Assembly (NCBI RefSeq): GCF_037975245.1
Contig: NC_092579.1
Location: 13,500,678-13,564,677 of the forward strand
Length of the DNA: 64,000 nucleotides
Source: Apostichopus japonicus
Taxonomy: Eukaryota > Echinodermata > Holothuroidea > Aspidochirotida > Stichopodidae
Reading direction: 5' to 3'
The position numbers were made by a program, and so were the translations under genes. Below, in pieces: positions 1 to 64,000 of this stretch (its first letter is position 1; the number at the start of each line of letters is the position of its first letter). Below the pieces are notes generated by a model. That model did no database searches and was not told the DNA's origin. It worked only from the letters and a program-made list of their open reading frames with translations.

Positions 1-3000
1 AAATACAAGAAACTCGTATGTAATTAGAAATGCAAATTTTGACTGTTACATTAACATAGCTTTTGTAGTAAATAGTCTATGTAGCCTTCAAGCAGATAGC
101 TATACTCAGTTGCTTACTTGCTCAACCAGTGTGAATTTAAGATTGTGAAATGAGGGCCAGTGGTACAAATGTATCGAGAAAAAAAGTTGACGGGGACTTT
201 AAAAGGCGGTCCCGGGGGCAGGAATGGGAGAGATTTCACACCCCTGCCTCTTTACCCTCTGAACAATTATTGAAAATAGAAGGCTTGAAGTAAGCCGGTG
301 TTCATCCATGGTTTAACACGGATAGGTTCTCAAATAAGCTACTGTAAAGCTTCTTGATCCTTGGGTAACTAAACTAAACTAATAATTAGCCAGAGTGAAT
401 ACTGTTATGCTCGAAAACTAATAGGGTATTAAAGTCGTCGCAACCCCCGCCCCTACCCACAACGCCCCTGGTAGCTTCCGTTTACCTAATTCCGTAAACG
501 AGACGCTTGGACGTTTCTGAACAGATGGTTGGGCTAGAGTTACCCACGAAAGAGGGAAAGGGGGAGGGAGGTGGGGTTAGTGCGACCGTGTGAGTAGTTC
601 GAAGTTTTTCAGCCCTTTCTTTGCGCTTTTATATGTGCCCCTCACAGTCTGATGATATAATAAATAATATTAAACTTATCATAGATTATATTATTGATTA
701 TTTTCATTTATCATCAAAGTTTATTACATATCATATGTTTTGTCCCCGGAGAAATTACCACTCAATCCTCCCCACCGTTACCATAATGCTGTACTACGAA
801 TACATGTTTGTATTTCTCCTTAAGGGAAAATTTGCTTATTTCAACGTTAAGGAGAAATACAAGAAACTCGTATCTAATTAGAAATACAAATTTTGACTGT
901 TACATTAACATATAGCTTTTGTAGTAAATAGTCTATGTAGCCTTCAAGCAGATAGCTATACTCAGTTGCTTACTTGCTCAACCAGTGTGAATTTAAGTTT
1001 GTGAAGTGAGGGCCAGTGGTACAAATGTATCGAAAAAAGTTGATGGGGACTTTAAAAGGCTGTCCCGGGAGCAGGAATGGGAGAGATTTCACACCCCTGC
1101 CTCTTTACCCCCTGAACAATTATTGAAAATAGAAGGCTTGAAGTATGCCGGTGTTCATCCATGATTTAACACGGATAGGTTCTCAAATAAGCTACTGTAA
1201 AGCTTCTTGATCCTTGGGTAACTAAACTAAACTAATAATTAGCCAGAGTGAATACTGTTATGCTCGAAAACTAATAGGGTATTAAAGTCGTCGCAACCCC
1301 CGCCCCTACCCACAACGCCCCTGGTAGCTTCCGTTTACCTATAATTCCGTAAACGAGACGCTTGGACGTTTCTGAACAGATGGTTAGGCTAGAGTTACCC
1401 ACGAAAGAGGGAAAGGGGGAGGGAGGTGGGGTTAGTGCGACCGTGTGAGTAGTTCGAAGTTTTTCAGCCCTTTCTTTGCGCTTTTATATGTGCCCCTCAC
1501 AGTCTGATGATATAATAAATAATATTAAACTTATCATAGATTATATTATTGATTATTTTCATTTATCATCAAAGTTTATTACATATCATATGTTTTGTCC
1601 CCGGAGAAATTACTCTACCACTCAATCCTCCCCACCGTACCCATAATGCTGTACTACGAATACATGTTTGTATTTCTCCATAAGGGAAAATTTGCTTATT
1701 TCGACGTTAAGGAGAAATACAAGAAACCTGTATCTAATTAGAAATGCAAATTCTGGCAGTTACATTAACATAGCTTTTGTAGTAAACAGTCTATGTAGCC
1801 TTCAAGCAGATAGCTATACTAAGTTGCTTACTTGCTCAACCAGTGTGATTAATAAGTTTGTGAAGTGATGGCCAGCGGTACAAATGTATCGAGAAAAAAA
1901 GTTGATGGGGACTTTAAAAGGCGGTCCCGGGAGCAGGAATGGGAGAGATTTCACACCCCTGCCTCTTTACCCTCTGAACAATTATCGAAAATAGAAGGCT
2001 TGAAGTAAGCCGGTGTTCATCCATGATCTAGCACGGATAGGTTCTCAAATAAGCTACTGTAAAGCTTCTTGATCCTTGGGTAACTAAACTAAACTAATAA
2101 TTAGCCAGAGTGAATACTGTTATGCTCGAAAACTAATAGGGTATTAAAGTCGTCGCAACCCCCGCCCCTACCCACAACGCCCCTGGTAGCTTCCGTTTAC
2201 CTAATTCCGTAAACGAGACGCTTGGACGTTTCTGAACAGATGGTTGGGCTAGAGTTACCCACGAAAGAGGGAAAGGGGGAGGGAGGTGAGGTTAGTGCGA
2301 CCGTGTGAGTAGTTCGAAGTTTTTCAGCCCTTTCTTTGCGCTTTTATATGTGCCCCTCACAGTCTGATGATATAATAAATAATATTAAACTTATCATAGA
2401 TTATATTATTGATTATTTTCATTTATCATCAAAGTTTATTACATATCATATGTTTTGTCCCCGGAGAAATTACTCTACCACTCAATCCTCCCCACCGTTA
2501 CCATAATGCTGTACTACGAATACATGTTTGTATTTCTCCTTAAGGGAAAATTTGCTTATTTCAACGTTAAGGAGAAATACAAGAAACTCGTATCTAATTA
2601 GAAATGCAAATTTTGACTGTTACATTAACATATAGCTTTTGTAGTAAACAGTCTATGTAGCCTTCAAGCAGATAGCTATACTCAGTTGCCTACTTGCTCA
2701 ACCAGTGTGAATTTAAGTTTGTGAAGTGAGGGCCAGTGGTACAAATGTATCGAAAAAAGTTGACGGGGACTTTAAAAGGCGGTCCCGGGGGCAGGAATGG
2801 GAGAGATTTCACACCCCTGCCTCTTTACCCTCTGAACAATTATCGAAAATAGAAGGCTTGAAGTAAGCCGGTGTTCATCCATGATCTAGCACGGATAGGT
2901 TCTCAAATAAGCTACTGTAAAGCTTCTTGATCCTTGGGTAACTAAACTAAACTAATAATTAGCCAGAGTGAATACTGTTATGCTCGAAAACTAATAGGGT

Positions 3001-6000
3001 ATTAAAGTCGTCGCAACCCCCGCCCCTACCCACAACGCCCCTGGTAGCTTCCGTTTACCTAATTCCGTAAACGAGACGCTTGGACGTTTCTGAACAGATG
3101 GTTGGGCTAGAGTTACCCACGAAAGAGGGAAAGGGGGAGGGAGGTGAGGTTAGTGCGACCGTGTGAGTAGTTCGAAGTTTTTCAGCCCTTTCTTTGCGCT
3201 TTTATATGTGCCCCTCACAGTCTGATGATATAATAAATAATATTAAACTTATCATAGATTATATTATTGATTATTTTCATTTATCATCAAAGTTTATTAC
3301 ATATCATATGTTTTGTCCCCGGAGAAATTACTCTACCACTCAATCCTCCCCACCGTTACCATAATGCTGTACTACGAATACATGTTTGTATTTCTCCTTA
3401 AGGGAAAATTTGCTTATTTCAACGTTAAGGAGAAATACAAGAAACTCGTATCTAATTAGAAATGCAAATTTTGACTGTTACATTAACATATAGCTTTTGT
3501 AGTAAACAGTCTATGTAGCCTTCAAGCAGATAGCTATACTCAGTTGCCTACTTGCTCAACCAGTGTGAATTTAAGTTTGTGAAGTGAGGGCCAGTGGTAC
3601 AAATGTATCGAAAAAAGTTGACGGGGACTTTAAAAGGCGGTCCCGGGGGCAGGAATGGGAGAGATTTCACACCCCTGCCTCTTTACCCTCTGAACAATTA
3701 TTGCAAATTGAAGGCTTGAAGTAAGCCGGTGTTCATCCATGATTTAACACGGATAGGTTCTCAAATAAGCTACTGTAAAGCTTCCTGATCCTTGGGTAAC
3801 TAAACTAAACTAATAATTAGCCAGAGTGAATACTGTTATGCTCGAAAACTAATAGGGTATTAAAGTCGTCGCAACCCCCGCCCCTACCCACAACGCCCCT
3901 GGTAGCTTCCGTTTACCTAATTCCGTAAACGAGACGCTTGGACGTTTCTGAACAGATGGTTGGGCTAGAGTTACCCACGAAAGAGGGAAAGGGGGAGTGA
4001 GGTGGGGTTAGTGCGACCGTGTGAGTAGTTCGAAGTTTTTCAACCCTTTCTTTGCGCTTTTATATGTGCCCCTCACAGTCTGATGATATAATAAATAATA
4101 TTAAACTTATCATAGATTATATTATTGATTATTTTCATTGATCATCAAAGTTTATTACATATCATATGTTTTGTCCCCGGAGAAATTACTCTACCACTCA
4201 ATCCTCCCCACCGTTACCATAATGTTGTACTACGAATACATGTTTGTATTTCTCCTTAAGGGAAAATTTGCTTATTTCAACGTTAAGGAGAAATACAAGA
4301 AACTCGTATCTAATTAGAAATGCAAATTCTGGCTGTTACATTAACATGGCTTTTGTAGTAAACAGTCTATGTAGCCTTCAAGCAGATGACTATACTCAGG
4401 TGCTTACTTGCTTAACCAGAGGGATTAATAAGTTTGTGAAGTGATGGCCAGCGGTACAAATGTAACGAGAAAAAAAGTTGATGGGGACTTTAAAAGGCGG
4501 TCCCGGGAGCAGGAATGGGAGAGAATTCACACCCCTGCCTCTTTACCCTCTGAACAATTATCGAAAATAGAAGGCTTGAAGTAAGCCGGTGTTCATCCAT
4601 GATTTAACACGGATAGGTTCTCAAATAAGCTACTGTAAAGCTTCTTGATCCTTGGGTAACTAAACTAAACTAATAATTAGCCAGAGTGAATACTGTTATG
4701 CTCGAAAACTAATAGGGTATTAAAGTCGTCGCAACCCCCGCCCCTACCCACAACGCCCCTGGTAGCTTCCGTTTACCTAATTCCGTAAACGAGACGCTTG
4801 GACGTTTCTGAACAGATGGTTGGGCTAGAGTTACCCACGAAAGAGGGAAAGGGGGAGGGAGGTGGGGTTAGTGCGACCGTGTGAGTAGTTCGAAGTTTTT
4901 CAGCCCTTTTTTGCGCTTTTATATGTGCCCCTCACAGTCTGATGATATAATAAATAATATTAAAATTATCATAGATTATATTATTGATTATTTTCATTGA
5001 TCATCAAAGTTTATTATATATCATATGTTTTGTCCCCGGAGAAATTACTCTACCACTCAATCCTCCCCACCGTTACCATAATGCTGTACTACGAATACAT
5101 GTTTGTATTTCTCCTTAAGGGAAAATTTGCTTATTTCAACGTTAAGGAGAAATACAAGAAACTTGTATCTAATTAGAAATGCAAATTTCGACTGTTACAT
5201 TAACATATAGCTTTTGTAGTAAATAGTCCATGTAGCCTTCAAGCAGATAGCTATACTCAGTTGCTTACTTGCTCAACCAGTGTGAATTTAAGATTGTGAA
5301 GTGAAGGCCAGTGGTACAAATGTATCGAAAAAAGTTGACGGGGACTTTAAAAGGCGGTCCCGGGAGCAGGAATGGGAGAGAATTCACACCCCTGCCTCTT
5401 TACCCTCTGAACATTTATCGAAAATAGAAGGCTTGAAGTAAGCCGGTGTTCATCCATGATCTAGCACGGATAGGTTCTCAAATAAGCTACTGTAAAGCTT
5501 CCTGATCCTTTGGTAACTAAACTAAACTAATAATTAGCCAGAGTGAATACTGTTATGCTCGAAAACTAATAGGGTATTAAAGTCGTCGCAACCCCCGCCC
5601 CTACCCACAACGCCCCTGGTAGCTTTCCTTCACCGATTTTCGTATACGAGATGCTTGAACGTTTCTGAACAGATGGTTGGGCTAGAGTTCCCCATGAAAG
5701 AGGGAAAGGGGGAGGGGTTTGGGGTAAGTGCGACCGTGTAGATAGTTCGAAGTTTTTCAGCCCTTTTATTGCGCTTTTATATGAACCCCTCACATTCCTG
5801 ATGTTATAGTAAATAATATTAAAATTATCATAGTTTATATTATTGATAATTTTCATTTTATCATCAAATTTTCTTACATATCATATGTTTTGTCCCCGGA
5901 GAAATTACTCTACCACTCAATCCTCCCACCGTACCCATAATTCTGTACTACGAATACATGTTTGTATTTCTCCTTAAAGGAAAATTTGCTTATTTCAACG

Positions 6001-6060
6001 TTAAGGAGAAATACAAGAAACTGTTAAGGAGAAATACAAAATACTGTTAAGGAGAAATAC
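1..6060. repeat. Seven-copy ~859-bp tandem satellite-like array
   Basis: The same unit repeats head to tail. Taking AAATACAAGAAAC as the phase marker, units begin at 1, 855, 1715, 2575, 3433, 4291 and 5150, and the next marker is at 6009, so the period is 854-860 bp. Units look well over 95% identical by eye, except the last, which diverges at about 5620-5960. The array then decays into three copies of a 17-bp end motif (GTTAAGGAGAAATACAA) at 6000-6062. Each unit carries an inverted repeat, TTGTATTTCTCCTTAA facing TTAAGGAGAAATACAA. No long reading frame is conserved across units and I recognise no rRNA, snRNA, tRNA or histone sequence. It lies upstream of the first visible SLC39A11 exon, so it is either intronic or 5' flanking to that gene. 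The left edge is cut by the window. Confidence 0.95.
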
Positions 6061-6313
6061 AAACTTTTCCCCCTAATCCTCATTAGTAGGAAAAATACGT
6101 TCGGGGGAAATTTTTAAAGGTCCAAAAAAGGTATATCCTAAGATCTTATTAATTTAATCTCAAAAGACATGTAGCACATTAGAGCACATCATGACAAGTA
6201 TTTCATGAAAATTTAGATATTAAAATATAATTTATTTCCATGTTATTCGTGTTTTCCCTCAATTTCCCCTTATGGTTCACTTTTTTCCATTTCCCCCTAT
6301 GGGTCAAACCAGT

Positions 6314-6315
<2 letters not shown>

Positions 6316-6374
<59 letters not shown>
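6316..6374. repeat. (TA)n microsatellite
   Basis: Uninterrupted TA dinucleotides lie about 115 bp upstream of the first visible SLC39A11 exon. Reading frames through it are runs of Tyr-Ile and are artefacts. Confidence 0.97.
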
Positions 6375-6376
<2 letters not shown>

Positions 6377-6488
6377 CTTGTGTATTGTCTTTGTAGTTGG
6401 GTGTGAAATAAGTCAAATGAAATTCTGTATGATGGATGCTCTCTTATTGTTCATTTGGTATGTGATAAATTATTCTTCTCTTCTACAG

Positions 6489-9400
6489 AGAAAAATACTT
6501 GATGGAAGTCTTGGGTTTGCAGCTGGGGTAAGTGTCTCCACTACTGATGTAGACTTAAAGAGCTTTAAGCATTATGTCTAAGACTATAGTATAAGTTCAT
6601 AGAACGATCTACTGTATGTTGACAGAGAATCCTTCATCAAGAAACAGTTCCATGAGTGCAAAATATAGCTGCAATATTCCACGAACCCAAATGAGAGAAA
6701 CGAATTCAATTGTCAGTTAAACATGACTTTGCATTATTAATGTAATAACTATTTTTGACAGTGTGATCCCCGCTTACCTGCCCCTGGAAGACTACAACCT
6801 TGCCCATAAGTGTTGAATTATTCTGTGCTGTATTTTAACAAATGTAATAATCAGGACACAACAAAGTTTTATGTGTTGCAGAAATATATTTAAGCAACAT
6901 AATAATATCATCATAATAATAAGTCTTATATATATAGCGCAGAATCCAACAAAAGTTGCTCAATGCGCTTTACAGTTTAAAACTCTTGTCTAGAAGCTGT
7001 CATGTTTTTAACTCAATGATGTCATAATACCACTATGATCTAAATCCTTTGACTTTCACTTCATTTTCCTGTTCATATTTTCATCGTCGAATGTTCACAG
7101 TTTTGACCCTGAAAATGATCCCATTGTTAGGTCATGTAACTATAGCTTTATTATGTTAGAATAAGCATAAGTTTGCAAAAGGTTTCTCTATTATAGAAAT
7201 TTTACATTGCAAAGAAAAGCACATTAATTTAAGAGGAAGAGTAAATGTGGCTTGATGATGTCATAATTAGACTTGATCAAGTCATCAGCCTTGCACGTAA
7301 AGAAACATTAAACCTGTGATAATCTCCCTTCCAAATTTAGTAAAAGATATTTTGTTGATGTTTGAGGAGGATGTTCATGTCAGTTATCTCTAACACGTAG
7401 ACCGTTTAATGATGTTTGTGTTTGTGTCTCCTTGAATCTAGCAATACATTTGTACTTTCATTTACTGGGAGTGATCCCTAACACTACAATGCAGACTTTT
7501 AGTATGAAACTTAGTACAACTATTCCTCATGAATAGGAGTACAAGCAGAAACTGTAAAAAATCAGTAAGCTTGTGTTACAAGTACTTAACCTAGCACTAG
7601 ATTCACAAAATGCGATGATTATGAGTATTTACGAGAACCAATGCATATCAGTGAGTTCTTGTTCCGACATCTGTGGTAGCACATGACTTCAAGCATTCTA
7701 GTATAGACTCACGACAACTCTGCTGCAAACACCATGGGTAGCATCAGTCGTGTTTGATAGCATATGAGTACAAGTATAAACTCACTACAAGTTTGCTGCA
7801 AACACAACAGGTAGCATCAGTCGTGTTTGATAGCATATGAGTACAAGTATGAACTCACTACAAGTTTGCTGCAAACACCATGGGTAGCATCAGTCGTGTT
7901 TGATAGCATATGAGTACAAGTATAAACTCACTACAAGTCTGCTGCAAACACCACAGACAAGTAACATCAGTCGTGTTTGATTGCATATGACTTCAAGTAT
8001 AGATTCACTACAAGTCCATGTTTGATCGCATATAAATACAAGTATAAACTCAGTACAAGTCTGCTGCAAACACCACAGGAAGCATCAATTGTGTTCAATC
8101 TCCTATCACAGGTTATGTTAGCAGCCTCATATTGGTCTCTGTTGGCACCAGCCATTGAACATGCAGAAATATCTTGGTCCTCCAAGGAGTGGGCTGCCGT
8201 CCCAGTCGGTATCGGTTTCTTACTCGGAGCCATCTTTGTTTATATCGCAGATATATCAATGCCTTATTTGGTGAGATTCTTGCACCTTTTCATTTGTTTA
8301 TTTTTATTCCTGTTTCAAGTTGATTAAAAATCCAGTATAAATACAAGGAAGTACATATTTATAAATAGGATATGAAAAACAGTTAAGAGGTATAAAGCTT
8401 AAAAATAGCATGTACTGTATGTACAAATTATAAATCAAAAGTTAATAAATGATTTAAAGTAGGTTTTGTGGAATAACACCCTGAATAAATATGGCAGCCC
8501 TATAAACGAAAGAATTTTTAAAAACGTACAGTTTGAAAGATTGGCATGATTGTCCTATTTCTCAAATTATAATTATAATTATAGAGCTTTATGAAGATAT
8601 ATTACATTTTAAGAGTCATGACGAATCTGACGTAAGACATCAATGAAATACTAGCTACATTTATTTTAAAAAATGTATTCCATTTTACTATGATATTGAT
8701 GTAATAGGTACTGTGTCAAACTTATGATGCTGACAGGGTTGTGGGATCCTTCAGCCAGGCTTGTGTAGGATGTATCTTTCTTGTGTTTTGCAGTTTCAGA
8801 CAATAGGTACTGCTGGTCTGATGAGATGACCTCTATTGTTTGATATTGGTCAACAACAACAAAAGGAGTTTAACCCCTGATCCACCTCGCGAGAGGTCCT
8901 ACGGGGGATAATAGTATTGTTTTTATAGAATAGACACTTTTTTTTGGTGGGGGGGGGGGGAAAGTTGTCTATTGTTCAGTCATGGAGTTGCTGAGAAGTG
9001 AAGTATTATGCAATAACATTGTGTAGAAGCCACAAATAAACAAGAGGTCGGAACTAAAGAGCCAATTAGGTAGGGATCTCTAAAGGGGAGGAATATCTAA
9101 GTTTAATGGGATTTGGAGACGGAGCGGTTTCTATTCTATTGTGATATTGGTTCAGCCTTGCTGCAGGTTTTGTTTTTCACAGGGTGCCTTAGTGTCTTTT
9201 TACCACCTTGATACAAGATGTAGTATTCTCTATCTCTTTTGTTTAAAATGTTCAAACTTGAATGAATATCCAGGAAAAGAAGCAATTGTTATCTGGTCTC
9301 TTATAGCAAATGTTCTGCAAATTAACTCTTATAGATAAACCACCTTGTTTAACTAGATGCTTCAAAGAAAGTTTGTTTGTAGGCAATTGACAGAACAATG

Positions 9401-12400
9401 ATTCTTATGGTCTTATGGTTGATCATGTGAACTTGAATAGTGAAATAGGGGGAAATAAAAAGAAGAAAGATGGTTCTGTATCTTTTGTGAAGAATAGAAA
9501 CTTCCTATTCTCCTTCCTGTACAGTACATGCATTTCCAACCAAAATATTCCACTACAATATGTGCAGTTACTGCTCGCTGTTCCTTGCGACACAGTTTCC
9601 CAAAATCCCGATAGATAAGATGGCAGATTTTGTCCAATTTTGAGGAGACTCAGAGAGTGTTTTGTTGTATTGACAGGGATTGTTTTTCACTAAAGGTTAA
9701 CGCTGTAACAACTTGTGCAGAAAGAAATGACCGATATGCTATTGACAGAGAGAGGAATTTAGTTATGTATTCATTGTTAAAGTCTGGATGTATCTAAGTT
9801 TCTTTATATCCAATTAGTATATTTATTCCATATTATGTATATCCAATACGTCTCTCGTACTTTTAACTTTTAGAATGCATCCGCTAATCCAGCCCTTGCA
9901 CTAGCCCCCAAGATGCATGACGAGCCTTACTACACCAATCCAGGGGAAGATGACGAAGAGGCTGCCCTCTCTGGTAAGGATGCAAATAAATAATATAATA
10001 TAATAAATAAGTTCTTAATATAGCCCCAAATACCAAAAGGCCTCTAGGCGCTTTACAAAACCTACAAAAAAAAATAGAAACATAAAAAGACTGAGAAATC
10101 AAAGGAATAAAAAGTCTAGAAAACACATAAACGAAAATTAAACAGTATGTAAAATACGAACACAAAAATCTTAAAACACGAGATGACTATAAGACAGACC
10201 AAAACCTATAAAAAAAAACAATACAAAGGATAAGCACAAAAATAGAGTTGTACAAAAGTAAAAAAGTCTAGATAAAAACATGAGTATATAAAAGTGACAA
10301 AATCACGTTGAGAAACTAAAAAGATGTGTTTTTAAAATTTTCTTAAATATGGTGAGAGATTTGGCAGTCTTTATGTCATGTGGTAGGTCGTTCTCTCTAA
10401 AAACATCGGCTCTTGAGGTGGGATGCTCTGTGATGTGTTTAGTTGAATAGTAACTCAAACTGTATATGCAAGGGTTAAACAGAAAAAGTTTGAAGACTGT
10501 AAAAAGAATATGGCAAGATTCCTTTGCAATAGTCTGTAATGGCGTTAGGTTTCAAACTAATGCAAACTTTCAAACTAGGCAAAAGATGTGACTTGTTAGC
10601 TCAATTGGTATTGCCAAATGATGATTACTATTGTGTATTTATCTGTCTGTTCAAATCATAATTCAATGGTTCCTAGCTACTGGTGGAGAGGAAGTTTGGG
10701 GGAGGGGCAGTGGGAGGGGAGGATGGAGGGTTGGCTAATTAACTGTAATTTGACACTTTGAAAGGGAAATTATTTCTTGAGAAGAGAAATTACCTCGTTG
10801 TGTAAATGAGACTTTAGGCTGTTTTATTGTACATGGCCAATGGAACGAGATATTCATTGCCTAGTCTGATCTGTAACAGCGTCTGCGATCACATTTTCAC
10901 TCGTTTTCTCCGAACAGATGACCCTGCCCATGCAACCAGAAGACGTACCACCGGAATGACCAGCTCAATCACCATAAACAATGAGAATGGTGGAATGGGT
11001 CTACCTCATGTGCAATATAATCAAAGCCATCTCACATGGAAAAGAATACTATTACTCATTGTTGCTATCACAGTTCATAATATACCAGGTACAGTAGGAG
11101 AAGCCTCTGTCTTGCTTAACATTCATGTCTCATAGTTTTACCTTCTCTGCCTCCTTGGAGACCATTCAGCATTGGAAACTGTTCATACAGTTTTTTCTCT
11201 CTTGTGAACTAATTGGTAGTGAATTTTGAATTGTTTTCTTTTATTTTCTTTTTTGATATTTTTTATCTTGGAATAATTGTTCCAATCGAAAAGGTAATTC
11301 CTCTGTAAGAAATATCGAATAATTTTAGTAAAAAAATTGCTGGAAGAAATTTGAATGTACATAGCCAATATATATGTTAAACTAACTTTATGCACAAAAT
11401 CTCTTATAACCAACCACAGATCAATATGTGCTTATTCTTTCTTTGAAAGTTATAAAAATGTCCAAGGGATGCATTTTGAAGGTCGTGATATGTATAACAT
11501 TTGTCAATCCAGTTAAGACCTTTATGCTGATCAGAACAAGCCATGTTATGACAGAGAATTAAAGGGTATCTGTTAAATTAACTATTTGTTGACTGGTTGC
11601 CTTAGAGTATTAACAAGATTTATAAAGTCACTTTGTCAACAAAGAAAAGCTGGAGCAGCTGCAAATCTCACCCTAGAGAGATTTGAGATCTATTATGTTA
11701 TAATGCACAGAATACAAAATAGCTTTTGTCCTACAGTATGCAGCCTAGCTGCAAGATACTGCAGCCCTCTCTTCATCCTATTTTGGACCTGGTTGTTCAA
11801 CATTATGTCAGCCATTTGGCAGTTCCTATTATACGAGAGAGTTATGACCATTCTAATGCAACACGCTGAATTATTATTTTTTTTTTTTTGCAAATCCTTG
11901 AAGTTATTATCCTTAATTTCTTCTTAGGTTCCAGGTGGGCTCAATTAAGAGATCATATTTTCAGTTTCCCGTTTCGTTCCTTTGAATTTGTCCAGTTTGG
12001 CACCACCAAATGCGTTGCAAAAACAATCACAAAAAGAACTGGTTGATAGTTAATGTTTTTTTAAAAATGCTTGAAAATAATGAAAGAAGCAATTAATCCA
12101 GTAGATTGAGTTTCCTGTTTTCTATTGTTTCTGCAGAGGGCTTAGCTGTTGGGGTCGGATTTGGCGCTGTAGGTAAAACCCAGGCAGCGACCTTTGAGAG
12201 TGCAAGGTTGGTTGACAGACGTTCTTCCTAAGAAAAGACATCTTGATTTTAACTGAAGTAACCATCATATGATGCAATTAGTTCTGTCTTAGTTGTTTCT
12301 CACTTCATATTTTCATAACATCGATTTGGATAAAAGATGAGACAGTTCATCAAATGTCTTTTACTTGCATTAGAATCATCGCAGAATTACCCCAGGTCCT

Positions 12401-15400
12401 GATAAATCGGGGTCGTCTCCTTTCTGCAATGAAAATACGTCATTCACACGGGCAAACTGAATTGTCCCCATTTTTTAAAGGTCTTTATGAGGTTAAAAAA
12501 ATATCACTTTTTTCACCATATGTAAGTTAAAAGAAAAAAACATTACACATGTTGCATGCATCATTATATGAGACCATTTCAGAAAACATGATATTTATCA
12601 TTTTCAACACACAAGTATGATAGATAGCCGCATGCTAGCCCAAAGTGCTAGTTGGGAAGGGCTATGTAACCATCTTTCAAATCCAATTTCAATCCAAAAT
12701 TTGCCAATGAAGAAATAAAAGTAACCCTACTTTTCCTTTCGGTGTTGTGTACTTAGATCAACACTTTTGCACTTCCACAGGTTATTGTATCAACTTATTT
12801 AATAACAAATCTATTGTTGAACCGTTTGGCTGGCCACTCTTATATAAGGATATCCGCTATTAGCAACCGGCTAGGGGCATACCCCTTTCTACAGCACAAA
12901 TCTATAGTATGATGGCTCAAAGACGGACCTCTGACCATTACTACGTAACGATTTTCTCTATTAGCGACCTAAACACTCGAGGCATCTTGCTAATCTATTG
13001 TGTGATGGTTCAAAGTTCACCCTGACCATTGTAACTAACAATTTTCTCTATTTGCTAACGAGACGCACCATGGCAACATTAAAAATCTATTGCTGAAAAG
13101 TTTGGCTGGCCACTCTTACATGATGATATGTGCTATTAGCGACCGGCTTGGGACGGCCCCCTTTCTATAGCACAAATCTATAGTATGATGGCTCAAAGAC
13201 AGACCTCTGAATATTGTTACGTAATGAATTTCTCTATTAGCGACTTTTCTCTACTTTTGCCAGGAATCTCGCCATCGGTATCGGTATTCAAAACTTTCCT
13301 GAAGGTCTCGCAGTCAGTCTACCCCTTCACGGGTCGGGTTACTCAAAATGGAGGAGTTTTTGGTGAGTGCAACCTAAGGAAACAGACACGTCGACGATGC
13401 CATCAAAATGTTAAGACCTTTCTGTAGAGATACAGTAGTAGCAATCGTCGACAAAGTGGTCGAATTGTTCAGATCATTTCCTCGACAGTTGCAAGAACGT
13501 GACAAAATTCCTTGAATCAGATGAGTGAATAATAGATAATAATAGATGACAATATGATTATTTATCAAATGTCATTGATTTAACAAATTCACAGCAGAAT
13601 GATAAATCGATCACTTCATGTATTTAACCATTTTTTAACCAAAAAAATGGTGAATTTCGCTCTGAGAGTCACCATTTCAACAATTTGTATCAAAATGATC
13701 AAATTTATCACTTTATTTATAAATTAATCTTGTCAATTCAACATTTCTGTCTTATTACGCTATAGTCAGCATGTCACCACCTCAAACTTTTGCAGCAAAA
13801 TCGATAAATTGTTCATCGAATAGATCATTTGTAATCCACAGTTTTGCGATAGAATGACTTAATTTTGCTTGCATCAGCATGTCATCATCTCAATATGATG
13901 AGTAAGAATGGAAAAAAGAAAAGGGAGAAAAGGTTTTTCACATTTTGATGGCACCTTTAAGTTTTTCCATATAAGGCAGGTCCTTGTTGCTGCATCAACC
14001 AAACCAGGAATTGGATGATCCTTTTCATCTCATTTTTTAATTAATTGAATTTGAAGTTGTCACTGTTTCATTTTCGTTTTACCATCAAAAATCTTTGCTC
14101 GATATAAACTGGGTAATTATAAAGAAGTCGTTTGCCGGATCAATTTATGAGGTGAAAGACCTAATTAATTCTAGAACATCGACAATTTTTTTTTTAGACA
14201 GTTTTGAAATCTTGGAAAAGGTGGTGACATTATTAATGTGATGATAGTACAATATGGAATTTATTTGGTCTTGGACTTGTATTTTAGATCCTCCTGCAAG
14301 CAGGAACTCGCGAAGAAGCCTCATTGGCTTATCAAAGCCGCAAGCTGACCGAAGTCAGTCTCTTACGTTCATATTTAACGTCCATGATTATGAATTGCCA
14401 ATTGTCAACAACTCTGTAACTGGACGACATACATTAATCTTGGAGTCACTCGAACCGGGGACCTTATGATTGGAAGGCACCGGCGTTAACCACTGAGCTA
14501 ACACTCCATGACTTAGATATTTTTAAGACATAAATCATGCACTGTGTTCAAATATATTGGAGGTTTGGCTTCATGAAAGTTTGACATTTCCGTCATTTCA
14601 TTTTTAAGGTACGGTCAATTAAGTGGTATGGTCGAACCCGTGGCCGGTGTCTTTGGGGCTTTGGTAGTCGGTATTGCGGAGCCTTTGTTACCATACGCAT
14701 TATCGTTTGCTGCTGGTGCAATGGTCTATGTGGTGATGGATGATATTATACCAGAAGCACAAACGAGGTAGGTCGAGACTTTACTACTGGATTTTACTCC
14801 CACAAGATTCCTGTCTCATCAGTAAACAATATTTCATCTTCTTTTTGCATTGAGGCGGTTTGCTCATGAGATTATCATCCCTGCTGTTCTATCTCCAGGC
14901 AGGATGATGAGATCAGTTTTTATTTACAAATTTTTATACTTTTCTTTCATTTCCTGTTTTTGATTTGTAAATTATGTCGACATTAAGTGGGAGTGGACAT
15001 GAATATAATGCCCACTCATGTATTACGGAATTTGGAAAGGCTTTGGCAAGTTTAATCTGTTGGACTAATGTTAATCTGTATTTATCGTGGAATGGTTAGT
15101 GTTTGAAACTAGCATTAAATATGTTGTAGAACTGCACAGTGCAATATGTATATCATCTTTCTTGAAGATGATTTCTATCATCGAAACATTGGTACTGGGC
15201 CCAAAAATTATTTTATCTGGATGACTAATCCCCTTTTCTTTCCAATTTTTGCATGTGACATGTTAAAGTCTAGGAATTCCCCTTCAAACTCTGCAGGTTT
15301 AACATACTATATATATAGATACATATATATATATACATATATATATATATATTACCAATCATTACTTCACAAACAACCAGGGCTGCAAACATTATATGTA

Positions 15401-16487
15401 GGTTAACATGTATTTTAATTTTTCTTGTCTGAATGTTAAAAAATTTAGCTTCCCTCAAAGAGTTGTGAATGAATGGAATGACTTGCCAAATATGGGTTGT
15501 TAGTTCTGATTCTGTGCTGTCTTTTAAAGAAACACATTGATACTTTCTTTACTAAGAGTGGTTGTATAAAATGGGGTTAAGGGTACACTTTTAAAAAAAA
15601 GTTTTTTAATTTTTTTATTTATATAATTTTATTTATAATTTTTTCCTTATGTATTCCTGTGCTGGGGTTTTCTATGGTCTGGCTTTCCATGGGGCATGTG
15701 CCCTTTTTGGCCCTTTAGCTTGTTATGTTATGTTATGTTATATATATAAACCAATCATTGCTTCACAAACGACCAGGGCTGCAAAACTTTATATGTGCAA
15801 AATATTACAAATGGTCTTAGTGTAAAACTACAAAAATGTAAAAACACGTACAACCTGACCAGTTGAAAATTCGTCCACATTAATTTCTCAAGCTGATTTG
15901 GAACACTTCTGCAAATTAATTGTTGCTCAAAGGGGTTGGTTTAGCCACTCTTGCTTGATAAATTCAAAATAATTATTTATGAAATACCTGGCAAGAATCC
16001 TTTCCTCCTTGTTCGAGGCCAGCACAGAACATAATGTTCAAGACTTCTCCGTCATACCAGGTCTTCTGGTTGCAAGTAGCGGTGTCGATGATTGGTACGG
16101 ATACCTCTTGAAGGGTTTCTCTTTGTATGACGGCTATCGAAAGAGAGACAGAGCAGAACATGTTATCAAATTCAACAAAAGTATTGGAATCCTTTCCAAA
16201 TAAAGTTTCAGCGTTGTTTTAGGAACTTTCATTAACAAAGACACCAACCTTAATTTTCGTACAATGACTTTGCAGATTTTTCAATTTATAAAAGCAGCCA
16301 CCATAATACCTCTCACCCGAGTACCAAAAATGATGGCCGGGTTCCTTGCAAGTGACTATATTTCTCTTTTGAAACACTTGTTTCTTTATCTTCCTCTCAA
16401 CCACGCAGTGGAAACGGACGACTGGCGACGTGGGGAAGTATTATAGGTTTCATAGTGATGATGTCTTTAGATGTCGCTCTTGGATGA
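6489..16487 (+). CDS. SLC39A11: Zinc transporter ZIP11, exons 2(?) to last (5' end outside window)
   Basis: ZIP-family metal transporter that moves Zn2+ (and probably Cu) into the cytosol; vertebrate ZIP11 is reported on Golgi and nuclear membranes. Eight exons join in phase with GT-AG borders: 6489-6527, 8112-8270, 9874-9973, 10918-11088, 12137-12206, 13264-13362, 14609-14767 and 16409-16487 (TGA). They give 291 residues; vertebrate ZIP11 is about 342, so roughly the first 36-38 residues and part of a variable cytosolic loop are absent. Residues match ZIP11 closely: [20 protein letters not shown], the metal-site motif HNIPEG split over exons 4/5, QNFPEG in exon 6, and [11 protein letters not shown] in exon 7. 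The exon 3/4 loop is acidic then basic and poorly conserved. A candidate AATAAA is at 17673, about 1.2 kb after the stop. The introns hold satellites, a SINE and an antisense protease exon. Confidence 0.95.
6900..7000 (+). repeat. Dispersed 'TATATAGCGC...GCGCTTTACA' repeat fragment
   Basis: Contains ATATATAGCGCAGAATCC and TGCGCTTTACAGTTT, a short motif pair that recurs in altered form at 10018-10065 (ATATAGCCCC...GGCGCTTTACAAAA). It looks like the end of an interspersed element that I cannot name. Confidence 0.5.
7210..7385 (+). repeat. Dispersed repeat with GACTTGATCAAGTC palindrome (copy 1)
   Basis: Shares a long diverged stretch with 36370-36530: AATGTGGCT, GATGATGTCATA, TTAGACTTGATCAAGTC and then CCTTG..TGAAAGA. 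The centre is a perfect 14-bp palindrome. No protein is encoded. Confidence 0.6.
7727..8111 (+). repeat. ~74-bp minisatellite abutting an SLC39A11 splice acceptor
   Basis: About five copies of a unit beginning AACACCATGGGTAGCATC and continuing through CATATGAGTACAAGTATAAAC; starts are near 7727, 7801, 7873, 7947 and 8068. The last copy is diverged and runs into the acceptor CTCCTATCACAG at 8111, so the polypyrimidine tract and probably the branch point of the second visible exon lie inside repeat-derived sequence. Confidence 0.85.
9990..10560 (+). repeat. Interspersed-repeat-like segment in SLC39A11 intron
   Basis: Starts just after exon 3 with a GGCCTCTAGGCGCTTTACAA motif, then an A-rich stretch, then a segment about a TCATGTGGTAGGTCGTTCTC block. 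It resembles the decayed 3' part of an interspersed element. No frame longer than 93 codons and no recognisable protein. Confidence 0.4.
12823..13262 (+). repeat. ~270-bp tandem duplication before SLC39A11 exon 6
   Basis: GGCTGGCCACTCTTA at 12829 recurs at 13104. Both are followed by a GCTATTAGC..CCGGCT block and by CACAAATCTATAGTATGATG GCTCAAAGAC (12896 and 13171). The second copy ends within 20 bp of the exon acceptor. Noncoding. Confidence 0.8.
14287..14507 (-). mobile_element. tRNA-derived SINE
   Basis: Read on the minus strand, 14507-14442 begins GGAGTGTTAGCTCAGTGG (RNA polymerase III box A: TTAGCTCAGTGGTTAA) and has a box B-like GGTTCGAGTGACTCC 3' end, so the acceptor halves GGAGT/ACTCC pair. 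About 155 bp of non-tRNA body follow down to about 14287. Because it sits in an SLC39A11 intron, it is antisense to that gene. The anticodon arm is irregular, so it is a SINE head and not a working tRNA. Confidence 0.7.
15304..15352. repeat. Interrupted (TA)n / ATAC microsatellite
   Basis: TA-rich simple sequence with ATACATATATA interruptions, in the last SLC39A11 intron. Flanking words (ACCAATCATT.CTTCACAAAC) recur at 15750-15790, so the flank is locally duplicated. Confidence 0.8.
15988..16133 (-). pseudogene. Orphan trypsin-like serine protease exon (antisense)
   Basis: On the minus strand an open 146-bp block is bordered by an acceptor (CGATAG at 16139-16134) and a donor (GTATTT from 15987). 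It encodes a chymotrypsin-family (S1) segment: [16 protein letters not shown], then YDGEVLN, then [14 protein letters not shown]. In S1 proteases this segment lies between the catalytic Asp and Ser exons and stops just before GDSGGP, the usual exon border. No exon with GDSGGP is visible between here and 14770, and no His or Asp exon is visible nearby. It is most likely a duplicated or stranded exon, not a complete gene. Size, borders and frame are intact, so it could still be spliced into an unseen transcript. It lies inside the last SLC39A11 intron. Confidence 0.75.
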
Positions 16488-17672
16488 CAGAAGGAAGGCA
16501 GAAATATACCACCACCTCATCCTCCTCCTCCTTCTCCTCCACTATCAGGACAAAGTACTGTTGCCTTAATCGACATTCCACTTGGCATGAACCCTAAGGG
16601 TTTTTTTCTTCAAGACAACTTAGAAATATGAAATTGTGATTGGCATTGGTGTACACAACATGGTGTAAAAAACATGTCCCTGCAAAGAAGTCAAGGTTGG
16701 TATTTGATATGAGAATGAGACAGAAAAAATTGGAAGGATGTCTCTTCTTTCGAATGGGAACTTCTTTTTTTGTTTGTTTGTTTCAGGTACTGAAGAACCC
16801 TATCTTCCACATAGCACAAGGATGCTTTTTTTAGCAATCTATGTTACTTTATTAGCTTATACTTGCTCTCTCGCAAACAGCCAACAAGTTTTTTCCTTGT
16901 ATTTTGGGGGGCCTAAACGCATCATGAAATTTCATTGTTTGAATGTTTAGTATGAAGATGTGAAGATACTTTAGAATGCCGGAAAGAGAGACAGACGTTC
17001 TATAGGTGATCCAACTAATGTGAATTTATTGAGGTCTCTATGTCCCAAAGAAACAACTGATATTGTGACTTTGATGCAACTATGTCGCATTTTAATATAG
17101 GGAGGTGTACGGTAAACTTTGCGATGCTAAACAGGAAAAATGATTCTTTTAGTGGACAGTGGTAGTGGCAATCTTTCTGATGTTGCAAGGTGGTTCAAGC
17201 TCTGTCCTTCAACTACGTGATTTCATCGATATGTTTGATCAGATTCCACCCAGAAATGGATACCTAGAAATAGATATCAAGAAGGGACTTGAATCATATT
17301 TCCCCATAAACATTGTGAATGTGTTGAAATTTACAGTGTAATTCTGGTTTAGTACGTGAAATTAGTTCTTGAAAGTATTAACATGAGAATACGAGAAAAT
17401 TATGTGTTCTATATTTGCTGCTTTAGCAATTTTTTGCCATTTTTTAGTCGTTAAGGTTTTGTAGATTAAAGTTTGCATTTGAAAGAGTTGTTTGCAATTT
17501 GACTACCAGACAAGGTAACTACAGTACATACGTGAAACACAGCACCCGAAATTATGGTACACCACGAAACCATGTATACTTTGGAGAGAGGGCCTGGATT
17601 TTTGTTGCATATTTTTGAAGAAGTTAATAATGTAAAAGTATGTAGAAATGTCCAATTGTGATCTTTTACACA

Positions 17673-17678
17673 AATAAA
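17673..17678 (+). terminator. Candidate polyadenylation signal of SLC39A11
   Basis: AATAAA in CACAAATAAAAAGC, about 1.19 kb after the ZIP11 stop, with no other coding sequence between. Transcript evidence would be needed to confirm it. Confidence 0.35.
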
Positions 17679-17831
17679 AAGCTATTGACATAGCTTGTCA
17701 ATGATACTTTGTTTAATGGAACAACATTTTCCACTTTTAAAATATCAAGTTGATAAAAAGGTCAGATTGGGAGGCCTCTTTTCTCTCTGTTTGCCATTTT
17801 AGATGCTTAGATATGCATGCTGTACAAGTTT

Positions 17832-17955
17832 CAGATTTTAAGAGGTGTTATGGTGTTAAAAAGGTGTTAAGAGGTGTTAAACAGATTTTAAGAGGTGTTA
17901 TGGTGTTAAAGAGGTGTTAAGGTGTTTAAGAGGTGTTAAAAATGTGTTAGTCCAG
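17832..17955 (+). repeat. Short GGTGTTAA minisatellite
   Basis: Irregular repeats of AAGAGGTGTTA and TGGTGTTAA, with a ~50-bp higher unit (AGATTTTAAGAGGTGTTATG) occurring twice, at about 17833 and 17883. Confidence 0.85.
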
Positions 17956-18404
17956 TAGCTATTAAAAGGTCACCAAGTGTTAGCATGTTAATAATTGCTT
18001 AACTGTGGAACTGATTTTCCAATCTATTTCCAGACTTTGAGGAGTGTGAAGTTAGACAATTCAATATCTCAATGAGGAAAAAAACTATATTATATTGTTT
18101 TTAAAGCAGCATTTTGCGTTGGGTCGCTTTTTTCCACTTTTTTAACATGTGCATCGATTTTTTTACATGTATCAATCATAAAACAGCTATCTAAGATACC
18201 ATCCAAGTTTCACCCTGCCAAGAGCGTTAATTAGCGAGTAATTAACGATTTATGTCGATAAATGAGAAGAGTGTCCTCGACAAATTTCACAGTTAAAATT
18301 AATCGCATACAATTCCGCCAAACCCACTAGTTTGAATTCAACCAATCAGAGATGCAGGTTTAGTTATGAGCCGTTGCTAAAAATAGATTCAAGACTTCGC
18401 GTTG

Positions 18405-18443
18405 GTTGTACCAGGGAGTTGTTATGCAACTCCCTGGTACAAC
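18405..18443. repeat. Perfect 17-bp palindrome with CAGGGAG arms
   Basis: Left arm GTTGTACCAGGGAGTTG, 5-base loop TTATG, then an exact reverse complement. The core CAGGGAGTTGTT..CTCCCTG recurs at 20905-20932 and 52252-52278. See findings. Confidence 0.95.
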
Positions 18444-19079
18444 TGCCATATAGACTGTACACAAATCAAGCGTGGTGTTATATTACGTATCTGTCAATGA
18501 CGTTCGTAGTGTTTAAATATTCATATTATGGGCGAGGTTTATTGGGTTCCCAACGGAAAATATCTTGGAGAACAACAAAGTTGAAAGTTGCAAATTTTTC
18601 GACTTTTATGCCACCATTTGAAGTAAAATATAAATAGATTAGCTAGTTATGTATGTCGTTATGCAAAGTGGAATCAGTGAGGTTGAGAAAAATCATAGAA
18701 AAGGACGCAAAATGCTGCTTTAAGTAAGATGCTCATTGGAATTGGAGTACGGGTCACCGTAATCTGACCATCTAGCAAGATGATCTTTATAATTTGACCA
18801 TATTTAGGAAGAACTGTTGAGATGGCTTTTATGTTTTATTTCTGATGATTATTTGATTTTAATATTTTCAACTAAATTATTCTTTCAAATAAGTGAATCT
18901 TATTCTGACAATTCTTATTTCCATTTCTAATATTTTAACCACATGCAAAAAGGAAGGAACTTTTTAAACGTTTCGGTGGTTTAACATTGATCTGGAGTAG
19001 TTACATTCAGTACAAAGGTTATACTCAGCGCTGGAATAAGCTACTGCCAAGCCTGTAGCTTATGTTTATAAAGGGGCCC

Positions 19080-19680
19080 TAACTTAAAAAACAATACACA
19101 TAAATAACTTCAGTTGCAAATACCTTAGTATTTTTGCTTTGTATATATATATCATATAGATACCACACTCTCATTAATTACCGTGTTAATTAGTAACCCC
19201 AACTGAAGGTGATAATTGCTAAGAAGGCTAAAGTTGCTAACATTAGACACCCAGTCATTCATAAAATTTGTATGTAGTACAGTACTATTTTTGGCCTAAC
19301 TTAAAAAAAATACACATAAATGACTTCAGTTGCAAATACAATAGTATTTTTGCTTTGTATATGTATCACATAGATACCACACTCTCATTAATTACCGTGT
19401 TAATTAGTAACCCCAACTGAAGGTGATAATCGCTAAGAAGGCTAAAATTGCTAACATTTGACACCTAGTCGTTCATAAAATTTGTATGTAGTATAGTACT
19501 ATTTTTGGCCTAACTTAAAAAAAATACACATAAATGACTTCAGTTGCAAATACAATAGTATTTTTGCTTTGTATATGTATCACATAGATACCACACTCTC
19601 ATTAATTACTGTGTTAATTATTAACCCGACTGAAGGTGATAATCATAAAATTAGTATGTAGTATAGTACTATAGTAATAG
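19080..19680 (+). repeat. ~215-bp tandem repeat, about 2.8 copies
   Basis: TAACTTAAAAA starts at 19080, 19297 and 19511. Each unit contains CTTCAGTTGCAAATAC, TCTCATTAATTAC and CCCCAACTGAAGGTGATAAT. The third copy is truncated near 19680. Noncoding. Confidence 0.92.
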
Positions 19681-20904
19681 TGCAAGTGATGGCGTCACTG
19701 AATCGGCACTGATAGCTTGCAAGCATTTAGCTTCTTTTGCTACTAGGTTAAGCTGGCACTGGTTATTTTTAAATCTAATTATTATCAAATCTAATTATTT
19801 TAAATCTAATGATTATTAGGTTGAGAACAATTCCAGGGTAAAAAATTGTACCAGCCAAATTGACTATTTTTATCTTTCAATTGTCTTTTTTATAACAGCA
19901 AGATGGGTTTACTTACACTCTGAAATTCTGTAGCCCATTTGTTTTGGAATCTGATTCTAAGTTTTTTTAGGCCATTCCTTGTTTATGTCAAATTGTTTTC
20001 ATAATGTTTTATTGATGGGAGAAAGCATATTTATGGCTCATATTACAAGAAGAAAACAGACACAAGGCGTTTTTATTTTGAAGTTTAAGACTATCAATCT
20101 ATCCTGAAAATCAGTATTCCCCTTCCAATCCAACCCCCCCCCCTTCCTTCCGCCATCTCTCTCCCATTGTATGGTCGATTGATATTAGTTTTCATAAATA
20201 ATTATCAAGACCTGCTGCCGTTGGATTAACACATGGTTTTTGTTCCATTTACAGGACAAGTGTTCAAATTGGGTCTTTGGAACTTTTCTCCTTAATCCAC
20301 CCTGCCCCCCCCCCCTCAGCCACCACAACCCCTCTTTTCCATTCTATTTCTATCTGATTACAGAACTCTGATTTATTTTAATACCCCTTACTCCTTCGAC
20401 TACTTTATCTCCGACCTGGGTGTCCGGATTTGTAGCTAGCTCCATCAAGGTTACAGTATAGCTCCAGCTCAATGTTTTTAATGATATTGAATATGATAGG
20501 CAATTGTGATAAGCCGCGCCCCGTTGTTTGGCTTACTGGTTGTGCGTTGAACAGTTGTCGTCTACCACTGCTTGAAGTGCGCGAGAGGTGAAGTTTACTT
20601 AAAAAGGCGGGGCAAAGTTTTGAGTGACATAATGAGTGTGCTGCGACTGGAGTTGAATAAGTTGAATTAGGAAAACACCCCTTACTTGAGTTTAAATGAG
20701 AATGAAAATGATGACGAAAACAAGCAATCAACAGACTGTGACAATAAAGGCGCGGTTAAAACAATGTGGGTGGGCTTTAACGTGCGTTCAAGAAGGAGCT
20801 GGACAGAGATACATAACTGTTAACCCCCATAATATAATACATTAATATTTATTGAGCTGAGGATGATGGCGCTATCGCTGTAACTCCGAATCGCTAGTTC
20901 AGAC

Positions 20905-20932
20905 CAGGGAGTTGTTCCATAACAACTCCCTG
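20905..20932. mobile_element. 28-bp palindrome with 7-bp flanking direct repeat (minimal element?)
   Basis: CAGGGAGTTGTT, then CCAT, then AACAACTCCCTG: 12-bp perfect arms. It is flanked on both sides by TTCAGAC (20898-20904 and 20933-20939), as a target-site duplication would look. Confidence 0.6.
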
Positions 20933-21475
20933 TTCAGACAAAGTTAATCAATAAGGTAAGAAATAAAGTGGACACATCATTCTTGGTGGTGATTTGGTCA
21001 TCCATATAGGCTTGTATAGTCACTACTTCCATTTGAATATAGAAACTAAATTATTAATTGTCTTTTAACTGTTCTGATCTTCCACGCAAATTGTGTTTTG
21101 TTTCAGTTTTTTTTTTAAATTCCTTGCTGAAGGCAAATAGGATATGGTGATGGCGTGTGTGTGACGCCGTGGCTTGTAGACATGATTACTAAACAAACTG
21201 TATGGGAGTGGTGGGTGAACATCATAATTTGGTACCTGGTACCGTTATTTATGAAGTGAATCGCTGTGGTCGAGTTTTCAGTATTCTCTCATTAACATAG
21301 TATAAGTATGTACGTTGGGAAAGTTCAACCAACTTCAAAAATTGTGAAATTGTGTGATTCCTGAAGCCCGCCGGCGTTTCCCGATTTTTATGCTAATTTT
21401 ATATAGGCTATATGACTCAAAATTGCGGTACGCGCCCTCACTAGCCTCAAGTGTCTGATCAACCCGAATCATGTG

Positions 21476-21505
21476 CATAGGCTCGGGTTCGAATCCCGGT
21501 GGAGG

Positions 21506-21540
<35 letters not shown>

Positions 21541-21545
21541 TATAT
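21476..21545 (+). repeat. Truncated SINE head joined to (TA)n
   Basis: GGGTTCGAATCCCGGTGGAGG at 21485-21507 is the 3' half of the tRNA-like unit seen complete at 21786, 29124 and 58490; it is followed directly by a TA array. Confidence 0.7.
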
Positions 21546-21599
21546 GAGTCCCAAAAGGACGAAACCGGTCGTGAAGTGGAATTTTTCTGGTGTGTTGAA

Positions 21600-21930
21600 C
21601 AAATGATTTCGGAATGCTTTAGGAATCACAAATGATTTCGAGTTGGTTAGCATCATGTTTGATCTCTAGAGTAAGCCTAAATGTGTCACCGAAAAAAGAA
21701 GTAGTATTGTTCGATACAGGTGACAAACGCCTACAGTGGAATTACGACCTTCCTTGCCGGTTTCGAACCTCTGGACATATAATCAGCGTCCATAGCCTAG
21801 TGGTTAGGGTGTGTCTGCGTACAGAGCAGAGCGGGAGGACCGGGTTCGAATCCCGGTGGAGGCTGGAAGTTTTTTCACTGTTCTGGATTTTTCAACTCAT
21901 TACGATTTCATATAAATATGTGTGTGTGTA
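21600..21930 (+). mobile_element. tRNA-like SINE, copy A
   Basis: One of four copies in the window (others near 28949, 29318 and 58315). A 5' body (ATTTCGAGTTGGTTAG, TTTGATCTCTAGAGTA, CAGGTGACAAACGCCTACAG) is followed by a tRNA-like module at 21786-21863 with box A TAGCCTAGTGGTTAGGG and box B GGGTTCGAATCCC. The acceptor halves GCGTCCA and TGGAGGC pair at six of seven positions. The anticodon stem TCTGC/GCAGA differs from TCCGC/GCGGA in other copies but still pairs. A T6 run (a Pol III stop) follows at 21870. The body also has a second box B-like GGTTTCGAACC. Reading frames through it are not genes. Confidence 0.8.
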
Positions 21931-22028
21931 TACGTAAATAGACTATTTAAAGAGAATACAACAGACTGCACAAAATAGCTTCTTTCTTCTGCAGTTATAT
22001 TGTTAATATAGGCAACTCGGCCTATACC

Positions 22029-22537
22029 TACGGAAGCGTAGAAGGGACGTGTAAATTGACGTTTTGATGAGACGCAACCACTCGTCAATATGACAAGAAG
22101 TTGAAAATTAACGTTTTTGACGATATATTCTAAATCGTGAAAGTGCCCAAAAAATCTGAAAATTTACGCTTTGTCGCGATGCATCAACTCGTCATAATTA
22201 CAAAATTCACAAAAATATGAAACTTAACGTTTTGGTGACGTTTTACCAAAATGTCAAATATCTGAAAATTGAAGTTTTGTGGAATTCGTCTCGACAAAAC
22301 GCCATTTTGCAATTGTTGACATTTTGACAAGTTAGCGCATCATTGATAAAACTTCAAATTTCAGATATTTGTCACTTCGATGAGTTGTTATGAAGTAGTG
22401 AAAAAGTCAATTTTTCAGATTTTGGCCACTTTGACGAGTTAATGCATCACACCAGAATGTCAATCTTCAGATTCTTGTCATTTTACGAATTGTTGCATAT
22501 CAACAAAACGTCGGCATGTCCCATCTACGCTTCCGTA
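22029..22537. mobile_element. 509-bp fold-back (TIR) element
   Basis: The ends match in inverse: TACGGAAGCGTAGAAGGGAC on the left, and on the right the reverse complement starts TACGGAAGCGTAGATGGGAC. Similarity continues inward (GACGTTTTG.TGA..). The arms contain repeated words such as CTGAAAATT.ACG, GACGAGTTGATGCATC-like blocks and their complements, so the arms are built of subrepeats. No clear target duplication and no protein. Confidence 0.75.
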
Positions 22538-22969
22538 TCTAACCGTTAACAATGAACAATGCACTGTAGCTTTCTGCGTAAAAGGACACTAAACACGTTT
22601 CCTTTTACTATAGGCCTATATAAATATATACCGTCAACCCGTAGCAAAAGTTCCATTCGAGTAGTTCTGTGCATCAACAAGTATTATCTCTCTTACAGTC
22701 AATTCGAATCAACCGCAGAACCGAACAGCTTTCGAGGTAGGCCTATGTATTTCTTGTGTTCAATTCTATTATACAGCAGATAATTTTGTTCAAGTTGTGT
22801 GCCGTGTTATATATTTCAATGCTGGTTCCTTTGGTTAATTTAAAAAATTTCATGATGATGTTATTGCGTTTTAAAATCCTGCAGTTATGTTTATCTTCAG
22901 CATGACGTGACAACGTTATATATAAGTACAAAAGTCGATATTGTTTTGAACCGGATCTAATATACTAAA

Positions 22970-23060
22970 TGACTAACTCAGTAACTAACTAAATGACTAA
23001 CTAATTAACCAACTTACTAACTATCTAAAAAAATATATTATATAAATATATATTTATTTA
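22970..23060 (+). repeat. ACTAACTAA-type simple repeat
   Basis: Degenerate ACTAACTAAATG units followed by TTTATTTATATA-rich sequence. Confidence 0.6.
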
Positions 23061-23666
23061 TTTATATAAAAATATATGTGAATATTTTTTTTCCGTCTCA
23101 TTTATTCACGATTATTTAACATGTATGTGGTACATCGATTATATTTAAAGTTCTGATAACAACATAGGTATGTCATCTGAATGATACAAAAGAATTATTA
23201 ACATAATGTGAAAACTGATTCTGAATTGAGTATTTCTTCTTCTCCACTTATACCGAAATATATGTAAACATATCCAGAAAAAAACATAGATGATAAGCAG
23301 GGGTTAAGTCAAGAGTTGCAAAGTTCATTGATTGAATGAGAAAAGCAAGTCTTTAAAGCCATGTATTTTCTACGAGCAGAGCTAGTAGAGTAACGCTCCA
23401 TTTAGAGCAGGCTTTTGGCGGGAGTGAAATACAGTCTATAAGGCGAGGATAGACTACTTGTGACAATTTCAGAAATGCTAGACATGAGATTGACAAGGTG
23501 ATCTTGCTGTCCCTCGACACCGTTTTCTAAACTGGCAGAATCTTTCCAGCTTCTAGGAATTGCAGAAATGATCCCATGAAAACGATACCTTAATATCTAA
23601 AAATTTGGTTAGAAAAGCATTGAAGGACAATGGCTTCCCATCTGGCAAAATATATGTGAATAAATA

Positions 23667-23667
<1 letters not shown>

Positions 23668-23736
<69 letters not shown>
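23668..23736. repeat. (TA)n microsatellite
   Basis: About 35 TA units immediately beyond the 3' end of the Penelope-like remnant. Confidence 0.97.
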
Positions 23737-24305
<569 letters not shown>

Positions 24306-24447
24306 GTTTGAATGTTTCAACACTTATTGCAAACTCCATCAAAACTAATTCATGAACATTTCTCCGTCTCTATATATTTTAAAGCTTCGAAATACGGTCA
24401 AACCTAGAAGTTCCGGTATTTGAAGACGGTCTTTGCGGTATAGCTTT

Positions 24448-24894
24448 ATGAAGATGGACGTGCCAATGATTGCCCCCGTTGTTTGCACTCTCGTGTGCGG
24501 TACTGTGTTAGGCAAAGCACTTGGACTTGTTTTCATCCAGTATATGACGATATCGTGTGTTACATTCTTGGCATCTGTATTACCCTTCGTTTTCGTCAGA
24601 TATTTGACAGAACACGGGATAGTCAGCCAACTGTCAGACGCAGCGATCTCATGCGGGGGGAGCTTAATGGGATTGTTGGTCGGGACCTATGCAGGAACGA
24701 TATGCGGATTACACATCACCTCGGCTGTGGGAATGGGAACAGCACTCACATTAACGTTCGTTGCCATGTTAACGACAACAATCGATGTTTTACAATATGT
24801 ACCCCCCTGCCTTTCGGCCGACGCAAAGAAGAGCATTAAAAGCATGATGAAGAGGAGGAAGAGCAAGAAAAACTTCAGCTTTGGGACAAACTAA
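24448..24894 (+). CDS. Unrecognised four-helix membrane protein, 148 aa, intronless
   Basis: I do not recognise the family. From the ATG at 24448 (MKMDVPMIAPVV) an open frame of 148 codons ends TAA. About four hydrophobic segments are visible: residues ~8-27, ~30-48, ~62-84 (with the Gly-rich GGSLMGLLVGTYAG, glycine-zipper-like) and ~86-108. A strongly basic, probably cytosolic tail follows (KKSIKSMMKRRKSKK). The frame is longer and far more hydrophobic than its surroundings, with balanced codon use, so it looks like real coding sequence. It could be a single-exon gene, the last exon of a gene whose 5' exons lie elsewhere, or a retrocopy. The 130 bases upstream are TA repeat and TA-rich sequence, with no clear promoter. 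Not linked to any pathway. Confidence 0.5.
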   Translation: MKMDVPMIAPVVCTLVCGTVLGKALGLVFIQYMTISCVTFLASVLPFVFVRYLTEHGIVSQLSDAAISCGGSLMGLLVGTYAGTICGLHITSAVGMGTALTLTFVAMLTTTIDVLQYVPPCLSADAKKSIKSMMKRRKSKKNFSFGTN

Positions 24895-24899
24895 TCAAC

Positions 24900-27190
24900 A
24901 ACATTAATTGACGGGGTACATCGATATTATTACAGTATGAGGATATTATCACGATTCAAGAACAGATAAGAAATGAACTTTGTTTTTCACATTAAGGAAC
25001 TTTTAAACAATGCATAGGCCTAACCCCTCTAATATGTGTATCTGCAGTAAATCTCCTTAAGTATATATAGGCTTGGAAAAATACATTTTGTTATTTTTTT
25101 TGGGGGGGGGGGGGCTTTCACAAAACAATGCCTGAATGCATGAACTCACATACTTTGTTCGCATTGATCGAATTCGTTTCTGTACTGGGTTTTAGGTAGG
25201 CATTTGCATAACTAACTTGTAAGTCACATTATTCCCTCATTAAAACTGCTCATTAAGTTACCCAGCTATGTACATACCGGTATATAATCTTAACGGGTTT
25301 TGTGTTTCTTCTAAACATAGTTTATAAAAGTTATCGCAAACAATGTACGTAAACCCTTCATTCTGCACTCTAGTCTAACCCCCGCACCTAACGCGGCATG
25401 CCAAAACCCGACATTCCTCTTGATTCCCAACGAGACTTTATACGGTATTGTACACATGATGTTCTCACATATCTGTCGTACATACTGCAGGGTCCCTACA
25501 GGAACCCGTGTAGTACAGGAATCAGTTCCACCTGTGTCCAGGCCCGTATAGTAACCAGGAGTTCTGAGTTGGATGTTCTTACAATGTAAGGAAGGACACA
25601 ACATCATTGTGTCCTGAACTTGAGAAGTTTTTTTTTGTGTGTAAATGACGATGGTGGCACAATGGGGATGATGGAGGGTTGGGGTGGTGAGGGGGGCACA
25701 GTGTCTGCAAAAACTAGGGTATAGGGTCTCTGGCTACGGGCCTGCCTGCTGCCCGGGTCAAAATTGCTGAAGAGGACGTTTTGTGTATACATGGCCAACA
25801 ACAATGGGATGGCAAATCTTTGTTTTTACATCGTTAGAGTGAATCAAATCAAATGAACACCTTTTTGGCTGTTTAATGGCACTTCTAACCAGGCACGTAT
25901 CCACATGAGGGGGGGGGGCACCTTTTTTTCAAATTCAAGCAAAAATAATATAAAAAAGGGTAATGTTGAATGCACGGATAAAACTGCTATCCCATCAAAC
26001 AAATAAACCACCAAAAGCACCGCCCAGTTCAATTTTATCGCCTATATAGGCATCAATCCAATCTGTTACTCTGGCTACGGGCCTGCTTCTTACATCATTT
26101 ACTATAGTATTTCAACATGCATAATATTATCCTCCATAAATACTACTAAATATAAGGTATCCACATCAAAAGAGATACCCATCCCCTCTATCCTATAGAA
26201 AAAAGTAAGGTACCCAATCCCGAAAGAATAAACTTCGGTGTTTGTTCAGTATATATGTGTTTGAAATGCTGGTGATTGGTTTTATGTTTCTATATTGGGT
26301 TCAAGGTTTCACTGTATTATTTGTTATGTTTTTGTTTTAATTAATAGTTTGTTCAGAACAATAAAATGTTTTCGTCTCCCAGTCTGTTTTTTTTTCTTCA
26401 TTCCTAATTTCGGAAACATGTGGCCCCATGAGCCCGCAATTATAAGCTTTTCCACCGCAATATTGCAGGGAAGATTTGCCCTTTAGACACGCGTCGAATA
26501 TTTTCTACTGCATGTGTCTTTATATACATACTTCACGTGGAAAAGGGTGCAACGGTGACTCCTGTCTTTCCAAAACCTTGGCGAAATCATCAACATCGTA
26601 GTATTCCATATATTGGTATTTACGATATTTTCCCCCCATCATTTATTTGTAATCTATTTTCATATACAGTAAACATGTACATATTACATTATCTGTTACA
26701 TTATCTACATTATCTTGCGTTACAGTAAAGTACGAGAAGTTATAACATTAAGTTTCAAACAATAATTTTAAATACCTAATCCGATTATCAGTACCTTCTT
26801 ACTGTTCAATGCTAATACAAATAATCTTGTAAATGTGTATATAAGAAAGTTTACAAACAAACATGACGACTATAACTATAACTAATAATAAATTTCTTAT
26901 TCCTAAAAATTCCTAATATTTCTGACAAGTTCTCAAACGTTATAGGAGGCTTAAACTGACTTCTCTATAAATATAGTATCTAACGTTATACACTAAATAC
27001 GTTTTCTGATAAATGGAATGATTTTGATTGAAAAGTTACGGGTTGCTTAAGATATATGCTCGTATACCCAAAGGAATATTTCCAAGGATAGGCTGCTCAT
27101 CGTCAAGAATAAAATTTGAAATAATTTGGTATCCCAGAAAAGATGCTCAGCGGTCTCGTCTTTTCCATCTCAAAAAGTCAACCTTGGGTT
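24900..27190. other. Intergenic, no gene seen
   Basis: AT-rich DNA with G-homopolymers (25101-25114, 25908-25918). GGCTACGGGCCTGC occurs twice (25732 and 26082), and a CCAGGCACGTATCC at 25890 resembles the ends of the CAGGCGCGTA MITEs at 29500 and 58822. Several 60-98-codon frames show no family resemblance. Confidence 0.6.
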
Positions 27191-27193
27191 TTG

Positions 27194-27535
27194 AAATAGT
27201 ACCTATAAGATGCACATCATTCAGCACTGTGAGTGACATGTATATCACATGAAATAGCACCTTTAAGATGCACATCATTCAGCACTGTGAGTGGCATGTA
27301 TCACATGAAATAGTACATTGTAGATGCATATCATTCGACGCCGTGAGCGGCATATATCACATGAAATAGTACCTATAAGATGCACATCATTCGGCGCTGT
27401 GAGTGGCATGTATATCACATGAAATAGCACCTTTAAGATGCACATCATTCGGCGTTGTGAGTGGCATGTATCACATGAAATAGTACCTATAACATGCATA
27501 TCATTCTGGCCTGTGAGTAGCATATATCACATGAT
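27194..27535 (+). repeat. ~57-bp minisatellite, six copies
   Basis: Units of the type GAAATAGTACCTATAAGATG, CACATCATTC, then GTGAGTGGCATGTATCACAT, with two alternating forms (GTACCTATAA and GCACCTTTAA). The antisense 82-codon frame is a repeat artefact. Repeats are contiguous with no unique spacers, so it is not a CRISPR array. Confidence 0.92.
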
Positions 27536-27982
27536 ATGAGTACATATAAATAAATATCATTCGAATATTTGGACAATTTGATATCGGACTTTTGACCTTC
27601 CTCATAGAAAATCTCCGACAGAAGATGAAGTTCTAAAATCAATCACAAAGTATGCCCTCATTAGAAAGCAGAAACAAAATGACCCAATCAATCCATATTA
27701 TTGGCGACGTTATCGAAAGAACATTCACTTCCGAAATCATCACCCATATATGGATGCACCGTAAATAGGAACGAATTTGGAGTCACAAACAGACTCCCGA
27801 AACAACTTTTTTTTATTCATCTTTGTACACTGCCTACCAGATGTGTTCAAGGTGGCCAATACTCCTCTCAATTGAAAGGAATGATAATGTATACGACAAT
27901 GTAAGCTGTTTACTTTTGTAACAGTGTTCAACCCCGCACGTCGATACGTCATTAGTTTAAAAGAACACACATTGAACTCTTC

Positions 27983-27983
<1 letters not shown>

Positions 27984-28049
<66 letters not shown>

Positions 28050-28220
28050 TTATATAGATATTGGTGGTAATGCAGACGGAATACCTTGTCACTGAACCGA
28101 ATGTTGAATCTTTATCCAATGCATGGGTATACAATTAATTTTTTTTGGGGAAAACAATTGTTTAAAACGAAACCGTGCTTGGCTTCCCAGTAAATAGTGA
28201 TTGTGTACAGTCATATAAGG

Positions 28221-28318
<98 letters not shown>

Positions 28319-28490
28319 TGGTGGTACTGCAGACGGAATACCGTGTCACTGAACCGAAAGTTGAATCTTTTTCCCATGTATGGTTATACAATTAATTGTT
28401 TTTTTGGAGGGAATAAAATTGTTTAAAACGAAACCGTCCATGCTTGGCTTCCCAGGTAAATAGTGATTGTGTTCAGTCATACATCATAAG
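27984..28490. repeat. Direct duplication of (TA)n plus ~170 bp
   Basis: Two blocks, 27984-28210 and 28224-28490, each consist of a long TA array followed by ATTGGTGGTA.TGCAGACGGA, CACTGAACCGAA, TATACAATTAATT, AATTGTTTAAAACGAAACCG and CTTGGCTTCCCAG. Copies differ by point changes and small indels. Confidence 0.9.
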
Positions 28491-28775
28491 CCACAAACAC
28501 ACACGCACTGTTTTTGGCGTTATACAGAATGCATTTTGACCTAAACAGAAAGTTAAAATTGTATCAAGTTGCATTCCAGACTACTCAAAGAGAAAATAAC
28601 TACTGTACAACTAAAAAGAAAAGCCGGCTTCTTTCGGTGGCACTGAACTGCCAGGTTGAAAGAAAACTTAAATAGATATGCCAAGTTATAAGTTCAACAC
28701 CATTTGTCTTTGAAAAAGAATCTTATGCATTGTGAACATTCCTTTTGCCTTTTTTGTTGCATCAGTACAGACATA

Positions 28776-28776
<1 letters not shown>

Positions 28777-28866
<90 letters not shown>

Positions 28867-28886
28867 TAGATAGATATATATATATT
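28777..28886. repeat. (TA)n microsatellite with TAGA end
   Basis: Over 85 bp of TA, then (TAGA)3 and further TA, preceding SINE copy B. Confidence 0.96.
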
Positions 28887-28889
28887 CCT

Positions 28890-29240
28890 TTGCCTTTGCG
28901 GTATACCTCCATTTCATTAACAAAGTCTGTTAAAAGTATCTCTTTCGAGATCCGGCTTTAGGAATCACAATTGACTTTGAGTTGGTTAGAATCATGTTTG
29001 ATCTCTAGAGTAGGGCAAATATGTCACCAAAAACAGAACTTGTATTGTTCGATACAGGTGACAAACGTCTACAGTGGAATTACGACCTTGCTTACCGGTT
29101 TCGAACCTCTGGACATACAATCAGCGTCAATAGCCTAGATGGTTAGGGTGTCCGCATATAAAGCGGAAGGCCCGTGGTTCGAATCCCGGTGGAGGCTGGA
29201 AGTTTTTTTACTGTTCTAAATTTTCCAACTAGTTTTCAAT
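28890..29240 (+). mobile_element. tRNA-like SINE, copy B (tandem with copy C)
   Basis: Same body as copy A. The tRNA-like module is at 29124-29196 (box A AGCCTAGATGG with one inserted base, box B GGTTCGAATCCC, anticodon stem TCCGC/GCGGA, loop ATATAAA) and is followed by T7. It and copy C share about 60 bp of 5' flank (CCTTTGC..TTACCTCCATTTC, TCTTTCGAGATCCGGCTTTA), so the pair arose by a ~365-bp tandem duplication. Confidence 0.8.
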
Positions 29241-29254
29241 TATATATATTCATT

Positions 29255-29870
29255 TGCCTTTGTCGTTTACCTCCATTTCCTTAAGAAAAGTCTGTTTAAA
29301 GTTTCTCTTTCGAGATCCGGCTTTATGAATCACAAATGATTTCGAGTTGGTTAGAGTCAAGTTTGATCTCTAGAGTAAGGCAAAATGTGTCACCAAAAAC
29401 AGAACTAGTATTGTTCGATACAGGTGACAAACGCCTACAGTGGAATTACGACCATCCTTACCGGTTCCGAACCTCTGGACATACAATCAGTGTCAATATC
29501 AGGCGCGTAGCCAGGAATTTGCCAAGGGAGGGGCGAAACTGTAGATTCGACATTGCAAACTATCTAAGCGTAGAGCCACCATGGTTGGCGCGGAGCGTAC
29601 AAGAAAATTTTGGTCGAAAATGCCTCCCAGATCGCTGGAAAAGGCACTTCCCAGGCCTTGTAATTTGCATCTTAGCATTTTCTCTTGCGATATCATAAAA
29701 ACATTAAAAATAATTTTAAAATATATGCTCAAGGGGGGGGGGGCGGCCGCCCCCTTCGCCCCTACGCGCCTGGTCAATATAGCCTAGTGGTTAGGGTGTC
29801 CGCATATAAAGCGGAGGCCCGGGTTCGAATCCCGGTGGAGGCTGGAAGTTTTTTTCACTGTATATATTAA
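29255..29870 (+). mobile_element. tRNA-like SINE, copy C, split by a hAT-type MITE
   Basis: The body runs from 29318 to 29499 and the tRNA-like module resumes at 29773-29842 (box B GGGTTCGAATCCC, anticodon stem TCCGC/GCGGA), followed by T7. A 273-bp element lies between. Removing it and one GTCAATAT restores the arrangement of copy B. Confidence 0.85.
29500..29772. mobile_element. hAT-type MITE (CAGGCGCGTA family), 273 bp
   Basis: Starts CAGGCGCGTAGCCAGG and ends CCCCTACGCGCCTG: 10-bp perfect inverted termini. It is flanked by the 8-bp direct repeat GTCAATAT (29492-29499 and 29773-29780), the target-duplication size of hAT transposons. The middle has a GAGCCACCATGGTTGGCGC hairpin shared with related elements at 52337, 58872, 59584 and 60309. 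It carries no transposase. Confidence 0.9.
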
Positions 29871-29985
29871 TATAACGAAAATCCACTTTTACTCCAAAAG
29901 AAAATATTATTAGAGAAAACAGAGAAATAAGATATGACTCATAATTGGCAAATAAGGAGTAAAGTTTTAGAAAATATATTGGAAT

Positions 29986-30012
29986 TTTCGGTCCCCCTGG
30001 GACCTTCGTCAG
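29986..30012 (-). ncRNA. Hammerhead-ribozyme core (Penelope-like type)
   Basis: Read on the minus strand: CTGACGA (30012-30006), A, stem II GGTCCC-AGG-GGGACC (30004-29990, six perfect pairs), GAAA (29989-29986). That is exactly the CUGANGA / stem II / GAAA order of the hammerhead catalytic core. Stems I and III cannot be closed convincingly by eye; Penelope-like retroelements use very short stem III versions that work as dimers. It therefore probably marks a decayed Penelope-like end. Activity is not shown by sequence alone. Confidence 0.5.
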
Positions 30013-30202
30013 CAATACTTGGCAGTCGAATGAAAAGTACCGGTACAAAATGTAACACAATGAAAGTATGACGCTAGATAAGTGTAAGTTGCATTGATGG
30101 AATTAGAACCAAATAATCCATGACTATACAGGAAGCGGATGTTAAGGAGCAAATAACGGATTGCATATGTTTACGTTTTAATAACTAGAAGGGAAAAAAA
30201 TC

Positions 30203-30430
30203 GTGATAATTTTGCAGGATTCCCAGTTTCCGAACATTAATCTTCATAGTCATTCTCTCAAAAACCTAAAATGTATTTTAATTTCCTCGAACTTCAAATC
30301 CGCTACTGAACGAAAACGTAAAGAAATCGATTGGACCTTTCGTTTTAAGTCTCACATCACCGGCTTCAACAAAGACTCGGGACCCCTTAAACTATCAGTT
30401 CTACAAACATATGTAATCAGTTCTTTTTTT
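30203..30430 (+). pseudogene. Possible retroelement C-terminal remnant
   Basis: An open frame includes SLKNLKCILISSNFKSATER followed by KEIDWTFRFKSHITGFNKDSG. The spacing R..E..W.FRF.THI.G.N is reminiscent of the GIY-YIG endonuclease tails of Penelope-like elements, but I cannot place it firmly. It lies just upstream of TEPSIN exon 1. Confidence 0.3.
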
Positions 30431-30648
30431 GTTGCTCAAAAAAGGTATTGCCAGATTGCATACAGTAGCTCACAGTAAATTCTTCCTTTCAAATCAATAT
30501 TTGCTGGCGATGAGAAATGCAACTCCGTGGACTGCTTTCTTAAAACGTAATTGATATTTATATGTAAATAAGAATTTTAATTGCGAACTCTATGATGTGC
30601 ACCTCCCAAATTATAACAAAATACTGACTAAGCTTGTAAACAAACAAG

Positions 30649-33600
30649 ATGGCTGCCTTCAGTGGAGGAAAACTGGCGGATGTCTTCGGAAAAGTTACTA
30701 TTGTAAATAAGGTAAACTTTCATAGAAATATCATTGTATCAATAATAGCATTTCATTGCGCTTTTGATCTGTTGAAGAGCAGAACCTGAAATATCCCTGG
30801 TGTTCTGAAAAATGTCTAACGTTAAACTTAAAGCCTGTAATACTGGTAGTAGGGTATTACCAATACTTAGATTAGGTATTAGTAAGATCAAATCGTAACG
30901 TTACTCCGTAGTCTAAAGTGAACGTGTTGATTCCACCGAGTACTAGTTGTGCGAACTTTCGATTACATTTTCGAAGAGATGGGCACCGTGCGGTGACTGT
31001 GATAGTTGAACTGACAAGCAACAAGCCATGGAAGAAAAAGAAAAGTTACTCTATGAATCATACTCAGTCCAATCGGTGATTACAGAAAGTGAAATTAAAC
31101 AAATCATGATGTAGTTCTTGACACTTTGGCCTAGTGTAAACTTAAGTGTTACTAGTTTGTTTGTTTTATTCGCACTCAGATTGTTCAAAATACAAAAATA
31201 TTACAAAGACATAATAGACAAATAGGACAGAATTGAAAAGAACAAAAAGAGTAACAGGAGCTAAAGCCATTAGGCTGACAGAACGTCAGCACTTTCAATG
31301 GTAAATACTAAGGAAACCAATAATAAGACACAAAAACGTACATATTGCACAAAGTATTGAAAAGTGCTTCGCTCTCCCCCTACACCCCTAATTACATGAG
31401 ATGCTTCCTTAAGTCAGCTCTAAAAAGATGAGAAGACTTAATGGATTTGATATGATTTGGAAGAGCATTCCAATCCTGAATTGCCATGAAGTAGAAAGTA
31501 GAGCTAACACCACCCTTAGAATCAATAACATAGAAATTGTGATGTCTTGAACGAGTCCCCTGATTATGAATGACAGAGGTTTTAGTGAAATTGGTGGTGA
31601 GGTAGGGAGAACTACAGTTGTTAAAGATTTTATGTGTATGGTTTAACCTAATGAATTTAGCTCTACTCTCTACGGATTACAATCTAAGACCAGAAATTTC
31701 CTCCTGCCCAACATGGAATCTTGGGCCTTGCATATATATAAGTACATACCTGTCAACCCGAATCTCCCGGCCTTCCGGTTTCATATTCTATTCTCCCGGT
31801 TTTTTTATGTTCTACACTTGCGACATTTCTGAAAATAGCCAACAATTAGTCCTATGCTTAGTAATTCCCCACAGTAACGCTGAACAGGAAAGGCTATTCA
31901 GTGTACTAGTTCGCAAGAACAAGACAGACAGTCGGTCAAGTCTCAAGCTTGATGGGACTCTATCTAGCATACTAGCCATCAAGTCACAGTACCCAGAGTC
32001 CACTGTTCCCTGTTTCAAATGGAAGCCTACTAAAGAAACCCTGTAGAAAGCGAAGCGAGCTGCTGTAAACTACAACAAGAAACACTGATTGGATGATTCT
32101 CTCACTGTATTGCATAAGTAGACTATAATTATTTAGGAGTATTTATATCATTTCAGTTGAAGATTACCAACCTCCCTATTTTCTCCTTGTTCTCCCTATT
32201 TTTTGGCCCTGAAAAATGTTATTCTCCCTATTTTGGGGTCAAACAGGTTGACAGGTCTGTAAGTATGTAGCGAACCACTTTATTTTGAGTAATCTGAAGC
32301 TTTTTTTAAGAGTTTTATTGAGGCTTATGAACCAAGAACAAGAAGAGTAGTCAAATAGACATTGAATAATGACCATGCATAGCAGTCTTCTGCACCGTTG
32401 ATTCAGGCAACTGGCTTGGCGATACAGAAAATGGAGCCTTTCATTGGCCTTTTTAATAACATCAATAGCTTGCTCGTTAAAGCACAAACGGTTGTCGATT
32501 AAGACACCGAGGTATTTGACAACATTAGTAGCAGAAATTGAGTAGTTGCCACTTGTAGTAAGTTTGAAGTCACCAGCTTTTTTGAGCATGCTATCAGTAC
32601 CATATTAGATTAGTGATTACTAGTATGAACTAGTAATCACTAATCACAACTGTTCATAGAATCTTGATCAGTTGATCTTTGACAAACGATTGTGGTACAT
32701 CAAAAAGTATCTGCATGCAGAAATTTTCAACATGCCTTTGGATATACCATAACAGACCTCAGAAGGGTCAACACGCCTGCTGCATGTAAGCGGGTAGGTT
32801 CCCCATCTTTCTTTTAAAGGGTGTGAAGACTCGCTAAAAGAAACGTCTAATGCCGGTAATCTGACCTAGTTTCGAATGAGGTGTAACAGAAGTGTTGGAC
32901 ACCACCATCGATCCCAGAAAATACACGTGTACAGCTTGCTACCGTCCTTAATTAGACACTAGTGTAAAGTCAGTACATACAGCTGCGGTCAATACCCACA
33001 GCACAGTGTATAAACGATACAGTGATGGACATCTCAGGTCCAGCTAAAGATAACAAGGTATCACGTTTCATTACTGTCTGCATTTTGTAGCGACAAGAGA
33101 AAAACTTCACTTGCAAGCAACGGAAAGTTAACTTTTTAAAGATGGCGGCACGCTGTTTGGGGCGCAACCTTCAATGCCTTTAAGCCAGTAAATAGTCTGC
33201 ATTCGAGGCCTACTCTTGGTCACATTGACATCCCAAATCAAATGATGGCAAATACCTTTTGTATGTGCAGTACAGTGCGTAACCAAGGTTGGCATCAAGC
33301 GTCCCATTGCTGTCACAGTAGTTTGTGATATTTCTGGAGTTTTTAACTAATTCCTTGTGTAATCAATTTTCTGTATTTTCAACCCATTCATTCTGTACTC
33401 AATGTACCAAACAAGGATCCCATTTTCTTGTTACTTGTTACCTTGTGAAATAAACTCAACTACGTTCGACTCTATATTTTCACCAACAGTGGCCACTTTT
33501 ACTGAAAGCAACTTCTGATGATGAGAAGCCTATCCCAGGTTACATATATCCAGAAGTATCTGGTAAATTAATGGACTTCCATATTTAGTATAATTTTTGG

Positions 33601-36600
33601 TACTTTAGCTCATTTTTCAATACATATTCATATTTGGTAATATACAAGTACCTGCCTATCAGAACTTGGGTAATTAATTGCAACCAATATTAAAACAACC
33701 CTTACTAATATCCTACATAAAGTAGATATTTTTTCTTTGTACTGTACTTTCCTCCATTAGTCATAGGCTTGAAAGTTTACCTCAGTTTTGAAAATTTCTT
33801 GAACTTGATTCAAAACAATATTTTTTTTCAACCACAGCTTTGACTTATGAAAGTTCTAGCCAACAGCAGGGGACAGCTGTCTTAAGTTTTTTGTTGGATC
33901 GACTAGATAAAAAATCCTGGAATGTGAAAGTAAAGGTAATAGTCTAAGTTATTTCTTTTTTTCCCCTGATTTATAAAATTTAATTATAACATTGAAAAGT
34001 CACATTTATGACTTTGTGCAACAAGTTTTGGAACAAATCAATACAGCAAGTATATACTTACATCTGTCTACTCTTTCGTTTCACCTAAACTTGCTTCAAC
34101 GACAAAGAATTGTCTACATTAAAACTTCCTTTATCATCTTCTCCCAGCTTAGAATTAATTGTTTCATTATTTATTACTTTTTTGTTGTTGACATGTTTGC
34201 TTTTTTGCTCTATCAGTTTATGGTAGGTGGTTGCACTTACAAATATAACAAAGTAGAGGACATTACATTATCTATGAGCTTTCATTTCCTTCCAAATAGC
34301 AGGGTAATATAAAAAATGAAAGGGACATCTTACTTCTTCATACTTTTATGAGCCTTGCTTGGAGTAATGTTGCTTGCTACTTTAAAACCAACCTTAATTT
34401 TGTGCAAAATATCATTAGCAGATGATCGTTGCTGAGAAATTTTCTTACTGAATGAAAAGTGCTTCAAGTCGGAAATAAGGAAATTGGAAGGATTCTTTTG
34501 CGTAAGTCATTAATCATATAAAATATCTAATTTGTTGAAAAAGTAACAATTTCTGCACAAAAAAATAGCACTTTTGACATCTAACAAGATATTATAATTA
34601 CATGTTTGTTTATAGGTTCTTCAAATCATGGCGTACGTTGCCATTCATGGGGAATGTAGCTTTAGAAACAGTCTCAGAAGGCAAACCAAATCCATCCAGG
34701 AAGCTACAAGTAAGTCATTTTTTATTATTGGCCAGAGGCAAAAGGAATCTATACAATGTTGTTGGCGTGTGTGTGCGTAAGTGTGTGTGTGATGCCTTGG
34801 CTTGTAATCACGATAACCCAAACTTATACAGTTTGGTGGGTGAACTACATATTTGGCACGTAGATGCACCTGATTGAGTAGAAGAACCTTGTTGTTTTGT
34901 GTGGAGGTTAAAGGTCATTTGAGGTCAATAGAGGTTTAAGTCTGAAAACATTGTAAGCACAATAACTCAAAAACCATAAGGTGGATGAATGTAGTACAGT
35001 ACTTAGTAAGCTGATGCACCATATTGAGTAGAAGAAACTCAATGCTTTCTGTGGAGTTAGAAGGTCATTTGAGGTCAACATAGGTCAAAGTCTGAAAACC
35101 TTGCTTATTTCACAGAGTAAATTTTTGATGATGCCCAGATGTAGTAGATGGATGCACCCTGTTGCATAGAAGAATCCTGTGGCATTATGTGGAGGTCAAA
35201 GGTCAACACCAGGTCACAGTCTGAAAACTTAGTAAACATGACATCTCCAACAATGAAGCTTAGAGTTACTTCATACTTGGTATGGTATGTTGATGCAGCT
35301 TATTGAGTAGAAGAAACCAATCATTTTCTGCAAAAGTTTAAAGTTCATTTGAGGTCAACATAAGACCTCTTTTCTGATGTTCTGGTACTTGACTTTAGGA
35401 CACATTGTCCTCTGTTGCCCTATCTATCAGGTGATTCCATATGTGTAAACACCCTCTGGCTTTCTGGTTATTGATATTTTGCCCTAACGGTTGAAGGTCT
35501 GCTTAGATTACAGCCATGCAAATTTATTTGTGCACTACTGTACAATATGTTTGATTTACCTGGTGGACGATGTTGTGATCTGAGGAATGCCGTCATACAG
35601 GGAGGAGACATCCCTCTCCCAACCACCTTCCCCCCACCTCCATCCTCTCCCTTTGAGAAATTCTTGGTGCTTAGTTACAAAATGATGTTAGAAGATATCC
35701 TTGTTTAAAAGTCTGGTCTGGCAATTGTCATAGTTTTTAATCTGTGATGTCAAAGTGCCACTAGGATCATCTGAAATTGTTTACTTTTTCTTTCTTTCTC
35801 TCTTTATATTTTGCAAGCTAGGATGTTGACAGTGTTGACAATGAAACCAATGCCATGGGCCCTGTTGAGAGCCATTAGGCCCAGGGCCATTAGGCCCTGT
35901 TGAGAGGTTCAATATTCAAGATCCAGCATTTGCAAAACCCATCTCTATTACCAAGGGCGTAGGAACCGGGGGGGGGGCTGGGGGGCACCAGCCCCCCAGT
36001 GAAAAATATGGGGGGCGGAAGTATCATTCCGCCCCCCCCCCCCTATTATTACCATCAATATACAATACGATGAAACAATACGATAAATAATAATAAATAC
36101 ACAATACGATGAAACAACCCTGTTGGTTTCTTTCTTTCTTCTCTCCATCTCTTGTCCACTAATCCCCTTACATTTATCTCATTGTGTTCACCATGCTCAT
36201 TAACCTGTCTGTATTCTGTGCGTGTTTTTGTCCCTTCTGTTACTGTTACTTGTCATTTAGCTTTTGAAGAAGATCCTGCTAGGATCGAAACGTCAGGCCA
36301 ACTTACTTAAACACATTCTCTTACACAAGCACTCTAGTGGATAAGCAGTTTGCTAACAAGTTTATTTTATTTTGAAACACAAAGAGAATGGCACATGTGG
36401 CTCGATGATGTCATAGTTAGACTTGATCAAGTCTTCCGCCTTGTATGTGAAAGATCATTTTAAATCTGTAATATCTCCCAAAAATGGAATAAGAGTTTTT
36501 CTTAGCTGTTTGGGGAAGTATTCCCTGAAAGTCATTGCTCTCCCATAGAACAATACCGATGGAAATTGTTTATATATCTCTTTCATTATGTAAATGAGAT

Positions 36601-39600
36601 TAATTAATATTTCTTGTATCTTTCCATAGAGTATAATACTGCCCCAGATCCTCTGCATGGGAATGCACCAATTCTAGCTGTGAGAAAGGCTGCAACGGTG
36701 AGTTCATTTCTTCAGTTATTCTGATATGACTAAAGTGGTCATCGTTGCTTTTAGTTAATTCAAATTGCGAACTTAGTTTTTGAATATTCATGTCATCTTG
36801 GTGTCACACAGGACACACAGAGACTAATAGCGTCATGTTCCAAAAAAAAAGAAGCAAAGAAAAACAGATTCTGGTTTCTGTTACTACTTTTTCTCGCTTC
36901 TGCAGCGTCTTTCTTGTTACTTTAATTTTGTTCTTGTTTCTTCTCCTTTCTCCTTTGAGAAATGAGAAACTCTTTCTTTGGCATGACTGTATAATTCTTT
37001 CATATATAAATGTTAAGTTATATATATTTTGTGTATTAAAAGAAGCATGAATGACTCTGTATTCCTTTTTACCCAAAGTTTTTTTCATCCACTAAAGACA
37101 ATAATATTCTTTTAACAAAACAATTTGCAAAGTGATAAATTTCTAAAATGTAGGGAGCATCAACAACTTCAAGAGAACAATCCCAATGTTTTTTTTCTTC
37201 ACATTTCAAAGGACAACTGAACATCTTTATTATAATTATTATTATAAAATAGGAAATTAAAGCTTTTAAAGAACATCTGCCAGTATGATATGATAGACTG
37301 TTTGCTATGAGTGGACTTCCTGGAAGAAGGAAGGGACAATATCTGGCTAAAATAATGTACATTCAAACAAACGTGTGTAGAGCTTAATAGATATTGTAGA
37401 TGGAAGTTTTGAACTAACAGTGGATAATAACTTCCTCTGTCGTGTAAGTGTTTCATTTTCTGCCATGGATATATTCCTTTAAGCACATTTTAAGGTGCAA
37501 GCGATCCGACCATGATATTTGAAAATATCTGAGGCTTTCTTGGCAAAGGAAATCAAAACTGAAGGATTTAATAAAAAAAAATAAAAAATTGAGGAATTCT
37601 ACTGTTTATTATGATTTGTACGGTGGCTTAATAGGGACATTGGTAAGGAAAAAAATTTAAGTCAAAATTTTTAGATTTGGGACACTACTTTTGTTTCCTA
37701 TGTCCTTAATAAGCCACAGTAGATTTGACTCTGATACCTGTTTTATTATTCTTTTATAGGAGCTGTTGGAAATCCTCTTTAATGAGAGTCTATTGCAAAA
37801 GTCTCCTAGCCCCAACAGCTTTACTGGCAAAATGGAGGGATTTGGAAGCTCTCCCATAAATACTCACCAACGTAAGCATTTTGTATGCAAAACTGGTTTA
37901 TCTTTATTCACATAGATAAACAAACGTTTGATCTTGGTTTTAAGCTCTGGGAGTGTTAACACAGATACTACTGATGTCATGGAGGTAACGTTGTATGTAT
38001 TGCTAGCAGATCGCTTTTTATCCATTGCCATGAAAAACCCTTTGTTTTGCAGAAGTGTGTTAGAAAATGTTTAGTTATGAGAGGGTCTGGGTTTTGGGTT
38101 TGGGGGTGGGGGTGGGGGGGGGGGTGAAGGAGGTAAGGAAGAACAGGTAGCATTTGAAATCATTTGAGATTTTGTACCAAGCCTCTTCCCCTTCTGTGTG
38201 ATTTCTTGCGTTATCGTTTTAATAAGACAACAAATTCTATTTAGTTTTAATCCACCATCTTTAATCACCGTGACTCTCTCTCTCTGTCGCTCCACAGGGA
38301 CAGTAACTGATACAGTCAAGAATAACCTACAGCAGCTCAGTAATGCCATGACCTTACCAGCCTCTCAGGATAAAGCATATTGGTCCTTACAGTCGGTATC
38401 TAACAGCAGAAACGACCACCCTGGCATCCATACATGGAACAGTCCAACCGGAGGAGAACCTTTAAGTGGGAGCTATCAACCTGTCCAAGTAGATACCTAT
38501 GATGCGACTAACGATACTTCCAACAGATTAGGTAATTCAAGACTCTCACGTCTGGATTTTCAAAAAGAAAAATTTTCCTCATATTCGGTGTTTTCTACTT
38601 TGTGTATTGACTTTGTAAATGGTTGGAATTGCGATACTGTAAGTAATATTTTAGTACATATATTGAAGTTATATGTGATTTGAATATGTTGAAGCCTGCA
38701 TATTTTAATACTAGCTTTATGGTTGATGTGCTTACCATTAGTTTTCATCTTCGACTGCTAATTGGACAAAAATCTTGTAGCGCTGTGAAGCCTGTGATCG
38801 CTACTGCCAAAATTTCTCCACAATATGGTTGTATTAAAGGAGGTCTTGTTTTTGGCTAATGTCAAGTAGAAAAGGATGAATGAGTCCACTCAGTTTCATT
38901 CAAAATTTTGCCCAGGCATTGCGGATTATTAATGCCGACCCGAAAAGGGCAAGATTAAGAGTTGCTTAAAAAGGACCCCCAAAAAAATTGAAATACAAGC
39001 AGTCTCAATGGTTATTTACTATTCCCTTTGTCAGGATTTTGTTATATTTTGAAAGCTAATATTTAAATATGCATAAAATTATTAATTGTGAATAATGATT
39101 ATTAATGCTGAAATGGACAAGATGAAGAGTTGCTTAAATAGGACCCCCAAAAAAAATTTGAACTGCAATCAGTCTCAATGGTTATTTACTATTCCCTTTG
39201 TCAGGATTTTGCTATATTTTGAAAGCTAATTTAAATATACATAAAATTTTCACATTAATCTCTCATGGGTTCACCTAGATGTCGTTGATGATATTCATTT
39301 GTGTGATTATTTCTTTGTTCTTTGTTCCACGGAAGGGCCAAAGAAATATGTAGTGGATGAAAGGTGGAATGGGGAACCCGTCTTTCCAGAAAGTGTCAAG
39401 ACATCCAGCAGCAGTGAAGGTCACAGCGGTGGAAGCTTGGACCTGAGTCAGAGGTTTGACCTAGACCTTACATTTTGACCTGTTGAATTATTGTTTGATG
39501 AGGATTGCAAGAAACAATTTGTTTACAGTGGAACGGTATAGCTGTTCACCAATTACAGGCTGAGACAGACTGAAAACTGGTCACATGAAGCCAATGTTTT

Positions 39601-42600
39601 ATTTTATTATTCAGATGTACATTAATGATTTGTCATTGGTTTCTTCTGTTGGACACATACCAGATCAGGTCTTGCAAATGACAAATACAGAATGTGTGCC
39701 ATGACGTGGTGGACCCTGGGTGGGTCGTACCCTCTCCTCGGCTCTTAATAAAGGAGATCTAGAGGGGCACGGCAACTTGTTTAGGGCAAGTTGGAGTTTG
39801 TGCTGGCTTGTCATTAAAATGGCAGGGAACCCCAGAAACTTTTTCTTTTTACTTTGAAAAAGGGTGCAAAGGCAATTTTTCCCCAAAATTTAAAGGGCAC
39901 TAGGGCATTTTTCCCAAGTTAATAGAAAACACATACAACAAATGCCATACAACCAGAGAAATATTCCTGTGGTAATCCTTAAAGCAAATACATTGAGATC
40001 TTGTATCTTCTCGCAGCTGAATAAAAGAGGTTCTCTTTGTGCCAGGGATATGGCTGGTATTTGGGACAATCTTTGACTTTGTGGTTGTTGCCATCGGTAA
40101 CGATTGTTTTGTAAAGGGCATCACAGCAAGTGGTAGGGCCACCGACGACAAATTGTAGTAGTTTTTGCCATTCGGTAAATTTAATAAACCCTGCCACAAA
40201 TCCGACATATGTGGTCCTAACAAGAACATTGAACCTTCTTGTCTGGATGTCATACATGTTTACAGGCATGTTTTGTGTGTTGAAATATCATTTGACAAGA
40301 TCAAATGGTTAGAGAAGCACAAGAAGTAAAAATTTAGCTCAATGTAAAAAATGGAAGCCATATCTATCTCTTCATTGTTAATACAGTTTCATCTGGCCCT
40401 CACCCCAAATTTATTACATGACTCTTGATATGATTTCATTTTTGAAGGTTGGAAGCTGTTGCCATGGCAGACTGGAGCCAGGAAGAACAGTTGGTCATTG
40501 ATATAGTTTCATCCTCAGAAAGGAAGACCAACTCAGTTCCATCCAGAGAAGAGATCAACTCTTTCGCTAAAAGGTAGGGAGGGGCAGACATGCTGACAGT
40601 CTTGAGAATTACTAACAAAAGAAACAATTTTTTTTTATGATGCTATTCCTCGAAAAAGGTAAATATACAGTATAATTGATATCTGTATCGGGAAATGCTT
40701 TATGAAAAAACTAAGATAAATAATATGTGTCAACAAGAAACTCCTATAAGATTGAAATGTTAAGAGATTGTTTTGAAACATGCCGTCCCGTGAGCTCGAA
40801 AAAAATTGATGTTAGACACAGATAGAATTATGATATAAATATTATAATAACCATCATTTTTTAAAAACGAACAAAGCTTACATTCTCCCTCACTCACCTG
40901 TTACTGGTACCTTTGATGAAGTAGATGTTACCCTTCCCCAGGGGTAATGAAGCCAAAGAAAGTTTGTATGAAACGTTGTCCATGTGCCAATAGTGAATGC
41001 TTTAGTTGGCTTTATTAAGCATTCCATTGTGGATGAGAGTGCAGAGATATTACATGGCAGGGGGATATATTGTCTTAGCCGTTCCTGCTCCCAGGACTGG
41101 CAATTCACATTCTGAATCCGACAGAGGTTGAGTTTAGCCTCATCAACAGACCACTTGCTCGAATGCTAAAGGAAGTTAAGGGACCTAATTCATGAGTACT
41201 GCAGTTTGTCATCTCTGCAATGCAGCAATGGTGAACAAAGTTGCTTTGAGATCATTTACAAAAAAAATAAAAACTGAAAGAGATTATAAAACTGTCTGGT
41301 ATGAATTGTATATTTCTGTAGGCTTGGCCTGGGTAACGTTATGGCGTTAAGTTATTATTAATCTAGCATCATAGCAGTGAACTAAAAACTATTTTAGTTT
41401 TCTTGTATCCATGCATTAGGGCATCAACATTGAACAGTGAGAAGATCATTGAAATCCTCGTTAACAAAATGAAAGACTCCACAGATGCCCAAGTTGTAAG
41501 TTCTCCTCTTAATTCCTCAGATAATGCTAGTTTCTATCTCCCTGTGTCTCTTGTCTCCTCCTCTCCCCCTCCTCTCCTCTCCCTCTCCTCTCCCCTCCTC
41601 TACTCTCCCCTGGTTATCCATTTCTGCTAAAAATCTTTTCAATCTTTCAGTTGATTTTGTAGTCTTGGGATATCCATAGTCTACTTTGTGTGACCATCTC
41701 CACCTTCTATTCAAATTTTGTTTTTTTCTTTAGATTTTTCTTTTTCTTTTTTGCTTTTTCAGAATATAGTCTGTGTGAATAGATAAAAGAAAACTTTTAT
41801 GGCTTTTATTTTTTCTTGTAATATTAGTTTGTTCTTCAGATGTGATGTTTACTTTATCTCCTCTTCTCAGGGATGTCTATGCGGCATTGAAGCAATAGTG
41901 CGGGAGGGATTGGTCACCGGGGAGTGTGCCCTTCCGATCATTCAGGACGTCCTTCCCTCGCTTCAGCGAAGTTCAAATAGCACAGTGAGAGCCAAAGCAT
42001 CTAAGGTATTAAATTGATATATAAAACAAGTTCATGAAGTCATTTCTTGGAATTAGAATTTGAGTACCTCATCAGTCACTTTCTTCACATCCAATTTTGA
42101 CTTTTTTTGACGATGTTCAGTTCGATTGACTTCTAATTTCTTGAAGGCAGCATGTAAATCTTTGTGTGTTTGTGTAAAGAAATGTCTGTGGCTTCAAATG
42201 TCCGTTTTGTGTGGTTTTTTTCCACGGGTCAGGCTGATTTCTGGTGTTGGAGGATATGCATGATGATGCATTTTATTTTACGTGACCAGACGTGCCCCAT
42301 TCACTGGGGGGGACAAGGGTTTGTCTTTGCCCCCTCACACCACTAAGGCTGTTTACAAAGAAGTGATCGCAAGCGGTGTATGCGTGTTGACATGTCAAGA
42401 AACGTTTACGGCTTCATAGAGCATATTTCTTGTCGTGTAATGATGGTTGTTACCTGCCTTGCCTTGTTGGTAACCTGGTTGTCTTTTGTGTTTTGTGTAG
42501 CTGAAAAGTCTTGGCTGCGTGGTTAATTAATGATCCTTATTAACCAGGTTTATTAACCAAGTCCAAGAGGTGATGGCTGTCTGTTTGTACCTCCACAATT

Positions 42601-44295
42601 CAACATATGGAATTGTCTCTAACATTTCAACTACTTACAGAATCTTATCTTAAAGTTCCCTATTTTTTACATGGTAAAACGTTTACAATTTACAGAGTGA
42701 AAGGACCGTAAGACCTTCACATTTTTGGTTCAAGGGCTATGCCATTATCGATGGGTGGGGTTATAAAATTTGATCTGAAAAAACAAAAAGGTGTTGCGGT
42801 ATCACCAATTGGAGAAGCAAAGCTATGGAGAAAGAGGCTACTGGGGGAGGGGGGGGGGAGAGAGAAGCGAACAGTCATAATCATTGTTTAATGTGATAGA
42901 GATACTTGTGAAGTAGTTCCCAACACAGCTAACAAAAATCATATTTTATTTGGCTATTTGACAAAGGTGTAATAAATAATGTGGGTAAAAAAGTTCCTCT
43001 ATGATGATCTACTCACTCCAGTTTGAGCACTAAAAGGCAAATGACAATAGATAAAGCTCTTCAAAACCATTCTCATCTGACAAGGCATTTGGCAGTTTCA
43101 TTGAGTTGGAGTTTGGCACCCACTTCTCTCCCTCCCCCTTCCCATTGAAATAAATTTTCCCTACAAATGAGATGGGGATCCTTCACCTTAGACCCCACCG
43201 GCTGCAACCTGCTTCGTCCCATGGATCGTGGTAGCCCTGTATACCTTCCACCGGGTAATATGGTTCACGAAATTATGGTCATAAAATTTGTAAGCAATTT
43301 CCATGCCGAATGCATGTCATGGAATTTTTCCAACGTCATACAAATTTTGAAAATGTCATGTGATTTTTGCTTCTTGTTTCAAGTCCTACTACCTTTGAAG
43401 CCAATACCTCACTTGTTCCATTTCTTACCTTTTTTTTCAGATCCAAAGACAACTTAACCTTTGTGATTATCAGTCAACAGTTACAACAAAGCCTAATCCA
43501 AGTTCAGGAAATACAACAGATATCTTGGTAAATTCCGATCCATTAGAAAGTCCTGCAAGGAAATATTTGTTCAATGGAATGTCTTTTAAGTTAGAATCAC
43601 AGAAGCGTGTAAATACTGTGGAGACATCTCTTCAATCACCAGAGATTGTATCGGGTGTTGCTGTCCCTCTATTGGTGGAGAATTTAAATCAAGAGCCGGA
43701 TTTAATTCGTCCTGTGAGATGCCTGGATGGAAGCATCGGCAAACTTGAAACACAGCATGTTGATTTATTGAGCTTTGATGGAAGTCATCAGAATAGGAAC
43801 ATTAATACACCAAACAACTTGGCTGAGGATGATTTAATATTGGACAGCATATGTTCGGGAGCTGTCGGGCATCTCACAGAGTCTAACGTAGAACCGAACG
43901 TGAGGTTAAAGGCGAGCGAGCACTCGAGTAAGAAGGGTGAAATATCGTTAGCACCGATGGACGATCAACTGTCTGGCTTTCTAAAATCTTTTACATCGAA
44001 TGATGGGTCGGTCAGTGACAAAATACCCATGAAGCAGCAAGGTAAAAACACAGTAGCATCAGCTGCACAGCAGGAACCATCAAGACTGTTACCCATGAAC
44101 CAAGGTAGCAGTGTGAATGTTGGGGAGTTACACCCTCAGCTGATGGGTGCCAAGATGAGCTTCCAGAGCACCGTCCCATTGCAACTGAATAACTCCGACG
44201 ATGGACAGTTTGGTTTCATCTCTTCGAGGTCAGAGGCAGCTAGCAAGAACAGTTTTGACTTTGTTCAAGAAGCAATGAAAGTGAATAGGAGGTGA
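30649..44295 (+). CDS. TEPSIN: Tepsin, AP-4 complex accessory protein (12 coding exons, complete)
   Basis: Tepsin is an epsin-like accessory protein on AP-4 coated vesicles at the trans-Golgi network. Coding exons with GT-AG borders: 30649-30711, 33490-33562, 33838-33935, 34616-34709, 36630-36697, 37760-37871, 38298-38531, 39336-39453, 40448-40573, 41420-41495, 41871-42005 and 43441-44295. All join in phase to 683 residues. The start is the first ATG in a good context (MAAFSGGKLADVFGKVTIVN). The ENTH domain spans residues ~8-140, with WPLLLKATSDDEKPIPGYIY and PDPLHGN matching vertebrate tepsin. A Ser-rich linker follows, then the tepsin VHS-like domain (~287-399). The last exon encodes a long disordered tail with LFNGMSF (~442-448), matching the beta4-ear motif LFxG[M/L]x[L/V] except at the last position. 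NSFDFV near the end may be a degenerate form of the epsilon-binding S[AV]F[SA]FLN. Vertebrate tepsin is shorter (~525 aa), mainly in the tail. One donor is atypical (GTTTGA at 39454). Confidence 0.95.
31392..32589 (-). pseudogene. LINE reverse-transcriptase C-terminal remnant, split by a DNA transposon
   Basis: On the minus strand 32589-32260 encodes the end of a non-LTR reverse transcriptase: VVKYLGVLIDNRLCFNEQ (the YLGV.ID..L.F block), then KANERLHFLYRQ and FDYSSCSWF. The frame is interrupted by a 515-bp element (31745-32259). It continues at 31744-31392 with the usual LINE tail: SPYLTTNFTKTS, TRSRHHNFYV, STFYFMAIQDWNALPNHIK and LRKHLM before TAA at 31392. In-frame stops just after the junction show decay. 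It lies in the first TEPSIN intron, antisense. Confidence 0.85.
31745..32259 (+). mobile_element. hAT-type transposon remnant with dimerisation-domain fragment, 515 bp
   Basis: Inverted termini CATACCTGTCAACC and CAGACCTGTCAACC (right end read in reverse) are flanked by TAAGTA on both sides (31739-31744 and 32260-32265); a full 8-bp duplication is no longer clear. Inside, about 31840-32046 encodes the C-terminal hAT dimerisation region: IPHSNAEQERLFSVLVRKNK, then TDSRSSLKLDGTLSSIL. The catalytic core and BED finger are missing, so this is an internally deleted, inactive copy. It is inserted into a LINE. Confidence 0.8.
32608..32645. repeat. Perfect 17-bp hairpin
   Basis: GATTAGTGATTACTAGT, loop ATGA, then the exact reverse complement. 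It lies just beyond the 5' limit of the LINE remnant. Confidence 0.9.
32818..33179 (-). mobile_element. TTAA-type MITE, copy 1 (inverted), 362 bp
   Basis: Bounded by TTAA at 32814-32817 and 33180-33183. Ends AGGGTGTGAAGACTCGC and (reverse) AGGCATTGAAGGTTGCGC. The interior matches copies at 51139, 53900 and 54897 in reverse (CGGTAATCTGACCTAGTTTC, GGACATCTCAGGTCCAGC, GTCTGCATTTTGTAGCGAC). A TTAA target is typical of piggyBac-like and Kolobok elements. No transposase. Confidence 0.85.
34860..35380 (+). repeat. ~140-bp tandem repeat, about four copies, in TEPSIN intron 4
   Basis: Units contain GATGCACC..ATTGAGTAGAAGAA, GTGGAGGT.AAAGGTCATTTG, AGGTCAA and TCTGAAAAC; starts are near 34862, 35000, 35150 and 35293. 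Noncoding. Confidence 0.85.
35953..36035 (+). mobile_element. Truncated end of CAAGGGCGTAGGAA MITE
   Basis: CAAGGGCGTAGGAACC, a G-run, GGCACCAGCC and GGGGGGCGGAAGTATCATTC match, in reverse, the right end of the complete element at 52870-53237. The other end is not visible. Confidence 0.75.
36261..36300 (+). ncRNA. Hammerhead-like core, degenerate
   Basis: TTGAAGA, A, stem GATCC-TGCTA-GGATC, GAAA, CGTC: the layout of a hammerhead core with T for the first C of CUGANGA. It resembles the ends of Penelope-like elements. A vestige, not a predicted active ribozyme. Confidence 0.35.
36370..36530 (+). repeat. Dispersed repeat with GACTTGATCAAGTC palindrome (copy 2)
   Basis: Diverged copy of 7210-7385 (ATGTGGCTCGATGATGTCAT, TTAGACTTGATCAAGTC, AATATCTCCCAAAA). 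Confidence 0.6.
38935..39250 (+). repeat. ~170-bp tandem duplication in TEPSIN intron 7
   Basis: Both copies carry AAGAGTTGCTTAAA.AGGACC, GCAGTCTCAATGG-like words, TTATTTACTATTCCC and TTGTCAGGATTTTG (about 38957-39090 and 39123-39250). Confidence 0.85.
39979..40269 (-). other. Unrecognised 96-codon antisense frame in TEPSIN intron
   Basis: Reads without stops from MPVNMYDIQTRRFNVLVRTT through FTEWQKLLQFVVGGPTTCCD to YPWHKENLFYSAARRYK. It has balanced, protein-like composition, but I cannot assign a family. A second antisense frame (41108-40890) has similar quality. They may be fragments of one decayed mobile element. Not called a gene. Confidence 0.2.
41561..41610 (+). repeat. CT-rich polypyrimidine tract
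   Basis: CTCCTCTCCCC-type tract immediately downstream of the TEPSIN donor at 41496; simple sequence. Confidence 0.85.
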
Positions 44296-45679
44296 CAGGA
44301 TTTGAATGAGAAATACGGTTATCAAGGAGTGGGGTCATGACATTTGATCTGAATAAAAGAGGAAAAAGCTGTTGTGGCATCACCAATTGGAGACCATTTG
44401 AAGAATAACACCATCGAGCCACATATGCTTGAATTTTTGATGGTCATCTTGTAATATTTGTCACAATGTTTTTTTTTCCTTGTACAGGAGATTTCCTTTT
44501 CTGTATATATCGCCATGAAGTAAATTAGAGGAAATGAGTCATTGCTAATATACATTCCATGTCAGAAATGCCCCCTCCCATCCCCCCCCCCCCCACCCAA
44601 AGACGACTGGACAACCAAATAAACAGGACAATCGCAGCCTTGCTTCAAATATCAGAATTAATAAATTCAAAACTTACTTAGTAATCAAGGCATTTGATGA
44701 CACTTCTTAATTATTATTTTACTTACTATTATTTTTGTGTTTGTCTATATTTTGGTTCTTCTTTTCTTGGGAATTGAATGCTATACAGCATGGATGGGTG
44801 TGCATTATTAATCGTTTCTTAAGCCTGCTGAATATTTTCCACCACAATATGGGGAATAAACCCTAAGCTAGAATTTGCCTCTCTGCACTGGTCCACAGGC
44901 AACTATTCCAAAGATATTTTTTATAGGAAGTACATAGAGTTATCAAACACTTTAGACAGGTTAGGATGTGTACTGATCATGTGTAGCTTTGTTACTGGAA
45001 TGTGCTGATATAAATTCCGCTTTCATTTTTGTCATCGGTTAATGTCATAAGTGACAAAGGGCTGTAGAACACTTAACATACATAAATGGAAATTGAATAG
45101 TCTTGTCCAAGCTTGAGTTAGATAAATTAGCCATTAACCACAAATGTCACAAATGCAACTAGTGTTCAAAACATGGTTCCCACACTTACCAGTAATTTAA
45201 ATTCCACTCTTGAAATTTGAAGACCAAAACAGGTTTCATGGTTTTCTATGAAACCTACACACTAAGTGAAATTAATTATTGTAGGTTCAAACAGTCATTA
45301 CTCTCGCAAAGTATATGCTAACACCGTAACATCTCTCATTACATTGCAACCTTAATGTCAAATCTCATGTCACAGGAGAGTATACATCCAAACTTAAACG
45401 TTCTGGATAAGTGTCTTTTTGCCAAAAAAGGCGGCTTTGAAGATATCATGAAAATATGTGTTCTGTTTCCTCACTTTTTCAGAATATTCTTCAAAATTAA
45501 AGGACTTTGAAGACCAAGAAAAGAGGTTTTCACTTTTCCCTCCTTTTCCATCCCATGTGGGAACCATTATAACAGTGTTTTTGAAGACAATGCTTTTCGT
45601 AACTACTGTAGGCATGTCTTAATATCACGACACTGACAACAACAAAAACTGACACACTTTTTAATTATATTCCTCTGTA
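44296..45679. other. TEPSIN 3' flank and convergent intergenic region
   Basis: Begins after the TEPSIN stop. Candidate AATAAA signals for the plus strand are at 44618-44623, about 44661 and about 44865. A C-homopolymer lies at 44582-44594. No further coding sequence seen. Confidence 0.5.
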
Positions 45680-45685
45680 TTTATT
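45680..45685 (-). terminator. Candidate ATP5MF polyadenylation signal
   Basis: TTTATT on the plus strand (AATAAA on the minus), about 940 bases beyond the ATP5MF stop; the only clear match I see in that 3' region. Confidence 0.3.
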
Positions 45686-46621
45686 ATTTTGCACACAAAA
45701 TCCACTGTGTGAATCTAAAACTCAACTATACAAAGTCGATTTGGTTGAATGTCTGACAATAACTTCTATAATGTTGCCCATTGAAAAAATGCCATATCAA
45801 GTATGCACATGTAAGTTAAACATTGCAATATAATATAATATTCCTTGTTATTGGAAAATGCTTCTGGTAAACGCAGCCGTCACCGACGATAAAGTAAACT
45901 TTAACGCGAGGGACGGTACTTCAGTGGATCATCTTAGAAGAACCTCCTCTGACACAGATTAGAATAAGAATAGAATTATGCAGGGATCAGAAAGTACGGG
46001 CAAACATTCAAAGAGATCTTCATCAGTTGAACAGAAAACTCATCATCACCAGTGGTACTTAGATAATCTGTGACTCTCTGTAGGTGAAATGGATAAAAAG
46101 AAAATGAAAAGCAAGCATTGTGATATGTAAGTGACTTGGACGTGCATGAAGCTTTTTTGTTTCTCCTCAATTCAATTTGCTAAAAATTTGAATATGAGAA
46201 TAATATTGTCACATTGTTTATATGGAATATGCAGAATTTCTTAAGAAAATCAGCAAGTCCAGGTCAGTGGCGTGGACATACAATCAATTAAGCATTGAAC
46301 TTGTACAACTCTCTAAATATATCTACTATGCTTTCCAGATGTTTGATCTGTAATGACCATCAATATTTCCTGTAATCTTTTTGTCTCACTCCTTCACACT
46401 GCAAATGTTTAATACATTTAGTACTGTCACATAAGAGTATTTTTCTCTGTAATGTTGGTCGCACCACAAGGACAGTATGGATATCTGACACTTGACACTT
46501 GTTTCTTTTTGATGAAATGTCAAATTAATAAAAATAAACTAAGATGCAGGTGTTTTTCTTCAAATAAATCAATGCTAGTTCTGCAGAGGTGAATTGGTTG
46601 ACCCCTGAAGTCATCCCAACG

Positions 46622-49289
46622 TTACTTAATTTTACCGACTAGCACCTCCTGAGTGTACTTACTTTCTCCTTTGTAGCGCCAAATGTAGCTCACAAGAATA
46701 AAGACAGCGATGAACTGACCAACTGGGGCAACACCAGGTTTCACAACATTTACGTACTTGGCATGGTATCTATTCCTCCCTGCAATGGGGTAGTGGAAAA
46801 AGGTGATTACATAACACCACCATTCCCTTTTCCTCCACATTGAGAAGAAATTAATCACAGCTTCAGATTGCGTTTCATTAATCAATTACTCAACTCTCCT
46901 AAACACTGGTGTAGTTTACAAAAACACATTGATATGTTTTAACTCACATACAATGACAGTGGTACAGTAGGTTATGCAAACTTTCTTGCAAATCTTTTCA
47001 AGTGACAAGTACAGTACCTATTCTTATGTGACACTAAAGAAGTTTTGTTTTATTGTCTCAAAGCTGTAGTTCTATTCTACCAACCGATGCATCTATCCTA
47101 CAGTATATACATTGGTAATTTTGTTTGAAAGACCTGGTTTATTAAGGGACAACCAGGAGAATATAATCCTTACAACTTTGCCCTGACGTCTGCTCGAATA
47201 TTCATGCAAGAAACTATGTATGCTTTTTTTATAGATTAGTATTTACTGTATATGGCAAGTGCAAACAAGAAATTAAACCTTACAAACACCACAAAACTGC
47301 TTCCAAAGGTAATATCACTTTTATCAACTTATACCACTAGTCCTTCCATTTTCACACAAGCATTTAATAATCAATAAGCTATAACACTGTATCTTGATAT
47401 GCTAATTCTTCTCAATATCTCGTCATTGATAAATGTTAATTGTCTGTAGCAGAATGTCACTTGGAGAAAATGTATAAAACACATTCCCCAAGAAACTAAT
47501 GCATTTTAATCTGGCACTCCTGCTTGACTCATGAAAACTATGGAATTGAAAAGTTAACTAAGCTCAAAAGGAGTGCAATACATTAACACACTATATTGGT
47601 CAGGCAAAATTTGGCATCACCAGAGGAAGTTTGTGACATGAGCTTGTCTAACGGTAGACATACTTCACATTCAACATACCATCAAGGAATTTAGAACCTT
47701 CTTGCAAAACATTGGTACATTTTTTTTTTTTTAATGTTACCATTTTGGCCTTTTGTGAATCAGTAATTAAAATAATTGTTAAATGACAAAATACAATGCT
47801 CTTACTCAACTTTCTGCTAACTTTTGTGCGATACACAAATTTGTATATGTCCTTGGATCAGGGGATAGGAAATACTAGTTTGATATAATAGCATGTGACT
47901 GAGAAGCACATCCAAGTAAATGTTAAATTTGCAATTGCTATTACATAACCAGCCTGTTACCTCTTTGCATAGCTTTGAATATAGACCCAGGTGAGAAATT
48001 ACATGAAGCCAACCACTTGGGTAGCTGTCCTAACTTCACATCCCTCAATTGTAGCTCTGCCACTGTAAGGGAAAAAAATCAGAAAAAAGGAAGTAAGTTG
48101 AATCTCCTGATTCAAGCAATTGATATCATACCATCATGCTTACTCAGTGTTCGGTAGTCTACCACAGCAGCTTATTCTGTGGTTCCCAAGTTATTTGCAT
48201 GTGTGATGTAAATGCATTGCCAGATTTACTTTATGATGTTTAATCTGTCGCGTATGCATGTTCAGAAACCTGAATGACTGGTTGCTTATGTTGTTAGTGT
48301 TACAAGTTCATATCATTTTTTCCTTTATAATTTGGAAGACCACTTCAGATTGGAAAACTATAAATTTCTCCTGAATGAAACCTCACCTTACTTCAGAAGT
48401 ATGACTTGAGCCCATCCGCTAATATTTTACTTGTTTCATTGCTTCTACATCGCAGCCTACCACCATTAGACTGGGCTATGATATATTCCATACACGTGAC
48501 TTAGCCAAATATATGACTTTGTAAGGCCCAGACTAGATCTTATACAGAATCAAAAAGGATTTTTTCATCATTCATGCAAATTTTAAATATCTGCTCAATT
48601 TGACCTCCACTGGGTAGCCTAACCTTTGACAAAAAGTGTGGTTCATGCAATATGTGAAGCTTGCTTTTAAGTTTTATTTCTGACGAATAGCCTTGCCATG
48701 TTTATGAATAGGCCCAAGTCTTAACGTTTGGGAGGACAAATTAAGTTAACTTAGGAAGTTGGAAACTTACTTAGGGCTAAGCTTTAGCCTACAGCATGGT
48801 ACCTGGGCCCAGGTGAAGGCCCGGCTAGACTAGTATAATATTAATTACAGTATCTCTCATTTCTCAATGATATCCCATAATGGCAGGTCTGAGCTGTTCT
48901 CACATCTCACCTGATTCTTTTTCTTAATGAATTGTGGTGGATTGTCCTCAATTATTAAATAAAACGTGTTAAACAACAACATAGGCTAGGCCTAATTGAA
49001 CTTGAAGCGAGTTACCTACGTTACTAAAGACTCAGCCTAAGCTATTACATGACACATAAATGACATGTTAGGCTACACATTCTTGGTAATTAACATGCGA
49101 GTGACAATTTAAAATGAATATACCATTAGCCTTAATAACCCTAGGCAACAACATTACAGCTAACAATTTCCACTAAACTATGGATACTTCAATAGTACAT
49201 CACCCCGCAGTGTTTAAATTTAAGCGGTAAATGTATAATTCCTTGACTTTCACACCAAACATTATCAACCCACCTGACTTGCCTGCCAT
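46622..49289 (-). CDS. ATP5MF: ATP synthase membrane subunit f (mitochondrial), 3 coding exons, complete
   Basis: Small subunit of the membrane (Fo) part of mitochondrial F1Fo-ATP synthase, located in the inner membrane. Minus-strand exons: 49289-49274 (MAGKS), 48062-47961 and 46779-46622, all with GT-AG borders and phase 1 junctions; total 276 bp, 91 residues plus TAA. Evidence for identity is the order LGQLPKWLASCNFSPGSIFK then AMQRGRNRYHAKYVNV, which parallels vertebrate subunit f (LGELPSW...FSPSGIF..QRGYYRYYNKYINV). One transmembrane helix follows (about GQFIAVFILVSYIW), then a short basic tail. Vertebrate subunit f is 88-94 aa, so the length fits. The start is the only upstream ATG that joins in frame. 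The protein has no cleavable presequence, as usual for this subunit. It converges with TEPSIN. Confidence 0.93.
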
Positions 49290-50730
49290 TGTGAAAAACT
49301 GTGGAACTAGTCGCGTACGGTATACATGGAGTTAGTTATCTGTATACTTTGTACATTGTGGTGTGTGCATACTATCAGATGTACGTTTATGTGTCCATGC
49401 TATTTTATTCTACTCGAGCGCCAACAAACAATTTGTAACTTGCGGCATTCGTACACTATACACTCCTTTGCAATATTTACATGTCGGTACAAAAAATGTA
49501 CAGGTGTCAGATAGTCTCAATTTACCCCAAAGATTCAATAGCTGATAATCGGGAGTTTTTATCGTATATTTAATTGAGGAATTTCTGCATTTCTTGCAAA
49601 TTTTACGCAATGGTTTAATGTTTACTTTGCAATTCTGTGAAGGGTCTCAGGGCAGTAACCAGGTCGGGCACATAGCCCAGTTCCGATTACTATCCCAACT
49701 ATACAAAAGGGACCTTCACCCACTAGATAACATAATACAGCGGAAGGTCCTTGTCATATGCGGTTGTAACCCTCCTTCCCTCCCCTCCCCCTCCTCCTCC
49801 ACCTCCCCGGAAGAAAAACTTGATATGCCATTAGTTTGCAAACATGCCAATTTTGAGGGGAAAATAAAGTTAATAATTAGGTGTTTGCTCTTTACAATTG
49901 AGGAAAGTGATAATTTATTGGCTAGGAAGTATGTAAATATATGTCGATGTACCAAGACATTCCTTTCAATGGAAGTTGCCTTTATCTCTAAAAGATGACT
50001 TTAGGTCGCCTAATCGTGATCACGACAGACCCCCCTCCAGTAAGTGCAGGAATATTGATTATACAGCTGTATATACTTTCAAGATGTTCACCTTTGTCCA
50101 TGACATTGTCTTATAAATTCTAATAATTTCAGACCGGGGAGGGGAGGGCTGTACACCCTTACACAAAACATTGCAAAACAGTTACGTTATTAGCATAATC
50201 TCGCATTGATACTTAGCTATAGCCATAAGTAGTCGTTCATTGTACTGTATATCCATATGTGTAATGTTTTATCAGTTTTCATTGCTAAGTGACCGAATGA
50301 AATGTAACCTTTGCCACTTTCACCCATTTTTTTTCTCACCAAAGGTGAAGATTTTGAAATTGAAACACTGTTAAATGCGATTTCCTGGCATCTGGCAATC
50401 ACGATAAGTACACAAAAAAAAATTTTTTATATTTTATGAAATCGCGTTTTATTATGCAGTGTGACCACTCTGCAATTTCGAAATAGGCTAGCCATTAATA
50501 ATGATCATGCATCCGTCAAAGTGGGCAACATCAGGAAAATCCGAGTGTATGCATATGACAATGCTTTAAAAATTAAACGTTCAAGTTAACTTGGATGATA
50601 TAATGCCCCTCCCCCCCCTTTTAGTTATAAACACAAGGGAAGGATCTTCGCTCGGTGATGATCCGGATCGAATGATGATTAAAAACTAATATGTTGTTCA
50701 CGTGTAGCCTACGCACATCTCTTCATTCGA
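49290..50730. other. Upstream of ATP5MF, no gene seen
   Basis: The ATP5MF promoter should lie here on the minus strand; I see no TATA box near 49290-49330. A 134-codon plus frame (49594-49998) starts at ATG but has no family resemblance and contains a CCTCCCC simple tract. Confidence 0.4.
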
Positions 50731-50736
50731 TTAAAG

Positions 50737-51132
50737 CAGGGTTGTCCAACCTACGGCCCGCGGGCCACAGTCCGGCCCGCCGCATAGTTGCGTCCGGCCC
50801 GCCAGAGATGCTCTACGGTGCGAAATGTTGGTGAGCAGATTTATTGATAACAATTTGAAGCTATATAATCAATCATTCGAACCTTCTAAGTCCAAAAAAC
50901 TGCATACAGGTCAGTTTGTGTGACACTCTCTCAGCGGAGGGGGGGGGGCTGAACTTTATTCATGTTTTATCAGGAAGGAAAATAAATCAGTGCGCTCCGC
51001 GCGCAGTGCTCATATCTTGTTGCCTTGGGCTTCGGGCAAAAATCGAAAAATCGAGCGTAGGGTTCATGCGGCCCCCTCCTTCATCATAATCATTCCATGC
51101 GGCCCTCCTCTGCAAAAGGTTGGACAACCCTG
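50737..51132. mobile_element. hAT-type MITE (CAGGGTTGTCCAAC family), 396 bp
   Basis: Termini CAGGGTTGTCCAACCT and AGGTTGGACAACCCTG are perfect 16-bp inverted repeats, resembling hAT (Charlie-like) ends. The 8-bp target duplication GATTAAAG lies at 50729-50736 and 51133-51140. The interior contains GGCCCGC-rich blocks and a G10 run; no transposase. It is inserted exactly at the left border of a TTAA-type MITE. Confidence 0.92.
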
Positions 51133-51138
51133 GATTAA

Positions 51139-51502
51139 AGGCATTGAAGACTCGCCCCAAACCGCGTGCGGACATCTGAAAAAGTTAACTTTCTGTTGCT
51201 CGTAAGTGACGTTTTGTTCGTGTCGCTACAAAATGCAGACAGTATTAAAACGTGATATCTTAATTGTTATCTTTAGCTGGACCTGAGATGTCCATCGCTG
51301 TATCGTTTGTATACTGTGTTGTGGGTATTGACCGTAGCTGTATGTACTGACTATTCACTAGTGTCTAATTACCAACGGTAGCAAGCTGTGCGTGTATTTT
51401 CTGGGATCGATGGTAGTGTTTAACACTTCTGTTACACCTCATTCGAAACTAGGTCAAATTACCGGCATTAGACGTTTCTTTTTGCGCGAGTCTTCACACC
51501 CT
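51139..51502 (+). mobile_element. TTAA-type MITE, copy 2, 364 bp
   Basis: Between TTAA at 51135-51138 and 51503-51506. Left end AGGCATTGAAGACTCGCC, right end GCGCGAGTCTTCACACCCT. The best complete copy of the family and a useful empty-site reference for the interrupted copy at 54897-57098. Confidence 0.9.
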
Positions 51503-52251
51503 TTAACCAGAATAGGCTCTTTCGATTGAACCTGCAGTTCTTAATTCTACGAACTAATTTTTGTAATTTGTACGATCGGCGATCGCGTCGTGCAACGAAG
51601 CAATGTGATAGACTTAATTGTACTACAAGGAATACAGGAACCATTGGGCGACACAGTTCGGAACATGGCTGTCAACAGTAATTTTCATGTAGCGTTTACG
51701 CTAACGGAGTATTTCGATCTTAATTGAATAATTAACCAATCATAATTTAGAATTCATTGTTCGACGAAGATCCCTCAGTACAGTGTTTTAATGGCCAATA
51801 GTCGAAGTTATATAGAACAGCGTCATAGAAGCCAGACTACATTTTACCTTTTTTTTTGGCGATCGCCCCTCTGCGCCCCCACTGGACCCACGCCTGCTAC
51901 TGTACCATTTACTGTCTAGTACTTTTTCGGTGGTTGTTTCGGTGGTAGGGGGGGGGCGGGTGGTTCTCCAAAATCCAGATGGGCATCAACCTCAGCGACA
52001 CCATGGGCCCCACCTCTCTTTCCTTTATAAAGTTCTGGATCCGCCCCTAAAATCAGCCATAAATGCTCTTTGACTTCGATACAGAGCATACATATTTAAC
52101 ACCACATGTCCTAAAAGAAATTGCAATGTATGGATTTAAACATGTAATTAAGTTGGATCGAGGCCAAAGAAAGGTCGTTCTTCTAAATATTCAATACTAT
52201 TGCTTATATTATGCTGCCGGTGTGTAATTAGCTATAGAATAAGTACAACCA

Positions 52252-52278
52252 GGGAGTTGTTATGGAACGACTCCCTGG
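52252..52278. repeat. CAGGGAG palindrome, third copy
   Basis: CAGGGAGTTGTTATGGAACGACTCCCTG, i.e. the same core as 18405 and 20905 with one arm mismatch; GTACA occurs on both flanks. Confidence 0.85.
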
Positions 52279-52279
52279 T

Positions 52280-53300
52280 ACACAGGGGCGGGATTTGAGT
52301 TGTGAAAGTGGGGGGGGGGGCAAACCTGCCGGCAAGACTATCTAAGCGGAGCGCCACCATCGGTTGGCGCGGAGCGTACAAGAAATTTTTGGGCTTTACA
52401 AACCCTCCAGATGGCCGGAAACGGCACTTCCCGAGTGCTCTAAGCTGCATGTACCCATCCTTGAAATATAGATCTCATGTCTGCAATTGTATCTATATAG
52501 ATAGTTAATTATCGTTTAAAAATTTGAAGAGGATTGATAGTAGAACATATGGTCAGATGGTGATGTACAACTTTTGTTATACGTCACTATCTAAGCGGAG
52601 CGCCATCATCGGTTGGCAAGGAGCGTCGAAATTTCGATGAAAGGTACCCTTAGATCGGTAAAATTAACACCCATATAGGCTTTAAATTGCATCTAAACAA
52701 TTAATGAACTTATGTTAATTTAGGGAGGACGGATAGAAGAACTTATATGGTAATGTACAACTGAAGCTTATACGTCACTATTTATGCGGTGCACCACCAT
52801 CAGTTGGCGCGGCGTATCGAAATTTAAGCAAAAAGGAAATCCTAGATCAGCAAAAATGACACCTCTGGTCAGTGGCGTAGGAAGGTACTTTTGAGTGGGG
52901 GGGCTGAAGACTGATGGCCGGCCTGGGGGAGGGGTCTAAGGGGAGGCGGTGTCCCCCTCCCCTTTGGAATTTTTTGCATTTCCAGGTGGCCTCAGATGCA
53001 ATTTGGTGCAATATAGCACACTTCAACACCCACTCCATTTTGTAAACTTAATTTTGTATTTTCACCTGGCCTTAGATGCAATTTGGTGCTCAAAATGAGA
53101 TTTTTTTTCTCATTTGGAAATGAAAAAGGGGTTTTCTGACTTGCGGAGCGGGGGGGCGGAATGATACTTCCGCCCCTCCACATTTTTCACTGGGGGGGCT
53201 GGCGCCCCCCCCAGCCCTCCCGGTTCCTACGCCCTTGCCTCTGGTAACAATAAATCGCATCTAGACAGTTCTTTCCCCCTAAAATTATTAGTTTATTGTG
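52280..53300 (+). mobile_element. Cluster of GCGCCACC-hairpin MITE units
   Basis: Three successive units start ACTATCTAAGCGGAGCGCC (52338), ACTATCTAAGCGGAGCGCC (52587) and ACTATTTATGCGGTGCACC (52777). Each then has GGTTGGC(G/A) and, 150-190 bp later, AA.TTATACGTC; i.e. internal tandem units of about 250 and 190 bp. The third unit is interrupted by the element at 52870-53237. The outer termini are unclear. Confidence 0.75.
52870..53237. mobile_element. hAT-type MITE (CAGTGGCGTAGGAA family), 368 bp
   Basis: Starts CAGTGGCGTAGGAAGG and ends GGTTCCTACGCCCTTG (12 of 14 bases match in inverse). Flanked by CCTCTGGT at 52862-52869 and 53238-53245, a perfect 8-bp duplication. Truncated relative at 35953. 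Noncoding. Confidence 0.9.
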
Positions 53301-53899
53301 CATTGGACCGATCAAGAATATGTTCAGCACCACTTCGAAATTCTCCCCGCGGTCCCCACTTTGCCATTGCCATTGCATATTGTTGAATGACACGGGGGGG
53401 GGGGGTGTCATGTGTCAGTTTATGAATTTAATTATTGATATACCCAATATGCAAATCTGGCTGTCGTAAATCGTTCTCTGGATTTAGTTATTCAACACAT
53501 TCAGTAGAGCAGCAACGTTGAAAATCAATTCCTGAAGCTAGCACTGTAGCACATGCCGCGGAATCATCACATGCAGAATTGAATCGCTAGTGTGTTAGCT
53601 CCAGGATTCGTAACCTGTGCTGCGAACCATGTGCTAGCTCCAGCTCCAGTTATTCTGCATGCTACATGTTACGATGTAAAACACAAATTCGAATTAGATT
53701 CGAAACAAATAGTCCTATTTGATAGAGCTGTTGTGGGGGAATAATTTCGATTAGGGTTGTGCACATTTGTCTGCAAAAACGACAAAAAAGTGAACTAAGG
53801 TCTGGGAAAAAGTGGGGGCAAATGCCCCCTCTTGCCCCCCCCCCCCCACCCCGTAATCCCGCCCATGCTGTTACATCTACTTTGATTGATATACGCGCC

Positions 53900-54259
53900 C
53901 GGCATTGAAGACTCGCCACAAACAGCGTGCGGCCATCTGAAAAAGTTAACTTTCTGTTGTTTGCAAGTGACGTTTTGTTCGTGTCGCTACAAAATGCAGA
54001 CAGTAATGAAACGTGATACCTTGTTATCTTTAGCTGGACCTGAGATGTCCATCGCTGTATCGTTTGTATACTGTGCTGTGGGTATTGACCGCAGCAGTAT
54101 GTACTGTCTTTACACTAATGTATAATTACCGACGGTAGCAAGCTGTGTGTGTATTTTCTGGGATCGATGGTGGTGTTTAACACTTCTGTTACACCTCATT
54201 CGAAACTAGGTCAGATTACCGGCAACAAACGTTTCTTTGTGCGCGAGTCTTCACTCCCT
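53900..54259 (+). mobile_element. TTAA-type MITE, copy 3
   Basis: Starts GGCATTGAAGACTCGCC (left TTAA lost) and ends GCGCGAGTCTTCACTCCCT before TTAA at 54260. Shares its interior with copies at 51139 and 32818. Confidence 0.85.
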
Positions 54260-54896
54260 TTAAAGTTGTATCCATCCTTTGGTATATGCAGATGTAAAAT
54301 TTCCCCGTCATCTCTTAACTGATAATAATTACTTCTTTGCTTTCCATCGTCGATAGCATCATTGTAGCTCGGTATTGCACATTTTACACGAGTGTGCATG
54401 TGTCGTTGTTTCCGGGAATACGTGTGTGCGCATGCGCGATTATCAGCGTCACGTTGACATGAATATGTAATTATCACAGCCAATCAGATTGTTGCAGAAG
54501 TTTTTCAGCTGACAAATGTGGCTTAAACGTTGCAACTCGAGAAAATTGACCGTTTTTAGATACAGAATTAACTGATTTCGAAGAGATAACAAATACCAGG
54601 AGTCGCGAAAATAGTGTCAGAAGCATAAAGCTGTAAATTATGGGTAAATTAAAACGTTAATGTGTCTTTTTTCCTGCATCGTTCACTACTTGAGAATGTT
54701 TACTTATTTTAGTGTGGACTTTTGTAGCCTGCTCTCAATCCCATCTGGATTATTCACAATACGCATATATCTTTCGCCTTTTACTAAAGATTTCCGTGTG
54801 GAGTATCATCATTAGATAATCTCAATTTTTCACACCCTCTGAAAAGAGGGAAAGCATATCACACTCAAGTGAACGTAAAAAATACTGAATTCCTTA

Positions 54897-57098
54897 GAGG
54901 CATTGAACTTTGAAGACTCGCCCCGTGTTCGTACTTATGGCAAGCCGTTTTAACATTTACCTCTCTATTCTACTTAAGTAGAATTAATTCCACTTAAGTA
55001 GAATACAATTAAGCTTAAGTAAAATGAATTGCACTTAAGTAGAATTGCATTTTACTTAAGCTTAATTGTATTCCACTTAAGTGGAATTCATATTAGCTTA
55101 AGTTCAAACGGTTTTTGTCTACATCGTATTTTACTTAAGTAAAATACAATTCTACTTAAGTAAAATACAATTCTGCTTAAGTAAAATTCAATTCTACTTA
55201 AGTAAAATGCAATTCTGCTTAAGTAAAATTCAATTCTACTTAAGTAAAATGCTATTCTACTTAAGCAAAATGGCTTTTCAATTTCACTTAAGCTAAATTG
55301 CATTTTACTTAAGTGAAATAGAATTACGCTTAAGTGAAATGTGATTGGTCAATCTATTTCACTTAAGTAAAATGCAATTTAGCTTAAGTAAAATGTGATT
55401 GGTCAATCAGTATATGCTACTCATTGCGTCACTGTACTTGCCGCGAAGTCCGACTCTGTATACTATTTTAGGTACCTCACCACGTGTTCATCCGCTCAAT
55501 AGGTTTACCATTGTCAGAAAAGAGGTAAAAGTACCTAACGTAAAGCTTCCTAAAGCATGTTATCATTTACTGTCATCGTTTTTTCTGCCTTTATATGAAA
55601 GAGCATAATTTTAAGTACAGATGGTGTGAAAATAGGGAGGATCGAAGGTGATATAAACCATTTTAAAAATCTTTGGTTAAATGTTGATATTACTCCGAAC
55701 GAGCATATGGAAGGGTTCAGTGTGATAAACTTGCTCCTCTTCTAGCTCATAATCTAAACGGTCATGATATGGAAGTTTGCAAATGCCATGATAGGCCACT
55801 AGAACACAGCTATCATGTGGTGGGTAGGATATACCAGATGAAAACTTCTATCTATGCTTTGGCAGGTCTTGAAAGTGATGAGTTTAGTGAGTAAGTCAAT
55901 GGAACAATTAATTGTGATGCGAGACCTATAGAGTTACGTTCAAGACGTACTAGTTACGTAACCATTTGCGGCCATTCCCCCATTCTGCGATACTTATCCA
56001 GCTTTCGTTGTGTATATACGAACATAACACCATACTTAGCAAATGAAGCAAAGCTTTGTTTATCACTGAGTCTGAACGTTAGACATTTGGTAAATGCAGC
56101 CAGCCAAGGGAACGACTACAACACGACATACCACCAATCAGTGGTACTAGTAGTAGAAGTATCACAAGGCATGGTACCATGCATGTAAACATTGCCCCCA
56201 GACCAACCACACGAGGTAAATGATATAACGGCTTGCCATATCCTTCATTTCCACTTAAGCTAAATTGTATTTTACTTAAGTAGAATTGAATTTTACTTAA
56301 GTAAAATGCAATTGTATTCTACTTAAGTAAAATACAATTCTACTTAAGTAGAATACAATTTAGCTTAAGTTAAATTCAATTTCACTTAAGCTTAATTGTA
56401 TTCTACTTAAGTAAAATACAATTTTACTTAAGTAAAATGCATTTAGCTTAAGTGAAAAAGAATGACACTTTTACTTAAGCTAAATTAAATTTTACTTAAG
56501 TAGAATTGTATTTTACTTAAGTAGAATACAATTAAGCTTAAGTGAAATTGAATTTAACTTAAGCTTAAAAGAAAGTGGTAATTTTACTTAAGTGGAATAC
56601 AATTAAACTTAAGTAAAATGCAATTCTACTTAAGTGCAATTCATTTTACTTAAGCTTAATTGTATTCTACTTAAGTGCAATTCATTTCACTTAAGCTTAA
56701 TTGTATTCTACTTAAGTGGAATTAATTCTACTTAAGTAGAATAGAGAGGTAAATGTTAAAACGGCTTGCCATACGTACTCCTGAAAGAGTTAACTTTCTG
56801 TTGTTCGTAAGTGACGTTTTGTTCGTGTCGCTACAAAATGCAGACAGTATTGAAACGTGATACCTTAATTGTTATCTTAAGCTGGACCTGAGATGTCCAT
56901 CGCCGTATCGTTTGTATACTGTGTTGTGGGTATTGACCGTAGCTGTATGTACACTAGTGTCTAATTACCGACGATAGCAAGCTGTGTGTGTATTTTCTGG
57001 GATCGATGGTGGTGTTTAACACTTCTGTTACACCTCATTCGAAACTAGGTCAGATTACCGGCATTAGACGTTTCTTTTTGCGGCAGTCTTCACACCAT
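54897..57098 (+). mobile_element. TTAA-type MITE, copy 4, interrupted by the CTTAAG element
   Basis: The left part (54897-54935) carries AGGCATTGAA and GAAGACTCGCCCCGTGTTCG. The right part (56774-57098) carries GTTAACTTTCTGTTGTTCGT through CAGTCTTCACACCATTTAAA. Together these correspond to the ~360-bp MITE of copies 2 and 3, with 1,838 bp inserted. The left flank reads TTAG in place of TTAA. Confidence 0.85.
54936..56773. mobile_element. 1.84-kb palindrome-array element ('CTTAAG element')
   Basis: The termini TATGGCAAGCCG...CGGCTTGCCATA are inverted copies. Comparing by eye, the first 84 bp of the left end equal the reverse complement of the last 84 bp without mismatch, and similarity goes further in. 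Direct repeat CGTACT flanks it (54930-54935 and 56774-56779). Both arms (54968-55400 and 56249-56750) consist of ATTCTACTTAAGTAGAAT-like palindromes, 19 CTTAAG in the first and 23 in the second, mostly 20-21 bp apart. The middle (55420-56210) is ordinary-looking DNA with only short frames, so I see no transposase. A 28-bp second copy of the right terminus lies at 56213-56240, at the inner edge of the right arm. The superfamily is unknown; a 6-bp duplication fits few groups (for example IS3EU or Dada-like). Confidence 0.9.
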
Positions 57099-57099
57099 T

Positions 57100-58310
57100 T
57101 AAAGGTCTACTGTATATACCCCAAATATAGCACGCTATCATGGAAAAGTTTCTTGAGATTACGTAATCGACCTGCCTTGGTCGTAAAATGACCTCTTTTT
57201 ACCAATTAGTCCGCAACGCCTGCCACATATTTTTTTCTTGTATGAGGGCCTTTGTGTGAAAGCTGTATGATTAACTACAATGTAGACAAGAACATATTTC
57301 CACACCGTGTTTACACAACGAACGTAATCATGTAAATCAAAGCTATGCAGGCTAATCTTAGATCCTGAGGTGGATTTACGATCGTGGCAGGTCGCTTACG
57401 TAATCACAAAACTTTCCTAGCTATAGCGTATACTATAATTGGAGCCAATACAGCATATCTTTAAGGATCATCCATCAAAAGATAGTATGAATGAAAGTGA
57501 TAATGAATACTTTCTGAACTGATTTGTATACGGTCCATATCAATAGACCTAGCTAATATGTAAACATTTATTATAATGTTTATATAGTCATCTTTTTAGA
57601 TTGTCTATATGAAAATCGAAGCAATTACATTTGTGTAAGACGTCACTTTCGTTCATTTTGATTAAAACAATAGCCGACCTCATGTAATGAAATGTAATGA
57701 AATGAAGAACTGGCAGTGTTTATATCGCATTTATTATTAATTTTTTGAGGGACCAGAGAACAGGAAAATGGAAGCAGGAGATGTGAAAGCTATGACGCGA
57801 TCCCTCGTTCTCTCTAACTCACCCCTCCTCCCCTCCCCCGCCCCTTCACCTCACTCTACTTATTAGCCTACAAAACGAATACTACACGTCGAGTGATATG
57901 CACAAGTTTTCACCATGTACGAATATTAAATTGTTGAAGATACTGTAAGAAATCACAATCTTATAACGTTGCCAGCGATAACTGACGTTCTCTGTAAGCT
58001 TTAATTATTTCCTGGAAACTTCTCAGTGAGTAACACATGTATTAACGTTCAAAGTGACCCACATTTCACCTTCCTTCCTCGAAATCACTCATGTCTATCA
58101 CTATATACTCTGATAAGTAATGCAGATAATAGCAGCCGCGATTGACCCATACGATACGGTGTTCTGTAAGTAACGTTGATAAAATATTTGTTCAGTGCAT
58201 TGTGTAAAACGATAACGTATATGTATTGTAAGGCGGGTATATCTTGCGTAGGATTTCACAGGTGGGATATAGGGGGCAAATTTCGAAATTTTAGACAAAT
58301 GCCGAATGTT
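57100..58310. other. Intergenic, nothing recognised
   Basis: Unique-looking AT-rich DNA. No reading frame above 76 codons, no repeat family detected and no RNA gene seen. Confidence 0.5.
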
Positions 58311-58314
58311 TGTT

Positions 58315-58620
58315 CCGAGTTTAGGATTCACAAAATGATTTCGAGTTGGTTAGTATCATGTTTGATCTCTAGGGTAAGGCAGACGTCACTAAAACATAAC
58401 TATAGTATTGAAGTTCCATACAGGTGAAAAACGCCTACAGTGGAATTACGACCTTCCTAACCGGATTCGAACCTCTGGGCATGCGGTCGGCGTCCATAGC
58501 CTAGTGGTTAGGGTGTCCGCATGGAAAGCGGGAGGCCTGGGTTCGAATCCCTGTGGAGACTGGAAGTTTTCCACTTGAAGTTTTGGATTTTCCAACTCAC
58601 TACGATTTCATCGATATAAA
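58315..58620 (+). mobile_element. tRNA-like SINE, copy D
   Basis: Body as in copies A-C, then a tRNA-like module at 58490-58560: box A TAGCCTAGTGGTTAGGG, anticodon stem TCCGC/GCGGG, loop ATGGAAA, box B GGGTTCGAATCCC, acceptor halves GCGTCCA and TGGAGAC. A TTTT run follows at 58568. It then passes into ATCGATATAAATATATA simple sequence. Confidence 0.8.
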
Positions 58621-58673
58621 TATATATCGATATAAATATATATATATATCGATATATGTAATTGAAAATCGTA

Positions 58674-58724
<51 letters not shown>

Positions 58725-58782
58725 TATATATAAAGATATGTGTGGTATTATAACAATAATGCCTCTTCTAAGCATCTGTAGT

Positions 58783-58821
<39 letters not shown>
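58616..58821. repeat. ATCGATATA and (TA)n microsatellites
   Basis: Two TA arrays (58676-58733 and 58784-58821). The segment between them (AAAGATATGTGTGGTATTAT, AGCATCTGTAGTTATG) is duplicated at 60986-61043. Confidence 0.9.
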
Positions 58822-58824
<3 letters not shown>

Positions 58825-59000
58825 GCGCGTATCCAGGATTTTCAAACCCGGGGGGCGCGAATTACTATCTAAGCGGAGCGCCACCATCGGTTGGCGCGCA
58901 GCGTACAAGAAAATTTCTTGTTTTGAAACCCCCCCAGATCACCGGAAACGGCACTTCTCGGGCTTGAAATGACCAACCAGATGTACACTTTTTGCCTGAG
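58822..59000 (+). mobile_element. CAGGCGCGTA-family MITE, right end unclear
   Basis: Starts CAGGCGCGTATCCAGG directly after a TA array, then a G-run and the ATCTAAGCGGAGCGCCACC / GGTTGGCGC hairpin, as in the 273-bp element at 29500. The far terminus cannot be identified. Confidence 0.75.
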
Positions 59001-59511
59001 AACCAGGTATTTCCTAATAGTTTTTTTTTTCCATCCATAACCTTTTTGAAGTTTGTCAACCCGGCACACATCATGTTCGACCTGATGGCATCTCCTGTGG
59101 GTCTTTGCTTTTGTAGGTGATTCTACGTCGCGGCCCACAATACCCGTCAGCCCCACTTTTCAAGGTTTTAAGCCCCATATTTGTTCCGAATTTGAAAATT
59201 CACATTTCTCGTGAATAAACTCACTTCAAAACATACCCATAATGTTGTACAAAATTTCATCTATGGACAACCAATATAGAAAAACTTCCTTGAACCCCTA
59301 ACAGACCGGTCAAAATTGCACGAGTAGAGGGAAGTGTGATGCAGAATGTTGGTCATAAATTGTCGAAAATTCAGACACAGTTACTTTATTGGTGTACAAA
59401 CATTAAAACCTCTTATAACGGCTATTATAAAACTTGGTTGAAGGAAATGAAAAAATAGCAGATATTTCCTTCAACCGAACACTACACACATAGGCGTAGG
59501 AGGCGCGGCGG

Positions 59512-59887
59512 CAGTGGCGGAGCTAGGGGTATTGGTCAGGAGTGGCGAGAATGGTCTGTAGGAGCGCTTTCGACACTATCTAAGCGGAGCGCCACCACTG
59601 GTTGGCGCGTAGCGTACAGAAAATTTTTGAATAAAGATACTCCCTAGATCGCCGGAAATGACCCTTTCCGGGCCTGGCTAATTTGCAGATAAACGAAGAA
59701 TAAGGTGTCATCGCCAAATTACACCAACAAAATGTCAATAAGTAGATGAGAGCGCAATAAAAAAGTCAATAATCACGAATAAGTAAAAAGTGGTAAAGAG
59801 CTGAAAAAGGCGCCAGCAGTCCATTTGAGTCCGTCAGGGGGGCACCCACCGCCCCCCCCCCGCGACCGTATGGACGCTCCGCCACTG
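59512..59887. mobile_element. hAT-type MITE (CAGTGGCGGAGC family), 376 bp
   Basis: Starts CAGTGGCGGAGC and ends GCTCCGCCACTG, a perfect 12-bp inverted pair. Flanked by CGCGGCGG at 59504-59511 and 59888-59895. The interior holds the GCGCCACC..GGTTGGCGCG hairpin unit. Noncoding. Confidence 0.93.
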
Positions 59888-60243
59888 CGCGGCGGGGTTG
59901 CAGCCCCTAATTCGCCATTACTAATGTAAAAGAGAGTTTTGACATAATTGGACCTCCATGCTTTTTATACATCTACATGAGACATGTCGTTGTTTACATT
60001 AGCATCCCGCGAAATACTGCGCAATTTGAACGGACCGTACGGTACATGATGGCATGCGATGTAATAACCGATGCTTGCTTATATGATATTGACATGAACA
60101 TGCTGAACGCGCGCTTTGCGCGCGAAAATTTTTGGTTATTTTTTCAGGCAAGTCGGACAGTTTTGAGGCTTTTCATCCTGGAACGCCATTTTCATGCTCA
60201 CTGATATGATGTGATATCTGCTGTTTGCGTTACAAATTCGAAC

Positions 60244-60495
60244 AGGCGCGTAGCGAGGAATTTGCCAAGGGAGGGGCGAAGCCTGTAGGCAAATTATCTA
60301 AGCGTAGCGCCACCATAGGTTGGCGCGAAGCGTACAAGCAAATTTTGGCCGAAAATGTCTCCCAGATCGCTGAAAATGACACTTCCCAGGCCTTGTAAGT
60401 TGCCTCTAAGCACTTTCTATTTTGAAATTACTTAGCGATATCATTTAAAAAATGCTGAATGGGGGGGGGCGGGCGGTCGTCCCCATCCCAAAGTG
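60244..60495 (+). mobile_element. CAGGCGCGTA-family MITE, 3' truncated
   Basis: CAGGCGCGTAGCGAGGAATT, GCCAAGGGAGGGGCGAA and the CTAAGCGTAGCGCCACC hairpin closely follow the element at 29500. The right terminal repeat is not visible after the G-run near 60470. Confidence 0.8.
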
Positions 60496-60726
60496 CGTCA
60501 TGTTCCCCGACGACACGGTCGAGTTCGAGACCAGCCACAGTTGGTTTCATAGCACAATTCTACACACGCGTTATGATAGACCATATATAGTACATATATA
60601 GATCATTAGTGAGAGAGGAAAATGGAAACGTCAAAAAATGGAGTTGTCGGTGTAAGGGGTAGGGTGAGTCACACTTTTACGAAATCATTGATCCGTCACT
60701 GGCTACCCTTCAGCGCTGTAATGATG

Positions 60727-60895
60727 TCACTGTTCCTCTTTCTCTCCCCGGTGTCTTCGCGTTTTTCTTTTACTCCCTCCTTTTCTCCTTTTTCTCTCTT
60801 TCTTTTTTTTCTTTTCCCTTCCCTCCTCTTTTTCCCCTCTTTTTCCCTTTTTTCTTCTCTTTTTTTTCTCTCCTCTTTTTCTTACCCGGGGGGCG
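60727..60895 (+). repeat. Long polypyrimidine tract
   Basis: About 165 bp almost entirely C and T, mostly TTTTTC/CTCTTT blocks, ending in CTTACCCGGGGGGCGCGCGC next to a truncated CAGGTGCGTATCCAGG MITE end (to 60932, inverted). The 138- and 101-codon frames through it are low-complexity artefacts. Confidence 0.9.
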
Positions 60896-60954
60896 CGCGC
60901 CCCCAACGCCCCCCCCCTGGATACGCACCTGTATATATAATTGAAAATCGTAAT

Positions 60955-61045
60955 ATACATATATATATATATATATATACATATATAAAGATATGTGTGT
61001 GGTATTATAACAATGATGCCTCTTCTAAGCATCTGTAGTTATGTT
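60955..61045. repeat. (TA)n and duplicated flank
   Basis: TA array followed by GATATGTGTG and CCTCTTCTAAGCATCTGTAG, copies of 58734-58783. Confidence 0.85.
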
Positions 61046-61343
61046 TGGTATGTATTACCAGGTTCGTGATTCTGAGAATCAGATTTCAACGTGCAGACCA
61101 TCATGTTATCAGTATAGGAAACACTTTACGATCCTATTGACATGACACGTGATGTTTTCCAAGCAATTGAGGCAGGGTTTGCGCGTACGAAGCCATGCAG
61201 GCCAACAATTCAGTTTTACAAGCTCAACATGAGCATTGAGCCCGAGTCAACGAAAACGTTTGAGATCGTTGGAAGGTGCATTGTTGATTGAATTCCTATT
61301 TATGGAACACTTTCTAAACTGACACAGTATATATTTCACTGTG

Positions 61344-61350
61344 TATAAAA
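61344..61350 (+). promoter_or_regulatory. Candidate TATA box of the Cys-rich gene
   Basis: TATAAAA lies 93 bases before the ATG at 61437, giving a plausible ~60-base 5' leader. Motif match only. Confidence 0.35.
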
Positions 61351-61436
61351 ATGAAAGATTGGTAAAGTCTATCGGACAGGACGTTACGGAAACATATTCG
61401 TGGAACTGCTACTAACACTTAAAACCGCAAGAAAAA

Positions 61437-61952
61437 ATGTCATTTCTTGACCAATATGACGAAATTACAACATTCTTTATTATATTTGCCATTGTTGTTA
61501 TTATTTTTGTCGTCATCGGTATAGTGATGTGTTTATCAATTTTGATACGGAGACATTGCAAGGAAAGTGAATTCGAATCTAATATGCGTTACAACTTGTG
61601 TTTTGTCGCTCCAGATTGTGCATGTTGTAGAGGCGGCGCAAGGAGCGAGGGAGTCGGAGACGGTCAAACAGGACCTGCCGATGCAGATAATAAATGCTGT
61701 GACGTTGATTGCCAGTGTGGTCCGGATGGACAGGGATGCTGTGATTGTGACACCTGTGACATATGCAATGATTGTTCAGACGGCGGTGTCTGTGGAGTCC
61801 TCAGCTGTGTAGCATTTGGCGGTAATTGTTGCGATTGTGACTGGAATTGCGGGGATTGTGACATTTGTGGAGATTGTAATTGTAATCTGTGCGATGTTTG
61901 TGGCTGCCTCGTTGAGATTTGTGCGGGTGCTTGCGATGGATGTAACATTTAA
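61437..61952 (+). CDS. Unrecognised single-pass cysteine-rich membrane protein, 171 aa
   Basis: ATG at 61437 after GAAAAA gives a 171-residue open frame. Residues 1-10 are acidic (MSFLDQYDEI). Residues ~11-38 are one hydrophobic helix (TTFFIIFAIVVIIFVVIGIV). It is followed by RRHC, so the positive-inside rule puts the C-terminal part in the cytosol. The last ~110 residues hold 29 cysteines, mostly as CxxC, CC and CDxC clusters among Asp and Gly (CCDCDTCDICNDC, CGDCDICGDCNC). This composition is metallothionein-like and suggests metal binding, but no family is recognised. The composition is hard to obtain by chance and no stop interrupts it. An AG at 61613-61614 after a T-rich stretch could be a splice acceptor, so a different upstream exon cannot be excluded. 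Intronless as read. Confidence 0.6.
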   Translation: MSFLDQYDEITTFFIIFAIVVIIFVVIGIVMCLSILIRRHCKESEFESNMRYNLCFVAPDCACCRGGARSEGVGDGQTGPADADNKCCDVDCQCGPDGQGCCDCDTCDICNDCSDGGVCGVLSCVAFGGNCCDCDWNCGDCDICGDCNCNLCDVCGCLVEICAGACDGCNI

Positions 61953-62159
61953 TATTTCATGGCCAGCTACACATTATGCGCATGACTGGATACTTGATTT
62001 AGCGTTACATGATTTAACCTCTTCAATAGCCCCCCCCCCCGCCCCAGTTCCAGCCTTGACGTCATGGTTATTTCTATCTTTGAAAATGGTGACATTGCGA
62101 ATATATCTCATACTTGTTTGTTAACATTAGTGTCAATCTCGTGAGTAGTATCGCCAGAT

Positions 62160-63436
62160 CTGTTTATGACCACCTTAATTTTCTATCTACAAAAATTCAT
62201 GCCCAAGGCTGATACAGCTGTTTCTTGCAATTCCATCTGTGTAAATGTGATACATCTTTATAATGCATTACCAACCAACAAAGCAACAGGCCTATATAAT
62301 ATACCATCTACACTTCTCAAGTTTTGTGCCCCTGACCAATTGCTGATAGCCTATGAATCTTACAAACTAGGGATGCACCGGATATCCGGTCCGGCCGGAC
62401 TATCCGGTCGGATAGTGAGCAATTATCCGGTTCCGGCCGGATATTTTTCAAAATTCGGCCGGATCTTTTCAAAATCTGGACTGAATTATTCTTTAAAAAG
62501 GTGTTGGTATTAACTTAAATCGATGTAAACTATTTCCAAAAATGAATAAAAACATTCAAACTATAAGGAAAAATTAGGTTTTAACATGTTTAATTTAATT
62601 TTCTCAATGGTCTGACCCACTGTTTCTAAAGATCAACCAAAATAATACAACTACTGTAATAATATGAAGCTATATACAACAAATACAGTTGGCAGTGAAA
62701 TCATTTCTTGCAGCCTTCATCAGTTTAATATTGTGCAGTTAAAATAGACCACTTATATAGTTAGCAGTCAAAATACTGTTCCATTGAATCTTTACTTTCC
62801 CATTATTGTTGGCATTCATGTTTTCTCTGAATTTTTATGTGTGAAACAATCTCTTATATGGTTAGATACGTCTGAATTTGTTTTAATTCCACAAAAACTA
62901 CTTCATCTTAAAGTTCATTCTTAAACCTTAGAACAACTTTAATTCTCATCAAAAATGATAAATTCCAGTGCTGACAAATGAAAACGATTTCAAAAGTAAC
63001 CTTTCTACAGTTATCACATTCAGAGACAATCATCTTGATAGGTAGTATGCAGTATTTTTCCAGCAAACAAATTTACATACTGTATCAAGCTTGTCAACAA
63101 TTATATTGTAGTTATTTTATTAAAGAATGTAGATTACACCACCTCAAGTCATATTTAACCTCATAAATGGGGTCTTAATTTCACCTTCTTTTTAATATGC
63201 GTATACCTCACCTAAGATTTGCTCCTTGATTCATACTTCTTCTTCTTCTTATTAATGATTTTCTTTTGTGTAATGAAAAAATCCGGTGCCGGCCGGACAT
63301 GTACTATCCGGCAAAATCCGGTTCTGGCCGGATCCAAAAATTTGGATCCGGTGCATCCCTATTACAAACCATCAGTACTGGTACATTTCCAAGTGAATGG
63401 AAAGTTGGTAAAGTGACAGCCATCTGCAAAACATGT
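62160..63436 (+). pseudogene. LINE reverse-transcriptase N-terminal remnant, split by a hAT-type element
   Basis: 62250-62367 encodes ALPTNKATGLYNIPSTLLK followed by a degenerate stretch, the usual block before the RT palm (NKATG.D.IP...LK). After the insertion, 63370-63434 encodes ISTGTFPSEWKVGKVTAICK (the IS.G.FP..WK.A.V.PI.K block) and then a stop. The open pieces are in different frames and decayed. Confidence 0.8.
62368..63361. mobile_element. hAT-type non-autonomous element, 994 bp
   Basis: Termini TAGGGATGCACCGGAT and ATCCGGTGCATCCCTA are perfect 16-bp inverted repeats. CCGGCCGGA-type subterminal repeats lie at both ends (62385-62465 and 63280-63345). 8-bp duplication TTACAAAC at 62360-62367 and 63362-63369. 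The AT-rich interior has no long reading frame. Perfect termini and duplication suggest a fairly young insertion into an older LINE. Confidence 0.95.
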
Positions 63437-63479
63437 ACTTGAGCTGACCTTGGAAATTATCGGCCATAATTTCCATTTT

Positions 63480-63935
63480 GCCAGTTCAGTCAGTTGAATT
63501 GCTCATTCCCAGTGGAATTTGAACTCGCTCTTCCACCAAATCAGATGTCTATATCGAAAGGGTCCACAAGGTTTCCTTCTAATACATTGGAGCCAGAGCC
63601 TGGAACAGTCTTCCATGCAATATCCAAGACTCCCATTGTCTTAGATGATTCAAAACTAAGTGTGTAATTCTCGTTCTTCAAGATGTTCCTCAGTTGCTGC
63701 CTTTGTTTACCGTGCAATCGTCACTTTTACGACGTGTTGCATTTTTTTGTACATTTTTTTCAATTTTTATTGTCTTTCTGCACTTTTTTATACTATTTAT
63801 ATCTTGTGTTTGTACATGTAATGATCGTGTTTAAAAAATGTATAATTCATGTTCTTTGTTGAAAATTTTAGCTCCAATGAAAAACTTTGAGATTGATTTG
63901 TATTTTAAATAAATTTGAAACCTCACTCAAAGGGA
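63480..63935 (+). pseudogene. LINE 3' tail remnant
   Basis: 63586-63640 encodes IGARAWNSLPCNIQDSHCL, the typical C-terminal LINE motif (GA..WN.LP..I), followed by stops and a 3' tail with AATAAA at about 63908. Probably the same or a related LINE as at 62160, internally deleted. Confidence 0.65.
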
Positions 63936-64000
63936 CGTATTTGATATGTTGTTTATCGACATGGAGATTTTGTATAGCGCCCTCGTTGGGTGGTTGACAT

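What the first reader, a model, noticed from the sequence alone, without database searches (positions are those of the whole stretch)
54936..56773. Transposon-like element whose arms are phased arrays of CTTAAG palindromes
Seen directly: 42 CTTAAG hexamers in about 1 kb, each the centre of an ~18-bp near-palindrome (ATTCTACTTAAGTAGAAT type), usually repeating every 20-21 bp. That is two helical turns, so all centres would face the same side of DNA. The outermost 84 bp of the two ends are identical in inverse, and CGTACT flanks both sides, so it behaves like a mobile unit. Inference: the palindromes could be arrayed sites for a dimeric DNA-binding protein (a transposase or host factor), or a scaffold for cruciforms. 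I know no named family with this design, and no transposase is visible inside.
Basis: partly seen in the sequence, partly recalled or inferred. Interest (0 to 1): 0.9.

Follow-up and report, generated by a model that had tools for sequence, protein, structure and literature searches.

The report
Jumping gene with phased protein-docking arrays
This stretch is a gene-less copy of a large jumping-gene family whose ends carry dozens of evenly spaced symmetric sites that look like docking sites for paired proteins, and a sister lineage with the same tips uses a different motif in their place.

Summary
54936-56773 is a 1,838-bp non-autonomous DNA transposon with TATGG..CCATA ends, a 6-bp target duplication (CGTACT) and 42 CTTAAG-centred units; 34 of 40 within-arm spacings are 20-21 bp. 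At least 40 places in the same 671-Mb genome, window included, carry its left arm at 97-100% identity. Two ~21-23-kb relatives have the same arms and encode an integrase-type DDE transposase (PF24764). A sister lineage shares the outer 17 bp but repeats GATATC-centred units every 20-21 bp. Its four 20-26-kb copies also encode the transposase, 51% identical in the core in the copy compared. Ends and duplication length fit IS3EU/GingerRoot.

The units do not behave as base-paired palindromes: variable symmetric positions do not covary. They behave as symmetric protein footprints: fixed positions vary far less among copies than free positions, in both lineages. Most likely the arrays bind a dimeric element-encoded protein that recognises or synapses the ends, as TNPA does on CACTA subterminal repeats. 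The protein is not identified. New variant of a known kind.

The parts
54930..54935 (.). left target-site duplication CGTACT
   Evidence: identical to 56774-56779
54936..56773 (+). whole non-autonomous element (composite type, 1,838 bp)
   Evidence: inverted ends, 6-bp TSD, many copies
54936..54963 (+). left 28-bp terminal segment TATGGCAAGCCGTTTTAACATTTACCTC; its first 17 bp are shared with the GATATC lineage
   Evidence: pi .0063 for the two 28-bp segments together
54967..55394 (.). left array, 19 CTTAAG-centred units
   Evidence: the outer 281 bp of the arm is 96.8% identical to a 22.7-kb transposase-bearing copy
55395..56228 (.). interior; no ATG/GTG/TTG-started ORF of 120 aa or more listed
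   Evidence: 88-94% identical in the other copies that match the whole query
56229..56240 (-). internal copy of the terminal sequence (CGGCTTGCCATA), marking the composite structure
56248..56742 (.). right array, 23 CTTAAG-centred units
   Evidence: the outer 285 bp of the right end is 99% identical to the 22.7-kb transposase-bearing copy
56746..56773 (-). right 28-bp terminal segment
56774..56779 (.). right target-site duplication CGTACT

Best explanation
The element is a non-autonomous member of an IS3EU/GingerRoot-type DNA transposon family, mobilised in trans by an integrase-like DDE transposase carried by ~21-23-kb relatives in the same genome. SHOWN: family, ends, TSDs, transposase-bearing relatives with near-identical arms, and position-specific constraint on the array. 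INFERRED: mobilisation in trans; that each CTTAAG unit is a two-fold symmetric site for a protein dimer, contacting CTTAAG and the outer ATT/AAT and largely ignoring +-5 and +-6; that sites spaced about two helical turns apart let many dimers load mainly on one DNA face, marking and synapsing the two ends for cleavage at the conserved TATGGCAAGCCG tips. The protein is more likely element-encoded (transposase N-terminal region or a second gene) than a host factor, because the sister lineage keeps the tips but has both a diverged transposase and wholly different symmetric sites (TTGnTGATATCAnCAA).
For: Tips: 361+/396- exact TATGGCAAGCCG genome-wide versus 8/4 for the reversed control. TSD: perfect 6 bp in 27 of 32 copies, chance 0.001; consensus NG..CN. 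Transposase: of 35 pairs of exact GATATC-type ends, the 4 longest (20-26 kb) and no shorter one hold one of the 19 strongest rva_4 matches, always 4,592-4,614 bp from one end (expected by chance 0.0025). Two CTTAAG-type copies, C1:12260970-12283636 and C16:5792413-5813831, also hold it. Array function: all 37 ATT-N12-AAT slots in the window arms have CTTAAG centres; over 22 aligned copies pi is .0066 (core) and .0077 (+-7 to 9) versus .0240 (+-5 to 6).0321 (spacer base) and .0222 (interior). This holds after matching for base: A/T core 11 of 152 sites variable versus interior 79 of 487, p=.005; A/T outer triplets 15 of 254, p=4e-5. Variants shared by two or more copies: core 0 at 228 sites, interior 33 at 812, p=4e-4. 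Replicated in three GATATC copies: constrained positions 7 of 716 variable versus free positions 23 of 178, p=1e-11. No covariation at free positions. Unique small indels: 9 in 1,006 bp of arms versus 35 in 893 bp of interior, p=1e-5; clustered 8 versus 20, p=.013.
Against: No binding protein is identified. Six of 40 spacings break phase. Some elements with few units still look mobile: a 3-unit element (L010, perfect TSD), one with an array at one end only (L017, TSD 5 of 6) and a short GATATC type (L022, TSD 4 of 6), so long arrays are not strictly required. The 16.2-kb GATATC-type pair holds none of the 19 strong transposase matches. Copies are related, so the site tests overstate independence. 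Cores also have fewer single-copy variants (17 at 228 sites versus 117 at 812), which could partly reflect local mutation rate or events before the last jump. The window's own perfect cores were used to place units (removed); units were placed where the majority of three copies reads GATATC, which favours the core but not +-6 to 8 or +-10.
Confidence: 0.65

Rival explanations
1. The arrays bind a host DNA-binding protein (for example a homeodomain-type factor) for expression, targeting or silencing, not for end synapsis.
For: The constraint pattern shows protein-like recognition but not whose protein. CACTTAAGTG resembles back-to-back NK2-type half-sites (recalled, not tested).
Against: The sister lineage in the same genome uses an unrelated core with the same period, and each lineage has its own transposase. 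Two host proteins would have to have been recruited independently.
Confidence: 0.2
2. The palindromes work as DNA structures (cruciforms, hairpins or intrinsic curvature from phased A/T runs).
For: Dyad symmetry, AT-richness, ~21-bp phasing, small-indel depletion in arms.
Against: Symmetric variable positions do not covary: CTTAAG-type +-4 p=1.0, +-5 p=.08, +-6 p=.55; GATATC-type +-5 p=.81 and .89, +-9 p=.83 and .72. Constraint is on particular letters, not on pairing. Curvature does not require CTTAAG or GATATC.
Confidence: 0.08
3. The arrays are neutral satellite-like repeats that expand by slippage and hitch-hike.
For: 8 of 10 arm indel events over 10 bp are 20, 21 or 41 bp, i.e. whole units. 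Unit number varies from 3 to over 20.
Against: Neutral drift does not spare the same symmetric positions in two unrelated unit types.
Confidence: 0.07

Closest known systems
IS3EU/GingerRoot superfamily (PMC10045372, section 3.3 and passages read; PMC12730594, section 3.1.3 and passages read)
   Same: TA..TA termini; fungal members end TAYGG..CCRTA; 6-bp TSD; DDE transposase related to IS481/IS3.
   Different: The passages read mention no phased symmetric-site arrays; a search inside PMC12730594 for 'subterminal' found none and the one 'palindrom' passage is about TET/JBP gene boundaries. Alpha-kinase and TET/JBP genes of some fungal members: the few genome-wide matches here lie elsewhere. Two oyster satellites (129 and 690 bp units) are annotated as IS3EU in PMC8268682 (passages), so longer tandem repeats in IS3EU are on record.
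CACTA (En/Spm, soybean Tgmt*, 20.5 kb; PMC2613891, passages read)
   Same: Conserved tips plus diverged, repeated subterminal motifs recognised by a DNA-binding protein that the element encodes; similar size; subterminal motif types differ within one species.
   Different: CACTA termini and a 3-bp TSD; a different transposase family.
Foldback elements Galileo and Tetris (PMC4079207, passages read)
   Same: Long terminal inverted repeats holding tandem repeats; in Galileo these are reported to add transposase binding sites.
   Different: Different superfamilies (Galileo in the P superfamily per the PMC4168063 abstract start; Tetris assigned to Mutator, 8-10-bp TSDs); Tetris units are ~220 bp, not 21-bp dyads.
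Hermes (hAT) subterminal repeats (PMC10368747, passages read)
   Same: A quasi-palindromic subterminal pair bound cooperatively, with phasing important.
   Different: A few sites, BED domains, hAT transposase; not dozens of phased sites.

Membership tests
IS3EU/GingerRoot | TA..TA termini (TAYGG..CCRTA in fungal members) | tested here: met
   TATGG..CCATA in the 32 copies (they were found by these ends, so this is not independent; the TSD beside the ends is)
IS3EU/GingerRoot | 6-bp target-site duplication | tested here: met
   27 of 32 perfect 6-bp
IS3EU/GingerRoot | integrase-core DDE transposase related to IS481/IS3 in the autonomous copies | tested here: met
   PF24764 E 3e-74 to 3e-76; weak NCBIfam matches, IS481 6e-4 and .009, IS3 .0016, all under the curated cut-offs; D-34-E spacing
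IS3EU/GingerRoot | transposase clusters with IS3EU/GingerRoot references in a tree | not testable with these tools
   no Repbase reference sequences on hand
IS3EU/GingerRoot | no HHCC zinc motif upstream of the core | not tested
CACTA (EnSpm) | CACTA termini, short TSD (3 bp in PMC2613891) | tested here: not met
   TATGG termini, 6-bp TSD
Foldback/Mutator (Tetris type) | 8-10-bp TSD (PMC4079207) | tested here: not met
   6 bp
Polinton/Maverick | 6-bp TSD (PMC10045372) with AG..CT termini (termini recalled) | tested here: not met
   TSD length agrees, termini do not

The most novel reading that the evidence does not exclude
A transposon lineage whose ends are long, helically phased dyad arrays that nucleate a one-faced nucleoprotein filament for end pairing, with a swappable specificity code: sister families keep the same cleavage tips but replace every array site and the cognate binder, making two end-recognition systems orthogonal inside one genome.
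Probability: 0.3. Interest if true: 0.78.

Novelty: new variant of a known kind. Interest (0 to 1): 0.62.

Why it matters
It separates two layers of transposon-end recognition. The cleavage tips are shared between lineages, while dense phased arrays differ completely and are conserved letter by letter at symmetric contact positions. Two transposase lineages in one genome with matching array types give a natural test of how end-recognition codes diverge, and a source of dense operator-like arrays for synthetic use.

Tried and rejected
PF13683 (rve_3) as transposase probe: 88 matches; I looked at the 4 fetched loci of the best ones (L060-L063), which look like Gypsy-type integrase by my own reading and showed no TATGGCAAGCC tip. 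A third terminus without an array (L026:1001): near-full matches only at C3:7.72-7.81 Mb and a partial one at C3:7.86 Mb; the remaining listed matches cover only the query's last ~90 bases. Alpha-kinase and TET/JBP, known in fungal IS3EU: 3 and 2 genome-wide matches, none in the large copies. Cruciform reading rejected by lack of covariation. One search set the left-arm boundary wrongly (an extra CTTAAG in the interior), so its arm/interior split and its p of .052 are discarded; and the recount stand. PDB search with the GATATC-type transposase core: one chance-level match, E .85. Papers: the ten searches listed no paper that, from title, abstract start and the passages I read, describes phased palindrome arrays in IS3EU; most listed papers were not opened, and the GingerRoot source paper and Repbase were not available to me.

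Full report
WHAT IS THERE. 54936-56773 reads TATGGCAAGCCGTTTTAACATTTACCTC, then 19 CTTAAG units, ~0.83 kb of interior, an internal CGGCTTGCCATA, 23 CTTAAG units, and the inverted terminal segment, flanked by CGTACT on both sides. The count of 42 is far above chance (Markov shuffles: mean 1.07, maximum 5 in 500).

IT IS A FAMILY. TATGGCAAGCCG occurs 361+/396- times against 8/4 for the reversed control. With the interior as query the tool scored 40 candidates, the window included; the other matches that span the whole query are 88-94% identical. The first 193 bp of the left arm is 97-100% identical in the 40 best places, the window included. Both are lower bounds, because only the best candidates are scored. 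Among 32 fetched copies with both ends intact, repeats of one place dropped, 27 have a perfect 6-bp TSD; the five misses are L014 (5 bp), L017 and L044 (5 of 6), L022 (4 of 6) and L037 (2 of 6). G is at position 2 in 24 of 27 and C at position 5 in 22 of 27. These independent insertions make an assembly artefact very unlikely. The window's type is composite: an inner terminus lies 533 bp inside the right end, and 17 of the 20 loci show both an inner and an outer exact terminus about 0.5 kb apart.

A SECOND LINEAGE WITH DIFFERENT SITES. L009, L013, L059 and the 204-bp L022 begin TATGGCAAGCCGTTTTA too, but their arms repeat ATTTGnTGATATCAnCAAAT-like units: 49, 50, 51 and 6 GATATC in these elements, mostly 20-21 bp apart. 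A 35-bp GATATC-type end with up to 3 mismatches occurs 91+/88- times, control 0/0. Pairing the 42 forward and 45 reverse exact ends gives 35 elements: 2 of ~0.45 kb, 21 of 2.8-3.3 kb, 7 of 5.4-9.5 kb, one of 16.2 kb and 4 of 20.4-26.0 kb. L010, with the CTTAAG core, is by my reading a minimal element (terminus, three CTTAAG units, terminus, TSD GTTCTG) into which a TTAA-flanked insertion has landed.

THE TRANSPOSASE. PF24764 (rva_4, integrase core) gave 143 matches, 19 of them with E below 1e-64. Four of the 19 lie in the four longest GATATC-type pairs, 4,592-4,614 bp from one end in every case, and none in the 31 shorter pairs (chance expectation .0025); by eye, none of the other 124 lies in a shorter pair either. 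Two of the 19 lie in CTTAAG-type elements: C1:12260970-12283636 (22.67 kb, TSD CGGCCG on both sides, ends read in L070/L071), whose left arm is 96.8% identical to the window's over 281 bp, and C16:5792413-5813831 (21.4 kb), placed by arm matches of 98% and 100% with its transposase inside; the TSD of the latter was not read. The other 13 strong matches were not tested for CTTAAG-type ends. The two CTTAAG-type proteins are 98% identical to each other and that of C1 is 51% identical over 183 aa to the GATATC-type of C17; an upstream exon is 58% identical over 64 aa. Both have D-34-E spacing. NCBIfam gives only weak IS481 and IS3 matches under the cut-offs.

WHAT THE UNITS ARE. If the units were selected to base-pair, symmetric variable positions should covary. 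They do not: CTTAAG-type (42 units) +-4 p=1.0, +-5 p=.079, +-6 p=.55; GATATC-type +-5 p=.81 and .89, +-9 p=.83 and .72 in L059 (46 of 51 units; five not counted, as my filter drops weakly symmetric ones) and L013 (50 units). The exceptions are L013 +-4 (p=.019, one unit) and +-12 (p=.015 in L013.056 in L059), the latter in the spacer between units. What is kept is a set of fixed letters on both sides of each dyad, as expected for a dimer footprint.

SELECTION. Twenty-two composite copies were aligned: 17 of the 20 loci (L035 and L045 left out for missing or rearranged ends; L029 is the window itself), four loci, and the window. Diversity is .0066 in CTTAAG and .0077 in the outer triplets, like the 28-bp termini (.0063), but .0197 at +-4.0240 at +-5 to 6.0321 in the spacer base next to each unit and .0222 in the interior. 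With units placed from the majority sequence rather than the window, and split by base, the contrast stays: A/T core 11 of 152 variable versus 79 of 487 interior (p=.005); C/G core 6 of 76 versus 64 of 325 (p=.018); A/T outer triplets 15 of 254 (p=4e-5). The four C/G outer-triplet sites show no difference (1 of 4 variable, p=.59). Variants shared by copies: core 0 at 228 sites, interior 33 at 812 (p=4e-4). Three GATATC copies repeat the pattern: +-1 to 4, 3 of 360 variable; +-6 to 8, 4 of 267; +-10, 0 of 89; versus +-5, 18 of 89, +-9, 5 of 89, and 12 of 256 in the rest of the arms (constrained versus free p=1e-11). Unique indels of 10 bp or less are rarer in arms (9 in 1,006 bp) than in the interior (35 in 893 bp); collapsing neighbours within 15 bp leaves 8 versus 20, p=.013. 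Copies share ancestry, so these p values are optimistic.

HOW IT MOST LIKELY WORKS. Shown: a mobile family with transposase-bearing relatives and constrained dyad arrays in two lineages. Inferred: a dimer binds each unit, neighbouring dimers sit mostly on one DNA face, and the loaded arms mark and pair the ends so that the integrase-like transposase cuts at the shared tips. The nearest documented logic is CACTA: conserved tips with a conserved transposase, plus variable subterminal motifs bound by a diverged element-encoded protein (PMC2613891, passages). Foldback Galileo repeats also add transposase sites (as told in PMC4079207, passages), and Hermes uses a phased quasi-palindromic subterminal pair (PMC10368747, passages). 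Which protein binds here is unknown; N-terminal transposase exons and most of the large copies were not read.

MEMBERSHIP AND NOVELTY. Complete IS3EU families are said always to have TA..TA termini and usually 6-bp TSDs, and GingerRoot forms one lineage with IS3EU (PMC10045372 section 3.3); a set of fungal IS3EU end TAYGG..CCRTA (PMC12730594 section 3.1.3). The features tested are met; tree placement could not be tested and absence of HHCC was not. Of these texts I read only the named sections and passages, and they mention no such arrays; oyster satellites of 129 and 690 bp annotated as IS3EU are on record (PMC8268682, passages). I therefore call it a new variant of a known kind.

Noticed in passing
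window 1-6062: Satellite-like tandem array of at least 7 copies of an ~858-bp unit; segments 63-100% identical to their reference copy, 97-100% in the best-kept segment.
   Followed up: no
L010:2107-2905; L045 near 3620: A TTAA-flanked element with AGCAGCATTTTGCG..CGCAAAATGCTGCT ends sits in the terminus of L010; the same end sequence begins inside a CTTAAG unit of L045, so CTTAAG arrays may be landing sites for TTAA-specific transposons.
   Followed up: partly
L059:1407-6949: A 9.45-kb GATATC-type element (TSD CGTCCC) carries a LINE-like endonuclease/RT frame of 961 aa, a CCHC gag-like frame and a frame that looks like GIY-YIG (all by eye, not searched); four other pairs are 8.9-9.1 kb and may be the same class.
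   Followed up: partly
window 56229-56240: Composite architecture: an internal terminus 533 bp inside the right end; the mobile unit uses the outer terminus, as the shared TSD shows. 17 of 20 loci have the same layout.
   Followed up: partly
G000 C3:7716687-7860164: A terminus with the same tips but no array (TATGGCAAGCCGTTTTATAACTCATATAG) found only in a cluster on C3 that looks like local duplications.
   Followed up: partly
G000 C1:11141082-11147575 (L011): A 6.5-kb cluster of nested or tandem CTTAAG-array elements with 10 exact termini.
   Followed up: no
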